DNA of 64,000 nt from Vibrio rarus. Its GTDB lineage: Bacteria > Pseudomonadota > Gammaproteobacteria > Enterobacterales > Vibrionaceae. A model generated the notes under the pieces. The model saw nothing but the letters and a program-made list of their open reading frames with translations. It did not search any database and had not been told where the DNA came from. Each line of letters starts with the position of its first letter. The first letter of the stretch is position 1. Made by a program: the position numbers and the translations under genes. The stretch is from positions 372,001 to 436,000 of the forward strand of contig NZ_AP024900.1 of NCBI RefSeq assembly GCF_024347075.1, in the 5' to 3' direction. Of this stretch, positions 1-64,000 are shown one piece after another.

Positions 1-1
1 C

Positions 2-454
2 CGTTTCAGCTTTGAAGGTTTTTTACCACCGAAGAGCAAAGGGCGTAAAGACCGATTCTTAGAGCTGATTAAGGTTGAGCGCACTTGTATCTTTTATGAG
101 TCCCCTCATAGAATCATGGACTCATTAGCCGATATGTTGCAGGTGTTTGGTCCTGAGCGACAAGTGGTTTTGGCAAGAGAGCTGACAAAAACCTTTGAGA
201 CGATTCAAGGTTTGCCATTGGGAGAGTTGATTCCTTGGCTTGAGGAAGATGCCAACCGTATTCGTGGTGAAATGGTGTTGCTAGTGCATGGTTATCGTGA
301 GCAAAGCAGTGATGAACTTCCAGAAGAAGCGCGTCGTACCTTGGCTATTTTGACCAAAGAGTTACCTCTTAAAAAAGCAGCGGCACTGACTGCTGAAATT
401 TATAGCCTGAAAAAGAACGCCTTGTATAAGTGGGGATTGGAGCATTTAGATTAG
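2..454 (+). CDS. rsmI: 16S rRNA (cytidine-1402 2'-O)-methyltransferase RsmI, 3' part only
   Basis: This is the C-terminal ~150 residues of RsmI, the SAM-dependent enzyme that 2'-O-methylates C1402 of 16S rRNA in the decoding centre. The reading frame is open from the left edge, so the start lies outside the window. Visible family motifs are [22 protein letters not shown] and [10 protein letters not shown], followed by the usual helical C-terminus. rnpB follows after ~60 bases, a common gammaproteobacterial arrangement. Confidence is high because all three motifs occur in order. Confidence 0.95.
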
Positions 455-517
455 CCTATAAAGCTTAAGGCTTTATTTGATTAGACATCTGCACTCTTTG
501 TCAGTACAATCCGTCCC

Positions 518-912
<395 letters not shown>

Positions 913-981
913 ATTCGTAAGTGTTTGTTTACGTTGAAGTTTGTTACTCATGTATTTCTCTGTCACACAGAAAGGTACACA

Positions 982-1287
982 ATGAAATACATTCAACAGC
1001 GTAAGCAAACGTATTACTTTCGCTTAAAACTCCCTCAGTATCTCCAGTTTAAATTCAAAAATAGTGAAATAGTTCGCTCATTAAATACAGACTCATACAG
1101 TATGGCATGCTATAAGGTGACTAAGAAATTACCTGCCATAAATAGCTTCCTAAATATGCCATTAGACCTCACAAACGAACTAGAAGAGCTTTTCAAAGAG
1201 CTTACTGATTTCTCTACTATAGACCAGTGGACGGTAAGCGTACCACTACAAACTATAAAACGACGTACAAAGAAAATTCAGACTTGA
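982..1287 (+). pseudogene. Tyrosine-recombinase (phage-type integrase) N-terminal fragment
   Basis: About 100 residues starting MKYIQQRKQTYYFRLKLP. The pattern of short basic start, TYYFR, then LP..L and RSLNTDS with alternating hydrophobics resembles the N-terminal DNA-binding region of integrases that read YxR(R)G.YYFR..(V/L)P. The R-H-R-Y catalytic domain is absent; the frame ends at 1287, close to where IS6-like transposase sequence begins. The start ATG at 982 has an AAAGG ribosome site, so it was chosen over the ATG at 901, which lies inside the repeat. It sits at the island's left end, where an element's own integrase is normally found. The assignment rests on the N-terminal pattern only. 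Confidence 0.6.
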
Positions 1288-1290
1288 AAG

Positions 1291-1692
1291 CTATGCAATC
1301 AGACTCTTCGTGGCAGGTTGATGAAACCTACGTCAAGGTAAAAGGGAAATGGCATTATCTGTACCGGGCTATCAACAAGCAAGGCGAGACACTAGACTTT
1401 TATTTCTCCCATAAACGCAATAAATTATCAGTTCCTGAAGCGGTGCCTGTGTCACTATCCAAAAGAGTTACAGCTTCAAACATTAAACACCGACAAGCAT
1501 TCCTCATATGCAAATGCAATTACCCGCTTGAAGAAGGAGGGACGACTTCGATTGGACGTCGAGCAACGACAAGTAAAGTACCTCAATAATGGGGTTGAAT
1601 CCGATCACGCCCCCATTAAGACGCTTTTTGTAGGTTCAGGCAGATTTATAATACGAAAGAGAGCCTGGTCAACCGTAAAGGTAACGCAATGA
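1291..1692 (+). pseudogene. IS6-family (IS26-like) transposase remnant, frameshifted
   Basis: The first part (frame of 1227) reads SSWQVDETYVKVKGKWHYLYRAINKQG, the DDE-domain start of IS6-family transposases including the first catalytic Asp. The frame then shifts by one base around 1450-1490. It continues as NTDKHSSYANAITRLKKEG, then QRQVKYLNNGVESDHAPIK, then a short tail to TGA at 1690. NTD and the ESDH region carry the second Asp and the Glu. The N-terminal helix-turn-helix and part of the central region are missing, and I could not find clear terminal inverted repeats. The element is dead. Family assignment is confident from the three motif blocks. Confidence 0.85.
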
Positions 1693-1786
1693 GGTTATCA
1701 CTTAACTCAAGTCGAGTTCTGACTCGCCAGATTTCCTCTAGTCTAAATGGCTTTTTGACACCTGTATATCTACCTTTTTTAGTAAT

Positions 1787-2590
1787 TTACTGAGGCTGAC
1801 GTTTCATATCGTCATGAACCATGGGATTGTCCAGTTCATGTATAGTACCGATACGCACACGTTTATCCGGTGCCAGCTTTTCGTATTCAGTGAGATAGAT
1901 ATCGCTGTGAATATGCTCGGCAATCATTTTCACCAACAGACGATTGTTGGTATATAAGCCTACAGTCTCTTCTCGATGAGAGAACATTAAGCCCTGTTTC
2001 ATATCGGCAACAATCATAAAGCGGTGGGAAGGATACGCGGTCTCTTCATTATCTGAGCGAGTGTAGAGCTCAATTTTGGGATGAGGTACCGCGATGCGAT
2101 TAAATGAGAAGGTGATAATTCGCACTCCACGCTCAGCCGCCTCAATCAATTCTGCTGAGAATCTCGGGTCAAGTTGAAAGTCGGTGTTGAGGTAAATTTC
2201 TACCTGAGCTAACTCGATCACCTCTTGGGCTTTCTGGACTAAGTTGTCGATACCAGTGACGTTGTACACAAACTCTTTTTCCTCAGTGATCATCATTCGT
2301 GACAACTCTTTCTTAAGGATATGGATGTTTTCTACGGTACTCTTTTCGATTTGGTTAAAGATAAGCTCTGGAGATTTGGCTTCGTACTCTTTCGTGTCTC
2401 CATCGGACATAAAGATATAACCATTTTTGTATAGGTTATCGATGGAAGAGTAGACAGAAGAACGCGATAGAGAGATATCTTTCGCGATTTTGTAGCCACT
2501 GGCACAACCGTTTTTTAGAAGGTTGATATAGACCAAGGAATCCGTCTTCGTAAAACCAAAATTCATCAACTTAGTAACCAAGTCTGACAC
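1787..2590 (-). CDS. TrmB-family sugar-responsive transcriptional regulator
   Basis: A 267-residue protein. The N-terminal winged helix (residues ~1-75) reads LMNFGFTKTDSLVYINLLKNG, the TrmB-type start. The recognition region (S.SSVYSSIDNLYKNGYI) is followed by a coiled stretch, and then a phospholipase D-like C-terminal domain (~100-245) like the effector-binding part of TrmB. TrmB proteins control maltose/maltodextrin transporters, best known in archaea. I chose the GTG at 2590 because AGAGGA lies six bases upstream; a TTG at 2614 would add eight residues. It is the last gene of the leftward operon. The palindrome at 8704-8734 is a candidate operator. The target is inferred from context. 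Confidence 0.8.
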   Translation of the reverse strand: MSDLVTKLMNFGFTKTDSLVYINLLKNGCASGYKIAKDISLSRSSVYSSIDNLYKNGYIFMSDGDTKEYEAKSPELIFNQIEKSTVENIHILKKELSRMMITEEKEFVYNVTGIDNLVQKAQEVIELAQVEIYLNTDFQLDPRFSAELIEAAERGVRIITFSFNRIAVPHPKIELYTRSDNEETAYPSHRFMIVADMKQGLMFSHREETVGLYTNNRLLVKMIAEHIHSDIYLTEYEKLAPDKRVRIGTIHELDNPMVHDDMKRQPQ

Positions 2591-2653
2591 GGTTTGTCCT
2601 CTAAAATTATTCAATATTGTGTTCCACTTTGGTTAGATTATCACTGGTTAAGC

Positions 2654-3544
2654 TCAGAGCCTAACTTGAGGTGCAAGTAGCTGCGCTTTTGTTTGAACTG
2701 CTCCGCGAGCAAGAGAAAAATCGTCATAGGGCAAACTTAACGCTTCCGGTAATGACACATTGTTACCACAACGACTGAGTGTGACCTTAAGGTCACTTGT
2801 AAGAGTGGAGTAGCGCGACACGCTGCCAAGTATTAGCAAACTTCTGGGCAAGCTATTTTCGATATGAGGCTTGAACGCTAGCCTCATATCGATGTTGCGT
2901 TGATAGGTACGTGCGGTAATAGGGTCTCCTGATTCTAATGCGCAGAATATCTCTTTTACATTGGGGCGTTTAAGCAGGATTTGCTCATACTGTCGCTCCA
3001 ATCCTGAAACCGAAACAAACTGTTCAGTACACGCTTCATTCGCACAACTGCAGCTAGTAACGAGACCATCAAGGACAAAGTCGTAGTCCGGAAGATCGAC
3101 ATATGCGCAGGGAATCGCTCGTATGGTACGTTGAGAAATACTTCGACGAGTTCTACTGCAAGAGTAGAGCTCGCACTCGTTATCGAGTACAACGCACAAC
3201 TCTTCTCTGAGTTTTATCTGCGATAAGACATCAGGTGAACTCTGTAAACCAGCTTCGATAAAGTTACTTTTGCTGCAAGGGATTCGATAGTGCTGTTCAA
3301 TCAGGGTGGATAACGCCAATTGATGACGCTCAAGCCAGATTTGAACTTCCTCTGTTATCGCTAACCCAATCGAACAGAATGTACTGTATGCCCATTGAAA
3401 GTTTTCGACTAGCTGAAACACCAGCTGTTTAACTTTCAGCGCGGTCTGATTGAGGCCTTGCTGACTCAAATATACAGTATTGAGATGCTCATCAAGCATC
3501 GTCGCCTTTAGTTGAACTTTATCTATTGAGATCTCCAGATGCAT
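2654..3544 (-). CDS. Degenerate ROK-family protein, probably a sugar sensor rather than a kinase
   Basis: About 296 residues with ROK (repressor/ORF/kinase) character. The cysteine-rich metal motif survives as SCSCANEACTEQ (C-x-C-x4-C), and the C-terminal half reads like the ROK lobe. The N-terminal phosphate-binding DxGGT loop is replaced by SIDKVQLKA, and the usual NDA catalytic segment reads LDNECEL, so sugar kinase activity looks lost. No N-terminal helix-turn-helix is present. The start at 3544 has AGGAG upstream; a longer frame from 3598 would overlap the preceding gene. It lies between the hydrolase and the TrmB regulator, which suggests a role in sensing or regulation. Function is inferred. 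Confidence 0.6.
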   Translation of the reverse strand: MHLEISIDKVQLKATMLDEHLNTVYLSQQGLNQTALKVKQLVFQLVENFQWAYSTFCSIGLAITEEVQIWLERHQLALSTLIEQHYRIPCSKSNFIEAGLQSSPDVLSQIKLREELCVVLDNECELYSCSRTRRSISQRTIRAIPCAYVDLPDYDFVLDGLVTSCSCANEACTEQFVSVSGLERQYEQILLKRPNVKEIFCALESGDPITARTYQRNIDMRLAFKPHIENSLPRSLLILGSVSRYSTLTSDLKVTLSRCGNNVSLPEALSLPYDDFSLARGAVQTKAQLLAPQVRL

Positions 3545-3557
3545 ACTTTCTCCTTGC

Positions 3558-5327
3558 TTAGTCGTACCAGTAACCGTAAGCAGATAAACTGATGCCACGA
3601 TTATCTAGCGTTACGCTAGCCGGAGAATCGCTATTGTTGATCAGGAAGCGTCTTGAGCCGCGTTGATAGCCGACAACGCTAGGATGATGAGTCTCTATCC
3701 AGTCGATGTATGGTTGATTAAAGCTGTCATCGCTTTTTCTTAACTCGATCATTTGTTCAATGAAGATTTTGAAATCGAGTTCAGTCTGGTTTGGAGACCA
3801 GTTCATACAGCGGCGATTATCTTCAAGTCCCATGCCTTTTCTCCCTTCCATCGCGACTTCGCCGCCATAGTAAATACAGGGAGCGCCAGATTGAGTGAAC
3901 ATAAACAGATACGCTAGCTTCGCCCGACGAAGATCGTTACCGCAAAGACTAATCAGGCGGGTGGTATCGTGGCTTTCAAGTAAATTAAACATCGCTTCAT
4001 TAACGTTGCGTGGATAAGCCAGATAAGCGCTGGTGACTGTCTCCATAAACTGCTGTTTGTTATGAGCATCAAGGGCAAAGTAATCGGTAATGGCCTGAGT
4101 CATAGGGTAGTTCATTAACGAATCGAACTGATCACCACGCAACCATGGCATACCTTCGTGCCAAATCTCCCCCAGAATGTAGCAGTCTGGTTTTACCTGC
4201 TTAACTACGTTGCGAAACTCACGCCAGAACTGGTGGTCAACTTCATTGGCGACATCCAGTCTCCAGCCGTCGATGTCGAACTCTTCTACCCAGTAGCGAG
4301 CGACATCTAACAGGTATTCACGACATGGCTGATGTTCAGTGTTGAGTTTTGGCATCTCAAGTACGTTGCCAAACGTTTCGTAGTTGAAGTTCCAGCAGTC
4401 CCACTTCGATTTGTCAGTGTCGGGATAAACGGGGAACTGATTGATCCAGAACCAGTCTGCGTATTGAGATTTTTCGCCGTTTTTAACCACGTCTAACCAG
4501 AACGGGTGTTGATCGCCGATGTGATTGAACACCGCGTCGAGCATAACTTTCATGCCTCGATCATGCGCCTCTTTAATCAGAGCTCTGAATGCTTCATTAC
4601 CGCCAAAGTGAGGATCGACATTGAAGTAATCAACCGTGTCGTACTTATGGCTGGTATTGGCAGTAAAAACTGGGCACAGATAGAGTCCGTTGACCCCCAA
4701 ATTTTTCAGATAATCGATATGTTCGATTACGCCCCATAAGTCACCGCCCATAAAGTTACTTGAGGTTGGTACGCTTCCCCATGGCTCAGCATTTTTCGGA
4801 CTTATTTCTGGTCTGCCGTTGGCAAATCGTTCAGGGAAGATCTGATACCAAACGGTTGACTTGGCCCATTGTGGAGTGACCAGAACATCTTTTGGGTTGA
4901 TATAAGGGAAGCAGAAGAAATTACTCAGATTGCTAAGCTCAATTTCTTCCGCTGCCTTGCTGTCTAAATCAACGGTACGTTTCTCGCCAAACAGTATTTT
5001 TTCACCATCTTTTCCGTAGAGAATAAAACCGTAACGACTGCGGCGTTTAGGCGGTATAAATTGCGCAAACCAGTGGTCGTGATGTTCGGTGACACCTTCT
5101 CGTTCCATTACAACTTCGTTGCCACCGACCCAGCCATGAGCATCGCTGCCGCCGAGGTTACCACCGTCTAAGCCTCCTTCTGCCCAGTGATAAGGGTCAC
5201 CTATCCATAAGCTAACGCGCTCAACTTCGTCTTTGGCACATTTAAGTCTCAGGTGCAGAGTCTGCTCATCGTAAGCGTAGCTGTCGGCACTTTTCAGTGT
5301 ATGTGTTAGTGAGCTTCGGGTAATCAT
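3558..5327 (-). CDS. Cyclomaltodextrinase/neopullulanase-type GH13 alpha-glucosidase
   Basis: A 589-residue cytoplasmic enzyme without signal peptide. Residues ~1-130 form an N-terminal beta domain typical of GH13_20 enzymes (cyclomaltodextrinase, neopullulanase, maltogenic amylase). The TIM barrel then shows YQIFPERFANG, DAVFNHIG, DGWRLDVANEVDH (nucleophile Asp ~357), ILGEIWHE (acid/base Glu ~386) and ESHDTTR (third Asp ~453). All catalytic residues are present. In such systems the enzyme opens cyclodextrins or cuts maltodextrins after import. It lies directly downstream of the permease genes (17-bp gap), in the same leftward operon. Substrate choice among this subfamily cannot be fixed from sequence alone. 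Confidence 0.92.
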   Translation of the reverse strand: MITRSSLTHTLKSADSYAYDEQTLHLRLKCAKDEVERVSLWIGDPYHWAEGGLDGGNLGGSDAHGWVGGNEVVMEREGVTEHHDHWFAQFIPPKRRSRYGFILYGKDGEKILFGEKRTVDLDSKAAEEIELSNLSNFFCFPYINPKDVLVTPQWAKSTVWYQIFPERFANGRPEISPKNAEPWGSVPTSSNFMGGDLWGVIEHIDYLKNLGVNGLYLCPVFTANTSHKYDTVDYFNVDPHFGGNEAFRALIKEAHDRGMKVMLDAVFNHIGDQHPFWLDVVKNGEKSQYADWFWINQFPVYPDTDKSKWDCWNFNYETFGNVLEMPKLNTEHQPCREYLLDVARYWVEEFDIDGWRLDVANEVDHQFWREFRNVVKQVKPDCYILGEIWHEGMPWLRGDQFDSLMNYPMTQAITDYFALDAHNKQQFMETVTSAYLAYPRNVNEAMFNLLESHDTTRLISLCGNDLRRAKLAYLFMFTQSGAPCIYYGGEVAMEGRKGMGLEDNRRCMNWSPNQTELDFKIFIEQMIELRKSDDSFNQPYIDWIETHHPSVVGYQRGSRRFLINNSDSPASVTLDNRGISLSAYGYWYD

Positions 5328-5343
5328 AAATTCGATCCTGTTG

Positions 5344-6177
5344 TTATTCTTTTACTGCACCACTCACTAAGCCTGTGGTGATGTGTTTTTGAGTCGCGAC
5401 AAAAAGCAGAGTGATCGGTATTGCTACCAGCAGAGAGCCGGCGGCAAACAGAGTAAAGTTTTCGGCCGAGTTAGAGGTGATCCAACTGAAAATACCAATA
5501 GCCAGAGTCATTTTTTCTTCACTGCGTAAGATCAGAGTTGGCAGAATGAAGTCCATCCACGGGCCAGTAAATGACACGAGAGCGACAAATACCAAGATCG
5601 GCCTCGCCAGAGGTAAGATGATCTCGATAAAAATAGTCATATGCCCTGCACCGTCGATTTTTGCTGCCTCATCGAGCGAAGTCGGAATCGCGTCAAAGTA
5701 GCCCTTCACTAGCCAAGTCATAAACGGTAACGAGCCAGCGACGTAGACAAACAACAAACCGGCATAGGTATCGATCAGGTTGAGTTTCGATAGCAGGATA
5801 TAAATCGCTGTCATCGATAAGAAAGCAGGGAACATCTGCAATACCAGCACCCCCATCAAGACATTGCGTTTGCCTTTAAATCGATAGCGTGAGAACACGT
5901 AAGCAGTCATGGTGACCACCACCAGAGAAATCAGCATATTCGCCGTTGCCAGAGCGAAGGTGTTGAGATACCACTGCAGGTAAGGGGTATCCTGAAACAG
6001 CGCCACATAATGCTCTAGTGAAAAGCTCCAGCCAGAAAACGAAGAGCTGAACATATTGCTACCCGGTTTGAAGGACGCCAATACTGTCCAGATAACCGGT
6101 CCTAAAACCAGTAATGCATTGGTTAACAGGAACAGATAGACCAAACCTGTGGCTAATTTTTGCAACAGAAACTTCAT
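5344..6177 (-). CDS. MalG-type ABC sugar transporter permease
   Basis: A 277-residue inner-membrane protein with six predicted helices. The cytoplasmic EAA loop (LDEAAKIDGAGHMTIFIEIILPLARP) that docks on the ATPase is intact. It has the C-terminal SGAVKE ending of MalG-type subunits. Its start overlaps the MalF-type stop by one base (TAATG), indicating translational coupling. It should pair with the 6177-7463 permease, the 7467-8693 binding protein and the ATPase at 11781-12920 encoded in the divergent operon. The substrate is inferred to be a maltodextrin or cyclodextrin from the neighbouring hydrolase. Confidence 0.93.
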   Translation of the reverse strand: MKFLLQKLATGLVYLFLLTNALLVLGPVIWTVLASFKPGSNMFSSSFSGWSFSLEHYVALFQDTPYLQWYLNTFALATANMLISLVVVTMTAYVFSRYRFKGKRNVLMGVLVLQMFPAFLSMTAIYILLSKLNLIDTYAGLLFVYVAGSLPFMTWLVKGYFDAIPTSLDEAAKIDGAGHMTIFIEIILPLARPILVFVALVSFTGPWMDFILPTLILRSEEKMTLAIGIFSWITSNSAENFTLFAAGSLLVAIPITLLFVATQKHITTGLVSGAVKE

Positions 6178-7463
6178 TACTTCATCCCCACATCATCGTT
6201 AAACGAAGACATCCGTCGGAACTGCCAGATCGCAATCACTGACAAGAACAAGAAAATAATTATCGAAATCACAGAGGCGATTTGGTACTGCTGGAAGTCG
6301 AGTGTGAGTTTGTAAATCCAGGTAATTAAGATGTCGGTATGCCCTGCAAATCGGTACTCTGGATTGATCGGTCCGCCTGCGGTTAACAGGAAAATTGCGC
6401 CAAAGTTATTGAAGTTATGGGCAAACGTCATCACCAGAGAAGGAGCGACCTGATGCAACACCATCGGGAGGGTGATTTCCCTGAACTGCTGGAACTTGTT
6501 GGCGCCATCGACCTCACTAGCCTCATAAAGGTCTTGAGGAATGTTGGTTAAGGCTCCTGAAATAAGCAGCATGAAGTAGGGAGCACCGACCCAGACGCTG
6601 ACCGCTATCACCGTGACTTTCGCCATCCATGGATCGGAGAGAAAAGCAACGGAATCAAAGCCCCAGCTATTCAGGGTCGTATTGACCGGACCGACACCAT
6701 TTAATAGCAGTCGGAACATCAGCAGAGTAACGAAAGCGGGAATCGCATAAGGCAAGATAAAAACGAAGCGCCACGCTTTTTTTGCTTTGATGTTCTTGTT
6801 GGACAACGCCAGTGCCAGCACAAAACCAAAACCACAGGTACAGATAGTCGCCAGAATGGCCCACATCACTGTCCAGGTTGCTACGCCAATAAAGGTATTC
6901 GACCAAATTCGCAATTCAAACAGGGCGATAAAGTTCTTAAACCCGACCCAGTCAACCAAGTTCCGTGGCGGAATATGATAAGGCGCTGAGTAGTTGGTAA
7001 ATGAGACCAGTACGGTGATGACAATCGGCATAATGATAAAGGCGATACTGGTTAACATTGCCGGAGAAAGAACCAGCAAAGCAAACTGTCGGTCATATAT
7101 CGCTTTGATCTGCTCGGACGCTGAAACCTGACAAGGCTGGCAGGACTTGGCATCATTGATGTTAAGTGCGTAAAGGCAAAGAAAAACAAACACCGCGATC
7201 AGAGCAATCACACCTTCAACCAACAGGAAGACAGAGTGATCGCCCTGAATGATGGTGAAGCCTTCGCGTGTCTGAGCCACATCGCCGAGAGTAATGAGCT
7301 GCTTTAACGCTAGGCTAAGCTCTGGAATGTTAAAGATAAAAAGTAGCTGAATGAACAACCAGACCAAGCCTTTTACCCAATGGCCCTGACGCATTTGCGT
7401 CAGGCCCATGATAAGAACTGAAGCGTTGATCATTGGTTGCATTCGAGTTTGAGACAACAACAT
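6177..7463 (-). CDS. MalF-type ABC sugar transporter permease
   Basis: A 428-residue membrane protein. Extra hydrophobic segments at the N-terminus (~15-125) precede the six-helix transport core, as in MalF-type subunits, although the large MalF periplasmic P2 loop is not present. The EAA loop reads LYEASEVDGANKFQQFREI. The start ATG has AGGAG seven bases upstream. It sits three bases after the binding-protein gene and overlaps the MalG-type gene by one base, so the three are one transcription unit. It forms the heterodimeric channel with its neighbour. Confidence 0.93.
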   Translation of the reverse strand: MLLSQTRMQPMINASVLIMGLTQMRQGHWVKGLVWLFIQLLFIFNIPELSLALKQLITLGDVAQTREGFTIIQGDHSVFLLVEGVIALIAVFVFLCLYALNINDAKSCQPCQVSASEQIKAIYDRQFALLVLSPAMLTSIAFIIMPIVITVLVSFTNYSAPYHIPPRNLVDWVGFKNFIALFELRIWSNTFIGVATWTVMWAILATICTCGFGFVLALALSNKNIKAKKAWRFVFILPYAIPAFVTLLMFRLLLNGVGPVNTTLNSWGFDSVAFLSDPWMAKVTVIAVSVWVGAPYFMLLISGALTNIPQDLYEASEVDGANKFQQFREITLPMVLHQVAPSLVMTFAHNFNNFGAIFLLTAGGPINPEYRFAGHTDILITWIYKLTLDFQQYQIASVISIIIFLFLSVIAIWQFRRMSSFNDDVGMK

Positions 7464-7466
7464 CTC

Positions 7467-8693
7467 TTACTCCTGTAAACTGATCTGTTCTTTGATCACT
7501 GACACGGCACGCTTTAACACCTTCTCTGGTGACTTGTCATTGACCCATAATGAAGTCATGGCACTTGCCATTGGTGACCACAAGTAACCCATTTCAGGAA
7601 TTGACGGCATAGCGTCGGCGAAGTAACCCTGACCGATGATCGCATAAGTAGCTTCATCAGCATCGTCGATGATTTCCTCCATAACAGCCTGAACTGGTGG
7701 GATCGATTTCGTCATCTCGTAGCGTTTTTTAAGCATCTTATCGCTACTTAGGTAGCTGGCAAAAAGTTGAGCGGCTTTAGGATAGTTGGTGAAAGAAGAA
7801 ACGACCGCCAGACGAACTGTTGAGAAGGTTCGTGGTTTCTTGCCATCTAGAGTTGGAATTGGAATGACGCCATAGTTCACTCCGGAAGCCTCGTAGCCTT
7901 GAATTGCCCACGGACCATCGATGATTGCTGCGACCTTACCTTCACTGAACAAACCTCGTCTTACCTGAGGGTTACGCATATCCATTGGGTTAGCACTGTT
8001 TGCGGCCTGTAGCTTTTTCATCGCTTCTAAGCCTTGCTGTGCTTGCTCCGAGGCGATGCCGATATCTTTGGCATTGGTGCCGTTATCGCCAAATTCGTAA
8101 GCTCCATATAGGGTCAGGAACATGCGTGATTCATAGTAATTCTGCACGTCCCAAAGCAGGGCATATTTGTGCTCTTTGGTGTCATTAAATGACTTAGAGA
8201 ACTCAATGATCTGTTCAAAAGACTCAGGAGCCTGTGGCAGAAGATCCTTGTTGTAGAACAGAGCGATAGTGGCAAAACTTACCGGGAAGCCGTAGCTTTT
8301 ACCCTCAGAATTTGCTGCGTTGACCGCACTTTGTAAGAAGTGGGCGTTGATGTGGTCAGCAGAGACCAGATTTTCCATCGCACCACCGGCTACGACTAAG
8401 CGACCAAGCAGGTCATGCTCAATTTCAGCCACATCAGCGACTCGAGCTGAGCCTCCATCCTGAATTAATCGTGAAGCGGCATCAATCGGTGCCAGTCCAC
8501 GGAAAGTGAACGCCACCTCATAGCCCGAATCCTGATTGAACTGGTTGGCGGCGTACTTCATGTAATCGACGGTTGTGTGATCGGTCCAGACTAACAGATT
8601 TGCGCCTGGTTCCGGTTCAATCGGCTGTGCCATGGCAGTGGCGCCAACAAGAGTGGTGAGCAGTATTTGACTGGTCAATAACTTGGTTTTCAT
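7467..8693 (-). CDS. Periplasmic maltooligosaccharide-type binding protein (MalE-like)
   Basis: A ~408-residue extracytoplasmic solute-binding protein of family 1. A signal peptide (MKTKLLTSQILLTTLVGATAMA, cut near residue 22) is followed by LLVWTDHT, FPVSFATIALFYNKDLL, KVAAIIDGPWAI and the C-terminal FASYLSS region typical of MalE-like proteins. The ATG at 8693 was preferred over an upstream TTG at 8705 because it begins the signal peptide. It is the first gene of the leftward operon, immediately behind the palindrome at 8704-8734, so it is probably the main regulated gene. It would deliver linear or cyclic glucans from the periplasm to the permeases. Confidence 0.92.
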   Translation of the reverse strand: MKTKLLTSQILLTTLVGATAMAQPIEPEPGANLLVWTDHTTVDYMKYAANQFNQDSGYEVAFTFRGLAPIDAASRLIQDGGSARVADVAEIEHDLLGRLVVAGGAMENLVSADHINAHFLQSAVNAANSEGKSYGFPVSFATIALFYNKDLLPQAPESFEQIIEFSKSFNDTKEHKYALLWDVQNYYESRMFLTLYGAYEFGDNGTNAKDIGIASEQAQQGLEAMKKLQAANSANPMDMRNPQVRRGLFSEGKVAAIIDGPWAIQGYEASGVNYGVIPIPTLDGKKPRTFSTVRLAVVSSFTNYPKAAQLFASYLSSDKMLKKRYEMTKSIPPVQAVMEEIIDDADEATYAIIGQGYFADAMPSIPEMGYLWSPMASAMTSLWVNDKSPEKVLKRAVSVIKEQISLQE

Positions 8694-8703
8694 TGCTGCA
8701 TCC

Positions 8704-8734
8704 AATTTAGTAGTTCACGATATACTACTAAATT
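8704..8734. promoter_or_regulatory. Perfect inverted repeat, candidate operator of the island sugar operons
   Basis: AATTTAGTAGT (8704-8714) and ACTACTAAATT (8724-8734) are perfect 11-bp complements separated by nine bases. The site begins 11 bases before the ATG of the binding-protein gene. It therefore overlaps its leader or transcription start and could block expression when bound. The island's own TrmB-family regulator is the natural candidate ligand, by analogy with maltodextrin control by TrmB. A partial half-site (ACTACTTTAAAT, near 9022) lies in front of the divergent channel gene. The palindrome is seen; its regulator is inferred. Confidence 0.6.
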
Positions 8735-9082
8735 GAGGCGGATAGAGATTTTAGTCAATTGAAAACTGCTTAAAATAGCGTCTAAGTGTGATCTGAGTCG
8801 ACTAAAGTGCTTGTTTTACAACGGGTTGAAGCCGGTTTTGTCTTGCTTGTATTCTTATTGTTAGTTTTGTTTTTAATGGCTATCAACTCGAATTGATCAC
8901 TGTTTTTAGTGACTAACTTCAAATTATTGTCCGGATTCGAGTGACCGACATCTCATTTAAATCCCATTCAGCGAGCAAATAATACTCAGATGCAGAACAA
9001 TGGCTAGGCGTTCAGGCTGAACTACTACTTTAAATCCGATTAATATCAATAGAATCCACCTCTATGAGGTTAAGGAAACACT
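8735..9082. promoter_or_regulatory. Divergent promoter region between the two sugar operons
   Basis: About 350 bp without a credible ORF, between the leftward binding-protein operon and the rightward channel operon. It is AT-rich and must hold both promoters. I could not assign unambiguous -35/-10 pairs. A half-site resembling the 8704-8734 palindrome lies near 9022, about 60 bp before the channel start codon. A TAAGGA ribosome site precedes the GTG at 9083. Confidence 0.5.
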
Positions 9083-10120
9083 GTGAATAGGACTGTACTC
9101 TCGCTCAGTATTGCTTGCGCTCTGAGCTCTGCACCTGCTGCTTTTGCTGTGGAACATGGACCTGCTCCCCAACAAATGGGCGGTAATATTCTAACTCAAG
9201 CCTTAGATTTTGGCGGCCATGTTGGAACGTCGATTGAAATTGAAGACAAAGATATTACCAACTTCAAAACCTGGGGGGGGCAGACAGAAAATGAACGCAC
9301 TACCACCCATGAAGTGATGGGACTGTTTTATAAAAACGCCCACTGGAACTTCTCGTCTTTGTACGCTTTTAAGCTGACTGACCGTGTTAAACGCAGTCAG
9401 GATCGCTCGTACACGGAAACGGAAGATGGTTATAAGCACCTGATTTCGATTAATAAAAAGTTCTCATTACCGAACGGTTTTGAAACTGGCGTTATCTATG
9501 ACCTTGAATACTCACTGGGTACTATTGCGACCACTGCTGGCGTGAGCAACCTGCGTACTACCAATGCAGAACACAGCATTCGCCCTTATTTCAACTTTTA
9601 CAGCAATAAGTACGATGGAGGCTTCCAGTCCAACCTTGAATACCTCTACAACGATGAAGATAAATCGGCGTGGGGTACTCGAGTTGAAGAAGGTTACTCG
9701 GTGTTAGTTAGGCCCTATAAACGTTTTGGTAACTGGGAGTTGGGTGTAGAGTTCTACTACCAGGTTAAAGACAACAAAGCGCATAACAGTGATGGCTCAA
9801 TTAACGAAATGAGTGACTTTACTGAAAAGTATGTTGAGCCAATCGTGCAGTACAGCTTTGAAGATGCTGGCACCTTATACGTTCGTGCTCGTTACGGTGA
9901 AAACGAAACCAAACATACACAAGGTTGGGCTTCAGGAGAGGAGTACTTTAAAGATATTCGTAAAGCCACTATTGGTTACGAACAGTCTGTCGGTGATAAC
10001 TGGTTGCTGAAAGGTGAGTACGAGTGGGCCAAAGATACTGAAACCTTCACTCAGCTTGCTGGAGAGGAGAAGGTCGTTGAGCAGAACACCTTCTTTCTCC
10101 AGGCTATTTATCGTTTGTAA
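9083..10120 (+). CDS. Outer-membrane channel, probable oligosaccharide porin (CymA/OmpG-like in role)
   Basis: A 345-residue protein with a signal peptide (MNRTVLSLSIACALSSAPAAFA) and alternating aromatic/polar strands through the whole mature part. Examples are WNFSSLYAFKL, GGFQSNLEYLYN, WELGVEFYYQV, GTLYVRARYG and NTFFLQAIYRL. These look like a 12-14-strand monomeric beta-barrel. The final residue is Leu rather than the usual Phe or Trp. The size and location beside a cyclodextrin/maltodextrin importer recall CymA, the cyclodextrin channel of Klebsiella, but I do not claim direct homology. It starts with GTG behind TAAGGA. It is the first gene of the rightward operon. Confidence 0.75.
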   Translation: MNRTVLSLSIACALSSAPAAFAVEHGPAPQQMGGNILTQALDFGGHVGTSIEIEDKDITNFKTWGGQTENERTTTHEVMGLFYKNAHWNFSSLYAFKLTDRVKRSQDRSYTETEDGYKHLISINKKFSLPNGFETGVIYDLEYSLGTIATTAGVSNLRTTNAEHSIRPYFNFYSNKYDGGFQSNLEYLYNDEDKSAWGTRVEEGYSVLVRPYKRFGNWELGVEFYYQVKDNKAHNSDGSINEMSDFTEKYVEPIVQYSFEDAGTLYVRARYGENETKHTQGWASGEEYFKDIRKATIGYEQSVGDNWLLKGEYEWAKDTETFTQLAGEEKVVEQNTFFLQAIYRL

Positions 10121-10148
10121 AAATCGTTTATTTGCTTAAGGAAATCCT

Positions 10149-11174
10149 ATGATCACAGTTTTAGAAATTGCCCAGTTAATTGGCGGCCAGATAGATGGTG
10201 ACCCGAGTTTAACTGTGGATACGGTTGTGCCGCTGAATAGCCTTGATGAAGGGGGATTAGCTATCGTATTTTCTAAAGCTGAACTCAAAATGATCGAAAG
10301 TTCAAAAGCGGACGTGATCATAGGACCTGCAAGCATTTTAACCAGCAACGCCAGATGTAAGATAGTGATTGAGTCGCTTAAAGCGCAAACACTGAATGCC
10401 CTGCTACGTTATTACAAAGTACATAAGTATCAACTGTTTGAGCAGGGTAATACCTCAGACAATCCCGATGTCTATATCGGCAAGCACTGCACTATTGGCA
10501 ACAACTGCCACTTTATGCCTGGCGTAAAAATCATGAATGGTGTGACCATTGGCGACAATGTTGCTATTCATGCCAATACGGTGATTAAAGAGGGCACGGT
10601 GATTGGCAATAACGTTACTATCGACTCCAATAACGCCATCGGTAATTTCAGCTTCGAATATATGAATGGCCAACATGGCGAATTTGAACGAGTGGAAAGT
10701 GTCGGACGAGTTATCATCGAGGACGATGTTGAGATCGGCTGTAACAACACCATAGATCGCGGCACTCTGGGAAATACCGTGATTGGCAAAGGGACTAAGA
10801 TAGATAACCTGGTCCAGATTGGTCATGACTGCAAAGTGGGCCAGCATTGTCTGCTGGTTTCTCAGGTAGGTTTAGCCGGACACACAGTTCTTGGTCATCA
10901 TGTCATTGTCCACGGACAGGCAGGCACCGCTGGCCATATCACTATCGGTGACCACTCAGTCATTAAAGCTAAATCAGGCGTCAGCCAGTCATTTCCTGCT
11001 CATAGCGATCTATTTGGGTACCCAGCCAAAGATGCTCGTGCTTATTACAAAAACCTGGCGGTGCTGAACAAGCTTACCCGCCAGTTTGATAGCAAAAAAC
11101 AATCTAAAACTACGCCAAAATCTGACCAGCCTAGCCACTGGCTTAAACGCTTATTCACTGGCTATAAGGCCTAA
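10149..11174 (+). CDS. LpxD-like UDP-3-O-acylglucosamine N-acyltransferase paralogue
   Basis: A 341-residue protein with the LpxD layout. An N-terminal uridine-binding domain (~1-95) leads into a left-handed beta-helix of hexapeptide repeats (~100-290; [35 protein letters not shown]), and a helical tail ends it. The segment [14 protein letters not shown] keeps the QIGH(N/D)C motif bearing the LpxD catalytic His. LpxD adds the second hydroxyacyl chain to UDP-GlcN in lipid A synthesis. The housekeeping lpxD normally lies with fabZ and lpxA, which are not here, so this is probably a second copy. It sits 28 bp after the channel gene, a surprising place. It could instead acylate another amino sugar. 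Confidence 0.85.
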
Positions 11175-11192
11175 TTCAATTGTTAAGGATTT

Positions 11193-11678
11193 ATGATGAA
11201 AAAAGTTATTCTACCTCTGTTACTCAGTGTTTTTGCTGCTGGCTGTTCCAGCACCAGTGAAAATACCAACCAAGTTATCTCGACGAATACGGATAGTCTG
11301 CTGGCGAAATGTGATTTGCCAACGGTTGAGGATCGCGGTCCGATTCGTCCGTCACTGTTTGTAGTCGGAACCTTTGATCAAGGTCATTGGATTCACCTGG
11401 AAGATCGCGAAATGAGCCATAAGGGCAATGGCATCTATCAGGTTGTTCATCAAGAGAAAGCCGGTGTGGTTAATGTCCAGTTTGCAACCATGAACTGGAA
11501 CCCGCAATTCACAGTGTCGGGACGCGAAATGGGCGTCAATCAGGAAATCGCTTTGAAGCGCGGTGGTTTTGCTAAAAACACCCGGGTCGAAATCCCTGCT
11601 GATGGCGAGTATGTCTGGTCAATTCAAATTGGCGAAGATAAAAAGCCAATTCGTGCCATGATTGCCACTTGTCAGTAA
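11193..11678 (+). CDS. Small lipoprotein with a possible starch-binding-like fold
   Basis: 161 residues with a lipoprotein signal (MMKKVILPLLLSVFAAGC; Cys at ~18). The mature part contains SLFVVGTFDQGHWIHLEDREM, then HKGNGIYQVVHQEKAGVVNVQFATMNWNP. This matches the rhythm of X25/CBM-like modules of amylases (GxFNxW...GdGxYxxxxxLxxGxxxFKxA). If so, it is an envelope-anchored glucan-binding protein aiding uptake. It sits 18 bp after the LpxD-like gene in the same operon. The lipoprotein call is firm; glucan binding is inferred from weak pattern similarity plus context. Confidence 0.6.
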   Translation: MMKKVILPLLLSVFAAGCSSTSENTNQVISTNTDSLLAKCDLPTVEDRGPIRPSLFVVGTFDQGHWIHLEDREMSHKGNGIYQVVHQEKAGVVNVQFATMNWNPQFTVSGREMGVNQEIALKRGGFAKNTRVEIPADGEYVWSIQIGEDKKPIRAMIATCQ

Positions 11679-11780
11679 TACCGTGCCGCTAGAGTTATTC
11701 TGGCGGCTTTAAGTTCATCGCTTAATGCACAAAGGTTGTGCCGTAAGTTATGAGTTTATAAAACTTTATTTGGAGTACCC

Positions 11781-12920
11781 ATGGCAACAGTTAGCCTAAA
11801 ACAAGTAGAAAAACAGTATGACAACGGCTTCAAGGCGGTACACGGGATTGATCTCGAGATCAATGAAGGTGAATTCATGGTGTTTGTCGGCCCATCAGGC
11901 TGCGCTAAATCGACCACATTAAGAATGATTGCTGGTCTTGAATCGATTTCATCTGGTGATGTTCATATAGGTGATCGCAGAGTCAATGATTTACCACCGA
12001 AAGATCGCGGAATCGCGATGGTGTTTCAAAATTACGCTCTTTACCCGCACAAGACAGTTTTCGACAACATGGCTTTCGGTCTAAAGATGGCGAAGAAGCC
12101 TAAAGATGAAATTAAGAGAATGGTTGAAGAAGCGGCAGAGAAATTAGAAATCACTGATCTGCTCTATCGTAAACCAAAAGAGATGTCTGGTGGTCAGCGT
12201 CAGCGTGTGGCGGTTGGTCGCGCTATTGTTCGTAAACCGGATGTATTTCTATTCGATGAGCCCCTATCGAATCTGGATGCCAAGCTGCGTGTGTCTATGC
12301 GGGTGAAAATCGCCCAGCTTCATCAGTCTCTTAAGGATGAAGGCAATCCGGCAACCATGATTTATGTGACCCACGATCAGACCGAAGCGTTGACGCTCGG
12401 TGACCGTATTTGTGTTCTGAATCAGGGCAAAATCATGCAGGTTGATACGCCAGTGAACCTTTACAACTACCCAGCTAATCGCTTTGTCGCAAGCTTTATC
12501 GGCTCTCCGGCAATGAACCTGGTCGATACAGCGCTGCGTCGTAATGGCGAGAATCTTATCGTCGAAATTGCACCGTCTGCCCGCATTCTTATCCCGAAAG
12601 CAATACAAGCAGAGCTTGAACAGTACGTCGATAACCCAGTCTGCTTTGGTATCCGTCCGGAGCATATCTCACTGGCACAAGAGAATGAAACACTGAATAC
12701 CTTCGAAGGCAAGCTGTCGGTCGTTGAGAATCTGGGTAATGAAAAATACCTCTACTTCACTGTTGGTGGTAACGAGTTGATTGCTCGCGTGCAAGATCAG
12801 TCGATCACGACAGCAGACATTGGGCGAACTTTCCTATTCAACCTCAACACTGAATTCTGCCATATCTTCGATTTTAACAATGAAAAAAACCTAATTCACA
12901 GCCGACCCTACTCGGCTTAG
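11781..12920 (+). CDS. MalK-type ABC transporter ATPase
   Basis: 379 residues. The nucleotide-binding domain (~1-235) has Walker A GPSGCAKSTT (Ala where most MalK proteins have Gly), Q-loop VFQNYALYPHKTV, signature MSGGQRQRVAVGRA, Walker B VFLFDEPLSNLDAKLR and switch YVTHDQTEA. A C-terminal OB-like regulatory domain (~240-379) is typical of MalK/UgpC-type subunits. It would power the MalF/MalG-type permeases of the opposite operon. A 102-bp gap separates it from the lipoprotein gene, and TGGAG stands before the start. Carrying the ATPase in the divergent operon means that both operons must be expressed for transport. Confidence 0.93.
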   Translation: MATVSLKQVEKQYDNGFKAVHGIDLEINEGEFMVFVGPSGCAKSTTLRMIAGLESISSGDVHIGDRRVNDLPPKDRGIAMVFQNYALYPHKTVFDNMAFGLKMAKKPKDEIKRMVEEAAEKLEITDLLYRKPKEMSGGQRQRVAVGRAIVRKPDVFLFDEPLSNLDAKLRVSMRVKIAQLHQSLKDEGNPATMIYVTHDQTEALTLGDRICVLNQGKIMQVDTPVNLYNYPANRFVASFIGSPAMNLVDTALRRNGENLIVEIAPSARILIPKAIQAELEQYVDNPVCFGIRPEHISLAQENETLNTFEGKLSVVENLGNEKYLYFTVGGNELIARVQDQSITTADIGRTFLFNLNTEFCHIFDFNNEKNLIHSRPYSA

Positions 12921-12946
12921 TTAATGACAATAACGGGGAACCTCTA

Positions 12947-13318
12947 ATGACAACACGGATACTGATTTGCAGCGTTCTGCTTGCGACGCTGGCCATAGGC
13001 GGCGGATTTTAGGCACCAGCAATAAGTGCAGAAACCGCGGCTGACAGCAGCGACGATTTCAGGCTGGAAACTATCTATTTCGTCTTCTTAGATCGATTTA
13101 GTGATGGCGATGCGACAAACAACAGTGGTAATAACCCATTGACGTACGACCCTAACAACCTCAAGAAGTATGTGGGTGGTGACACTAGAGGTTTGATCAA
13201 CAAGCTGCCGTATCTCAAATCTCTCGGTATCACTGCGATATGGATTACTCCGACGGTAGATAATGCCGACAACCTTGATGTTAGTGGTGGGCTGGCGGGA
13301 GTCCATTTGCCCATCTAA
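12947..13318 (+). pseudogene. Truncated cyclodextrin glucanotransferase/alpha-amylase-like gene
   Basis: The frame begins ATG at 12947 with a signal-peptide-like start (MTTRILICSVLLATLAIGGGF), then meets an in-frame TAG at 13010. It continues as a secreted GH13 N-terminus: ETIYFVFLDRFSDGDATNN, then KYVGGDTRGLINKLPYLKSLGITAIWITPTVDN. These match the start of cyclodextrin glucanotransferases and related secreted amylases (Y..FVDRFSDGD..NN, Y.GGDW.GIINKI..L..LGITAIWI). The frame ends at 13318 before any catalytic residue, so at least 80% of the gene is lost. It lies 27 bp after the ATPase gene as the operon's last member. Confidence 0.8.
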
Positions 13319-13520
13319 CTTATTGATTTGTAATAGCTTAAGTGTCCTGATGATTGTTTGGGTATAAATTGTGTAATAATCAATTTTTCATACCTACTCG
13401 TGAGGTTGATCACTTAATTTAAGGTGTTATGCACCGATGAAAGCCCGTTTAGTTCCTTATTTGTCAGTTAAACTCCGTTAATTCTGTGTCCAGGTTTTTT
13501 GGTGTGGCTCATACTTCCCT
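13319..13520. other. Non-coding right end of the rnpB island
   Basis: About 200 bp of AT-rich sequence between the broken amylase-like gene and the right attachment repeat. No convincing ORF, terminator or IS end was found. It would be expected to contain recombinase arm-binding sites, but none can be recognised without the cognate enzyme. Confidence 0.5.
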
Positions 13521-13542
13521 GCTTATAGGTATGCTCCACCTC
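13521..13542 (+). repeat. Right attachment-site repeat (attR), copy of the rnpB 3' end
   Basis: Exact 22-bp copy of 891-912, two bases before the A-tract of the terminator at 13545. Upstream of it the sequence does not resemble rnpB, so it is an isolated copy of the RNA gene's tail. This order marks the right junction of the island. Confidence 0.88.
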
Positions 13543-13544
13543 TT

Positions 13545-13575
13545 AAAAAAGCCCCGCCTTAAAGCGGGGCTTTTT
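13545..13575 (+). terminator. Rho-independent terminator, presumed original rnpB terminator
   Basis: GCCCCGC (13551-13557) pairs with GCGGGGC (13564-13570) and is followed by five T residues; six A residues stand before it. It directly follows the rnpB-tail repeat. Before island insertion it would have lain 2 bp after the rnpB 3' end. Confidence 0.9.
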
Positions 13576-13731
13576 GCTATTGGTCAAATTTTCTTGTGCA
13601 CTCCTTTCTTTAAATGCAATCCTTTGCATTGTTTAAGTAATAATTTGGTGAATTTAGTGACTAACGCTGACTAAATCAGACTATTTCAGTACACTAAGCT
13701 CATAGTTCTCTAATTAACCCGAGCTTTTGTA
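13576..13731. promoter_or_regulatory. Upstream region of the dcw cluster, lacking mraZ
   Basis: The 156 bp between the rnpB terminator and rsmH is too short for mraZ (~150 codons), which usually starts dcw clusters. It holds two direct repeats TGACTAA (13658-13664 and 13668-13674), one helical turn apart. These also form an inverted pair ATTTAGT (13652-13658) / ACTAAAT (13670-13676). They could bind a regulator of the cluster. I could not assign a clear -35/-10 pair. Confidence 0.45.
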
Positions 13732-14682
13732 ATGAGCGATACCTTTAAACACGTCTCCGTTTTACTGGAAGAATCCATTGATGGTTTAAACATCAAGCCT
13801 GATGGCACTTATATTGATGGCACTTTTGGTCGAGGCGGTCATAGCCGAACCATATTGTCTAAATTGGGTGAAAACGGTCGATTGTTTAGTATTGATAGGG
13901 ATCCTCAAGCCATTGCCGAAGCCGCTAAAATTGAAGATCCTAGGTTCACCATCATCCATGGTCCGTTTTCTGGTATGAAAGAATACGCTGAAGAACGATC
14001 TTTGGTGGGACAAGTGGACGGTGTGTTATTGGATCTCGGGGTATCTTCACCGCAATTAGATGATGCGGAACGTGGCTTTAGCTTTATGAAAGACGGCCCG
14101 CTAGATATGCGTATGGACCCAACGTCGGGCATTCCAGTGTCGCAGTGGTTAATGGACGCGGATGTAGAAGATATTACTTGGGTCATTCGTGAGTTTGGTG
14201 AAGATAAGCATGCATGGCGAATAGCCAAAGCCATTGTCGCGTATCGTGAAAATGAAGAAAACGAGCCGCTACTTCGCACCGGTCAACTTGCCAAGCTGAT
14301 CTCCGAAGCTGCCCCTAAAAGTTTTAAAGAGAAGAAGCACCCAGCAACGCGCTCTTTCCAAGCCTTTCGTATTTACATCAACAGTGAATTAGATGAGATT
14401 GCCACCGCGTTAAATGGCGCTAAAGATATTTTAGCCCCAGAAGGGCGTTTGTCTGTGATTAGCTTCCACTCTTTAGAAGACCGCATGGTGAAGCAATTTA
14501 TTCGTAAAGAAAGCCGTGGCCCACAAGTCCCTCATGGCATACCGATGACAGAAGAGCAGATTCGAGCTCTAGGTAGTGCGGCGATGAAAGCGGTAAGCAA
14601 GGCCATTAAACCCTCCACTACAGAATTGGATGTAAATATTAGAGCAAGAAGCTCAGTACTGAGAATTGCGGAAAAACTATGA
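13732..14682 (+). CDS. rsmH: 16S rRNA (cytosine-1402 N4)-methyltransferase RsmH (MraW)
   Basis: 316 residues, family length. It N4-methylates C1402 of 16S rRNA, the same nucleotide that RsmI 2'-O-methylates. Motifs: HVSVLLEE at the N-terminus, SAM-binding [12 protein letters not shown] (~27-38), [17 protein letters not shown] (~97-113), [16 protein letters not shown], and the C-terminal [14 protein letters not shown]. It is the first gene of the dcw run here and overlaps ftsL by 4 bp (ATGA). Confidence 0.98.
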
Positions 14683-15017
14683 GCAAACCAGAAACCTTGA
14701 TTCAAACTAATGTACCGCCATTAGGGAAAATCATTTTACGCGACATGCTGACAGCAGGTCGCGTTCCTCTACTGTTGTTAATCGTGCTATTTTTTAGTGC
14801 GATAACGGTAGTGCTAACCACACAGATGACGCGCCAAGTTATTTCAAAAAAAGAACAGGCACTGGAACAGCGTGAAACACTGGATGATGAGTGGCGAAAC
14901 CTCATCCTTGAAGAAAATGCACTTTCAGAACACAGTCGTGTGCAAAAAATAGCTATCTCAGATCTCGACATGAAACGTCCTGACTCTGATAAGGAAGTCC
15001 TAGTTAAACTGCAATGA
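14679..15017 (+). CDS. ftsL: Cell division protein FtsL
   Basis: 112 residues with one transmembrane helix (~30-50, [20 protein letters not shown]) and a periplasmic coiled coil (~55-95) carrying leucine-type heptads. FtsL forms the FtsQLB complex that activates the FtsWI septal synthase. Sequence conservation in this family is low, so position between rsmH and ftsI, length and topology carry the call. It overlaps both neighbours by 4 bp. Confidence 0.93.
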
Positions 15018-16771
15018 AATCTCCTAAGAAAAAAGCCACCAAAAGCAGCAAAAAGCCGGTTCGTAAAAAAGTGGCTGCGAAACGGTTAGAACCTGCAGAC
15101 ACCAGTATTATTAAATGGCGCTATCAAATGGTGATCGCCTTCATTTTGTTCATGCTTGGGGCATTATTAGTTCGCGTGGCGTATATCCAAGTTATTGAAC
15201 CGGACTCTTTGATAAAGCAAGGGGACATGCGTTCGGTGCGTGTGAAAGCTCTGCCTTCTGCACGCGGCATTATTTCCGACCGTAATGGTGAACAAATTGC
15301 GGTGAGTGTTCCTGTTGAGGCGGTTTATGCCGATCCTCATACTGTCTTTACTAAAGGTGATGCCTTGCAGGATGTTGCCCGTTGGCATGCGCTAGCTGAT
15401 GTTCTTCACTTAGACAGAGAAAGCTTGATCCATCAAATCGACAAAAATAAAAACCGTCGCTTTATTTACTTGCAACGCCAAGTGAGCCCGGCGATGGCGA
15501 AATACATTAAAGAGCTCAAGCTTCGTGGTGTCGGTTTAAGAGATGAGTCCCGTCGCTACTATCCAACAGGTGAGGTCAGTGCACACGTGGTTGGCGTAAC
15601 TGGGATTGATAGTCACGGCTTGGAAGGGGTAGAGAAGAGCTACGATAAATGGTTATCAGGCCATGCCGGTTCACGCAAAGTGCGCAAAGATAGAGATGGA
15701 CGCGTAGTAGAGAACATTTCTATGAAGGAGAGTAAGCAGGGTAGTCCTCTACAACTCACCATAGATCAACGCTTGCAAGCAATCTCTTATCGCGCGATTA
15801 AACAAGCAGTGGCTGACCATAGAGCAACCTCTGGTAGTGTGGTGCTCATTGATGTGAAGACCGGTGGGATATTAGCAATGGTGAACTCACCGTCTTATAA
15901 CCCAAATACTCGCGATCAATTGCAGACATTTAGAATGCGTAATCGCTCTATTACCGATGCATTGGAGCCGGGATCTTCCGTTAAACCGTTTGTGGTATTA
16001 GCCGCTTTAGATAATGGCACTGCGGATCTCAATACCATTATTGATACGGGTAATGGGATCATGCGCATTGGTGGCAGTCGTGTTCGCGATAGTGTCAAAG
16101 TGGGCAAGGCGGATCTAAAAACGATCCTTAAAAAGTCCAGTAACATTGGTGTGACTCACTTAGCATTAGGTATGCCATTAGATTCGTTATTAGGCATGTA
16201 TCAATCGGTTGGATTTGGTTCGGCATCGGGGATTAACCTTGTTGGGGAAACCACAGGTTTATTCCCTAATCGACGTCGCTGGTCGAAGTTTGAAATAGCC
16301 ACTTTAGCCTTTGGTTACGGGTTAACCGTATCGCCATTACAATTGGCTCACGCCTATGCCACTTTGGGAAGTTACGGCAGTTTTAAACCACTTCACATAG
16401 TGAAGGATGGCAAAAAACTAGAAGCCAAACAGATAGCCGATCCGCAACATGTTCGAGAAGTTCTCGAAATGCTTGAGGGGGTGACTCACAAAGGCGGTAC
16501 TGCAACGCGAGCGGCGGTACCGGGTTATCGAGTTGGGGCTAAAACCGGTACCTCTCGAAAAGCCAAAGCGGGTGGCTATAGTGATGAATATGTAACCATC
16601 ACCGCAGGCGTCGCTCCTATCAGTAATCCAAGGGTGGCGTTGGTAGTGGTAGTGAATGAACCTCAAGGTGATGATTATTACGGCGGTTCTGTGGCTGCGC
16701 CAGTATTCTCCGAAGTTTTAAAGGGGGCATTACAAATTTTGAATGTGCCGCCTGACGCAAATAAAAGTTAA
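15014..16771 (+). CDS. ftsI: Septal peptidoglycan transpeptidase FtsI (PBP3)
   Basis: 585 residues: basic cytoplasmic tail (~1-35), membrane anchor (~38-60), non-catalytic pedestal, then the penicillin-binding transpeptidase domain. The three active-site motifs are present: S321-S-V-K in [11 protein letters not shown]375-S-N and K510-T-G in [10 protein letters not shown]. It cross-links septal peptidoglycan as the partner of the FtsW glycosyltransferase. The start overlaps ftsL by 4 bp. Confidence 0.98.
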
Positions 16772-16779
16772 TAAATAAT

Positions 16780-18267
16780 ATGAATATGCAATGTACCCTA
16801 CAGCACTTGCTCCAGCCTTGGTTGGTTGATTTGAGTGACAATTTGGCGAATATCACGGTCTCTAATTTAGAGTTAGATAGCCGAAATATCACAGCAGGCT
16901 CAACATTTGTGGCTATCAATGGTCACCAAGTGGATGGGCGAAGGTTTATCGCCAGCGCTATACAGTCAGGGGCAAACCTAGTGATTGCCGAAAGTGATGA
17001 GCACTCTCCTCACGGCCATGTTGTATGGCAAGAGCAAACGCCAATTGTTTATATTAACGAGCTGAGTCAGAATTTATCTGCATTAGCTAATCGTTTATAT
17101 GCCTTTGAAGGTATGGATTTAATTGCTGTAACTGGGACCAATGGGAAAACCACGATTACCCAGATCATTGCGCAATGGTTAGAAAGTGTTGGTCAGCGTG
17201 CGGCTGTCATGGGCACGACAGGTAACGGGTTTCTGTCCTCTTTGAAAGAGGCAAAAAATACCACGGGTAGCGCCATTGAAATATGCAAAACTTTGGCGCA
17301 ACTAAAGGGGTTAGGCGCGCAAATTACCGCCTTAGAAACCTCCTCGCATGGTTTAGTGCAACACAGGATTAAACATTTACCGTTTGCCGCTGGCGTATTT
17401 ACCAATTTAAGCCGAGACCATTTGGATTACCACGGTAATATGGCGGAATATGCGAAAGCAAAATTGAGTCTATTTACTGAGCACTCTTGTCAACATAAGA
17501 TCATCAATTCAGATGATGCTATTGGTCAAGAGTGGTTGCAGATCATCCCAGATGCCATTGCTGTCTCCTTGTTAAGCAAGCCACAAACTCAGCAATATAT
17601 GTATGCCAGTCACATCCGTTATTCAGAGCAAGGGATCGATATCGTTTTTGAAAGCTCATGGGGCGCGGGCACGTTACATGCCCCTCTCATTGGCGAATTT
17701 AATGCGAGTAATTTATTGTTAGCACTGACTACCTTGCTGAGTTTAGGTATAGATATTAAAGCCTTACAGCAAGCAGCCAAGAAATTACAACCTGTTATTG
17801 GCCGAATGGAACTCTTTCAAACGGCTGACAAAGCTAAAGTAGTAGTGGATTATGCTCATACTCCTGACGCGCTAGAGAAAGCGCTACGTGCATTAAGAGT
17901 GCATTGCGTGGGACAACTTTGGGTGATTTGTGGTTGTGGTGGTGATAGGGATAAAGGCAAGCGCCCTATGATGGCTGCAATAGGGGAGCAGTTTGCGGAT
18001 CGTGTGATCTTAGCCGACGATAACCCTCGTAGTGAGTGCCCCGCACAAATTATTCAAGATATGTTAGCGGGTGTCACGGACCCAAAATGGGTCATTATTG
18101 AGCACGATAGATTTAAAGCATTGTCTTATGCCATTGCCAATGCGCATTCACAAGACATTATATTACTTGCAGGAAAAGGGCATGAGGATTATCAAGTGTT
18201 AGGAGATAACACCATTCACTACTCTGATCGTGAATCAGCAATGACTCTGTTGGAGATCACTCAATGA
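16780..18267 (+). CDS. murE: UDP-MurNAc-L-Ala-D-Glu:meso-diaminopimelate ligase MurE
   Basis: 495 residues in the three-domain Mur ligase layout. The ATP loop TGTNGKTT begins near residue 118. The diaminopimelate-specificity motif DNPR is at 414-417, so the third stem-peptide residue is meso-DAP as in other gammaproteobacteria. It also has [10 protein letters not shown] and the C-terminal [10 protein letters not shown]. It acts in the cytoplasm after MurD and before MurF. The gene overlaps murF by 4 bp. Confidence 0.98.
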
Positions 18268-19625
18268 TACACACCCAATTATCCGAAATGGCAATGACCG
18301 TAAACGGTCGCTTATTTGGTGATGACTTATCTATTAAGTCTCTATCGACCGATAGCCGCAATATTGCTGAGGATGGTTTGTTTGTCGCGTTAGTCGGTGA
18401 ACGTTTCGATGCCCATGACTTTTGTGAGCAAGCTGTCGCTCAAGGGGCGGTTGCCTTAATGGTTGATAGACAATTGCCTTTAGCATTACCGCAGTTAGTG
18501 GTGAGTGATACTAAGCTTGCTTTGGCTCAGTTGGGAGCGAGCAATTTGGCGAAAACCCAGATCCCTAAAGTGGCGATCACCGGCAGTTGCGGTAAAACGA
18601 CAGTGAAAGAAATGTTAGCGTCGATTTTATCATTGAAAGGCTCTGTTTTGGCGACAGCGGGTAACTTTAACAATGATATTGGTGCACCTTTGACTTTGTT
18701 GCGAGCAACAGAGCAACACGATTTTGCTGTGATTGAACTTGGGGCGAATCATCAACATGAAATTGAGTTCACGGTTAACTTAGTTCAGCCCGACATCGCG
18801 TTAGTTAATAATGTAGCCGCTGCCCACCTAGAGGGCTTTGGTTCCATGCAAGGGGTGATGAAAGCGAAAGGCGAAATTTTTTCATCCCTGAATGACAAAG
18901 GATTAGCTCTTTATAATTTGGATAGCCAAGGCGGCGAGCTATGGCAGCCTTTATTGCAAGATAAACGTGTTCAAACCTTCTCTTTAGATAATCCCTTAGC
19001 GGAGTATTACGCAACCCATATCCATGTTGACCATCATGGTATAGCCAGTTTTAGTCTGCATTCCCCTTTTGGTATGGCTGCGGTGACGCTGAGCATTGTT
19101 GGACGACATAACGTAGCCAATGCGGTTGCCGCTGCATCGGTAGCATTAAACTTAGGTATCCCTATGGCTACAGTGGTCGCGGGATTAGAAGCAGTTGCTC
19201 CGGTTAAGGGTCGAGTAGCTGTAGAGCAGTTAACAGAACACATACGATTGATCGATGATAGTTATAACGCCAGTGTACCGGCGATGAAGGCGGCGGCCGA
19301 CTTGCTGAGTTCCTTTGAAGGCTGTCGTTGGTTGATCTTAGGCTTTATGGCGGAGTTGGGCAAAGAAAGTCTTGAACTTCATCGGCAAGTCGGAGAATAT
19401 GCAACACAATTTGGATTTGAGCATGTGCTTACTTATGGCGACGATACTAAGGTTATTAGTGATGTCACCAAAGGGCGTCACTTTGCTGATCATCAGAGCC
19501 TACTAGATTTTATTGATCAGCAACTCAACAATCACCCACACACCCAACACACTTTGCTTGTCAAAGGTGCACATAGTGCCCAGATGAGCCATGTGGCCGC
19601 TTCTTTGAAGGAGAAGTTTCAATGA
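18264..19625 (+). CDS. murF: UDP-MurNAc-tripeptide:D-Ala-D-Ala ligase MurF
   Basis: 453 residues, normal length. It adds D-Ala-D-Ala to the tripeptide, completing the UDP-MurNAc pentapeptide. ATP loop [11 protein letters not shown] (~105-115), [22 protein letters not shown] and LIDDSYNA are all typical. No ddl gene is present in this cluster, so its D-Ala-D-Ala substrate must come from a ligase encoded elsewhere. It overlaps mraY by 4 bp. Confidence 0.97.
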
Positions 19626-20704
19626 TTATCTGGCTTGCAGACTTATTACAGCCTTATTTTTCGTTCTTCCGTCTGTTTGATTATCTTTCTTTCCGTTCGA
19701 TATTCAGTATTTTAACCGCTTTAGGGCTCTCATTATGGATGGGCCCTAAGTTGATTCGACACCTGCAGTTGCTGCAAATAGGCCAAGTTGTGCGTCACGA
19801 TGGTCCAGAATCTCACCTTAGTAAGCATGGCACTCCAACTATGGGTGGTGTGATGATATTGGCTGCGATTAGCGTTACTGTACTGCTGTGGGCCAATTTA
19901 TCTAACCCATATGTATGGGCAGTATTAGCGGTACTTCTGGGCTATGGTGCGGTCGGTTTTGTGGATGATTACCGTAAGGTAGTACGTAAAAATACCGATG
20001 GTTTGATCGCTCGTTGGAAGTACTTTTGGCAATCAGCAATTGCGATTATTGTTGCTTTTGCATTGTATGCTCATGGCAAAGACACGGCTGCGACTCAGTT
20101 AGTGGTGCCTTTCTTTAAAGATGTTATGCCTCAGTTAGGGCTATTTTATATTGTGCTTACTTACTTTGTTATTGTGGGCACCAGTAACGCTGTGAACCTT
20201 ACTGATGGCTTGGATGGCCTAGCCATTATGCCAACCGTATTGGTTGCAGCAGGGTTTGCGGTGATAGCTTATGCCACGGGTAATGTAAACTTCTCTCAAT
20301 ACTTACACATACCTTATATCCCTTACACCAGTGAGTTAGTTATCGTCTGTACTGCGATTGTCGGGGCAGGTTTGGGCTTCTTATGGTTTAACACCTATCC
20401 AGCGCAAGTGTTTATGGGCGATGTTGGCTCTCTTGCTTTAGGTGGTGCACTGGGCACTATTGCTGTGCTGGTACGCCAAGAGTTTGTCTTGGTTATCATG
20501 GGGGGGGTGTTTGTCATGGAAACATTATCCGTCATCTTGCAAGTGGGCTCCTATAAACTGCGCGGCCAGCGTGTGTTCCGTATGGCACCTATTCACCATC
20601 ACTATGAGCTGAAAGGTTGGCCGGAACCTCGCGTTATTGTACGTTTCTGGATTATTTCTATTGTGCTAGTGCTTATTGGGCTGGCGACCTTAAAGGTGCG
20701 TTAA
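19622..20704 (+). CDS. mraY: Phospho-MurNAc-pentapeptide translocase MraY
   Basis: 360 residues, ten predicted transmembrane helices. It transfers phospho-MurNAc-pentapeptide to undecaprenyl phosphate, making lipid I at the inner membrane. Conserved cytoplasmic motifs include [26 protein letters not shown] (Asp pair 115-116), [13 protein letters not shown] and the His cluster [13 protein letters not shown]. Its start overlaps murF by 4 bp. Confidence 0.98.
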
Positions 20705-20707
20705 TTC

Positions 20708-22036
20708 ATGTCTCATTGGCAAGGTATACAAAATGTGGTGGTGGTTGGACTCGGTCTAACGGGTTTGTCTGTAGTTAAGCATTTGCAAAAAGTCTCTTTG
20801 CAGCTTGAAACGCCACTCACCATTGGTGTCATTGACACACGAAATGCGCCTCCTGGTGAGGATAAACTCAGTGATGATGTTTCGTTATTTAGTGGCGGGT
20901 GGAACCAAGAGTGGCTCAATGCTGCGGATCTTATTGTAGCCAGTCCTGGTATTGCGTTAGCGACCCCCGAACTAAAACAAGCAAAATCGGCAGGGGTCAC
21001 TATAGTTGGCGACATTGAACTGTTTGCTTGGGCGGTCAATAAACCCGTGCTGGCGATTACAGGCTCAAATGGTAAAAGCACAGTTACCGATCTGACGGGA
21101 ATTATGGCCAATGCTGCAGGCATAAAAACGGCCGTCGGTGGCAATATAGGTGTTCCTGCATTGGAGCTTTTAGATGCGGATGCGGATTTATTTGTGCTCG
21201 AATTATCCAGTTTTCAGCTAGAAACAACGTCCAGTTTGCGATTACAAGCGGCCGCTTTTCTTAATCTATCTGAAGATCATATGGATAGATATGAAGGTAT
21301 GCACGATTATCGAGAAGCGAAGCTGCGTATTTTTGCCAATGCCAAATATAAAATTGTTAATGGTGATGATCAGGCGACTTATCCTGCTAATACGCAAGGA
21401 CTTATCGAGTTTGCGGTTAATAAAGGGCAGTACAAATTGTCTGATATTGCAGGAGAGTCTTGGTTAACCTGCCATGACAAGCCAGTACTTGCCAGTAATG
21501 AATTGTCGATTGTTGGTCAGCACAATATGCTAAATGCCTTAGTGGCAATGGCCCTGCTTGAAGCGGCAGACATTCCTGTGGCGTCAGCGTTAGAAGCATT
21601 GAAATCTTATCGAGGATTAGATCATCGTTGTCAGGTTGTGAGTCGCCGTCATGGCATCACTTGGGTGAACGATTCTAAAGCCACCAATGTTGCTAGCACA
21701 TTAGCCGCTCTTAAAGGGTTGCGTATCGCCGGACGTTTACATTTACTCGTAGGGGGCAACGGTAAAGGCGCAGACTTTAGTGAGTTAGCCCCAGCATTAG
21801 CATTATTAGACGTAGATCTTTACTGTTTTGGTGCAGATGGTAAACAATTGATTCCATTGACTGCAAACAGCGTTTACTTTGATACCATGCAACAAGCTAT
21901 ATCAGTGATTCGACAGAAAGCTAAATCTGGTGATATGGTGATGCTTTCACCTGCTTGTGCGAGCCTGGATCAGTTTGCTAATTTTATGCAGCGTGGAGAG
22001 GTATTTACTCAGTTGGCTCTAGACAGTAATGAGTAA
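20708..22036 (+). CDS. murD: UDP-MurNAc-L-Ala:D-Glu ligase MurD
   Basis: 442 residues. It adds D-glutamate to UDP-MurNAc-L-Ala. Visible are a Rossmann-like N-terminus ([13 protein letters not shown]), the ATP loop [13 protein letters not shown] (~114-126), [20 protein letters not shown] and the C-terminal [15 protein letters not shown] motif specific to MurD. It starts 3 bp after the mraY stop and is followed by ftsW after 33 bp. Confidence 0.98.
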
Positions 22037-22069
22037 CTGGGAACCCATTCAAATAGAGAACAGGAAAAA

Positions 22070-23338
22070 GTGATAAATATACGTTGGCTTTCTCGGTTTC
22101 ACGGCAAGGAATCGACACCTACATCAAGTGCTGAACAAATTGATTCTACTAATGACTTAGCACCGCAGCCGATGAGCATGCCTGTTCTGTATGATCGTCA
22201 ATTGGTTTGGTTGGCATTATCTCTGATGTTGGTCGGCCTCATTATGGTGACATCGGCTTCTTTGCCAGTCAGCTACGCTCATTTTGACACTCCTTTTCAT
22301 TTTGCGATTCGTCATGCTTTCTATTTATGCTTAGCCATCGCCGTGATGGCGTGTGTGGTGCATATACCAACCACGACATGGTTAAAGTACAGTACTTGGT
22401 TGCTCTGTATCTGTATGTTCTTATTGCTGGTTGTGCTATTTGGCGGTAAGTCGGTTAATGGGGCATCTCGTTGGATCCCTTTAGGGCCCATTAACTTCCA
22501 GCCTGCAGAGTTAGCTAAACTATCGTTATTTATCTTTATGAGCAGTTATCTGTTCCGTAAGCAAAAAGAAGTACGCACCAGCTTTTTTGGCGGTTTCATC
22601 AAACCCTTCTTAGTGTTTCTTTGCTTAGCTGTACTGTTACTTTGCCAGCCAGATCTCGGTACTGTCATTGTTATGTTGGTGACGATTTTTGTCATGCTGT
22701 TCATTGCTGGTGCTAAGTTATGGCAATTTATAGCATTAGCCTTTGCTGGGATTATGGGGATTGTATTTCTGATCCTTATCGAACCGTATCGAATGAAGCG
22801 TGTCACCTCATTCTTAGACCCGTGGGAAGACCCATTTGGTAGTGGCTATCAGCTCACTCAATCTTTAATGGCTTTTGGACGCGGAGAGTGGTTTGGTCAA
22901 GGCTTAGGTAACTCCATTCAAAAATTGGCTTATCTTCCGGAAGCGCATACCGATTTTGTGTTTGCGGTTATGGGAGAAGAGCTTGGTTTTATTGGTGTGA
23001 CTTGCATACTATTATTGATTTTTGCTTTGGTATTGAAAGCGGTATTTATAGGTAAGCGCGCATTTGATTCTGGCGATGTGTTTAGTGGCTACTTATCTTT
23101 AAGCTTTGGTATTTGGTTTGCGTTTCAGACTCTGGTTAACGTGGGTGCAGCTGCAGGTATGGTGCCAACCAAAGGTTTAACGCTACCACTGATTAGCTAC
23201 GGTGGTTCTAGTTTGATTATTATGTCCGTTGCTGTGGGTATAATAATACGTATTGATCATGAGTATCGACTTCGAGAATACACGGAGTCCTTAACCCAAG
23301 ATGATGATAAACAAGGTAAGACGCAAAATGACAAATAA
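22070..23338 (+). CDS. ftsW: Septal peptidoglycan glycosyltransferase FtsW (SEDS family)
   Basis: 422 residues. A ~45-residue cytoplasmic tail precedes ten predicted membrane helices. SEDS motifs: [35 protein letters not shown], and the long periplasmic loop [35 protein letters not shown] with the catalytic region. It polymerises lipid II together with FtsI. The start is GTG at 22070, preceded by AGGAAAA. The C-terminal codons overlap the murG start. Confidence 0.97.
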
Positions 23339-24398
23339 AAATAAGCGCCTCTTGGTTATGGCTGGTGGCACTGGTGGACATGTTTTTCCTGGGTTAGCTG
23401 TTGCGAAATATTTGCAGCAACAAGGTTGGGAGATCCGTTGGCTCGGTACGGAAGATCGTATGGAAGCGCAGCTCGTTCCTAAGCATGGCATCGACATTGA
23501 TTTTATTAAGGTAAAAGGGCTTAGAGGCCAAGGCATTGGCAAACTCATCCAAGCGCCGTTGCAAATCTTAAATGCGATTCGTCAAGCTAAGGCGCATATT
23601 AAACGCTACAACCCTGATGTTGTGTTAGGTATGGGCGGTTATGTGAGTGGTCCAGGTGGCATTGCGGCTCGCCAGTGCGGCATACCTTTGGTTTTACACG
23701 AACAAAATGCGGTGGCGGGTTTAACCAATGGTTGGTTGGCGAAGGTCGCTAGCAAAGTGTTCCAAGCCTTTCCCGGTGCATTTCCCCATGCCGACGTGGT
23801 CGGTAATCCGGTACGAACTGATGTGGTTGCTCTTGAATCACCAGAGGCGAGACTGGCCTCTCGTGAAGGGGATATTCGTATTTTGGTTATGGGTGGAAGC
23901 CAAGGTGCGCGCATTTTGAATCACACCTTACCTGAAACAATAGCCGAACTGGGTGACGGTTATACCGTTTGGCACCAGGTAGGAAAAGACAATCAAAGTG
24001 ATGTTGAAGACCGCTATCAAGACGCGGGTGTCAACAACGCTAAAGTAAGCGAATTTATAGATGATGTGGCCGCCGCTTATCAATGGGCTGATCTTATTGT
24101 GTGTCGCTCTGGGGCGTTGACGGTATCCGAAATATCGGCAGCAGGACTGGCAGCAGTCTTTATTCCCTACCCACACAAAGATCGTCAACAAGCATTAAAT
24201 GGTGACTATCTCGTCGATGCGGGAGCGGCAAAAATGATTGAACAACAACAGTTGTCCACCAGTAAGCTAACCCACACGATTCAGAGTCTAAACAGAACTT
24301 CATTACTTGAGATGGCCATTAAGGCGCGTCATGCCGCTAAACTCGACGCAGACAAAGTCGTAGCAGAAGCGATTATCTCATTAAGCGAACGTAGTTAA
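23328..24398 (+). CDS. murG: UDP-GlcNAc:lipid I N-acetylglucosaminyltransferase MurG
   Basis: About 356 residues. A peripheral inner-membrane GT-B enzyme that makes lipid II. It has the N-terminal [12 protein letters not shown] loop, [27 protein letters not shown] and [10 protein letters not shown] with [10 protein letters not shown] in the UDP-GlcNAc site. I placed the start at ATG 23328 ([14 protein letters not shown]), which fits the family; an in-frame ATG at 23301 would add nine residues and lie deeper inside ftsW. The overlap with ftsW is 11 bp. Confidence 0.97.
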
Positions 24399-24427
24399 TC
24401 TCAACAAGTATTGAGCAAGAGAACATT

Positions 24428-25888
24428 ATGGTAATTGAACACAAACAAAATTTGGCACATATCCGAGCAATGATCCCTGAAATGCGTCGCGTAAAAAGCA
24501 TCCACTTTGTTGGTATTGGCGGTGCGGGTATGAGTGGTATTGCGGAGGTGTTGCTAAACGAAGGTTATGCCATCTCTGGCTCTGATATTAACAAAAATGC
24601 GGTAACGGAACGTCTGCAAAGTAAAGGTGCTACCATCTTTATGGGGCACGCACAAAGCAATGTAGAGAACGCCAGTGTTGTGGTCGTTTCTACGGCTATC
24701 GATAAGAGCAACCCAGAAATAGTCGCCGCTCAATCATTACGAATTCCTATTGTACGCCGTGCAGAAATGCTGGCAGAAATTATGCGCTATCGCCATGGTA
24801 TTGCCGTTGCGGGAACGCATGGCAAAACCACGACAACAGCCTTAGTTACGCAAATTTATTCAGAAGCTGGATTAGATCCTACATTTGTTAATGGTGGCTT
24901 GGTTAAAAGTGCGGGTACTAATGCTCGTTTAGGCTCTAGTCGTATTTTGATTGCAGAAGCCGATGAAAGCGATGCGTCATTCTTACATTTACAGCCAATG
25001 GTTGCCATTGTGACTAACATCGAAGCTGACCATATGGATACTTATGGTGGTGACTTTGAGGTTCTTAAACAAACTTTTCGCGACTTTTTGCATAAATTGC
25101 CGTTCTACGGTCAAGCCATTATGTGCATTGACGATCCTGTGATTCGTGAAATGCTACCAAGCATCAGTCGTCAGGTTATTACCTATGGTTTTGCTGATGA
25201 CGCCGACGTTAAGATCGTTAATTATCGTCAACAAGGGCAACAGAGTTTGTTTACGGTTAAGCGTGAAGGTAAAGATGACCTAGACATTACGCTAAATATG
25301 CCCGGTAAACACAACGCCTTAAATGCTTCAGCCGCGATTGCTGTGGCAACGGAAGATAACATTTCAGACCAAGCAATTCTTACCGCGCTACTTGCTACTC
25401 AAGGTACGGGTCGCCGTTTTGAGCACCTAGGTGAGTTTGAAACCGGAAATGGTAAAGCGATGCTGGTGGATGATTATGGTCATCACCCTAGCGAAGTGGA
25501 CGTTACCATTGATGCGGCTCGCGCTGGATGGCCTGAAAAACGCTTAGTTATGGTCTTTCAACCACATCGTTACAGCCGAACCCGAGACTTATTCGATGAT
25601 TTTGCTAATGTACTAGATAAAGTCGATGTATTGCTTATGTTGGATGTTTATTCAGCGGGAGAACCACTCATTGCAGGAGCGGATAGTCGCTCTTTATGCA
25701 GAACGATTCGCAGTCGAGGTCGCATCGACCCAATTTTTGTTAAAGAGCAAAATGAACTGCCAAGCGTACTGGGTAACATCTTGCAAGAAGGTGATCTTGT
25801 TCTCACTCAAGGGGCTGGCGATGTAGGAAAGGTTGCTAAAAAGCTCGAAAAGTTAGAACTTAATATCAGAGCAATGCAAAAAGATTAG
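24428..25888 (+). CDS. murC: UDP-MurNAc:L-alanine ligase MurC
   Basis: 486 residues. First of the Mur amino-acid ligases, adding L-Ala to UDP-MurNAc. Motifs: [18 protein letters not shown] (UDP-MurNAc domain), GISGSD.., [13 protein letters not shown] (ATP loop ~124-136), [23 protein letters not shown] and the tail LTQGAGDVG. The gap to ftsQ (125 bp) lacks a ddlB gene, which lies at this spot in E. coli. Confidence 0.98.
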
Positions 25889-26013
25889 TTTCGTTATTGA
25901 AATTTTCTTTATTGCTATGGAAAGATCATCTTGGGTAAGTATAATCGGATGAGATATTTATTTGCCTGTAAAGGCATTCGTGCTGTTAATTAGGAAGTCG
26001 ACGACATAATATT

Positions 26014-26784
26014 ATGGAATCTATTTTAGACGTCGAAATCGAACATAAAGCGAATCAAAAATTTAAATTTTCTTGGGTTGACGCCAGTTTTTTATTGTTC
26101 GTGATCATTCTGATAGTTTTTGGCATTTATTCCACTGTGGCATGGATGCGAGACAGTGGACGATTGCCCCTTTCTCAGTTTGTCCTTGAAGGTGACTTAG
26201 TGTACGTACAAAACCAAGATGTCCAAAGTGTCTTGTCGCGTATTCAACCCTTTGGCACCTTTATGACGCAAGATGTGAATCAATTACAGCAAACGGTTGA
26301 AACACTCCCTTGGGTAGCTCATGCCTCTATTCGCAAGCAGTGGCCAAACACGATTCAAGTGTTTGTGAAAGAACACCATCCTGCAGCAATATGGAATGGC
26401 AATGCGTTACTCAACGATACTGGGCAAATATTCAATGCGGATGTAGGTCGACTACATCAGAAAGATCAAGATATTGTTAAGCTGTATGGGCCCGAATCAG
26501 AAAGTGAGAAGGTGCTGGATACGTGGCGAAACATTCAACCTAAATTTACAGATTTAGGGTTGCAAATTACTTCAGTTGTCTTAAATGACCGCCAAGCTTG
26601 GCAATTAATTTTAGATAATGGCATCCGCCTAGAGTTAGGCACAGATGCACTAGAAGAAAGAATTGAGAGGTTTGTCAATCTTTATCGTTACATGAATGAA
26701 AAAGTTAGACAAATCAGTTATATAGACTTGAGATATGACACCGGGGCCGCCATTGGTTGGCTGACGGAAGAGCAAAGGCAATAA
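26014..26784 (+). CDS. ftsQ: Cell division protein FtsQ
   Basis: 256 residues: short cytoplasmic tail, one membrane helix (~25-45, FLLFVIILIVFGIYSTVAWM), a POTRA domain (LSQFVLEGDLVYVQNQDV..., ~52-125) and a beta domain with SVVLNDRQAWQLILDNGI. FtsQ recruits FtsL and FtsB to the septum. It ends within a few bases of ftsA. A 125-bp gap follows murC, enough for a promoter. Confidence 0.95.
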   Translation: MESILDVEIEHKANQKFKFSWVDASFLLFVIILIVFGIYSTVAWMRDSGRLPLSQFVLEGDLVYVQNQDVQSVLSRIQPFGTFMTQDVNQLQQTVETLPWVAHASIRKQWPNTIQVFVKEHHPAAIWNGNALLNDTGQIFNADVGRLHQKDQDIVKLYGPESESEKVLDTWRNIQPKFTDLGLQITSVVLNDRQAWQLILDNGIRLELGTDALEERIERFVNLYRYMNEKVRQISYIDLRYDTGAAIGWLTEEQRQ

Positions 26785-26791
26785 CGTGGTA

Positions 26792-28060
26792 ATGACCAAG
26801 GGTGCGGACGACAATTTGATTGTTGGTTTGGATATCGGTACAGCGACTGTTTCAGCGCTTGTGGGTGAAATTCTTCCAGACGGACAGATCAACATAATTG
26901 GAGCTGGTAGTAGTCCATCCCGAGGAATGGATAAGGGCGGAGTCAATGATTTAGACTCTGTGATTAAATCTGTTGAGCGTGCGGTGAATCAAGCTGAATT
27001 GATGGCTGAACACAAGATCAGCAATGTGTATTTATCCATATCCGGTCAACACATTACGAGCCGTATTGAAAAAGGCATGGGCGCAATTTCTGATGAAGAA
27101 GTGTCACAAGAAGATATGGATCGTGCCATCCATACCGCTCGCTCCATCAAAATTGGTGAAGAAGAGCGAATTTTGCATGTCATTCCACAGGAATTTAAAA
27201 TAGATCATCTTGGTGGAATTAAAAATCCATTAGGATTGTCTGGTGTGCGCATGGAAGTCAGCGTACATATGATTTCCTGCCATAATGATATGGCAAGAAA
27301 TGTGATTAAAGCGGTTGAACGTTGCGGGTTGACGGTAGAGCAATTAGTTTTCTCCGGACTTGCCGCCAGTGATGCGGTGATCACCGAAGATGAAAAAGAG
27401 TTAGGTGTGTGCGTGGTGGACATTGGCGCAGGCACAATGGATGTTGCATTGTGGACCGGTGGGGCATTACGCCATACCCAAGTGTTCTCCTACGCAGGTA
27501 ACTCGGTGACTAGCGACATTGCATACGCATTTGGTACGCCAATTAACGACGCCGAAGATATTAAGGTGAAGTACGGTTGTGCCATGAGTGAATTGGTGAG
27601 TAAAGATGACACAGTTAACGTTCCTAGTGTTGGCGGACGTCCATCTCGCAGTTTACAGCGACAAACTTTATCTGAAGTGATAGAACCGCGTTATACTGAA
27701 CTTATCGGCTTAATAAATAAAGCTATTGAAAGTACACAGAGTAAAATGAGAGAAAGTGGTGTAAAACATCATCACATTGCCGCAGGTATTGTTCTTACTG
27801 GTGGCGCATCTCAAATTGAAGGTTTAGCTGAATGTGCCGAGCGCGTATTCGGCCATCAAGTTCGAATTGGTAGGCCGACGGAAGTCAAGGGCTTAACAGA
27901 TTATGTAAAGGAGCCGTACCACTCTACGGCAGTTGGGTTATTGCATTATGGTAAAGACAGTAATTTTAATGATGATGGCGAGTATTCTGAGCCGAAACAG
28001 CAGTCATCATTTACTGGCTTTTTTAGTAAAATGCGTAATTGGATACAAAAAGAATTTTAA
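26792..28060 (+). CDS. ftsA: Cell division protein FtsA
   Basis: About 422 residues, an actin-like ATPase that tethers FtsZ to the membrane. Motifs: LIVGLDIGTATVSALVGE (phosphate 1), SHTF-type 1C domain region, CVVDIGAGTMDVALW (phosphate 2), LTGGASQIEGL (adenosine), and the C-terminal amphipathic helix FFSKMRNWIQKEF used as membrane anchor. I chose ATG at 26792 (MTKGADDN), which matches the family start; a GTG at 26786 would add two residues. Confidence 0.97.
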   Translation: MTKGADDNLIVGLDIGTATVSALVGEILPDGQINIIGAGSSPSRGMDKGGVNDLDSVIKSVERAVNQAELMAEHKISNVYLSISGQHITSRIEKGMGAISDEEVSQEDMDRAIHTARSIKIGEEERILHVIPQEFKIDHLGGIKNPLGLSGVRMEVSVHMISCHNDMARNVIKAVERCGLTVEQLVFSGLAASDAVITEDEKELGVCVVDIGAGTMDVALWTGGALRHTQVFSYAGNSVTSDIAYAFGTPINDAEDIKVKYGCAMSELVSKDDTVNVPSVGGRPSRSLQRQTLSEVIEPRYTELIGLINKAIESTQSKMRESGVKHHHIAAGIVLTGGASQIEGLAECAERVFGHQVRIGRPTEVKGLTDYVKEPYHSTAVGLLHYGKDSNFNDDGEYSEPKQQSSFTGFFSKMRNWIQKEF

Positions 28061-28089
28061 CCTGAGTAGACAGGAAACGGAGAAAGCAA

Positions 28090-29298
28090 ATGTTTGAACC
28101 GATGACGGAAATGAATGACGAAGCCGTAATTAAGGTCGTTGGTGTGGGCGGCGGCGGTGGTAATGCCGTTGAACATATGGTTCGTGAGTCCATCGAAGGC
28201 GTGGAATTCATCAGTGTTAACACCGATGCACAGGCGCTTCGCAAAACTAGCGTAAGCTCCGTAATTCAAATTGGTACAGATATTACTAAAGGTCTTGGTG
28301 CTGGGGCAAACCCTCAGGTTGGTCGCGATTCAGCTCTTGAAGATCGTGAAGCAATCAAAGAGGTGCTTGATGGCGCCGACATGGTATTTATTGCCGCTGG
28401 TATGGGTGGAGGCACTGGTACTGGTGCAGCCCCGGTTATTGCTGAAATAGCAAAAGAGCTTGGCGTACTAACGGTTGCCGTTGTGACTAAGCCATTTGGT
28501 TTTGAAGGCAAAAAGCGTTTAGCGTTTGCCGAACAAGGCATTGACGAGCTTTCAAAGCATGTTGATTCTCTTATTACTATTCCAAATGAAAAGCTACTTA
28601 AAGTATACGGCCGTAACGTCACATTGCTTGAAGCATTTGGTTACGCAAATGATGTATTAAAAGATGCGGTGCAAGGTATCGCTGAACTGATTACTCGCCC
28701 AGGCATGATCAACGTCGACTTTGCGGATGTTCGCACTGTAATGTCGGAAATGGGTCAAGCCATGATGGGTAGTGGCGTATCAACAGGTGAAGATCGTGCA
28801 GAAGAAGCAGCAGAAGCCGCTATTTCTCACTCTTTGCTGGAAGATATCGATTTGGCTGGCGCGCGTGGTGTGCTGGTTAATATTACTGCCGGCATGGACA
28901 TGCGTCTTGATGAATTCGAGATTGTTGGTAATACAGTGAAAGCATTTGCTTCTGATAATGCTACTGTTGTAATTGGTACTTCTTTGGACCCTGATATGTC
29001 TGATGAGTTCCGAGTAACAGTCGTTGCAACAGGTATTGGTAACGAGAAAAAACCAGAAATTACTTTGGTTTCTACAAGTGCTGCATCTAAGCCTAAAGCG
29101 GTTGCAACTGAGCCTCGCGTATCCACTACAGTGAAAACTGAGCCAGAGATGAAAGTTCAAAAAGCGGCGGTTAAGCCTAAGAGTGAACCAGTAACATCTC
29201 GCCCTGCAACAGGCGCTCAGCAACAAGTAGAGAAAGCGGGACAAACAGAAAGCGCATACTTAGATATTCCTGCATTTTTACGCAACCAAGCGGATTAA
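28090..29298 (+). CDS. ftsZ: Cell division GTPase FtsZ
   Basis: 402 residues, the tubulin homologue that forms the Z ring. It has [15 protein letters not shown] at the N-terminus, the tubulin signature [13 protein letters not shown] (~105-117), T7 loop [12 protein letters not shown], a variable linker (~318-385) and the conserved C-terminal peptide [10 protein letters not shown] that binds FtsA and ZipA. A GGAGA ribosome site lies upstream. The linker is rich in Lys, Pro, Thr and Glu. Confidence 0.99.
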
Positions 29299-29309
29299 TT
29301 GTTCATTTT

Positions 29310-29337
29310 TTGACAATTATGAAAAAACTGGTAGGAT
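29310..29337 (+). promoter_or_regulatory. Sigma-70-type promoter for lpxC
   Basis: TTGACA at 29310-29315 and TAGGAT at 29332-29337 with 16-bp spacing, in the gap between ftsZ and lpxC. This would let lpxC be transcribed separately from the dcw operon. Called from consensus match only. Confidence 0.6.
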
Positions 29338-29391
29338 GTGCGACCTAGTTGTTACCAACTATAACTTTTTTGCTTTAATGAGAGGTATTGC

Positions 29392-30309
29392 ATGATTAGA
29401 CAGCGTACTTTAAAAGAAATTGTCAAGACTACCGGAGTGGGTTTGCACTCTGGGCGGAAAGTGACATTAACGCTTCGTCCTGCAGCTGCAAATACAGGTG
29501 TTATTTATCGTCGAACAGATCTAGACCCTGCTGTGGATTTCCCAGCAGATGCTAACTCTGTACGCGATACGATGCTTTGTACTGCCCTCGTTAATGATGA
29601 AGGTGTACGGATTTCTACTGTAGAACATCTTAATGCGGCTCTTTCAGGTATGGGCATTGATAATATTATTATCGAAGTAGACGCTCCTGAAATTCCTATT
29701 ATGGACGGCAGTGCTAGCCCATTTGTTTACTTGCTACAATCTGCAGGTATACAAGTGCAAAATGCGGCTAAGCGTTTTATCCGCATTAAAAAACCCGTTC
29801 GTGTAGAAGACGGCGATAAATGGGCAGAGCTTGTTCCTTATGACGGATTCCGCCTTGATTTTGAAATTGAATTTGAGCACCCAGCCATCGACTCAGATGA
29901 GCAACATATGCTGTTTGATTTCTCATCTAAGTCTTTTGTGAAAGATATTTCGCGCGCACGTACCTTTGGTTTTATGCGTGATATAGAGTATCTACAGTCA
30001 CAAAACCTCTGTCTAGGTGGCAGCTTTGATTGTGCCATCGTATTGGATGAATACCGTATTCTTAATGAAGACGGCTTACGATTCGCCAATGAGTTTGTGA
30101 CTCACAAAGTCCTTGATGCCATTGGTGATATGTATATGTGTGGTTCGCCTATCGTGGGTGAGTTGCGTGCATTCAAATCAGGCCATGGCCTAAACAACCA
30201 ACTTCTTCGTGCAGTACTTGCTGACCAAGAAGCATGGGAATGGGCCACCTTCGAAGAAGCAGCAGGTTCACCTGTTGCGTTCGCTGAGCCTAATATGGTT
30301 CTTGCGTAA
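29392..30309 (+). CDS. lpxC: UDP-3-O-acyl-N-acetylglucosamine deacetylase LpxC
   Basis: 305 residues, the usual length. A zinc enzyme that catalyses the committed step of lipid A synthesis. Zinc ligands and active-site residues are in place: H79 in [21 protein letters not shown] (second His and Asp) and the catalytic His in [12 protein letters not shown]. The N-terminus [21 protein letters not shown] is typical. The C-terminus is the likely site for FtsH control, as in E. coli. A strong terminator follows at once. Confidence 0.98.
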
Positions 30310-30331
30310 TAGCAGAACAAACAGTTCTAAT

Positions 30332-30359
30332 AAAAAAGCAGCCAATGGCTGCTTTTTTT
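30332..30359 (+). terminator. Rho-independent terminator after lpxC
   Basis: GCAGCC (30338-30343) pairs with GGCTGC (30347-30352), followed by seven T residues and preceded by an A-tract. It closes the dcw-lpxC transcription unit. Confidence 0.9.
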
Positions 30360-30391
30360 GTGTCTTTTTATTGCCTAAAAATACTTAGATT

Positions 30392-30553
30392 ATACCAATC
30401 ACACTAAGTAAGTGATCAGAAATAGCGCAGGAAAAATGCTCGAAAACAAGGCAGAATTTTTCGATAAGTCGTTATTCTACAATCAAAAATTCTAACGCAG
30501 TTATCGAGTATTTTAACAAGCTAGAATGCCCCGTTATTTAGTACGATTGGTAT
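30392..30553 (-). repeat. 162-bp intergenic repeat with inverted ends, copy A
   Basis: Begins ATACCAATC and ends GATTGGTAT, so the ends are inverted repeats (longer imperfect match ACTAAGTAA / TTATTTAGT inside them). The whole element is the reverse complement of copies at 40318-40479 and 54165-54326, and of the diverged copy at 43379-43533. Shared internal blocks include GAAATAGCGCAGGAAAAATG and GAATTTTTCGATAAGTCGTT. It carries no ORF and looks like a small non-autonomous, MITE-like element. Its right end touches the stop codon of the dciA remnant. Confidence 0.85.
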
Positions 30554-31005
30554 TACTTTTGCGCCAGTTTGGCAATGTTTTGTAGGCGTCGTCGGATTTT
30601 CTCTGGTGCTATTTCGGCCAGCATAGTGAGGTTGTCTGCAGTTGCTTGAGATAGTGGTGGTCTTGAAGGTACCGACAGTTCGGCAACTAATAGCGGATCG
30701 TTTAGGTAAAGGTCGGGGCAAATCTTAATTTCGATACTCACTAAGCGCGCAAAACCTTGTTGTCTTAATTGTGATAGCAAATAGAGGCGATCGTAATTTA
30801 GCTTCTTTAATCGAGGCGTTAGCCACTTCTAGCACTAACTGGCTACCACGGCAATTTGCCACGCGGCAAAAGCGTTTAATTTTTTTGGTAGCAGAGTTAA
30901 TACTGCGCTGTTCAATTTATTAATGGCGGCAGCGTGCTCTTGGATTGAACCAAGCTTAGTGTTTTTGATGACATCTTCAGTCAATGTAGGTCTATGGTCT
31001 CTCAC
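30553..31005 (-). pseudogene. dciA: dciA (DUF721) broken by two compensating frameshifts
   Basis: The start frame (GTG at 31005) reads MRDHRPTLTEDVIKNTKLGS..., typical of the DUF721/DciA protein encoded between the dcw cluster and secA. After ...LTLLPKKLN the homology moves by one base to RFCRVANCRGSQLVLEVANAS. It then moves back near 30807 to KLNYDRLYLLSQLRQQGFARLVSIEIK and continues to the stop at 30553. The unshifted frame hits TAG soon after the first shift. The first change lies in a run of seven A (coding strand), and the conserved Trp after NAS is missing. DciA helps load the DnaB helicase in bacteria without DnaC, so a broken copy is unexpected. Sequencing error is possible. Confidence 0.8.
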
Positions 31006-31288
31006 AACTAAGCCTTTTTAAACGATAACGGCTCGATTTTACCACGCTTGAACCTTCGGTTCGCTTTATCTTTGTGCACTTCTTTATAAAAAACTTAAGT
31101 TTGCTCAAACAAATATAGTTTCTAATGGTTTGCTACTATAAAATTTCATACACTAGAGCGTATTAAATATAGCTTGAAGCTTGAAATTGCTTACTTCGGA
31201 CTCAATATCAATAAACACTCGCTTAATAAAAAAACAAGCTGAACAAGTATTTTGGGTCAAGAGAACCCACAACAAGAGAAACGAAACA
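31006..31288. promoter_or_regulatory. Divergent region between dciA and secA
   Basis: About 280 bp, AT-rich, with no secM-like ORF in front of secA. Reading the secA frame upstream to 31181 gives residues unlike any SecA and no ribosome site at that ATG. I did not find a clear promoter consensus. Confidence 0.4.
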
Positions 31289-34018
31289 ATGATAACTAAG
31301 CTACTGACAAAGGTAATTGGCAGTCGAAATGACCGTACTCTTCGCCGTATTCGTAAGATTGTAAAAGAGATCAATAGCTACGAACCAGACTATGAAAAGC
31401 TAAGTGATGAAGAGCTAAAAGGGAAAACTGTAGAGTTTCGTCAGCGTTTAGAGAATGGTGAGACGCTAGACCAATTGTTACCTCACGCTTTTGCTACAGT
31501 GCGCGAAGCGTCGAAACGTGTCTACGGCATGCGTCACTTCGATGTACAGCTTATCGGTGGTATGGTTTTAAACGATAGCCAAATCGCAGAAATGCGTACT
31601 GGTGAAGGTAAAACTCTTACTGCAACACTCCCTGCTTACTTGAATGCATTAACTGGTAAAGGTGTCCACATCGTCACCGTCAATGACTACTTGGCCAGTC
31701 GTGATGCTGAAACTAACCGACCACTTTTCGAATTTCTTGGTATGACGGTAGGGGTTAACGTTCCTAACACGCCACCACCTGCGAAAAAAGAAGCGTATAA
31801 AGCCGACATCCTGTACGGAACAAACAATGAGTTTGGTTTCGATTACCTACGTGACAACATGGCATTCCGCGCTGAAGACCGTGTACAACGTGAACGCTTC
31901 TTTGCTGTAGTGGATGAGGTGGATTCAATTCTGATTGATGAGGCTCGTACCCCTCTTATCATTTCAGGTCCTGCAGAAGATAGCTCAGAGCTTTACGCAC
32001 GCATTGATAAACTGATTCCTAATCTTGAAAAACAAGATAAAGAAGACAGTGAAGAATATCGTGGCGACGGCCACTACACGGTTGATGAAAAATCTAAGCA
32101 GGTATTCTTAACCGAAACAGGCCAAGAGTTTGTTGAAGAGTTATTGGTGAAAAACAGTCTGATGGAAGAGGGGGATACTTTATATTCACCAACTAATATC
32201 AGCTTGTTACATCACGTTAATGCCGCACTTCGTGCGCATGTACTATTTGAACGCAACGTAGACTATATCGTTACCGATGAAGGTGAAGTGGTTATCGTTG
32301 ATGAGCACACTGGACGTACAATGTCTGGTCGTCGTTGGTCTGAAGGTCTTCACCAAGCGGTAGAAGCAAAAGAAGGCGTTAAGATCCAAAACGAGAACCA
32401 AACTTTAGCCTCTATTACCTTCCAGAACTATTTCCGTCTCTACGATAAATTATCCGGTATGACAGGTACTGCGGATACAGAAGCATTTGAATTTCAATCT
32501 ATCTATGGTTTAGATACGGTCGTGATCCCAACCAACAAACCTATGGTTCGTAACGATATGCCGGATGTGGTGTACCGTACAGAAAACGATAAGTTTGCGG
32601 CAATTATCGAAGATATCAAAGAGCGTGTGGCTGCAGGTCAACCATCATTGGTCGGTACGATTTCAATTGAGAAATCAGAGCTACTGTCTAATGCTCTAAA
32701 AGAAGCGAAAGTTAAACATAACGTTTTGAACGCTAAATTTCACGAACGTGAAGCTGAAATTGTTGCCCAAGCAGGTATGCCTGGAGCGGTAACTATTGCA
32801 ACTAACATGGCCGGTCGTGGTACCGATATCGTGTTAGGTGGTAACTGGAAAGCTGAGGTGGAAGCGCTTGATAATCCAACTCAACAACAAATTGATACTA
32901 TTAAGCAACAATGGAAGGAAGTTCATGAAGCTGTATTAGCCTCTGGTGGTTTGCACATCATAGGTACAGAGCGTCATGAATCTCGTCGTATTGATAACCA
33001 GTTACGTGGTCGTTCTGGTCGTCAAGGTGATGCGGGTTCTTCTCGTTTTTACCTATCAATGGAAGATTCGCTACTGCGTATCTTCACCTCTGATCGCATG
33101 GCTGGTTTGATTCAGTCAGGCATGGATGAAGGTGAAGCGATTGAGAGTAAGATGTTGTCACGCTCTATCGAAAAAGCACAACGTAAAGTTGAAGGGCGTA
33201 ACTTTGATATTCGTAAACAATTGCTTGAATACGATGATGTTGCTAATGATCAACGTAAAGTGGTGTATGAGTTACGTGATGAACTAATGGACACTGATGA
33301 CATTAGTGAAATGATTGAACTTAACCGCGTGGACGTAATTGAAAGCACGATTGATGAGTTTATTCCACCACAGTCTATTGAAGATATGTGGGATGTTGAA
33401 GGGTTAGAGAAACGTCTAAAAGCGGACTTTGATTTGACTCTAGGCATTCAATCTTGGCTGGATGAAGACGATAAACTTTACGAAGAAGCATTACGTGAAA
33501 AAATTCTTGCTTCTGCCATTGAAGTTTATAAGCAAAAAGAAGAAATGGTTGGCGAATCAGCGCTACGCAATTTCGAAAAATCCGTTATGTTGCAATCTCT
33601 TGATGGGCTTTGGAAAGAGCACTTGGCGGCGATGGATCATCTGCGTCAAGGTATCCACTTACGTGGCTACGCACAGAAGAACCCTAAACAAGAATACAAG
33701 CGTGAGTCTTTTGAGTTGTTTGAAGGTCTATTAGACACTTTGAAACACGATGTGATTTCTATTTTGAGTAAAGTTCGAGTTCAACAGCAAGAAGAAGTTG
33801 AACGTATGGAAGCTCAACGTCAAGCTCAAGCAGAAGCCGCAGCGCGACTTGCTAGAACTCAGCACCAAAAAGCTGAGAATCAACTCGCGGGTGAAGAGCC
33901 TCAATCTACCAATACCGCACCGACACCAGTACGTAATGAGAATAAGGTAGGTCGTAATGAACCTTGCCCTTGTGGTTCAGGCAAAAAGTACAAACAGTGT
34001 CATGGTAAAATTGCTTAA
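31289..34018 (+). CDS. secA: Preprotein translocase ATPase SecA
   Basis: 909 residues. The motor that pushes preproteins through SecYEG. It has Walker [14 protein letters not shown]-type [21 protein letters not shown], the second nucleotide fold with [16 protein letters not shown], the helical scaffold, and the C-terminal zinc SecB-binding motif [15 protein letters not shown]. The start at ATG 31289 ([16 protein letters not shown]) fits the family and has AAGAGAA upstream; the longer frame from 31181 is not credible. Confidence 0.98.
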
Positions 34019-34044
34019 CTATTCAATCGCATATTAGTTAATAA

Positions 34045-34076
34045 AATAAAAGAGTCGCTTTAGCGGCTCTTTTTTT
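34045..34076 (+). terminator. Rho-independent terminator after secA
   Basis: AGAGTCGC (34051-34058) pairs with GCGGCTCT (34063-34070, one G-T wobble), followed by six T residues. It stands only 18 bp before mutT, so mutT needs read-through or a promoter overlapping this region. Confidence 0.85.
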
Positions 34077-34093
34077 GATTATGGAGAGTTCAT

Positions 34094-34501
34094 ATGAAAC
34101 GAGTTCATATTGTCGCTGGAATCATCTTTAATTCAGATAAAAGCCAAGTTTATATAACAAAGCGCCCTGATAATGCCCATAAAGGAGGGCTATGGGAGTT
34201 TCCCGGTGGAAAAGTAGAAAAAAATGAATTGGCTTGCGATGCTATGGCAAGAGAGTTGTTTGAAGAGATCGGAATTAGCGAGCTAAGTTGTGAGATCTTG
34301 CAAAGCTTTGATTTTGACTATAGCGACAAGGCGTTGAGTTTTGATTTTTTTATGATCCATCAATTTACAGGAACTCCTTATGGTAAAGAGGGGCAACTAG
34401 GGGAGTGGGTCGCGATTGAACGGTTGAAAGAATATGCTTTTCCAGAGGCAAATGTCCCTATAATTGATGCGATTATTAACCACCTGAACTTTGATAATTA
34501 A
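34094..34501 (+). CDS. mutT: 8-oxo-dGTP diphosphatase MutT (Nudix)
   Basis: 135 residues. Hydrolyses 8-oxo-dGTP to prevent A:T to C:G transversions. The Nudix box reads GGKVEKNELACDAMARELFEEIGI, matching GX5EX7REUXEEXGU. N-terminal VAGIIFN and ITKRP are typical. It lies directly after secA, as in many gammaproteobacteria. Confidence 0.95.
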   Translation: MKRVHIVAGIIFNSDKSQVYITKRPDNAHKGGLWEFPGGKVEKNELACDAMARELFEEIGISELSCEILQSFDFDYSDKALSFDFFMIHQFTGTPYGKEGQLGEWVAIERLKEYAFPEANVPIIDAIINHLNFDN

Positions 34502-34541
34502 TTGGCTGGATTCCAAAGTGTGATTCAGATACATTACATAA

Positions 34542-35381
<840 letters not shown>

Positions 35382-35411
35382 AAAAACGCCAGCATTTGCT
35401 GGCGTTTTTTT
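35382..35411 (+). terminator. Rho-independent terminator after dapB
   Basis: ACGCCAGC (35386-35393) pairs with GCTGGCGT around an ATTT loop, followed by a T-tract. It begins one base after the dapB stop and separates dapB from carAB. Confidence 0.9.
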
Positions 35412-35835
35412 ATGCAAATTAATCAGGGCGTTTTCCGCCCAATAAGCATAAGTTAACTGTTACTTATGGTTACTAGTGCTTCATTTTAGTGTGAGGTGGT
35501 TATTTTTGATGGTTAAGTTTGTGAGTTAACGTTTGCTATTTACTGGATTTTATTTTTTTACGAAAAGAACCATGAGTTTGAACTATTCTCATGGATTCAG
35601 CGCCAAATAGCACTTGGAATGAACATTTAGCTTTAGTTTTAAAGGGTTCGCATACCAAACGGCCTATGTTTGGTAAAAAAACACTTTTAAATGGTCATTT
35701 ATTTGACAATATTGTGCGGTGTCATTAGAATACCGCCAATTTGTCTGAGTTCAGCAAATGTGATCTGTCTCATGTTAGGCAGGTACTTGAAATTTAATTT
35801 ATTAATTTCGCATATTTATTTGTTTGGAGGTTGTC
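35412..35835 (+). promoter_or_regulatory. carAB control region with two palindromes and a strong promoter
   Basis: About 425 bp without ORF. Two perfect inverted repeats stand upstream: CCATGAG/CTCATGG (35570-35594) and TACCAAAC/GTTTGGTA (35653-35675). A near-consensus sigma-70 promoter follows, TTGACA at 35703-35708 and TAGAAT at 35726-35731 with 17-bp spacing. An AT-rich stretch 35788-35820 lies in the leader and could hold ArgR-type boxes, but the match is weak. carAB is known to be controlled by arginine and pyrimidines in enterics, which fits a long regulatory region. Confidence 0.65.
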
Positions 35836-36975
35836 TTGAATAAGCCAGCAATATTGGTCCTAGAAGATGGGACTGTGTTCCGCGGTGTTGCGATTGGAGC
35901 TGAAGGCTCTGCCGTTGGAGAAGTTGTTTTTAATACCTCGATGACGGGGTACCAAGAAATTCTTACTGATCCTTCCTATTCTCAACAAATCGTTACCCTT
36001 ACTTACCCACACATAGGCAATACCGGAACCAATTCCGAAGATGAAGAGTCTACTTCTATTCATGCTCAAGGCCTTGTGATTCGCGATCTTCCTCTTATCG
36101 CTTCTAACTTCCGCAATGAACAAACGCTTTCTGATTACCTTAAATCTCAAAATATTGTCGGTATTGCTGACATTGATACACGTAAATTGACTCGTATTTT
36201 ACGTGAGAAAGGTGCACAAAACGGTTGTATCTTTGCTGGTAACAGTCTTGATGAAGCACTGGCAATTGCTAAAGCAAAAGATTTCCCTGGCCTAAAAGGC
36301 ATGGACTTAGCAAAAGAAGTGACGACTAAAGAAGTGTACCAATGGAAACAAGGTTCATGGACGCTTACTGGTGGTCTTCCTGAAGCTAAAGATGATTCAG
36401 AGCTTCCGTACCATGTTGTTGCTTACGACTTTGGTGCAAAACGTAACATCCTACGCATGCTTGTTGACCGTGGCTGTCGCCTGACGGTTGTACCTGCTGA
36501 AACATCAGCAGAAGAAGTATTAGCAATGAATCCTGATGGCGTGTTCCTATCAAATGGCCCTGGCGATCCAGCGCCTTGTACATACGCTATCGAAGCAACA
36601 CAAACTTTCCTAGAGAAAGGCTTACCAATTTTTGGTATCTGTCTTGGCCACCAAATTCTAGCGCTAGCGTCTGGTGCAAAAACAGTGAAAATGAAGTTTG
36701 GTCACCACGGTGCTAACCACCCGGTTAAAGACTTAGATCGTAATGTAGTTATGATTACTTCTCAGAACCACGGTTTCGCAGCTGATGAAGAAACATTACC
36801 TGCTAACTTACGCGCAACACACAAATCGCTATTTGATGGTTCTTTGCAAGGTATTCACCGCACTGATAAACCAGCATTTAGCTTCCAAGGTCACCCAGAA
36901 GCAAGCCCTGGTCCGCACGATGCAGCACCGCTATTTGACCATTTCATTGACCTGATTAAAGAACATAAAGCGTAA
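35836..36975 (+). CDS. carA: Carbamoyl-phosphate synthase small subunit CarA
   Basis: 379 residues. The glutamine amidotransferase subunit that passes ammonia to CarB for arginine and pyrimidine synthesis. The start is TTG at 35836 with GGAGG five bases upstream; E. coli carA also starts with TTG. With this start the nucleophile Cys in FGICLGHQ is residue 269, as in E. coli. The His-Glu pair is in [13 protein letters not shown]. carB follows after 16 bp. Confidence 0.97.
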
Positions 36976-36991
36976 GTTGGAGTAGAGAAAA

Positions 36992-39900
36992 ATGCCAAAA
37001 CGTAATGACATAAAAAGCATTCTAATTTTAGGTGCTGGCCCGATCGTAATCGGTCAGGCGTGTGAGTTTGACTACTCTGGCGCTCAAGCGTGTAAAGCAC
37101 TTCGTGAAGAAGGCTACCGAGTAATTCTAGTTAACTCAAACCCAGCAACTATCATGACTGACCCTGAGATGGCCGATGCAACATACATCGAACCAATCCA
37201 ATGGGAAGTTGTTCGTAACATCATTGCTAAAGAACGTCCTGATGCAGTCCTACCGACTATGGGTGGTCAGACTGCGCTTAACTGTGCTCTAGAACTTGAG
37301 AAACATGGCGTTCTTGAAGAGTTTAATGTTGAGATGATTGGCGCAACGGCTGATGCGATTGATAAAGCAGAAGACCGTTCACGTTTTGATAAAGCAATGA
37401 AAGACATCGGTCTTGAGTGTCCAACTGCGGACACGGCTAAGACAATGGAAGAAGCTTACAAAGTTTTAGAAATGGTTGGCTTCCCTTGTATCATCCGTCC
37501 ATCATTCACTATGGGTGGTACTGGCGGTGGTATCGCATACAACAAAGAAGAATTTGAAGAGATCTGTCGCCGTGGTCTAGATCTTTCACCAACTAATGAG
37601 CTTCTAATTGATGAATCTTTAATTGGTTGGAAAGAGTATGAGATGGAAGTGGTTCGCGACAAAGCGGATAACTGCATCATCGTTTGTACTATTGAAAACT
37701 TTGATCCAATGGGTATTCATACTGGCGACTCAATCACAGTAGCACCAGCACAAACACTAACGGATAAAGAATACCAACTAATGCGTAATGCTTCTCTAGC
37801 AGTATTGCGTGAGATTGGTGTTGAGACGGGTGGTTCAAACGTACAGTTTGGTATTAACCCGAAAGATGGCCGTATGGTTATCATCGAGATGAACCCACGT
37901 GTATCTCGCTCTTCAGCTCTAGCTTCTAAAGCGACAGGTTTCCCAATCGCTAAGATTGCGGCAAAACTGGCTGTTGGCTTTACTCTTGATGAGCTAATGA
38001 ACGACATCACAGGTGGCGCAACTCCAGCATCATTTGAACCAACAATTGACTACGTTGTGACTAAAATTCCTCGTTTTAACTTCGAGAAATTTGCTGGTGC
38101 CAACGATCGTCTAACTACACAGATGAAATCTGTGGGTGAAGTGATGGCGATTGGTCGTAACCAACAAGAGTCACTACAAAAAGCACTGCGCGGCCTAGAA
38201 GTTGGCGCAACAGGCTTTGACGAAATGGTTGATCTTGATGCTCCAGATGCATTAACTAAAATCCGTTACGAACTGAAATCTGCAGGCGCTGAGCGTATTT
38301 GGTACGTTGCTGATGCATTCCGTGCGGGCATGTCAATTGATGGCATCTTCAACTTAACGCAAATTGACCGTTGGTTCTTAGTGCAAATTGAAGAGATCGT
38401 TAAACTTGAGCAAGAAGTTAAAGCGAATGGCTTTGCTGGCTTAAATAAAGACGTACTCAATCAGCTAAAACGTAAAGGTTTCGCTGATGCTCGTCTATCT
38501 AAGATTCTTGGTGTTGCAGAAAACGAAATTCGTCGTCTGCGTGACCAATATGATATTCACCCTGTTTACAAGCGTGTTGATACTTGTGCAGCTGAATTCT
38601 CTTCAGATACCGCTTACATGTACTCATCTTATGACGAAGAGTGTGAAGCGAACCCAACAGATAAAGACAAGATCATGATCTTAGGTGGCGGTCCAAACCG
38701 CATCGGTCAAGGTATTGAATTTGACTACTGTTGTGTACACGCCTCTCTAGCACTACGTGAAGATGGCTACGAAACTATCATGGTTAACTGTAACCCTGAG
38801 ACAGTTTCAACTGACTACGATACTTCTGACCGCTTGTACTTCGAACCAGTTACTCTGGAAGATGTACTAGCGATTGCTCGCGTTGAGAAGCCAAAAGGTG
38901 TTATCGTACAATACGGTGGTCAAACACCACTTAAATTGGCTCGTGCTCTTGAAGCAGCTGGCGTACCTATCATTGGTACTAGCCCTGATGCTATCGACCG
39001 TGCCGAAGACCGTGAGCGTTTCCAAGTTGCTGTTGACCGTCTAGGTCTTCTACAGCCTGAGAATGCGACAGTGACTACAATGGAACAGGCGATTGAAAAA
39101 TCGCGTGAAATTGGTTTCCCATTAGTCGTTCGTCCTTCTTATGTTCTTGGTGGTCGTGCGATGGAAATCGTTTACGATGAGCAAGACTTACGTCGCTACT
39201 TCAACGAAGCAGTTAGCGTTTCAAATGAATCTCCAGTACTACTTGATAGCTTCCTAGATGACGCTGTAGAAGTTGATGTTGATGCAATTTGTGATGGTGA
39301 GCGTGTTGTTATTGCCGGCATCATGGAACACATTGAGCAAGCGGGCGTTCACTCTGGTGACTCTGCATGTTCATTACCGCCTTACACTCTAAGCCAAGAA
39401 ATCCAAGATGTAATGCGTGAGCAAGTTGAAAAGCTAGCATTTGAGCTAGGTGTTCGTGGTCTAATGAATACTCAGTTTGCTGTGAAAAACAACGAAGTTT
39501 ACTTAATCGAAGTGAACCCTCGTGCAGCACGTACCGTTCCATTTGTATCTAAAGCCACTGGTGCGCCAGTTGCTAAGATTGCAGCTCGTGTTATGGCTGG
39601 ACAATCTCTAGAATCTCAAGGATTCACTAAAGAGATCATTCCACCGTACTACTCAGTAAAAGAAGTGGTACTTCCGTTTAACAAGTTCCCAGGTGTTGAT
39701 CCACTGTTAGGCCCAGAAATGCGCTCTACTGGTGAAGTGATGGGTGTTGGCGCAACATTTGCTGAAGCTTATGCGAAAGCAGAGCTTGGTTGTGGTAGCG
39801 TTTACCCTGAAGGCGGCCGCGCACTACTTTCTGTTCGTGAAGGTGATAAAGAGCGTGTTGTTGATCTAGCTTCTAAGCTAATCAAACTGGGTTACCATTT

Positions 39901-40222
39901 AGATGCCACTCACGGTACAGCGGTTATTCTTGGCGAAGCGGGCATCAACCCTCGTCTAGTAAACAAAGTACATGAAGGTCGTCCTCATATTCTTGACCGT
40001 ATCAAGAACAATGAATACACCTATATTGTGAATACTGCTGCAGGTCGTCAGGCTATTGAAGACTCTAAAGTATTGCGTCGTGGTGCGTTGGCTGAAAAAG
40101 TTAACTACACAACAACCCTTAACGCTGCATTTGCCACTTGTTTAGGTCATACCGCAGATGCGAAATCGAGTGTAATCTCGGTTCAAGAACTGCACGCTAA
40201 AGTGAAATCTAGCTTAGCGTAA
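36992..40222 (+). CDS. carB: Carbamoyl-phosphate synthase large subunit CarB
   Basis: 1076 residues, full length. Two homologous ATP-grasp halves (~1-400 and ~550-935) make carboxyphosphate and then carbamoyl phosphate. Repeated motifs: [19 protein letters not shown] and [19 protein letters not shown] at the two starts, [18 protein letters not shown] and [18 protein letters not shown] at the metal sites. The C-terminal ~140 residues are the allosteric MGS-like domain. It forms an operon with carA. Confidence 0.99.
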
Positions 40223-40247
40223 TTATTGAGATAAAAAACAATAAATA

Positions 40248-40304
40248 GACGGAGGTATAGCCTCCGTCAGACAACCTCATTTGCCCGCTTTTGCGGGCTT
40301 TTTT
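40248..40304 (+). terminator. Tandem hairpins after carB
   Basis: GACGGAGG (40248-40255) pairs with CCTCCGTC (40261-40268) but has no T-tract. GCCCGC (40283-40288) pairs with GCGGGC (40293-40298), followed by six T residues, and is the actual intrinsic terminator. Confidence 0.88.
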
Positions 40305-40317
40305 ATGCCCTGAATTT

Positions 40318-40479
40318 ATACCAATCGTACTAAATAACTGATCATTCTAGCTTGTTAAAATACTCGATAACTTCGTTAGAATTTTTGATTGTAGAATAAC
40401 GACTTATCGAAAAATTCCGCCTTGTTTTCGAGCATTTTTCCTGCGCTATTTCTGATCACTTACTTAGTGTTATTAGTAT
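40318..40479 (+). repeat. 162-bp intergenic repeat, copy B
   Basis: Starts ATACCAATCGTACTAAATAA and ends ACTTACTTAGTGTTATTAGTAT. It matches copy A in inverted orientation over its whole length, with the internal blocks TTGTTAAAATACTCGATAAC, GAATTTTTGATTGTAGAATAA and TTTTTCCTGCGCTATTTCTG. It follows the carB terminator. Confidence 0.85.
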
Positions 40480-40612
40480 TACCACTAAGCATTGATGTGT
40501 TAACCAACTAAGTGACTAGGATGGTATTCCTTGTGTGGAGAAATTTTCCTCTGTTGTGAACTGGGTCACAGTGATATTGTAGGGGCTGTTTTTATTAGTG
40601 GATTAGCATCAC
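40480..40612. other. Upstream region of the TSUP permease gene
   Basis: About 130 bp following repeat copy B. No ORF. It must hold the promoter of the following gene, but I could not assign convincing -35/-10 elements. Confidence 0.35.
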
Positions 40613-41404
40613 ATGGATGTCAGCATTGAGATACTCACGTTTTTATTTTTTGTGGCTGGATTAGCCGGTTTTATTGATGCTATGGCGGGGGGCGGCGGTC
40701 TATTGACTCTGCCTGCTTTGTTAGCGGTGGGTGTGCCTCCAACACAGGCTCTTGCTACCAATAAATTACAAAGTTCTTTTGGCAGTTTTTCGGCAAGTTT
40801 TTATTTTGTTCGCAATGGATTAGTGAACCTTAAGCAGATGCGTTTGGCGATTGTCTGTACCTTTATTGGGGCGGCCATAGGCGCTGAATCAGTACAGTAT
40901 GTTGATGCGAGTATTTTAACCAGCCTTATTCCTGTGCTACTCATTAGTATATCCATGTACTTCTTACTGGCTCCACAAGCTCAACAGTCATCGGGTAAGC
41001 AAACCATGTCAGAAGCGCTATTTGCTTTGATGATAGGGGGTGGCATCGGTTTTTATGATGGTTTTTTTGGGCCAGGTACCGGATCTATATTTACGGTTTG
41101 TTTTGTCGTTATTGGCCACTTTTCATTAGTAGAGGCAACTGCGAGAACCAAAGTGCTTAATTTCACTTCAAATATAGCAGCTCTGACTTTTTTTGTACTC
41201 GCAGGATTACCTGTATGGGAGTTAGGTTTAGTGATGGCTGTAGGGGGCTTTACTGGCGCGCGTTTAGGAGCCCGAGTGGTGGTGACTAAAGGGCAAAAAT
41301 GGATACGCCCTTTAGTGATCTTTATGTCCATGACCATGGCTGCAAAATTGCTGTGGGAGCAACATCAGCAATGGTTTGTCTCGCTGTTTTCTCATCTATT
41401 TTAG
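40613..41404 (+). CDS. TSUP (TauE/SafE, DUF81) family membrane permease
   Basis: 263 residues with about eight predicted membrane helices in two related halves. Typical motifs: GFIDAMAGGGGLLTLPALLAVG at helix 1-2 and GFYDGFFGPGTGSIF at the start of the second half. Family members export or import sulfite, sulfonates or related anions. It resembles E. coli YfcA-type proteins. It is a single-gene unit convergent with the leftward genes that follow. Substrate unknown. Confidence 0.88.
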   Translation: MDVSIEILTFLFFVAGLAGFIDAMAGGGGLLTLPALLAVGVPPTQALATNKLQSSFGSFSASFYFVRNGLVNLKQMRLAIVCTFIGAAIGAESVQYVDASILTSLIPVLLISISMYFLLAPQAQQSSGKQTMSEALFALMIGGGIGFYDGFFGPGTGSIFTVCFVVIGHFSLVEATARTKVLNFTSNIAALTFFVLAGLPVWELGLVMAVGGFTGARLGARVVVTKGQKWIRPLVIFMSMTMAAKLLWEQHQQWFVSLFSHLF

Positions 41405-41441
41405 AGCTGCAAAGAGCTCTAAAAGTCGCCGCGTGATGATC

Positions 41442-42062
41442 TTATTGTCTATTAATTAGAGCAAAAGTGGGCAGAGATAAGTGCCAACGAATGGATGCTA
41501 AGCGGATGAACAAAGTTACTGCGATCCCACCAAGTAAAGCGTGGGAGTTTGCCACGCCTAAATAGAGCAACCCAGTATGCACACACCCGCCAACAATACA
41601 GGCGGTAGCGTACACTTCGCTACGCAAAACCATAGGGATCTCGCGAGCTAAAATGTCGCGTAAGATCCCGCCACCACAGCCAGTTAACACGCCCATCATG
41701 ACGGCAATCATATACGAATCTTGATAGGTCAGAGCTTTCTCTACGCCAATACCCACAAAGGCGGCTAAACCTATGGCATCACACACAGGTAGTAGATACC
41801 AAGCAATCCTTTTTGGGCGTCTTACAATCAGCATGGTCGCGAGACTGGTAATAATAATGACCCAAATATAACTGGTATTTCTGATCCAGAATACCGGCGT
41901 AGCTCCGAGCATCATATCTCGAATAGTGCCACCGCCTATAGCGGTCACTGCAGCCAGTACAATGACGCCAAATGGGTCCATTCTTAATCGACCTGCCAGT
42001 AAAACCCCTGAAATGGCAAAAATAGCAGTGCCAAACAAGTCGATAGAGTAGAGCAGATTCAT
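41442..42062 (-). CDS. TRIC-type (UPF0126, YadS-like) membrane protein
   Basis: 206 residues with seven predicted helices arranged as two repeats. Each repeat has the glycine-rich motif: AVTAIGGGTIRDMMLG and GVLTGCGGGILRDILA. These are the markers of the UPF0126 family, structurally related to TRIC trimeric cation channels. Its start overlaps the mtnN stop by one base (TAATG), so the two are translated together. Physiological role unknown. Confidence 0.88.
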   Translation of the reverse strand: MNLLYSIDLFGTAIFAISGVLLAGRLRMDPFGVIVLAAVTAIGGGTIRDMMLGATPVFWIRNTSYIWVIIITSLATMLIVRRPKRIAWYLLPVCDAIGLAAFVGIGVEKALTYQDSYMIAVMMGVLTGCGGGILRDILAREIPMVLRSEVYATACIVGGCVHTGLLYLGVANSHALLGGIAVTLFIRLASIRWHLSLPTFALINRQ

Positions 42063-42763
42063 TACGCAGTTTTCACCAATGACAGCATGTTAAGTACCAT
42101 TTCAGATGAACTCTTCGCCGCTAAAGGCAAAAACTCTTCAAAGCTCATTGGAGATTCTTTATCGGCCACATCGGAGATAGCGCGCACAACCACAAACGGC
42201 ACCTCAAATTGGTGGCAAGTTTGGGCAATGGCAGAGGCTTCCATTTCGACGGCGATGACGGAAGGGAAGTTGCTACGAATACGTTGTTGAGCTTCTGGGG
42301 TGCACACAAAAGTATCGCCGGTACAAATTAAGCCGTGTACCGCATGTGTCGTACTCATTTTATCCAACGCTGATTGCGCTAAGGCAATAAGTTTAGCATC
42401 CGCTTTGAAGGCAGCCGGTTGGCTAGCCATTTGCCCAATTTCGTAACCAAATGCAGTCACATCAGCATCATGATGACGAACTTCTGTTGAGATGATCACA
42501 TCACCAAGGTTAAGGCTAGCGTCAAAACCACCCGCTGAACCTGTGTTGATAATGACATCTGGGGTGTAGTCGCTGATCAGCAATGTAGTACCGACGGATG
42601 CAGCCACTTTGCCAATACCTGATTGAAGGAGCGTGACTTCGACGCCATTAATGTCACCGGAGAAAAAAGTGCATCCGCCTTTTTTTGTTTCGGTGAGGTG
42701 GTTGATGGATTGTTTTAGGATGGCAACTTCTTGTTCCATCGCACCGATAATGCCGACTTTCAT
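42062..42763 (-). CDS. mtnN: 5'-methylthioadenosine/S-adenosylhomocysteine nucleosidase
   Basis: About 233 residues. Cleaves adenine from MTA and SAH, recycling methyl-donor by-products and feeding LuxS for autoinducer-2. Motifs: [16 protein letters not shown] at the start, [22 protein letters not shown], and [12 protein letters not shown] with the catalytic Glu/Asp region [13 protein letters not shown]. The start at 42763 gives the canonical N-terminus; the frame to 42784 would add seven residues. Confidence 0.96.
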
Positions 42764-42839
42764 GAAAAATCTCGCTCTGATCAATATAGCAATTTAGATA
42801 GAGCGAGATTGTAGCATAGGAGTTTTATAGAGTTGAGTT

Positions 42840-43274
42840 CTAGATTAACCCTGCCTCTTTTAAGGCGCGTCTTAATGCGTCTGCTCTTTCCCTGTTAACC
42901 CCAAAATCAGAGTGGCCGGTACGAGACTCTGAACGAACAATAAGCTGATTCCCCTCGATACGCAGTTCCAGATCATCCACAAAGCGAAATACCTTGCTGG
43001 TGTATTCAACGCGTAAATAATTGGGTTGTTTTTCGGCTGTTTTAGCACGACCTAAACTCAAGGCCGCTATCTCTATGGCATCTAGAGTGGCGAGAGGGGT
43101 TAGGGTATATGGGGCTAGTGAAAATTTTTCTCGACTGTCTTGGGTGGAGACACAGTTGGGTTTGTTTGCGCAGGGCAGAGTGCTTCTATCTTGCATTGTC
43201 TGATCTCCGTTACTGCAACCGATAAGTAAGGTCACTGTGGTCACAGTGGTCAGTAGGGTCAATGGTTTGAGCAT
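42840..43274 (-). CDS. DUF1499 family lipoprotein
   Basis: 144 residues starting MLKPLTLLTTVTTVTLLIGCSNG, a lipoprotein signal with Cys at ~20. The mature part has LPCANKPNCVST, then the DUF1499 core (YLRVEYTSKVFRFVDDLELRIEG, VRSESRTGHSDFGVNRERADALRRAL). The function of the family is not established. The upstream frame to 43385 is ignored because the lipoprotein signal defines the start. It reads leftward towards mtnN. Confidence 0.82.
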   Translation of the reverse strand: MLKPLTLLTTVTTVTLLIGCSNGDQTMQDRSTLPCANKPNCVSTQDSREKFSLAPYTLTPLATLDAIEIAALSLGRAKTAEKQPNYLRVEYTSKVFRFVDDLELRIEGNQLIVRSESRTGHSDFGVNRERADALRRALKEAGLI

Positions 43275-43378
43275 ATGTCTCTCTAATTTGTTGATATTGA
43301 GTCGTGTCGAATCACTCAACCCCAATAACAAAAGGAGGAGTAAGTAACATGGAACGTTAAGGGAAAACCAGCCATGCA

Positions 43379-43533
43379 GTTCCAATCGTAGTAATTAACG
43401 GATCATTCTCGCTTGTTAAAACACTTGATAACGGCGTTGCGACTTTTAAATGTAGAACTTTTCAAAAATAGCGCCTTGTTCTCAAGTGTTTTTCCTGCGC
43501 TATTTCTGACCACTTAATTACTGTGATTAATAT
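43379..43533 (+). repeat. Diverged ~155-bp copy (C) of the intergenic repeat
   Basis: Same orientation as copy B, from CCAATCGTAGTAATTAACGG to ACTGTGATTAATAT. It keeps GATCATTCTCGCTTGTTAAAA, CGCCTTGTTCTC and TTTTTCCTGCGCTATTTCTG but has many substitutions and a ~7-bp net loss in the middle. It is probably the oldest of the four copies. It lies upstream of the DUF1499 gene and downstream of gltD. Confidence 0.75.
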
Positions 43534-43604
43534 AAATTAGAGTTAATATAACAAAAAAGCAAGTTGTGAATAATTAGGGTAAGTATATGAATGATATGGG
43601 GAAT

Positions 43605-43636
43605 AAAAAAGGCCAGCGTTGTAAGGCTGGCCAAAG
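43605..43636 (-). terminator. Rho-independent terminator after gltBD
   Basis: GGCCAGC (43610-43616) pairs with GCTGGCC (43626-43632). On the minus strand the hairpin runs into a T-tract (A residues at 43604-43609), so it stops leftward transcription after gltD. Confidence 0.8.
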
Positions 43637-43675
43637 ATTGGAATTTTTCTAATCACTTATTTACAGTGATTGGTC

Positions 43676-45145
43676 TTACTCAGAAAGCATCAATGAATCC
43701 GCTTTTGCTTCTAAGTTGGAGCTTTGCATTAAGTATTGGTCAATGGCAATAGCACATTCACGACCTTCGTTGATACAGCGAACCACTAACGATTGACCGG
43801 TACGCATATCACCTGCGGCAAATATGCCTTTTTGGTTAGTCTCAAAGCCATTTGCTGCGACATTACCGCGCTCATCGAGGTGGATATCCAGTTGGGCTAG
43901 CACACCATTAGGTTCTGGGTGTAAAAAGCCCATTGCTAGGAATGCGTAATCACAATCAATGATGCGTTCACTGCCTGGGACTTCATTAAACGATGGACGC
44001 TCACCTGGCGCTGCATCTTGCCAAACGATGTCAGCAATGCGCAGACCGGTTACTTGGCCTTTATCGTTAGCAATGAACTCTTTAGTCAAAATATTCCAAT
44101 GACGTTCACAACCTTCTTCGTGAGAAGTGGTTGTTTTCATGATCATTGGGTATTGAGGCCAAGGCATGTTTGCAGGGCGTTTCTCTGGTGGAATCGGCAT
44201 GATTTCAACCTGAGTAATGCTGGCCGCTTTATGGCGGTTAGACGTACCCACACAGTCAGAGCCAGTATCACCGCCACCGATAACAACCACATGCTTACCT
44301 GCAACGTGAATCTCTTCCGTTTTTAGGTCCATATTGTTGGCACGGCGGTTGTTTTGACCAAGGAATTCCATAGCAAAATGAACCCCTTTTAGGTCACGGC
44401 CTGGAATAGGAAGATCCCGTGGCACAGTCGAGCCACCAGTCAATAACACCACATCAAAATCTTGGCGCAATTGCTGAGCATTGATATCCACGCCAATGTG
44501 CGCGTTAACTTCAAATTTAACCCCAGCTTCCGCCATTAGGTTAATTTTACGGTCAATGATGTCCATACCCAGTTTAAAGTCAGGAATACCAAAACGCAGT
44601 AGGCCACCGACTTTTTCATCACGCTCAAAAACAGTCACACAGTGCCCGGCACTATTGAGTTGCTCTGCCGCGGAAAGACCAGCAGGACCACTGCCGATGA
44701 TAGCAATGCTTTTTCCTGAACGAGAGCGTGGTTTTTTAGGCTTGGCATAGCCTTCTTTATACGCTCGTTCAACGATAGTCTTCTCGATATTACAGATAGT
44801 AATAGGGTCTTGATTGATACCCAGTACACAAGCTGACTCACACGGAGAAGGGCATACGCGACCTGTAAACTCAGGGAAGTTGTTGGTGGAACTTAGAATG
44901 TTCCACGCTTCTTCCCAGCTGTCACGGTAAACCGCATCATTAAACTCAGGAATGATGTTGCCAATTGGGCAACCGCTGTGGCAGAAAGGAACGCCACAGT
45001 CCATACAGCGTGATGCTTGAGTATTGATTTTTTCACCAAACTCTTCGTTGAGGACAAACTCTTTGTTGTCTTCAATACGAACAGACGGGTCACGTTTTTG
45101 TGGTAGCTCGCGACCATGCTCCATAAATCCAGTAGGCTTACCCAT
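43676..45145 (-). CDS. gltD: Glutamate synthase small subunit GltD
   Basis: 489 residues. Supplies electrons from NADPH through FAD and 4Fe-4S clusters to GltB. Motifs: CMDCGVPFCHSGCPIGN and CPSPCESACVLG (cluster cysteines), the FAD loop IIGSGPAGLSAAEQL (~150) and the NADPH loop VIGGGDTGSDCVGT (~290). The N-terminus MGKPTGFMEHGR is typical. It sits 2 bp downstream of gltB. Confidence 0.98.
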   Translation of the reverse strand: MGKPTGFMEHGRELPQKRDPSVRIEDNKEFVLNEEFGEKINTQASRCMDCGVPFCHSGCPIGNIIPEFNDAVYRDSWEEAWNILSSTNNFPEFTGRVCPSPCESACVLGINQDPITICNIEKTIVERAYKEGYAKPKKPRSRSGKSIAIIGSGPAGLSAAEQLNSAGHCVTVFERDEKVGGLLRFGIPDFKLGMDIIDRKINLMAEAGVKFEVNAHIGVDINAQQLRQDFDVVLLTGGSTVPRDLPIPGRDLKGVHFAMEFLGQNNRRANNMDLKTEEIHVAGKHVVVIGGGDTGSDCVGTSNRHKAASITQVEIMPIPPEKRPANMPWPQYPMIMKTTTSHEEGCERHWNILTKEFIANDKGQVTGLRIADIVWQDAAPGERPSFNEVPGSERIIDCDYAFLAMGFLHPEPNGVLAQLDIHLDERGNVAANGFETNQKGIFAAGDMRTGQSLVVRCINEGRECAIAIDQYLMQSSNLEAKADSLMLSE

Positions 45146-45147
45146 GA

Positions 45148-48100
45148 TTAAACTGCCTCCGCTTCGGTTTGTTGCTGTGCTTGTTCCTTATTCTTTTGTA
45201 GAACAGCTTTGTAGTCTCGTGGCATCACTTTCACCATCGACTGCAAGCTCACTTCAAAGTTATCAAGGAACGACTTAGCAACCTCACTTCCTGTGAATTG
45301 AACATGTTTAGTTAGCATTTCTTCCAGTAGAGCTTTATCTTCTGCTTCGATTGGATCGAGATCCACTAGCTCAGCATTGAGCTTGCTTTCAAAGTCACCA
45401 TTTTTGTCCCATACATAAGCCACACCGCCACTCATGCCGGCGGCAAAGTTGCGACCTGTAGAGCCAAGGATAATAGCCGCACCACCAGTCATGTATTCAC
45501 AACCGTGGTCACCGATACCTTCAACCACTACTTTGGCGCCAGAGTTACGAACACAGAAGCGCTCGCCCGCAAGGCCACGAATGAAAGACTCACCAGAGGT
45601 CGCACCATAGAAACAAACGTTACCAACAACGATGTTGTCTTCAGGCACAATATTAGAGTTAACATCTGGGTACAGTACTAAGGTACCGCCAGATAAGCCT
45701 TTACCCCAGTAATCGTTAGCATCACCTTCGACTTCAAACTTAACGCCTTTAGCAAGGAATGCACCAAAAGACTGACCTGCGCTACCGTTGAATTTAACGT
45801 TCATCGGCTGCGGAAGACCTTGGTCTTTATACACTTTCGAAATTTCGTTGGACAACATGGTGCCTACGCTTCGATCCGTGTTAATAATTGGGAACTCAGC
45901 CTCTACAGCAGTGCCTTTTTCAAGAGCAGGAATGGCAGCTTGAATAAGTTTGCGGTCAAGAACTTCTTCCAGATTATGGTTTTGCTCAATCTGATTATAA
46001 ATGCCATCTTCTGCACGAGCAGGTTCTACATGTAGAACAGGTGTTAGATCGAGATTTTTGTATTTCCAGTGAGCAATATCTTCACGCACTTTTAGTTTGT
46101 GTGACTGACCGACCATCTCTTGGATAGTACGGAAGCCAAGCTCTGCCATGATTTCACGTAGACCTTCAGCCATGTATTGGAAGAAGGTAACAACGTCGTC
46201 TACGCGACCATCAAAACGTTCACGCAGAGTTTTGTTTTGCGTTGCGATACCAACAGGACAGGTGTTTTTATGACACTTACGCATCATGATACAACCTTCA
46301 ACCACAAGTGCTGCGGTAGCTACGCCCCATTCTTCAGCACCCAATAACGTGGCTACTGCAAGGTCACGAGGTGTTTTCATCTGACCATCAGACTGAACAA
46401 CGATACGGTTACGTAGACCGTTTTTCAGTAGTGTTTGGTGAGTTTCAGCAAGACCGAGTTCCCACGGCAAACCCGTATGGCGAATTGAAGACATAGGCGA
46501 TGCCCCTGTACCGCCATCAAAGCCTGCAATAAGCACAACATCTGCTTTCGCTTTTGCTACGCCCGATGCGATAGTGCCGACGCCCGCTTCCGATACGAGT
46601 TTCACGTTAACGCGTCCAGCACGGTTGGCATTTTTCAAATCGTAGATCAACTGAGCCAAATCTTCGATTGAGTAAATATCGTGGTGAGGCGGTGGCGAAA
46701 TTAGGCCAACTCCTGGAGTGGAGTGGCGAGTGGCACCGATCCAGTCATCCACTTTATCACCAGGTAACTGCCCACCTTCACCAGGCTTCGCACCTTGCGC
46801 CATCTTAATCTGAATCTCTTCAGAGTTCGTTAGGTAGTAAGAGGTAACACCGAAGCGTCCTGATGCAACCTGTTTGATTGCAGAACGTTCCCAGTCGCCA
46901 TTTTCTTTGCGTTCAAAGCGAGTTGGATCTTCACCACCTTCACCTGAGTTTGATTTCGCGCCAATGCGGTTCATCGCAACAGCAAGTGTTGAGTGTGCCT
47001 CGTAAGAGATAGAACCAAATGACATAGCACCAGTAGCAAAACGCTTTAGGATGCTCTCGATAGGTTCTACTTCTTCTAGTGGAATAGAGCCTGCAGGATT
47101 TTTCACAAAGTCTAACTGGCTACGTAACGTTGCCGCATTATCACCTTGGCTATCTACTGCGCTGGTGTATTGCTTAAATTGGTCAAAGTCTTTGTTGCGT
47201 GTTGACTGTTGCAATAGGGAAATAGTTTCAGGGTTAAACAGGTGTTTTTCACCGCGTTGTTTCCACTGATAAACACCACCTACATCCAATAATTGAACTG
47301 GGATCTCGCGGGTTGGGTAACCAATACGGTGACGCACCATGACTTCTTTAGCGATATCATCAATGGTGAGGCCTTGAATACGAGAAACGGTCCCAGTGAA
47401 GTACTTATCAACCACTGACTTGCTAACACCGAGGGCTTCAAAGATTTGCGCACCATGGTATGACTGCAGTGTTGAAATGCCCATTTTTGAGAAGATCTTC
47501 AGTAGGCCGCCATTGACACCTTTACGGTAGTTTTCAAACAGCGCTTTGATGCTCGCTTCAGGGTCAAGCTTCTTAGTGCGTTGCAATTCCACCATAGTTT
47601 CGATAACTAGGTAAGGGTTGATTGCATTGGCACCATAGCCGATGAGAGTTGCAAAGTGGTGGGTTTCGCGAGCGTCACCAGTTTCAACCACAATGTCACA
47701 CTTAGCACGTAACCCTTTACGGATTAAGTGGTGGTGTACCGCACCGACTGCAAGCATCGCAGGTATTGCTGCGTGGTTAGAGTTTACTGCACGGTCAGTA
47801 AGAAGAATGATGGAGTAACCATCTACGACGGCATCTTCGGCATATTGGCAGATACGCTTTAGTGCACGTTCTAGTTTTCCTTTGTCTTCACTGGCTTGGA
47901 ATACAATATCAAGCGTCTTAGATTGTAAGTGCTCGTTATCGATAGCACGAAGCTTCTCAAGTTCAGAGTTAGAAAGAACCGGAGATTCTAGCTCTACTTT
48001 TTGACAGTGTTCAGGGGTTTCTGTTAACAGGTTATGGTCTTTACCAAGGTAAGTATTCAGAGACATCACCATGCGTTCACGAATTGGATCGATTGGCGGG

Positions 48101-49689
48101 TTAGTTACCTGAGCAAACAACTGTTTAAAGTAGTTCGATAGATGTTGAGATTGATGAGACAGAATGGCGAGAGGCCAATCGGCACCCATTGCAGAAAGTG
48201 GCTCTTTGCCATCTTTTGCCATAGGTACAATAATTTCATTGACTTCTTCTGAGCTAACACCAAACGACTGTTGTTTGTGTAGCAAGCGCTCAGGAGATGG
48301 TTGGTTAAATTCATTCTCTGCATCGGGCAGTTTTTTCAAACTGAGCAGGTTTTCTTCAACCCAAGTTTCGTATGGCTGTGCGTTAGCGATAGAATCTTTG
48401 ACTTCTTCATCAGAGATAATTCGGCCTTGCTCTAGGTCGGCAACAAAGATACGTCCAGGTTGCAGACGGCCACGGAACTCAACGTTTTCTGGTTCAATTT
48501 CAACCACACCAGATTCTGATGCCATGACTAAGAAATTGTCTTTGGTCACGGTATAACGTGATGGACGAAGACCGTTACGGTCCAACGTTGCCCCTACTTG
48601 TACACCATCGGTAAAGCAGACTGACGCTGGGCCATCCCAAGGTTCCATGATGTTAGCGTGGTATTGGTAGAACGCACGACGCTTAGGATCCATGTTTTTA
48701 TTTTCTTGCCATGCTTCTGGAATTAACATCATAAGAGCATGTGGCAGAGTACGGCCAGAGAGCACAAGAAGCTCTAATGCCATATCAAAGTTCGATGAAT
48801 CCGAGCCACCTTCTTGACAGATTGGCAACAGCATGTCGATTTCAGCTTGGCTGAATAGGTCAGACTCTAGGATCGCTTCACGAGCTTTCATCCAGTTTAA
48901 GTTACCGCGAACCGTGTTAATTTCACCGTTGTGCGCAATATAACGGAAAGGCTGAGCCAAACGCCATCTTGGGAAGGTGTTGGTTGAGAAACGAGAGTGA
49001 ACTAAAGCTAGCGCCGTCACCATCGTTGGATTTTGTAGGTCGAGGAAGTATTGAGGTACTTGCTCTGTGGTTAGCTGACCTTTATAAACCAAAGTCTTAT
49101 AAGACAAAGAGTTAATATAGAAGTCATCACCAATGTTAGAAACGCTTTCAAGGCAAACGCGTACAGTGTAGTTACGTAGTACGTACAGTTTTCTTTCTAG
49201 TTCTTCTGGTGTTGTGCTTGCGCCACCAGTAATAAAGACATGCTCGAATTGAGGCTCAGTGCTCAATGGGTCGGCACCCAGCATTGAGTTGTCTGTAGGC
49301 AATACACGATAACCTAATACTTCAAGGTCAAGTCGCTGTGCGTTACGCTCTAGTATATCGCGGCACTGTGCTCGTTTATATTCATCACGAGGAAACAACA
49401 CCACACCAACACCGTACTTTTCAAAAGAAGGCAGGCGAATGCCAAGTTTAACTGTCTCTTCTAATAAGAACTCATGGGGTTTTTGCAACAGGATACCTGC
49501 GCCATCACCTGAACATGGATCGCAGCCTTGACCGCCACGGTGCTCCATACGAGCAAGCATATCCAGAGCTTGAGTTACTACCCGATGAGATTTTCGGTTT
49601 TTAAGGTGTGCAACAAAACCGATACCACAAGCATCATGCTCCAATTCAGGAGTATATAAACCTTGGGCCGTTTGCTCTCTATCCAACAT
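45148..49689 (-). CDS. gltB: Glutamate synthase large subunit GltB
   Basis: About 1513 residues. Converts glutamine and 2-oxoglutarate to two glutamates. It has an N-terminal class II amidotransferase with Cys in HDACGIGFVAH (residue ~21, exposed after propeptide removal), a central domain, the FMN synthase domain (AVAMNRIGAKSNSGEGGEDP, MAQGAKPGEGGQLPG) with CHKNTCPVGIATQ for the 3Fe-4S cluster, and the C-terminal GXGXG beta-helix. I placed the start at ATG 49689 because AAGGA lies seven bases upstream; the 49728 frame would add 13 residues. Confidence 0.98.
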   Translation of the reverse strand: MLDREQTAQGLYTPELEHDACGIGFVAHLKNRKSHRVVTQALDMLARMEHRGGQGCDPCSGDGAGILLQKPHEFLLEETVKLGIRLPSFEKYGVGVVLFPRDEYKRAQCRDILERNAQRLDLEVLGYRVLPTDNSMLGADPLSTEPQFEHVFITGGASTTPEELERKLYVLRNYTVRVCLESVSNIGDDFYINSLSYKTLVYKGQLTTEQVPQYFLDLQNPTMVTALALVHSRFSTNTFPRWRLAQPFRYIAHNGEINTVRGNLNWMKAREAILESDLFSQAEIDMLLPICQEGGSDSSNFDMALELLVLSGRTLPHALMMLIPEAWQENKNMDPKRRAFYQYHANIMEPWDGPASVCFTDGVQVGATLDRNGLRPSRYTVTKDNFLVMASESGVVEIEPENVEFRGRLQPGRIFVADLEQGRIISDEEVKDSIANAQPYETWVEENLLSLKKLPDAENEFNQPSPERLLHKQQSFGVSSEEVNEIIVPMAKDGKEPLSAMGADWPLAILSHQSQHLSNYFKQLFAQVTNPPIDPIRERMVMSLNTYLGKDHNLLTETPEHCQKVELESPVLSNSELEKLRAIDNEHLQSKTLDIVFQASEDKGKLERALKRICQYAEDAVVDGYSIILLTDRAVNSNHAAIPAMLAVGAVHHHLIRKGLRAKCDIVVETGDARETHHFATLIGYGANAINPYLVIETMVELQRTKKLDPEASIKALFENYRKGVNGGLLKIFSKMGISTLQSYHGAQIFEALGVSKSVVDKYFTGTVSRIQGLTIDDIAKEVMVRHRIGYPTREIPVQLLDVGGVYQWKQRGEKHLFNPETISLLQQSTRNKDFDQFKQYTSAVDSQGDNAATLRSQLDFVKNPAGSIPLEEVEPIESILKRFATGAMSFGSISYEAHSTLAVAMNRIGAKSNSGEGGEDPTRFERKENGDWERSAIKQVASGRFGVTSYYLTNSEEIQIKMAQGAKPGEGGQLPGDKVDDWIGATRHSTPGVGLISPPPHHDIYSIEDLAQLIYDLKNANRAGRVNVKLVSEAGVGTIASGVAKAKADVVLIAGFDGGTGASPMSSIRHTGLPWELGLAETHQTLLKNGLRNRIVVQSDGQMKTPRDLAVATLLGAEEWGVATAALVVEGCIMMRKCHKNTCPVGIATQNKTLRERFDGRVDDVVTFFQYMAEGLREIMAELGFRTIQEMVGQSHKLKVREDIAHWKYKNLDLTPVLHVEPARAEDGIYNQIEQNHNLEEVLDRKLIQAAIPALEKGTAVEAEFPIINTDRSVGTMLSNEISKVYKDQGLPQPMNVKFNGSAGQSFGAFLAKGVKFEVEGDANDYWGKGLSGGTLVLYPDVNSNIVPEDNIVVGNVCFYGATSGESFIRGLAGERFCVRNSGAKVVVEGIGDHGCEYMTGGAAIILGSTGRNFAAGMSGGVAYVWDKNGDFESKLNAELVDLDPIEAEDKALLEEMLTKHVQFTGSEVAKSFLDNFEVSLQSMVKVMPRDYKAVLQKNKEQAQQQTEAEAV

Positions 49690-50219
49690 AGGTAAATCCT
49701 TCCAATCTAATGCGACAGTGGGAGTCATCCCATGCCATTCCTTATAATTGTCTTAATATAGGGCTAATGTGTGTATTAGCCTGCATCCATTCAGTCTCTC
49801 GCTGAAAAAGTTGCGAGAAAAACATTCCTTGGTCATTTCCAGTATTTAGCTTCTGATTCTTAGAGCCTTATAGAGGTAGGGTAGGAATATGACCGACTAT
49901 TAGTCTAAATTGAGCACTATAACTGGATCTAATTTAGGCAATAGTTGTAACTATCCTACAATTTTGTCTAGCTTAATTCCAACTAAAGTTGCACCAAAAT
50001 GGATTTTTTCTGAACAGGTACGAGTTGTATTTAGGTAGCTTTATTGCGTTTCTATGCACATGCATTATATAGGATGAATATTTAGTGTGAAAAATCCCCT
50101 TCGATATAAGAAATTGCGGTGTTAAAATGCGCGACCCGTTCATATATAGAATATAGGGATGTAATTTAGTTTCACGACAGGCTGTCAACCGTATAACAAT
50201 TTCATAGGTTACGATTCCA
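49690..50219. promoter_or_regulatory. Divergent gltB/yhcC intergenic region
   Basis: About 530 bp without a credible ORF. A perfect hairpin GGCTAAT/ATTAGCC (49762-49781) lies in the presumed gltB leader. The rest is AT-rich and should hold the gltBD and yhcC promoters, but I could not assign elements. Glutamate synthase operons are commonly controlled by Lrp-type and nitrogen regulators, for which AT-rich upstream DNA is expected. Confidence 0.45.
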
Positions 50220-51164
50220 ATGCAACTACACGAACTAGTTAACACCTTAGGGCAAGATCTTCAGCGTCGCTATGGTGAAAAGGTACACAAATTAACGTTA
50301 CATGGTGGGTTTAGTTGCCCAAATCGTGACGGTACTATTGGGCGTGGTGGTTGCACTTTTTGTAATGTGTCATCTTTTGTCGATGAAACAACACAAGCTC
50401 AAGCCATACAAGTTCAATTAAGTCATCGTTCTAAAGAAGTAAAAAGAGCGAAGAAATATTTCGCATACTTTCAGGCCTACACGAATACTTTTGCTGAAGT
50501 ACAAGCTTTAAGAAGCATGTATGAAGATGCTTTAGAGTCTACGGATATAGTGGGGCTTTGTGTGGGCACTCGCCCTGACTGTGTGCCGGATGCAGTGATG
50601 GACTTGCTGGTGGAATATAAGCAAAAAGGGTATGAAATCTGGCTTGAGTTGGGGTTGCAAACCGCCAACAATCAGACTTTGAAACGCATTAACCGTGGTC
50701 ATGATTTTGAATGTTATGCCGACATCACTCGTAAAGCACGTCAACACGGCATTAAAGTCTGTACTCATCTGATTGTTGGCTTACCAAAAGAAACCAAGCA
50801 AGATAATATCGAAACATTACAAAAGGTGTTACAGGTAGGTACTGACGGTATAAAGCTACACAGTCTGCATATTGTCGAAGGGAGCACTATGGCTAAAGCG
50901 TGGAAAGCAGGAAAGCTGGAAACACTAGAGTTAGAGGAATATGTGGATATCGCCTCACATTTGATTCGTATGACACCACCAGAGGTGGTATATCATCGCG
51001 TCTCATCCGCGGCTCGTAGGCCTACCTTACTATCACCATTATGGTGTGAAAACCGCTGGTTAGGCATGACAGAAATTGGTCGTAGATTGGCGAAAGAAGG
51101 GGCGCAAGGCTCTCTTATTCAACAACCGTTTATCTTTACCCAGCCGATCCTTAATCAATCGTAA
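50220..51164 (+). CDS. YhcC-type radical SAM protein (TIGR01212 family)
   Basis: 314 residues. The cluster motif reads CPNRDGTIGRGGCTFCN, the distinctive long-spaced cysteines of the YhcC family, followed by a radical SAM barrel (YFQAYTNTFA, GTRPDCVPD, LELGLQTANNQTLKRINRGHDF, HLIVGLPKET). YhcC-type genes usually lie beside arcB or gltB, as here. The biochemical role is not well established in my knowledge. arcB follows after 110 bp. Confidence 0.92.
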   Translation: MQLHELVNTLGQDLQRRYGEKVHKLTLHGGFSCPNRDGTIGRGGCTFCNVSSFVDETTQAQAIQVQLSHRSKEVKRAKKYFAYFQAYTNTFAEVQALRSMYEDALESTDIVGLCVGTRPDCVPDAVMDLLVEYKQKGYEIWLELGLQTANNQTLKRINRGHDFECYADITRKARQHGIKVCTHLIVGLPKETKQDNIETLQKVLQVGTDGIKLHSLHIVEGSTMAKAWKAGKLETLELEEYVDIASHLIRMTPPEVVYHRVSSAARRPTLLSPLWCENRWLGMTEIGRRLAKEGAQGSLIQQPFIFTQPILNQS

Positions 51165-51274
51165 CCTGTAGCGCCTCTAATGACGACGCTCACCTCTAAA
51201 TTACACTCTTGTCTTACTTACTTTTAGTGTAAGGCAAGATAAACTAAGCGCAGCCCTTGTAACCGGACTGCTTA

Positions 51275-53644
51275 ATGAAACAGCTGAAAACCTACTCTCA
51301 ATATTATGTGGATCTCTTAGTAAGACTTGGGATCTTCCGATTCTCATTTCTCCTTGCTTTAGCCCTTATTACCTTAGCTCTTATGGTGCAAATGGGCATA
51401 AGTTGGGTGTTAGGGGAGACCTTTGAATATAAGCACATGCTTCGCTCACTAGCCTTTGGCTTAATCATGACCCCTTGTGCCGTCTATTTTATTTCTATTG
51501 TGGTGGAGCAACTTGAAGAGTCACGGCGACGTTTATCTAAATTGGTCTCCAAACTTAGTGACATGCGTGAGCGAGATTTAGATTTAAACAGCAAGCTAAA
51601 ACAAAATATACAGCAACTCAATTTAGAAATGAAAGAGCGCCTTGCCGCGGAAGAATCCCGAGAGCAAGCCATGGTCGATCTTGAGCATGAAGTGATTCAA
51701 CGAGAGGTTACGCAAATTGCCTTGTCGGAAAGAACCGCCTTGCTACGCTCATTTATTGATGCTTGCCCCGACTTATTTTACTACCGAACCGCTGATGGTG
51801 TGTTTTCTGGGTGTAACCAAGCGGTGGAAATACTAACCGGTAAGAAAGAAGGGGAACTGGTGGGGTTAACACCTTGGCAAGTCTATAAAAAGGAAGTCGC
51901 ACAGCAAATTGTAGAAACGGATCTGGTTGTATTTGAAAATAAAGAAGAACTTATTTATGAACAATGGCTTGAGTACCCTGATGGGCGAAAGGCGTACTTT
52001 GAGTTGCGTAAAGTGCCATTCTTTAATAAAGAAGGGCAACATTTAGGGCTAGTGGGGTTTGGGCGAGATATTACCGAACGTAAGCTAAATGAAAAGTCAT
52101 TAGAAAAAGCCAGTCGAGATAAGACCACCTTTATCTCTACCATTAGTCATGAATTACGTACACCACTGAATGGAATCGTGGGGTTGAGTCGAATGCTCCT
52201 TGGTACGAGCTTAGATAAAGAACAGCGCCAATACCTGCAAACCATTAATGTGAGTGCCATTACCTTAGGGCATATTTTTAACGATATTATCGATATTGAT
52301 AAGTTTGACCGTAATAAACTTGAGCTTGTGCCGTCAGAGTTGAATTTTAACGATTTTGTGGTTGAGTTGGACAGCTTATCGCGGTTAATGGCAGAGCAGA
52401 AAAGTTTAAGATTTGAGTTGGAACGCCTGACGGATATGCCGGAGAGCGTTATCGTGGACGCGACTCGGTTGCGCCAAGTACTGTGGAACCTAATTAGTAA
52501 CGCAATAAAATTTACCAGTGACGGTGGCGTATTTGTTAACGTCAGTGTGGAACCTGTAGAAGATAATAACGTGGCCATTCGCTTTGAAATAGAAGATACA
52601 GGGGTGGGAATCCCAGAATCTGAACTGGAGAAGATTTTTGCCATGTATTATCAGGTGAAATCAGAACAGGGCCACCTACATGCCGTCGGTACTGGTATCG
52701 GTCTAGCTGTGTCGCAATCTTTAGTGCGAAAAATGGGAGGCGAACTTTATGCCACCAGTGAGTTAGGACACGGTAGTACCTTCTATGTGGATATTACCGT
52801 ACCCGTGGGGGCAGGTGCTATAGAGGTCATCGATGAGCAACCATCGCTACAACGTCCACTGTCTATTTTTATGATTGAAGATATCGAACTGAATATTACC
52901 GTAGCAAGTTCTCTGATTACTAGCTTTGGACACACGGTTGATGTGGCGATGACGGGTAAAGAAGCGTTAAGTACGTTTGAACCGACCGATTATGATTTGG
53001 TGCTACTCGACATCCAACTCCCCGACATGACAGGTTTTGATATTGCCAAAGAGCTGCAAAGCCGTTACACCAATTTGCCGCCAATTGTTGCCCTCACTGC
53101 TAACCTAGTAAAAGATAAGACCGCCTATAAAGAAGCGGGTATGCAGGACGCTATTAGCAAACCGTTATCGGCTAAAGCACTGAAGAAAGTATTGAATAAA
53201 CTGTGCTATCTAGACGATCAGATCGTTGATGAAAAAACGCATGCCACCAAGGCGGTATTAGAAGAGCAAAGTACGGATGAAGTGTGTTTAGATGAGCTCA
53301 TCGATAAAGAGATGTTGCGCTCATATATTGATATTGTTGGTAAAAAGCCAGTATTGGACAGCGTGCAGTTATTTAAAGAAATGATGCCAGGGTATGTGGC
53401 AATTCTTGATTCCAACCTAGCGGCGAAAGATCAAAAATCTATTGTCTCTGAGGCGCACAAGATTAAAGGTGCGGCAGGTTCTGTGGGTCTTAAGCATATT
53501 CAAGTTGTCGCGCAGCAAGCTCAATCTCCGGAGTTACCCGCTTGGTGGGAAAACATTAATGACTGGATTGATGAAATAAAAAATAGCTATAACAGCGATA
53601 TTGAGATTCTTATTGATTGGATTGAGCGAGAGTTTGATAAATAA
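51275..53644 (+). CDS. arcB: Tripartite anoxic redox sensor kinase ArcB
   Basis: 789 residues: two membrane helices (~20-80) with a very short periplasmic loop, a linker coiled coil (~85-150), PAS domain (~155-270), kinase domain with STISHELRTPLNG (H292) and LWNLISNAIKFT, receiver (DLVLLDIQLPDMTG, Asp ~579) and C-terminal HPt (EAHKIKGAAGSVGL, His ~728). It phosphorylates ArcA when respiration slows. Cys180 of the E. coli redox switch is conserved (FSGC), but the Cys241 position is Tyr (DGRKAYFELRK). Confidence 0.97.
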   Translation: MKQLKTYSQYYVDLLVRLGIFRFSFLLALALITLALMVQMGISWVLGETFEYKHMLRSLAFGLIMTPCAVYFISIVVEQLEESRRRLSKLVSKLSDMRERDLDLNSKLKQNIQQLNLEMKERLAAEESREQAMVDLEHEVIQREVTQIALSERTALLRSFIDACPDLFYYRTADGVFSGCNQAVEILTGKKEGELVGLTPWQVYKKEVAQQIVETDLVVFENKEELIYEQWLEYPDGRKAYFELRKVPFFNKEGQHLGLVGFGRDITERKLNEKSLEKASRDKTTFISTISHELRTPLNGIVGLSRMLLGTSLDKEQRQYLQTINVSAITLGHIFNDIIDIDKFDRNKLELVPSELNFNDFVVELDSLSRLMAEQKSLRFELERLTDMPESVIVDATRLRQVLWNLISNAIKFTSDGGVFVNVSVEPVEDNNVAIRFEIEDTGVGIPESELEKIFAMYYQVKSEQGHLHAVGTGIGLAVSQSLVRKMGGELYATSELGHGSTFYVDITVPVGAGAIEVIDEQPSLQRPLSIFMIEDIELNITVASSLITSFGHTVDVAMTGKEALSTFEPTDYDLVLLDIQLPDMTGFDIAKELQSRYTNLPPIVALTANLVKDKTAYKEAGMQDAISKPLSAKALKKVLNKLCYLDDQIVDEKTHATKAVLEEQSTDEVCLDELIDKEMLRSYIDIVGKKPVLDSVQLFKEMMPGYVAILDSNLAAKDQKSIVSEAHKIKGAAGSVGLKHIQVVAQQAQSPELPAWWENINDWIDEIKNSYNSDIEILIDWIEREFDK

Positions 53645-53694
53645 TAGGGGCATTAATCGTTGTACCGACAATGATTTGTGAATAGGAGTGTTCT

Positions 53695-54159
53695 ATGAAA
53701 ATTAAAGTACTTGGAGCCACATTACTTGGTTCTATATTGTTGTTTGGCTGCGCTATGACTGGCAGTGATGTTCCGTGGGAAAAAGCACAGGCCACAACAG
53801 AAGTAGAGCAAACGACAGTAACATTAGAGTCTAATGTATGGGGTAACAAAATGCCCACGTTTGATCAGACGCATCTAATGCCTTTACAGGGGACTTTGAT
53901 TCTAACCTCAGATAAGGCCATTCCATCTGATTTAGCCGTCGCTTCTATTTGGATTAGACATGATAGTGAAATCCTGAAAGTGGCCAAAGATGCTTTTGAT
54001 GTGGAAGCGGTGAATGAGGGGCAGTGGAAAATATCCTTCAAACAAGACGACCATTTTGAGGGGGCGCTTTCTGTCGCTGATGTTGCGATTGAGCTTAAAA
54101 GTGACACACAAAATATATGGTTAGTAGAAAAGTCCATTAAGATTGATATCGTTCATTAA
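53695..54159 (+). CDS. Small putative lipoprotein
   Basis: 154 residues with a lipoprotein signal (MKIKVLGATLLGSILLFGC, Cys at ~19). The mature part reads as an all-beta domain (GTLILTSDKAIPSDLAVASIWIRHD, GQWKISFKQDDHFEGALSVADVAIELKSD). I do not recognise the family. It follows arcB by ~50 bp in the same direction with a TAGGAG ribosome site, so it may be co-transcribed. Its function is unknown. Confidence 0.75.
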   Translation: MKIKVLGATLLGSILLFGCAMTGSDVPWEKAQATTEVEQTTVTLESNVWGNKMPTFDQTHLMPLQGTLILTSDKAIPSDLAVASIWIRHDSEILKVAKDAFDVEAVNEGQWKISFKQDDHFEGALSVADVAIELKSDTQNIWLVEKSIKIDIVH

Positions 54160-54164
54160 TAGTA

Positions 54165-54326
54165 ATGCCAATCGTATTAAATAACGGGCCATTCTAGCGT
54201 GTTAAAATACTCGATAACTGCGTTAGAATTTTTGATTGTAGAATAAAGACTTATCGAAAAATCCGGCCTTGTTTTTGAGCATTTTTCCTGCGCTATTTCT
54301 GACCACTTACTTAGTGTGGTTGATAT
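54165..54326 (+). repeat. 162-bp intergenic repeat, copy D
   Basis: Same orientation as copies B and C, beginning ATGCCAATCGTATTAAATAA and ending ACTTACTTAGTGTGGTTGATAT. Identical in long blocks to copy B, such as GTTAGAATTTTTGATTGTAG and GAGCATTTTTCCTGCGCTAT. It starts five bases after the stop of the small lipoprotein gene. Confidence 0.85.
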
Positions 54327-54341
54327 AAAAACAGATGACAT

Positions 54342-54372
54342 AAAAAAACCCAGTTCAACACTGGGTTTTTTA
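54342..54372. terminator. Bidirectional terminator between the lipoprotein gene and arcA
   Basis: AACCCAG and CTGGGTT form a stem around TTCAACA, with an A-tract before and a T-tract after. It can stop rightward transcription from arcB and leftward transcription from arcA. Confidence 0.85.
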
Positions 54373-54395
54373 TTTTCTGCTGTATGCGGGATAGA

Positions 54396-55112
54396 TTAAG
54401 CGTCTAAATCACCACAAAAACGGTAACCTTCACCATGGATAGTGGCAATGATTTCTGGTGTACCTGCAACAGACTCAAAATGTTTGCGAATACGACGAAT
54501 AGTCACATCAACAGTACGGTCATGAGGCTTAAGCTCACGTCCTGTCATTTTCTTCAGCAATTCAGCACGAGTTTGGATTTTGCCTGAATTTTCACAGAAG
54601 TGAAGTAGGGCACGAAACTCTGAGCGAGGCAATTTATAGCCTTCGCCATTTGGATTGATCAATGAGCGGCTATTAATATCCAAAACCCAGCCGTTGAATG
54701 TGTATTTTTCAACGTTCTTAGTTTCTTCGCCTTCTTTATTTACGCTCATTGAGCGAGAAAGTAGGTTACGTGCACGAATAGTTAATTCGCGAGGGTTGAA
54801 AGGTTTGGTGATGTAATCATCAGCACCGATTTCAAGACCTAAAATTTTATCAACTTCGTTATCACGGCCGGTTAAGAACATCAAAGCTACGTTTGCTTGC
54901 TCTCTGAGTTCACGAGCTAAAAGTAGACCATTTTTACCTGGAAGGTTGATGTCCATTATCACCAAGTTGACAGAGTTTTCTGAAATGATCTGATGCATTG
55001 AGTCACCATCAGTTGCTTCGAATACGCTGTATCCTTCCGCTTCAAAAATGCTCTTAAGAGTGCTACGTGTAACTTGTTCGTCTTCAACGATAAGAATGTT
55101 AGGGGTTTGCAT
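54396..55112 (-). CDS. arcA: Anoxic redox response regulator ArcA
   Basis: 238 residues. OmpR/PhoB-type regulator that represses aerobic respiration genes when phosphorylated by ArcB. Receiver: [13 protein letters not shown] with phospho-acceptor D54 in [12 protein letters not shown], and Lys in [12 protein letters not shown]-terminal winged helix: [12 protein letters not shown] and [13 protein letters not shown]. Its sensor kinase gene arcB lies only ~750 bp away in convergent orientation; in E. coli the two genes are far apart. Confidence 0.98.
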
Positions 55113-55504
55113 TGGCTATACCTAAACTGTGTGTAATGGGTTCTATATATATTAAATCTTAGGCAAAAAATAACATTAAGGTAATCATTTTGTGCTTATT
55201 TGATCATAAGCCGTATCAACCTTGATGCTCCCCTCCCTGGAAATATAAAGATAACTTGAATCCGTGAGTATCTTTCATTCTTAGCCAAATTAAGTGCGCA
55301 TCATACCTACTTAACAGCTTGCTAACAATCGCTTGTTGTTAATTTATTTTACTTTGTTGATTTAAATCAATCGTTAATTTTAACAATCTGTTGAAAAGGT
55401 AACGAAAATACGTGATGAAGCTCAATTTTTGTTGGGGTGGATGAAAAACTATGCAAGCGTGGAAAGGCTGAAAAGAGCCACTTTTTTTAAATGTGGCAGT
55501 GACG
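55113..55504. promoter_or_regulatory. Upstream region of arcA
   Basis: About 390 bp, AT-rich, without a credible ORF on either strand. It holds the arcA promoter region and the 3' side of the small outer-membrane protein gene. No terminator or operator could be named with confidence. Confidence 0.4.
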
Positions 55505-56017
55505 TTAAAAACTAAAACCGAGTTTAACTTCGATTGCGCTCTGCCAATCTTCATAATCGATGGTGGCTTTTAGGTTTAAACTGTCTGTCAGCATATATTT
55601 CCCTGATACTTCGGCACCAACAGAGTTTGTGAGGCTTTCTGCTTTAAAATCAGGGCTGGCATAAATAGCGCTGTTGAGTGAAATTTTATGGTTAAATTTA
55701 TAATTAACACCACTGAGAAAACCGCGACTTCCTTGCTCTTCTGAAGAGTTTGAGATGCGAGTAGCTATATAGAGGTCGATATTTTCGAGAACGGAATAAG
55801 CGTATCCAGTATCCATTTTCCATTCGTCAAACGTTTCCCCAAGGCTTGAGTCAGCAGACATAAAAAACCGATGAGGAGAGTGGGAGTTGAGCGCAATGGT
55901 CGATGCTTGAGGGGAGAGATCGCTGGAGACACCATTGGCACCATGCACTTGCGATGCACAAAGCAGTAAGATAATAGAAAGAGTGAGCAACATAGTTTGA
56001 CGAAAGTGTAATCGCAT
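55505..56017 (-). CDS. Putative small outer-membrane beta-barrel protein
   Basis: 170 residues. A signal peptide (MRLHFRQTMLLTLSIILLLCASQVHG) is followed by amphipathic strands (IDLYIATRISN, GFLSGVNYKFNHKISLNSAIYAS, LTDSLNLKATIDYEDWQSAIEVKLGFSF). The end GFSF with a terminal Phe is a typical outer-membrane insertion signal. I do not recognise a named family; the size suggests an eight-strand or smaller barrel. It is a single-gene unit between arcA and the thr operon. Confidence 0.65.
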   Translation of the reverse strand: MRLHFRQTMLLTLSIILLLCASQVHGANGVSSDLSPQASTIALNSHSPHRFFMSADSSLGETFDEWKMDTGYAYSVLENIDLYIATRISNSSEEQGSRGFLSGVNYKFNHKISLNSAIYASPDFKAESLTNSVGAEVSGKYMLTDSLNLKATIDYEDWQSAIEVKLGFSF

Positions 56018-56276
56018 TTTGCCTCATCTCAATCCATTGAAGAATCCTAATTATGGTAGGAGAAATCAACATTTTCCATTCCAAGGTCTCTTTTCTGTTA
56101 AAGATAAGTGGTCGAGATTTTTTATCCTTACCCTTCAACCTGTTATGAGTTTACTTTCATTTCAATGAGAGCTAAATATGAAAATTTGGTTTAATTGTTA
56201 ATTTATCGTTGACGAATTAACTTAAAATAGGTAGATATATATAGACAGATAAAAAATAGATAGTAATGCAAACCGA

Positions 56277-56345
56277 ATGAATACACGTAGCCTGATTACC
56301 ACAACGATTATTACCAGCACCATTAGTGTTGGGGCAGGCTGCTGA
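56277..56345 (+). CDS. thrL: thr operon leader peptide
   Basis: A 22-codon ORF, MNTRSLITTTIITSTISVGAGC, with six Thr and five Ile codons. Like enterobacterial ThrL, it should sense charged tRNA-Thr and tRNA-Ile and control formation of the attenuator at 56361-56398. It stands ~80 bp before thrA. The call rests on codon content, position and the terminator directly after it. Confidence 0.88.
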   Translation: MNTRSLITTTIITSTISVGAGC

Positions 56346-56360
56346 AAGAAACATTTTACA

Positions 56361-56398
56361 AAAAAGGCCTGTATCTCACCAGATACAGGCCTTTTTTT
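56361..56398 (+). terminator. Attenuator terminator of the thr operon
   Basis: AGGCCTGTATCT (56365-56376) pairs perfectly with AGATACAGGCCT (56381-56392) around CACC, followed by seven T residues. It lies 15 bp after the thrL stop and 29 bp before thrA, as transcription attenuation requires. Confidence 0.92.
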
Positions 56399-56427
56399 AT
56401 TACAATTTTTAGCTCATGGAGAATGGA

Positions 56428-58887
56428 ATGCGAGTATTAAAATTTGGAGGCTCTTCGCTAGCGGATGCAGATAGGTTTCTGCGAGCAGCGAATATCATTG
56501 CAAATAATGCGGATCAGGAAGAGTTGGCTGTTGTGTTGTCCGCCCCAGGTAAAACAACCAATAAGCTTGTCGCAATTATCGATGCAGCTCTTGAGAAACA
56601 AGGTGCGGACCTTCAAATTAAGGAGTTACGCCACTCTTTCAATGAATTATCACACAACATCAAGCAAGTGCTTCCTAACATAAACTTGGATGAATTTGAT
56701 GCGCAAGTGGAAGAGTCGTTAGCCAATCTAGTTGAGTTTGTACAAGGAATACAACTACTAGGAATGTGCCCTAACAATGTGAATGCTCGCATCATCAGTA
56801 AGGGTGAAAAAGTATCTATTCGCTTGATGAAAGCGGTATTGCAAGCCAAAGGTCAGGCCGCGGGGCTGATTGATCCTGTTCAATATCTATTTGCTAAAGG
56901 TGATTACCTAGAAGCTATGGTTGATGTGGATGTTTCCACACAAAACTTTGTGCAGTCCCCTTTACCTAAAGATGAAGTGCATTTAATGCCAGGCTTTACT
57001 GCCGGTAATGCAAAGGGTGAATTGGTGACATTGGGTCGTAATGGTTCTGACTACTCAGCCGCAGTGCTTGCTGCTTGCCTACGTGCAGATTGCTGTGAGA
57101 TTTGGACTGATGTGGATGGCGTGTACAACTGTGACCCTCGTTTGGTTGAAGACGCTCGTTTATTAAAATCTCTTAGCTATCAAGAAGCGATGGAGCTTTC
57201 TTACTTTGGTGCATCGGTGCTTCATCCGAAAACCATTGCGCCTATTGCCCAATATAATATTCCTTGTTTAATTAAAAACAGTTTTAACCCACAAGGGGCA
57301 GGGACATTAATTGGCCTAGATACTGGCGAAGATAACCTAGCGATTAAGGGGATTACGACCCTTAATGAGCTCACCATGGTCAATGTATCAGGCCCTGGAA
57401 TGAAGGGCATGGTAGGTATGGCTAGCCGAGTGTTTGGCGCTATGTCTTCTGCTGGGATTTCTATTGTCCTTATTACACAGTCTTCTTCTGAATACAGTAT
57501 TAGCTTTTGTATTGAAGCGGCGGATCGTCTGCGTGCCAAAGAGGTACTAGAAGAGGCCTTTGAGTTAGAGCTTAAAGAGAGTTTATTAGAGCCGGTTGAC
57601 TTTATTGATAACGTAGCCATTTTGACACTAGTGGGAGATGGTATGCGCACGTCTCGCGGAGTGGCGTCAAAGTTCTTTACCTCACTTACGCAAGTGAATG
57701 TAAATATCGTGGCGATTGCCCAAGGATCTTCTGAACGCGCGATTTCGGCAGTGATACCAGAAGATAAAGTAGCAAAAGCCATTAAAGCGTGTCATGAGAA
57801 TCTATTTAACTCGAAACAGTTTCTTGATCTGTTTGTTGTTGGTGTTGGCGGTGTCGGTGGTGAACTGGTGGATCAGGTGGCTCGTCAGCAACAGAAGTTA
57901 GCCAAAAAAGGCATTGTGATTCGAGTGTGTGCGCTCGCCAATAGCCAAGGTATGCTCCTTGATGGTGAAGGACTAAAGCTGGAACAGTGGCGTGATCGTA
58001 TGAGTGATGCCAGTGAAGCGTTTAGCTTGGAATCTGTGAGCGCTATGGTGCAACGTAATCATATTATCAATCCTGTACTGGTGGACTGTACATCAAGTGA
58101 ACATGTTGCAAGTCAATACGCTGAATTTTTGCAAGCGGGCTTCCATGTGGTGACACCAAACAAAAAAGCCAACACAGCCAGCATGTCTTACTATCATCAA
58201 TTGCGTCAGGTGGCACGCTCATCGCGTCGTAAATTGATGTATGAAACTACAGTAGGAGCGGGTCTACCCGTAATAGAAAACCTGCAAAACCTGATTAGTG
58301 CAGGGGATGAACTGGTTAAATTCAATGGTATTTTGTCCGGTTCACTTTCTTTCATCTTTGGTAAGTTAGATGAAGGTATGACCTTGAGTGAAGCGACGAA
58401 AGTCGCCATGGAAAACGGCTTTACAGAGCCAGATCCTAGAGACGATTTATCCGGTATGGATGTGGCCCGTAAACTCCTAATTCTTGCCCGTGAAACGGGG
58501 ATGTCCATTGAGCTAGAAGATGTGGTTGTGGATCAAGCTCTACCACCTGGCTTTGATGATTCGGGTTCAATTGATGAATTTGTTGCACGACTACCCGAAG
58601 CGGATGCCTATTTCACTGAGTTGTCACAAACCGCAGCCAAAGAAGGGAAAGTACTACGCTATGTAGGCGAAATTGCGGAGGGTAAATGCCGAGTGACTAT
58701 TGCAGCTGTAGATGAAGACGATCCTCTATATAAAGTGAAAGATGGTGAAAATGCGCTGGCATTTTATAGCCGCTACTACCAACCTATTCCATTGGTTATG
58801 CGTGGTTATGGTGCGGGTACAGAGGTGACGGCTGCAGGCGTATTCTCTGATGTGATGCGTACATTAGGCTGGAAGTTAGGGAGCTAA
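56428..58887 (+). CDS. thrA: Bifunctional aspartokinase I/homoserine dehydrogenase I ThrA
   Basis: 819 residues. The N-terminal aspartokinase (~1-290; [37 protein letters not shown]) is followed by ACT regulatory domains (~310-460). Homoserine dehydrogenase then fills the C-terminal half ([45 protein letters not shown]). It catalyses steps 1 and 3 of threonine synthesis and is normally feedback-inhibited by threonine. The start ATG at 56428 has GGAG upstream; an in-frame ATG at 56416 overlaps that site. Confidence 0.98.
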
Positions 58888-58889
58888 GC

Positions 58890-59852
58890 ATGAAAGAGAG
58901 TGTTTGCGTTTATGCCCCTGCATCCATAGGTAATGTGAGTGTTGGCTTTGATGTACTTGGTGCCGCCGTATCTCCTGTGGATGGGACATTACTCGGTGAC
59001 CGAGTGATGGTCGCTTTAGGTGATACAGAGTTTAATTTAAAAACCGCAGGTAGTTTTGTGAGTAAGCTACCTGCGGATGCAAAACAAAATATTGTGTACC
59101 GCTGCTGGCAAGTGTTTGCCAGAGAGGTGTCGAGTAAAGGTTTACCTATGCGTAACCTAGAAATGACACTAGAAAAGAACATGCCTATTGGTTCCGGATT
59201 AGGCTCGAGTGCCTGTTCGATTGTTGCCGCTTTGGATGCATTAAATCAATTTCATGAACAGCCATTAAACCCCACAGAGCTATTGGCACTTATGGGGGAG
59301 ATGGAAGGTGAAATCTCGGGCGGAGTGCATTATGACAATGTAGCACCTTGCTACTTAGGTGGCGTGCAATTAATGGTGGAAGAGCTAGGTATCATTAGTC
59401 AAGAAGTGCCAAGCTTTGACAATTGGTACTGGGTGATGGCTTATCCAGGCATAACGGTCTCAACGGCCGCCGCTCGTGAAATATTGCCAGCTCAATACCG
59501 TAGACAAGATATTATTGCCCACGGCAGACACCTTGCAGGGTTTATTCATGCCAGCTACTCAGGGCAATCTGAGTTGGCGGCGAAAATGATTAAAGATGTT
59601 ATCGCCGAACCTTATCGGCAACGACTATTACCCGGCTTTGCCCAAGCTCGTGAGTTTGCGTTAACCGCAGGGGCTTTGACCTCAGGAATTTCTGGCAGTG
59701 GACCCACAATGTTCACTATCTGTGATAGTTTAGAGGTGGCTACGCGAGTTAAAGCCTGGCTTGAAGCAAATTATGTACAAAATGACGAAGGATTCGTGCA
59801 CATCTGCCAAATAGATAAGCAGGGCTCGAAGGGAACAGGAAGTAAATTATGA
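58890..59852 (+). CDS. thrB: Homoserine kinase ThrB
   Basis: 320 residues, GHMP kinase family. Phosphorylates homoserine to O-phosphohomoserine. Motifs: [16 protein letters not shown] at the N-terminus, the ATP loop [22 protein letters not shown] (~97-118), and the C-terminal [11 protein letters not shown]. It starts 2 bp after thrA and overlaps thrC by 4 bp. Confidence 0.98.
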
Positions 59853-61129
59853 AGCTGTACAATATCAAAGAAAATGACGAACAAGTCTCTTTTGGACAAG
59901 CGGTTCGCCAAGGTTTAGGTCGTAATCAAGGGCTGTTTTTCCCAACCGATATTCCACAACTGGATAATATTGATCAGCTACTTGAAGAAGATTTTATTAC
60001 TCGAAGCAGTAAAATACTTTCAGCATTGATAGGTGATGAACTCACCAAGACTCAAGTGACGCAAATGGTCGAGTCGGCCTTTCAATTTCCAGCTCCGATC
60101 AAGCAAGTTAAAGACGGCACTTATGCGTTAGAGCTATTTCATGGGCCAACACTGGCATTTAAAGATTTTGGCGGTCGTTTTATGGCTCAGTCACTGGCTA
60201 CTGTGTCTGAAGGTGGCAAAATCACCATCCTTACCGCCACGTCAGGTGATACTGGCGCGGCTGTAGCGCATGCGTTTTATGGCATGGAAAACATCAATGT
60301 CGTTATCTTGTATCCGAAGGGCAAGATCAGCCCTCTACAAGAGAAACTATTTTGCACATTAGGTAAAAATATCCATACAGTGGCCATTGAAGGGGACTTT
60401 GATGATTGCCAAGCGCTAGTTAAGCAAGCGTTTGATGATGAAGCTTTACGTCAAGAAATCGGTCTTAACTCTGCAAACTCAATTAATATCAGTCGTTTGA
60501 TGGCGCAAATCTGTTATTACTTTGAAGCTGCCGCGCAATTGAGCAAAGCCGAGAGAGAGAACTTAGTCATATCAGTACCCAGTGGTAATTTTGGTAACTT
60601 AACGGCCGGCTTATTAGCAAAAGCGCTTGGATTACCTATTAAGCGATTTATTGCCGCCACCAATGTCAACGACACAGTGCCACGTTACCTGAAAACAGGC
60701 CAGTGGCAGCCTAAGCCAACGATCGCGACAACATCAAATGCAATGGATGTGAGTCAACCTAACAACTGGCCTCGAATTGAAGAGCTATGCCAGCGTAAAG
60801 GTTGGGGCTTAGATACCTTAGGTAGTGCTGCGGTGACAGACGCGCAAAGTGCGGCCAGTGTTAAAGAGCTACATGACTTAGGCTATTTGTGTGAGCCACA
60901 CGGCGCCATTGCATACCGTTCACTACAAGAGCAGTTGCAAGAAGGTGAAACGGGATTGTTCTTATGTACAGCGCATCCAGCCAAGTTTAAAGAGGTTGTC
61001 GATGAGATTTTAGGTAGCGATATTGAACTGCCAGGGCCTTTGGCTAAACATGCGGTAATGGAGCTACTTTCAGAAGATTTGACCAATGACTTTGAGCTGT
61101 TGAAAGGGGTGTTGAGAAAAGTTCAATAA
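59849..61129 (+). CDS. thrC: Threonine synthase ThrC
   Basis: 426 residues, PLP fold type II. Converts O-phosphohomoserine to threonine. The PLP lysine lies in [14 protein letters not shown] (~107-108), with the phosphate loop [14 protein letters not shown] and [15 protein letters not shown]. It overlaps thrB by 4 bp (ATGA) and ends the operon; two hairpin terminators follow. Confidence 0.98.
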
Positions 61130-61152
61130 CCTTAACTTTACTCCTTATGGAA

Positions 61153-61230
61153 CAAAAACGACGCAAACGCGTCGTTTTTATATTTGGAACATGATTTGGG
61201 CATAAAAAAACCTAGCTTTAGCTAGGCTGA
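61153..61230 (+). terminator. Two hairpin terminators after thrC
   Basis: AAACGACGC/GCGTCGTTT (stem across 61157-61178) is followed by TTT and closes the thr operon. A second stem CCTAGC/GCTAGG (61210-61225) has an A-tract on its left side, so it would work for leftward transcription arriving from the accessory genes. Confidence 0.8.
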
Positions 61231-61438
61231 TAAGTTATGGGGAGCTGAGTTTGACTTAGATCCCTTTTTTATTCTTTTAATTTCAATGCCTTACCCTTAA
61301 GTAGAAACGCCTGAAATCGTAGGGTGATATGAAATAAAGTAATAATTACAATGGTTTATGTCTTAAGCTCGAATTTTATAGTTACAAATAATTCATCCAA
61401 TGAGTCTGAATGCAGTCTTTCGGCTTTGATTCCTCGAT
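61231..61438. other. Non-coding gap after the thr operon
   Basis: About 200 bp, AT-rich, between the thr terminators and a short ORF. I see no gene, repeat or recognisable attachment site here, although the boundary of the accessory region should lie in or near it. Confidence 0.4.
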
Positions 61439-61597
61439 ATGACTACTGTTACTTCGCTAGCTGAGTTTGACAGCAAAGGGATGTTTGCTCGCAAGAAGGT
61501 GACAGGTCGTAATTTCTCGTATGAGTTTGGCCGGTTATCGAAAGAGGTTCAGGCTGAGTTGGATGAGGCTATTAAGAAGGTTCTTGAGGGGCAATAA
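61439..61597 (+). CDS. Small hypothetical protein, 52 residues
   Basis: ATG at 61439 to TAA at 61595-61597. The protein reads MTTVTSLAEFDSKGMFARKK, then VTGRNFSYEFGRLSKEVQAE and a charged C-terminal helix ending KKVLEGQ. Base composition is close to the core genes, unlike the AT-rich genes to its right. No ribosome site is obvious and an in-frame TGA lies just upstream, so it may be a fragment of a longer lost gene. A strong terminator follows. I do not recognise the family. Confidence 0.45.
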   Translation: MTTVTSLAEFDSKGMFARKKVTGRNFSYEFGRLSKEVQAELDEAIKKVLEGQ

Positions 61598-61605
61598 GAT
61601 TCGTC

Positions 61606-61637
61606 AAAAAACGCCAGCCTGGTTAGGCTGGCGTTTG
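61606..61637. terminator. Hairpin terminator, probably bidirectional
   Basis: AACGCCAGCCT (61610-61620) pairs with AGGCTGGCGTT (61625-61635) around GGTT, with an A-tract before it. It separates the small ORF from the leftward accessory operon and can end that operon on the minus strand. Confidence 0.8.
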
Positions 61638-61669
61638 TAAAAATCTAATCACTCTAAGAGCGAACTCTG

Positions 61670-61942
61670 TTACGCTGCATGCATACTAGTACAGGTATGC
61701 CTATTAAAAGTTACTTTTATTACAGTGCCGTCATTTTTTTTCACACTGAAATCATTCCAATCAATATACGTTTTATAATTTTCGTATCTATGTGTTTCTA
61801 CATAGAAATCACCATTAATGCCTTTCTCATTAAACACTCTGGCTAATTCATTGCAGTTGTTTCTAAGTACTGAGTAGTTATCTTTTTCTAGAATCGATGT
61901 TGATATATTAATTGAACCATTATTAGTTCGTATATTTAACAA
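61670..61942 (-). CDS. Hypothetical protein, last gene of the AT-rich accessory operon
   Basis: 90 residues, MLNIRTNNGSINISTSILEK..., with mixed alpha/beta character (NYSVLRNNCNELARVFNEKG, GDFYVETHRYENYKTYIDWNDFSVKKNDGTVIKVTF). No motif that I recognise. It starts 4 bp after the preceding gene's end in the leftward operon. Base composition is notably AT-rich compared with the chromosome to the left. Confidence 0.6.
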   Translation of the reverse strand: MLNIRTNNGSINISTSILEKDNYSVLRNNCNELARVFNEKGINGDFYVETHRYENYKTYIDWNDFSVKKNDGTVIKVTFNRHTCTSMHAA

Positions 61943-61946
61943 TACA

Positions 61947-62372
61947 TTAACCCTCTTTTTTCATATTGCCATCTTCATCTCGATCATTTGCAAAAAATCC
62001 AGAAAGGTCAAGTTCATTTTTTCTATATTCTAAGTATTTAGATGACTTTATTAAATTGAACGCATTATTTATATTAGCGTTTTCTACAATATCATTTCTG
62101 TCATTAATTGAATTAATAAGCTCATTTAATGATGAAAGATTTTCTTCACTACTTGTTTTTTCTATTATAATGTCATGAAGTTCGTTAGACATAACCTCTC
62201 TAAATGTAGTCGATATAGGGAAATTTAAAATATTATCCATAGATAATGTTTTTAGCATTATGCCAATTTCTGGTGTAAGCCTAACCGAGAGTGTTTGTAA
62301 CTCATCATCATGCATTTTTTCTTTTTTTCTTTCAGATAAGATTCCGAACAACTCCTTGATATCTATACTCAT
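61947..62372 (-). CDS. Hypothetical protein with a possible ribbon-helix-helix segment (1)
   Basis: 141 residues. The segment ELQTLSVRLTPEIGIMLKTLSMDN followed by a helix (STTFREVMSNELHDIIIE) follows the pattern of a ribbon-helix-helix DNA-binding unit: short strand with VRL, then two helices. The rest is helical and acidic. It overlaps the upstream gene by 4 bp (62369-62372), so they are translationally coupled. The fold call is inference from pattern only. Confidence 0.6.
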   Translation of the reverse strand: MSIDIKELFGILSERKKEKMHDDELQTLSVRLTPEIGIMLKTLSMDNILNFPISTTFREVMSNELHDIIIEKTSSEENLSSLNELINSINDRNDIVENANINNAFNLIKSSKYLEYRKNELDLSGFFANDRDEDGNMKKEG

Positions 62373-62833
62373 TTGCTTTCTTTCCTTGTGATTAGTGATT
62401 TTTTTATTTGAGCCTCGTCATGTTCAACATAGCCATACGATTCGTGTAAAAATGATAGTTTCCACTCCCATGTTTTACCTTCATAATGATGAACATAATG
62501 TTCAGATATTTCCTTTTCTACATGCCTCAATATGGGAATTATGTCCACTTGAGGCATTTCTAAAAAAAGCTTTACAACCCAATCACTAACTAATGCACCT
62601 ATTATCTCTGATCTTTTTACTGATAATTTTTTTGCTAGCTCATCCATGACAATTAGATCATTTCTATGAAATGTCATATTAAATTGAGATGACTTTTTGT
62701 TTGGGCTTTTGGCGTAGAAACTATTCTCAGCTAAACTTTTAAGAAATAATTCATAACGCTCTCTTTCAATGATTTTTTCATCTTCAGTTAAATTTAATTT
62801 TTCAACTTCTATTTCTTTATTATTTTTTTTCAA
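62369..62833 (-). CDS. Hypothetical protein with a possible ribbon-helix-helix segment (2)
   Basis: 154 residues. A charged N-terminus is followed by SQFNMTFHRNDLIVMDELAK and KLSVKRSEIIGALVSDWVV, which resembles CopG/Arc-type ribbon-helix-helix proteins (strand, helix, turn, SR.E.I..A helix). The C-terminal half (HVEKEISEHYVHHYEGKTWEWKLSF) is unrecognised. With the gene after it, two RHH-like proteins in series could form a heteromeric DNA-binding complex. No catalytic motif is visible. Confidence 0.6.
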   Translation of the reverse strand: MKKNNKEIEVEKLNLTEDEKIIERERYELFLKSLAENSFYAKSPNKKSSQFNMTFHRNDLIVMDELAKKLSVKRSEIIGALVSDWVVKLFLEMPQVDIIPILRHVEKEISEHYVHHYEGKTWEWKLSFLHESYGYVEHDEAQIKKSLITRKESK

Positions 62834-62848
62834 AACTAACCTCGTATA

Positions 62849-63127
62849 TCAGTGTATTTTGTTAGATAATTTTTTATTAAATGAACCTAGTGCATATGTG
62901 GTTATATCAAGATCACCTGATTTAACTAGAACTAAACCGCCTCTCTGAGACATCTTTTGCATGTTTTGAGAAATTCTTTTTAAAGAAGTTAAGGCGCTAT
63001 CAATTGCTTTTTTGTTAAGGATGATTTTATCACCATCATCAACGCCAAATTTTTCAACGATATCCAACATCTGGTCGTTAATTGCTCTCTCGCTCATACG
63101 CATCTGAATGTGTCTTGTTCTAGCCAT
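62849..63127 (-). CDS. Small protein with a DUF4258-like start
   Basis: 92 residues: MARTRHIQMRMSERAINDQM, then LDIVEKFGVDDGDKIILNKK, a basic helical middle and GGLVLVKSGDLDITTYALGS. The pattern H..MRMSERAI...ML.IVEKFG resembles DUF4258 proteins (H..xR...RgIs...I...l..G), which are common on plasmids and islands. It is the first gene of the leftward AT-rich operon, with GGAG before the start. Function unknown. Confidence 0.6.
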   Translation of the reverse strand: MARTRHIQMRMSERAINDQMLDIVEKFGVDDGDKIILNKKAIDSALTSLKRISQNMQKMSQRGGLVLVKSGDLDITTYALGSFNKKLSNKIH

Positions 63128-63438
63128 CTTTAATCTCCACGGGTTAAGTTGATGGGGTTATAATGACTGACAACTGGGTTAATGTAAAGTTCTTTTTTAC
63201 GCATTTTTTGGGTTTTATGGGAAACCCATTGCATCACATTGATTCTAAAGGCTTTTTTATTGCACATTTAAATGTAAGTAGAAAAGATTAAATTTATTAG
63301 CAATCGTAACGCTAATCTATAATCACTATAGTAGTAAAAAAAAGGCCCTCAATACTATTGAGGGCCTAAGTCATCACACAGCTTTATTCTATTATTCTCT
63401 CTTAACAGCACTTTGATGCAGGCTTATGGCATGCCTTT
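63128..63438. promoter_or_regulatory. Promoter region of the accessory operon and integrase terminator
   Basis: About 310 bp without a gene. It contains a palindrome ATGGG-AAA-CCCAT around 63218-63230 that could be an operator, and AT-rich DNA upstream of the leftward operon. Near the right end, AGGCCCTCAA/TTGAGGGCCT (63343-63366) forms a terminator for the minus strand, with its T-tract at 63343-63336. That terminator follows the broken integrase gene. Confidence 0.55.
63336..63368 (-). terminator. Rho-independent terminator after the integrase remnant
   Basis: AGGCCCTCAA (63343-63352) pairs with TTGAGGGCCT (63357-63366). On the minus strand it is followed by eight T residues. It lies ~70 bp beyond the integrase stop codon. 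Confidence 0.85.
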
Positions 63439-64000
63439 TTAGCCAAGGTACGCTGAAGTGATGTTAACTCGATGATGACCCAATGATTTGGAGATGGTCA
63501 TACGAGCCTCTTTATCTAACTCTCGCGCTTGTTGAAGTAAGATGTTGAGTTGCGAGGCCATGTACTCATGGTGCGCCTTACCATGAGCAACACCTGCCTT
63601 CACTGGCGGCAATACGCGAGTTAATGCCAGATAATACTCACAAGCAAAGTGCTTTCGCTCACCGTGGGTTTTATAGGTTGGATCGATACGTTGATGCTCG
63701 CGCCATGCCCACGACTGAAATGATTTTATACTCATAGTGACTGGAACAAGGTTGTCATGCCCTGTTTGTGCTTGGTGCTGTGCTCCTCATTGAAGCGCTT
63801 GATATTTCCCCTCTTTATTGCATGCTACTTCCCGTGGTTGCCCACCTTTAGTGCCTCTAGAAACGCATATATTCCCATGATTCATCGCATCACCGAGTGC
63901 TTTAGCACTGTCTAACAGCGCAGCCTCTCGTTGCCGTAAACCAAATTGACGTTGCAGGTCGGCCATCACCGCCAATGGCTCAGAGGCTTTTGACAAAATG
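63439..64000 (-). pseudogene. Integrase (PF12835-like tyrosine recombinase), interrupted by in-frame TGA, partial at edge
   Basis: Both pieces are in the same frame. The upstream part (LRQREAALLDSAKALGDAMN, SRGTKGGQPREV) ends at TGA (63787-63789). Seventeen codons later the frame resumes at SIKSFQSWAWREHQRIDPTYKTHGERKHFACEYYL and ends with SKSLGHHRVNITSAYLG. These match the catalytic domain of the integrase family seen in mobile genomic elements, with HGER (Arg), LGHHR (His and Arg) and the terminal AYLG Tyr. The frame continues past the right edge. The single stop means either a recent nonsense mutation or a sequencing error. Confidence 0.82.

What the first reader, a model, noticed from the sequence alone, without database searches (positions are those of the whole stretch)
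891..13542. Genomic island inserted into the 3' end of rnpB, bounded by exact 22-bp repeats
The rnpB tail at 891-912 is repeated exactly at 13521-13542, directly before a terminator of the type that follows rnpB. An integrase fragment lies just inside the left end. RNA genes such as tRNAs and tmRNA are known island targets; use of RNase P RNA is much less often noted. The insertion separates an essential RNA from its terminator by 12.6 kb, so rnpB 3' processing may now depend on island sequence.
Basis: partly seen in the sequence, partly recalled or inferred. Interest (0 to 1): 0.72.

Follow-up and report, generated by a model that had tools for sequence, protein, structure and literature searches.

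The report
Sugar-gene island in RNase P RNA gene
A 12.6-kb block of starch-ring (cyclodextrin) uptake genes sits in a marine bacterium's chromosome exactly at the end of the gene for an essential RNA, RNase P RNA, put there by a family of DNA-inserting enzymes that uses the same spot in several other bacteria, E. coli included.

Summary
rnpB ends at 911/912; its last 22 bases (891-912) recur exactly at 13521-13542 and nowhere else in the genome. The empty site exists: in 126 of 126 same-genus genomes compared, rnpB and rsmH lie 177-780 bp apart, against 12,846 bp here; near relatives run rnpB tail, terminator, rsmH unbroken. The island is a decayed mosaic: 81 N-terminal residues of a ~500-residue tyrosine integrase, an IS6-family transposase fragment, an 11.6-kb cyclodextrin/maltodextrin cluster (95% identical to one at another locus of another species), a broken amylase gene and a 225-bp element end. 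Related integrases directly follow rnpB in Agarivorans, Shewanella, Methylophaga and E. coli (matches in 34 of 5,426 genomes; rnpB adjacent in 10 of 10 opened). The E. coli cases include the flk flagellin islet, so the kind is known; this is a new Vibrio member with new cargo. The elements bring a hairpin just after rnpB that, here and in E. coli, pairs into the start of the integrase reading frame; the three E. coli versions show three compensatory changes. Its function is untested.

The parts
518..911 (+). rnpB, RNase P RNA (class A)
   Evidence: Rfam RF00010, 324.9 bits, model 1-367
891..912 (+). attL: 3' end of rnpB (3' strand of helix P1), left copy of the 22-bp repeat
   Evidence: exact repeat; P1 strand by Rfam alignment
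917..1017 (+). long hairpin: left arm 917-936 just after rnpB, right arm about 997-1017 inside the first integrase codons
   Evidence: RNA fold z -5.37 (100 nt) and -5.52 (140 nt) against dinucleotide shuffles; not seen when only 70 nt are folded (z 0.30)
982..1224 (+). N-terminal 81 codons of a tyrosine integrase (DUF6538 domain); the rest is lost
   Evidence: Pfam PF20172 E 1.5e-10; 47% to G300, 44% to S. saliphila, 37% to Agarivorans integrases
1226..1690 (+). fragment of an IS6/IS240-family transposase, frameshifted, both ends missing (borders approximate, overlaps the start of the cargo match)
   Evidence: Pfam PF13610 E 1.2e-19; translation in three frames with stops shown, further motifs read by eye
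1677..13295 (.). cargo block: cyclodextrin/maltodextrin uptake and breakdown cluster
   Evidence: 95.25% identical over 11,630 bp to G062 (L143), 89.6% to G101 (L144), 82.1% to G022 (L145), none of them beside rnpB
1787..2614 (-). TrmB-type sugar-sensing regulator
   Evidence: Pfam PF01978 E 3.5e-14
2654..3598 (-). ROK-family-like protein
   Evidence: Pfam PF00480 E 2.1e-6
3558..5327 (-). cyclomaltodextrinase/neopullulanase-like glycosidase
   Evidence: Pfam PF00128 and PF02903; best NCBIfam NF041090 cyclomaltodextrinase, below its cut-off
5344..8705 (-). MalG-, MalF- and MalE-like ABC transporter proteins
   Evidence: NCBIfam matches PRK10998 (best), PRK10999 (best) and PRK09474 (second to GanS), all below equivalog cut-offs; solute-binding Pfam for the last
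9083..10120 (+). CymA cyclodextrin porin
   Evidence: Pfam PF16941 E 1.3e-157 over the full length
10149..11174 (+). LpxD-type acyltransferase gene inside the sugar cluster
   Evidence: TIGR01853 above its cut-off, 256.3 against 242.5 bits
11193..11678 (+). small protein, lipoprotein-like by eye, no family
   Evidence: no Pfam or NCBIfam match
11781..12920 (+). MalK/UgpC-type ABC ATPase
   Evidence: Pfam PF00005, PF17912; NF008653 above cut-off
12947..13295 (+). broken secreted alpha-amylase-type gene: in-frame stop after 21 codons and cut at about 13295
   Evidence: sequence; the homologue in G062 is an open 654-aa frame with Alpha-amylase and starch-binding domains
13296..13520 (.). right end of the element
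   Evidence: no second copy in the genome apart from the repeat; 13285-13329 is 80% identical over 46 nt to sequence beside a tmRNA-type end in L006; partial matches in 2 of 195 other genus genomes
13521..13542 (+). attR: right copy of the 22-bp repeat
13546..13575 (+). displaced native rnpB terminator
   Evidence: fold z -4.85; its counterpart follows rnpB directly in relatives
13732..14682 (+). rsmH, right neighbour of rnpB in relatives

Best explanation
An integrative element whose tyrosine integrase recognises the last ~20 bp of rnpB recombined its own copy of that sequence (attP) with the chromosomal one (attB). Because attP repeats the end of rnpB, the RNA stayed complete, while everything after it, terminator included, was pushed to the far side of the element. 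This step is well supported by the exact repeat, the empty site in relatives and the same arrangement in other genera. Later the element was remodelled: the integrase was cut after 81 codons beside an IS6-family fragment, and an 11.6-kb cyclodextrin cluster shared with other species of the genus filled the inside (order and route inferred; IS6-type capture is my guess). The island is now stranded, since it lacks a working integrase. In the integrated state rnpB is followed by an element-borne hairpin instead of its terminator; I infer that it gives the transcript a 3' boundary and, while an integrase gene is present, folds over the integrase start and damps its translation from the rnpB promoter.
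For: Exact 22-bp repeat, unique in the genome. Empty site in 126 of 126 genomes; joined flanks match the uninterrupted site of the six relatives tested at 86-89 positions of 102-104 aligned columns. Independent parallel: Agarivorans litoreus (G228) has rnpB, an intact 499-aa integrase of the same family, about 7.2 kb, then the 18-bp tail repeat, a terminator, mraZ and rsmH, and a same-genus relative (G204) has the empty site. Integrase directly after rnpB also in Shewanella japonica (G295), G300, S. saliphila and Methylophaga and in E. coli (10 of 10 opened regions of 34 matches). E. coli L171 and L174 show a 20-bp repeat of the rnpB end before a native terminator. E. coli L178 is a parallel decay: integrase frame cut by IS26, an IS6-family element. 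The cargo is 95% identical in DNA to G062 although rnpB DNA is 90% and RsmH protein 85% identical. Hairpins.
Against: The window has no intact integrase, so its specificity is inferred from an 81-residue fragment; that fragment has no significant match to the E. coli integrases as annotated (best E 0.13), whose annotated starts lie downstream of the corresponding region. Some relatives are not at rnpB: of the seven other hits, two lie beside tmRNA genes, one (L006) has a tmRNA-type end beside it by eye, and one (L051) is undetermined; the Klebsiella plasmid hit (L167) has no rnpB in the 8.9 kb fetched. No tail repeat was found in about 118 kb (S. japonica) and 98 kb (G300) downstream, so those right ends are unknown. 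The hairpin was found in the window only after the folded stretch was lengthened from 70 to 100 nt.
Confidence: 0.9

Rival explanations
1. The cluster arrived by homologous recombination or IS-mediated insertion and the 22-bp repeat is a leftover of a native rnpB tail duplication, not an attachment-site pair.
For: IS6 fragment beside the cargo; the cargo is found at loci without rnpB; native tandem partial rnpB-end repeats do exist, in E. coli (seen) and in G206 of the same order (second copy 141 bp on).
Against: In 42 of 42 same-genus loci checked, no second 14-mer of the own tail lies in the 1.5-2.4 kb downstream. An integrase fragment whose relatives abut rnpB in other genera lies about 70 bp inside the left repeat. 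The sequence before the right repeat is not rnpB-like, unlike the native E. coli repeats.
Confidence: 0.06
2. The island is a degraded prophage or an integrative conjugative element.
For: Tyrosine integrase and direct repeats are shared with both. A phage can lie at the rnpB end: viral contig L168 has rnpB, an unrelated-looking integrase ending about 30 bp from it in the opposite direction, and terminase and portal genes.
Against: No phage or conjugation family among the island's larger ORFs (the two MalF/MalG ORFs only by NCBIfam). The Agarivorans integrase matches 22 of 50,697 phage records, all under 60% identity and none over 80% of its length; the ten listed are 24% over 59%. The L168 integrase matches this family only at 27% over 117 residues.
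Confidence: 0.04

Closest known systems
flk flagellin genomic islet of E. coli (Feng et al. 2008, J Bacteriol 190:4470; title seen as a reference, content recalled)
   Same: Integrase gene directly after rnpB and right end before yhaC; ECC-1470, named as a flkA/flkB carrier in PMC5422975 (passages read), shows this layout. Recalled: excision, circular form and integrase function were demonstrated.
   Different: Cargo (flagellin and repressor against cyclodextrin cluster); the Vibrio integrase is a remnant and cannot excise the island by itself.
tmRNA-targeting integrase islands, e.g. I23/I44/I55 of Pseudomonas fluorescens SBW25 (PMC12595487, passages read)
   Same: Tyrosine integrase next to the 3' end of a stable RNA gene, short direct repeats covering the RNA end, no genes for autonomous transfer.
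   Different: Target RNA is tmRNA and the repeat is 14 bp; in the trees here the two tmRNA-type integrases (L055; L006 so labelled by eye) fall outside the group holding the rnpB-adjacent ones.
cym (cyclodextrin) gene clusters
   Same: CymA porin, cyclomaltodextrinase-like enzyme, Mal-type ABC transporter; the Klebsiella cym cluster itself is recalled, not compared.
   Different: Contains an LpxD-type gene, and its secreted amylase gene is broken.

Membership tests
integrase-type genomic island at an RNA gene 3' end | direct repeats equal to the end of the target gene, one at each end of the island | tested here: met
   22-bp exact pair, unique in the genome
integrase-type genomic island at an RNA gene 3' end | uninterrupted site in relatives | tested here: met
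   126 of 126 genomes compared, sequences
integrase-type genomic island at an RNA gene 3' end | target RNA gene left complete | tested here: met
   full-length RF00010 match 1-367; tail as in sister species G127 and G184
integrase-type genomic island at an RNA gene 3' end | intact integrase | tested here: not met
   81 of about 500 residues remain; so a decayed member, not an active one
rnpB islets of the E. coli flk kind | integrase gene close after rnpB | tested here: met
   window start 982 is 70 bp after 912; in 9 of the 10 opened E. coli regions the annotated frame starts 224-290 bp after rnpB (in L178 annotated as hypothetical), in L172 663 bp with another frame between
rnpB islets of the E. 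coli flk kind | integrase related to the E. coli rnpB integrases | tested here: inconclusive
   the Agarivorans integrase matches 9 of 10 E. coli proteins at E 4e-77 to 5e-72 and the window fragment matches the Agarivorans one (E 2.8e-12), but the fragment against the E. coli proteins as annotated is not significant
rnpB islets of the E. coli flk kind | excision as a circle by the integrase | not testable with these tools
   needs PCR; not expected without an intact integrase
prophage or ICE | phage structural or conjugation genes | tested here: not met
   none among the families found in the island

The most novel reading that the evidence does not exclude
Elements of this integrase family carry a portable 'RNase P RNA ending': a copy of the 3' strand of helix P1 followed by a hairpin whose second arm lies in the first integrase codons. 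On integration it replaces the host's rnpB terminator, in Shewanella and most of the E. coli islands read also the last bases of the ribozyme, and couples rnpB 3'-end formation to silencing of integrase translation, so an essential RNA's maturation and a mobile element's quiescence share one RNA structure.
Probability: 0.3. Interest if true: 0.7.

Novelty: new member of a known kind. Interest (0 to 1): 0.5.

Why it matters
RNase P RNA is essential, so a site at its very end shows how mobile DNA can use an indispensable gene without destroying it. The comparison here suggests that one integrase family uses this site in several gammaproteobacterial genera, with cargo from flagellins to candidate defence genes to sugar uptake, and that at least one phage with another integrase may do so too. 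The TIGER/Islander resource sorts island sites into tRNA/tmRNA, protein-coding and intergenic (passages read), so such islands would probably be booked as intergenic. If the element-borne hairpin sets the 3' end of rnpB, about one E. coli genome in 160 (34 of 5,426 with a match) has the sequence after rnpB replaced and can be compared directly with its siblings.

Tried and rejected
P1 swap in the window: the 3' strand GGUAUGCUCC leaves two unpaired positions against the 5' arm, and I first took this for an element-made change; rejected because empty-site relatives G127 and G184 have the same tail. An element-borne classical terminator after rnpB in the window: none in 800-1800; the next plus-strand candidate, 3410, is one of 9 where 6.7 are expected by chance. 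Relatives of the integrase in 369 genomes of the class: none at E 1e-30, a call without a positive control, so it shows little. Viral contigs: protein search none; a motif search gave 7 stretches, none with rnpB; a second gave L168, with rnpB and a phage. Right ends of the S. japonica and G300 elements: not found. Of 51 motif hits in named genomes, 13 had an rnpB match; related integrase by tblastn in L079, L116 and, as a 24-residue start at a locus end, L095; a degenerate start read by eye in L120; none in the other nine. Literature: in the listings I saw no title or abstract start naming rnpB as an island site; I searched the text of 14 papers for rnpB and found it only as a marker, a listed RNA gene, a promoter, in reference titles, or not at all. 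The flk papers are not held, so this is no claim that the site is unpublished.

Rows left out of counts: I compared only genomes whose rows were printed in both (126 of the 195 with a match in each, own genome left out), best row per genome. In one search I left out L051 and four E. coli rows (L173, L174, L177, L178).

Full report
What is there. rnpB lies at 518-911. Its last 22 bases recur exactly at 13521-13542; the pair is unique in the 3.88-Mb genome, and the exact 22-mer is absent from the other 195 same-genus genomes searched. The second copy is followed by a hairpin with a T run (about 13546-13575) and by rsmH at 13732.

Empty site. For 126 same-genus genomes whose rnpB and rsmH rows were printed in both searches, the two genes are on the same contig and strand 177-780 bp apart, median 214; in the window the same measure is 12,846 bp. 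In the eight sampled relatives nearest in rnpB, the gene runs uninterrupted into a terminator-like hairpin (by eye) and rsmH (L037-L044). Joining 50 nt of each window flank gives 86-89 identical positions of 102-104 aligned columns in the six relatives tested. The closest, G127 (97% in rnpB), has the same unusual tail GGTATGCTCC, so the ribozyme's end was probably not altered by this insertion. No second copy of the own tail lies downstream in 42 of 42 same-genus loci checked.

Anatomy of the island. From left: hairpin 917-1017; integrase codons 1-81 (982-1224, DUF6538); IS6/IS240 transposase fragment to about 1690; cargo 1677-13295; an element end 13296-13520; the right repeat. The cargo encodes a TrmB-type regulator, a ROK-like protein, a cyclomaltodextrinase-like enzyme, MalE/F/G/K-type transporter proteins, the CymA cyclodextrin porin, an LpxD-type protein and a small protein without family; at its right edge a secreted amylase gene has an in-frame stop and is cut, while its homologue in G062 is open for 654 aa with amylase and starch-binding domains. 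The block is 95.25% identical over 11,630 bp to G062, 89.6% to G101 (on another contig than its rnpB) and 82.1% to G022, none beside rnpB, although RsmH is 85, 89 and 83% identical. A CymA relative was found in 32 of 196 genus genomes, own included. So the cargo also exists apart from the integrase; how it entered is inferred, with IS6-type capture the simplest guess.

The integrase family and its site. The window's fragment found one further genome of 196 in the genus and six further of 295 in the order. Of these seven, three lie directly after rnpB (G300, G228, G295), two are beside tmRNA genes (L054, L055), one (L006) has a tmRNA-type end next to it by eye, and one (L051) is undetermined. 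In Agarivorans the element is complete: rnpB, 499-aa integrase, a Mutator-type transposase, a HEPN protein with a GmrSD-like partner (the latter matches PADLOC models NsnA and PD-T4-2_A), a resolvase, a gene without family, then the 18-bp repeat, a terminator, mraZ and rsmH; G204 of the same genus has the empty site. A motif scan of named genomes added Shewanella saliphila, Shewanella sp. Isolate11 (start only), Methylophaga sp. 41_12_T18 and a Cellvibrionales MAG (remnant by eye) among 51 hits, 13 of them with rnpB. In trees of 58 and 63 integrases the rnpB-adjacent ones lie on one side of a supported branch from the two tmRNA-type ones, but most rows have unknown sites and the window row fills only 15-16% of the columns.

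E. coli. A 39% match in strain H240 turned out to follow rnpB. The same DNA, taken from the first base after rnpB, matches 34 of 5,426 complete E. coli genomes: 19 over at least 80% of it, 11 over 53%, three over 35% and one over 69 bases (19 by megablast). Thirty-one of the 34 matches begin at query base 1; I opened ten regions, including the three that begin at base 740 and the shortest, and all ten have annotated rnpB immediately before the element. Cargo varies: flagellin and repressor-type gene in four (L169, L170, L173, L175), restriction-modification genes (L172), an FRG-domain protein (L176), a phosphatase and a kinase (L177), others (L171, L174); in L178 the integrase frame is cut by IS26. 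In L171 and L174 a 20-bp copy of the rnpB end precedes a native terminator; of the other five loci read in that call, four showed only shorter matches or the native tandem repeats and L170 showed none in the stretch searched. ECC-1470 is described as carrying flkA/flkB on an islet (PMC5422975, passages) and is one of the hits. From memory, Feng et al. 2008 placed the flk islet between yhaC and rnpB and showed integrase-dependent excision; that paper could not be opened. Hence the site is known in E. coli.

A phage at the same place. Viral contig L168 holds a full rnpB (RF00010, 294.9 bits), an RNase II-type gene on one side and, on the other, a 386-aa phage integrase ending about 30 bp from the rnpB end in the opposite direction, then HNH, terminase and portal genes. 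No second tail copy is on the 10-kb contig, so the attachment site is inferred from adjacency alone. Its integrase resembles this family only at 27% over 117 residues.

What happens to the RNA's end. In the window and Agarivorans the attachment repeat covers the 3' strand of helix P1. In Shewanella the tail after GGCTTATCGG is element-like (GCTCATTGAA...) where the empty relative G200 has ACTCACCTC, so P1 becomes a host/element chimera; in S. japonica it has one unpaired position and two G-U pairs not present in G200 (pairs read by eye). In seven of the ten opened E. coli regions the tail reads CAGCTTCAACT, in three CAGTTTCACCT as in the native repeats; the first turns a G-U pair of P1 into G-C (by eye). 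In all ten occupied sites folded, the 140 nt after the rnpB core (150 for Methylophaga) fold more stably than shuffles (z -2.2 to -5.5); with 70 nt only, the window (0.30), Agarivorans (-0.17) and Methylophaga (-1.5) do not. In the window and Agarivorans the long arm pairs with the first integrase codons. In E. coli it pairs at 61-85 bases after rnpB, which is upstream of the annotated integrase start but inside the same open frame, right after possible start codons. The three distinct E. coli versions pair at 13 of 13 positions with three double-sided changes and one one-sided. Controls show that structure here is not special to occupied sites: native terminators of empty sites score -5.2 and -6.9 and a tmRNA-type integrase leader -4.7. 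Function is therefore a hypothesis; the step from structure to rnpB 3'-end formation or integrase silencing is inference.

Verdict. It is a decayed, composite member of an integrase-borne island class at the rnpB 3' end, already known from E. coli's flk islet, here extended to Vibrio with a new cargo. The element-borne RNA ending is the part worth testing.

Noticed in passing
L168:1896-9204: A viral contig has rnpB with a phage integrase about 30 bp from its 3' end in the opposite direction, plus terminase and portal genes: a second, unrelated-looking integrase lineage, this time of a phage, at the same RNA gene.
   Followed up: partly
window 10149-11174: An LpxD-type acyltransferase gene (above the TIGR01853 cut-off) sits inside the cyclodextrin cluster; the matched block in three other species spans it too.
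   Followed up: no
window 13285-13329: 80% identity over 46 nt to sequence beside a tmRNA-type end in L006, as if a piece of a tmRNA-targeting element were built into the right end of this rnpB island.
   Followed up: partly
L059:5101-6986: The Agarivorans rnpB element carries a HEPN protein (RiboL-PSP/MAE_28990) with a GmrSD-N partner matching PADLOC models NsnA and PD-T4-2_A: a candidate defence pair.
   Followed up: partly
[not shown]
   Followed up: partly
L059 about 2040-2080 and 9070-9130; L053: GGTACACA repeats lie before the integrase start and again near the right end of the Agarivorans element; similar TACACAA motifs precede other integrases of the family and may be arm-type binding sites.
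   Followed up: no
L159 (G206): A native second copy of the rnpB tail lies 141 bp after the first in G206, like the tandem rnpB-end repeats seen in E. coli.
   Followed up: partly
window 49735-49837 and 56283-56399: Ordinary cis-regulatory RNAs elsewhere in the window: a gltS RNA (minus strand) and a threonine operon leader.
   Followed up: no
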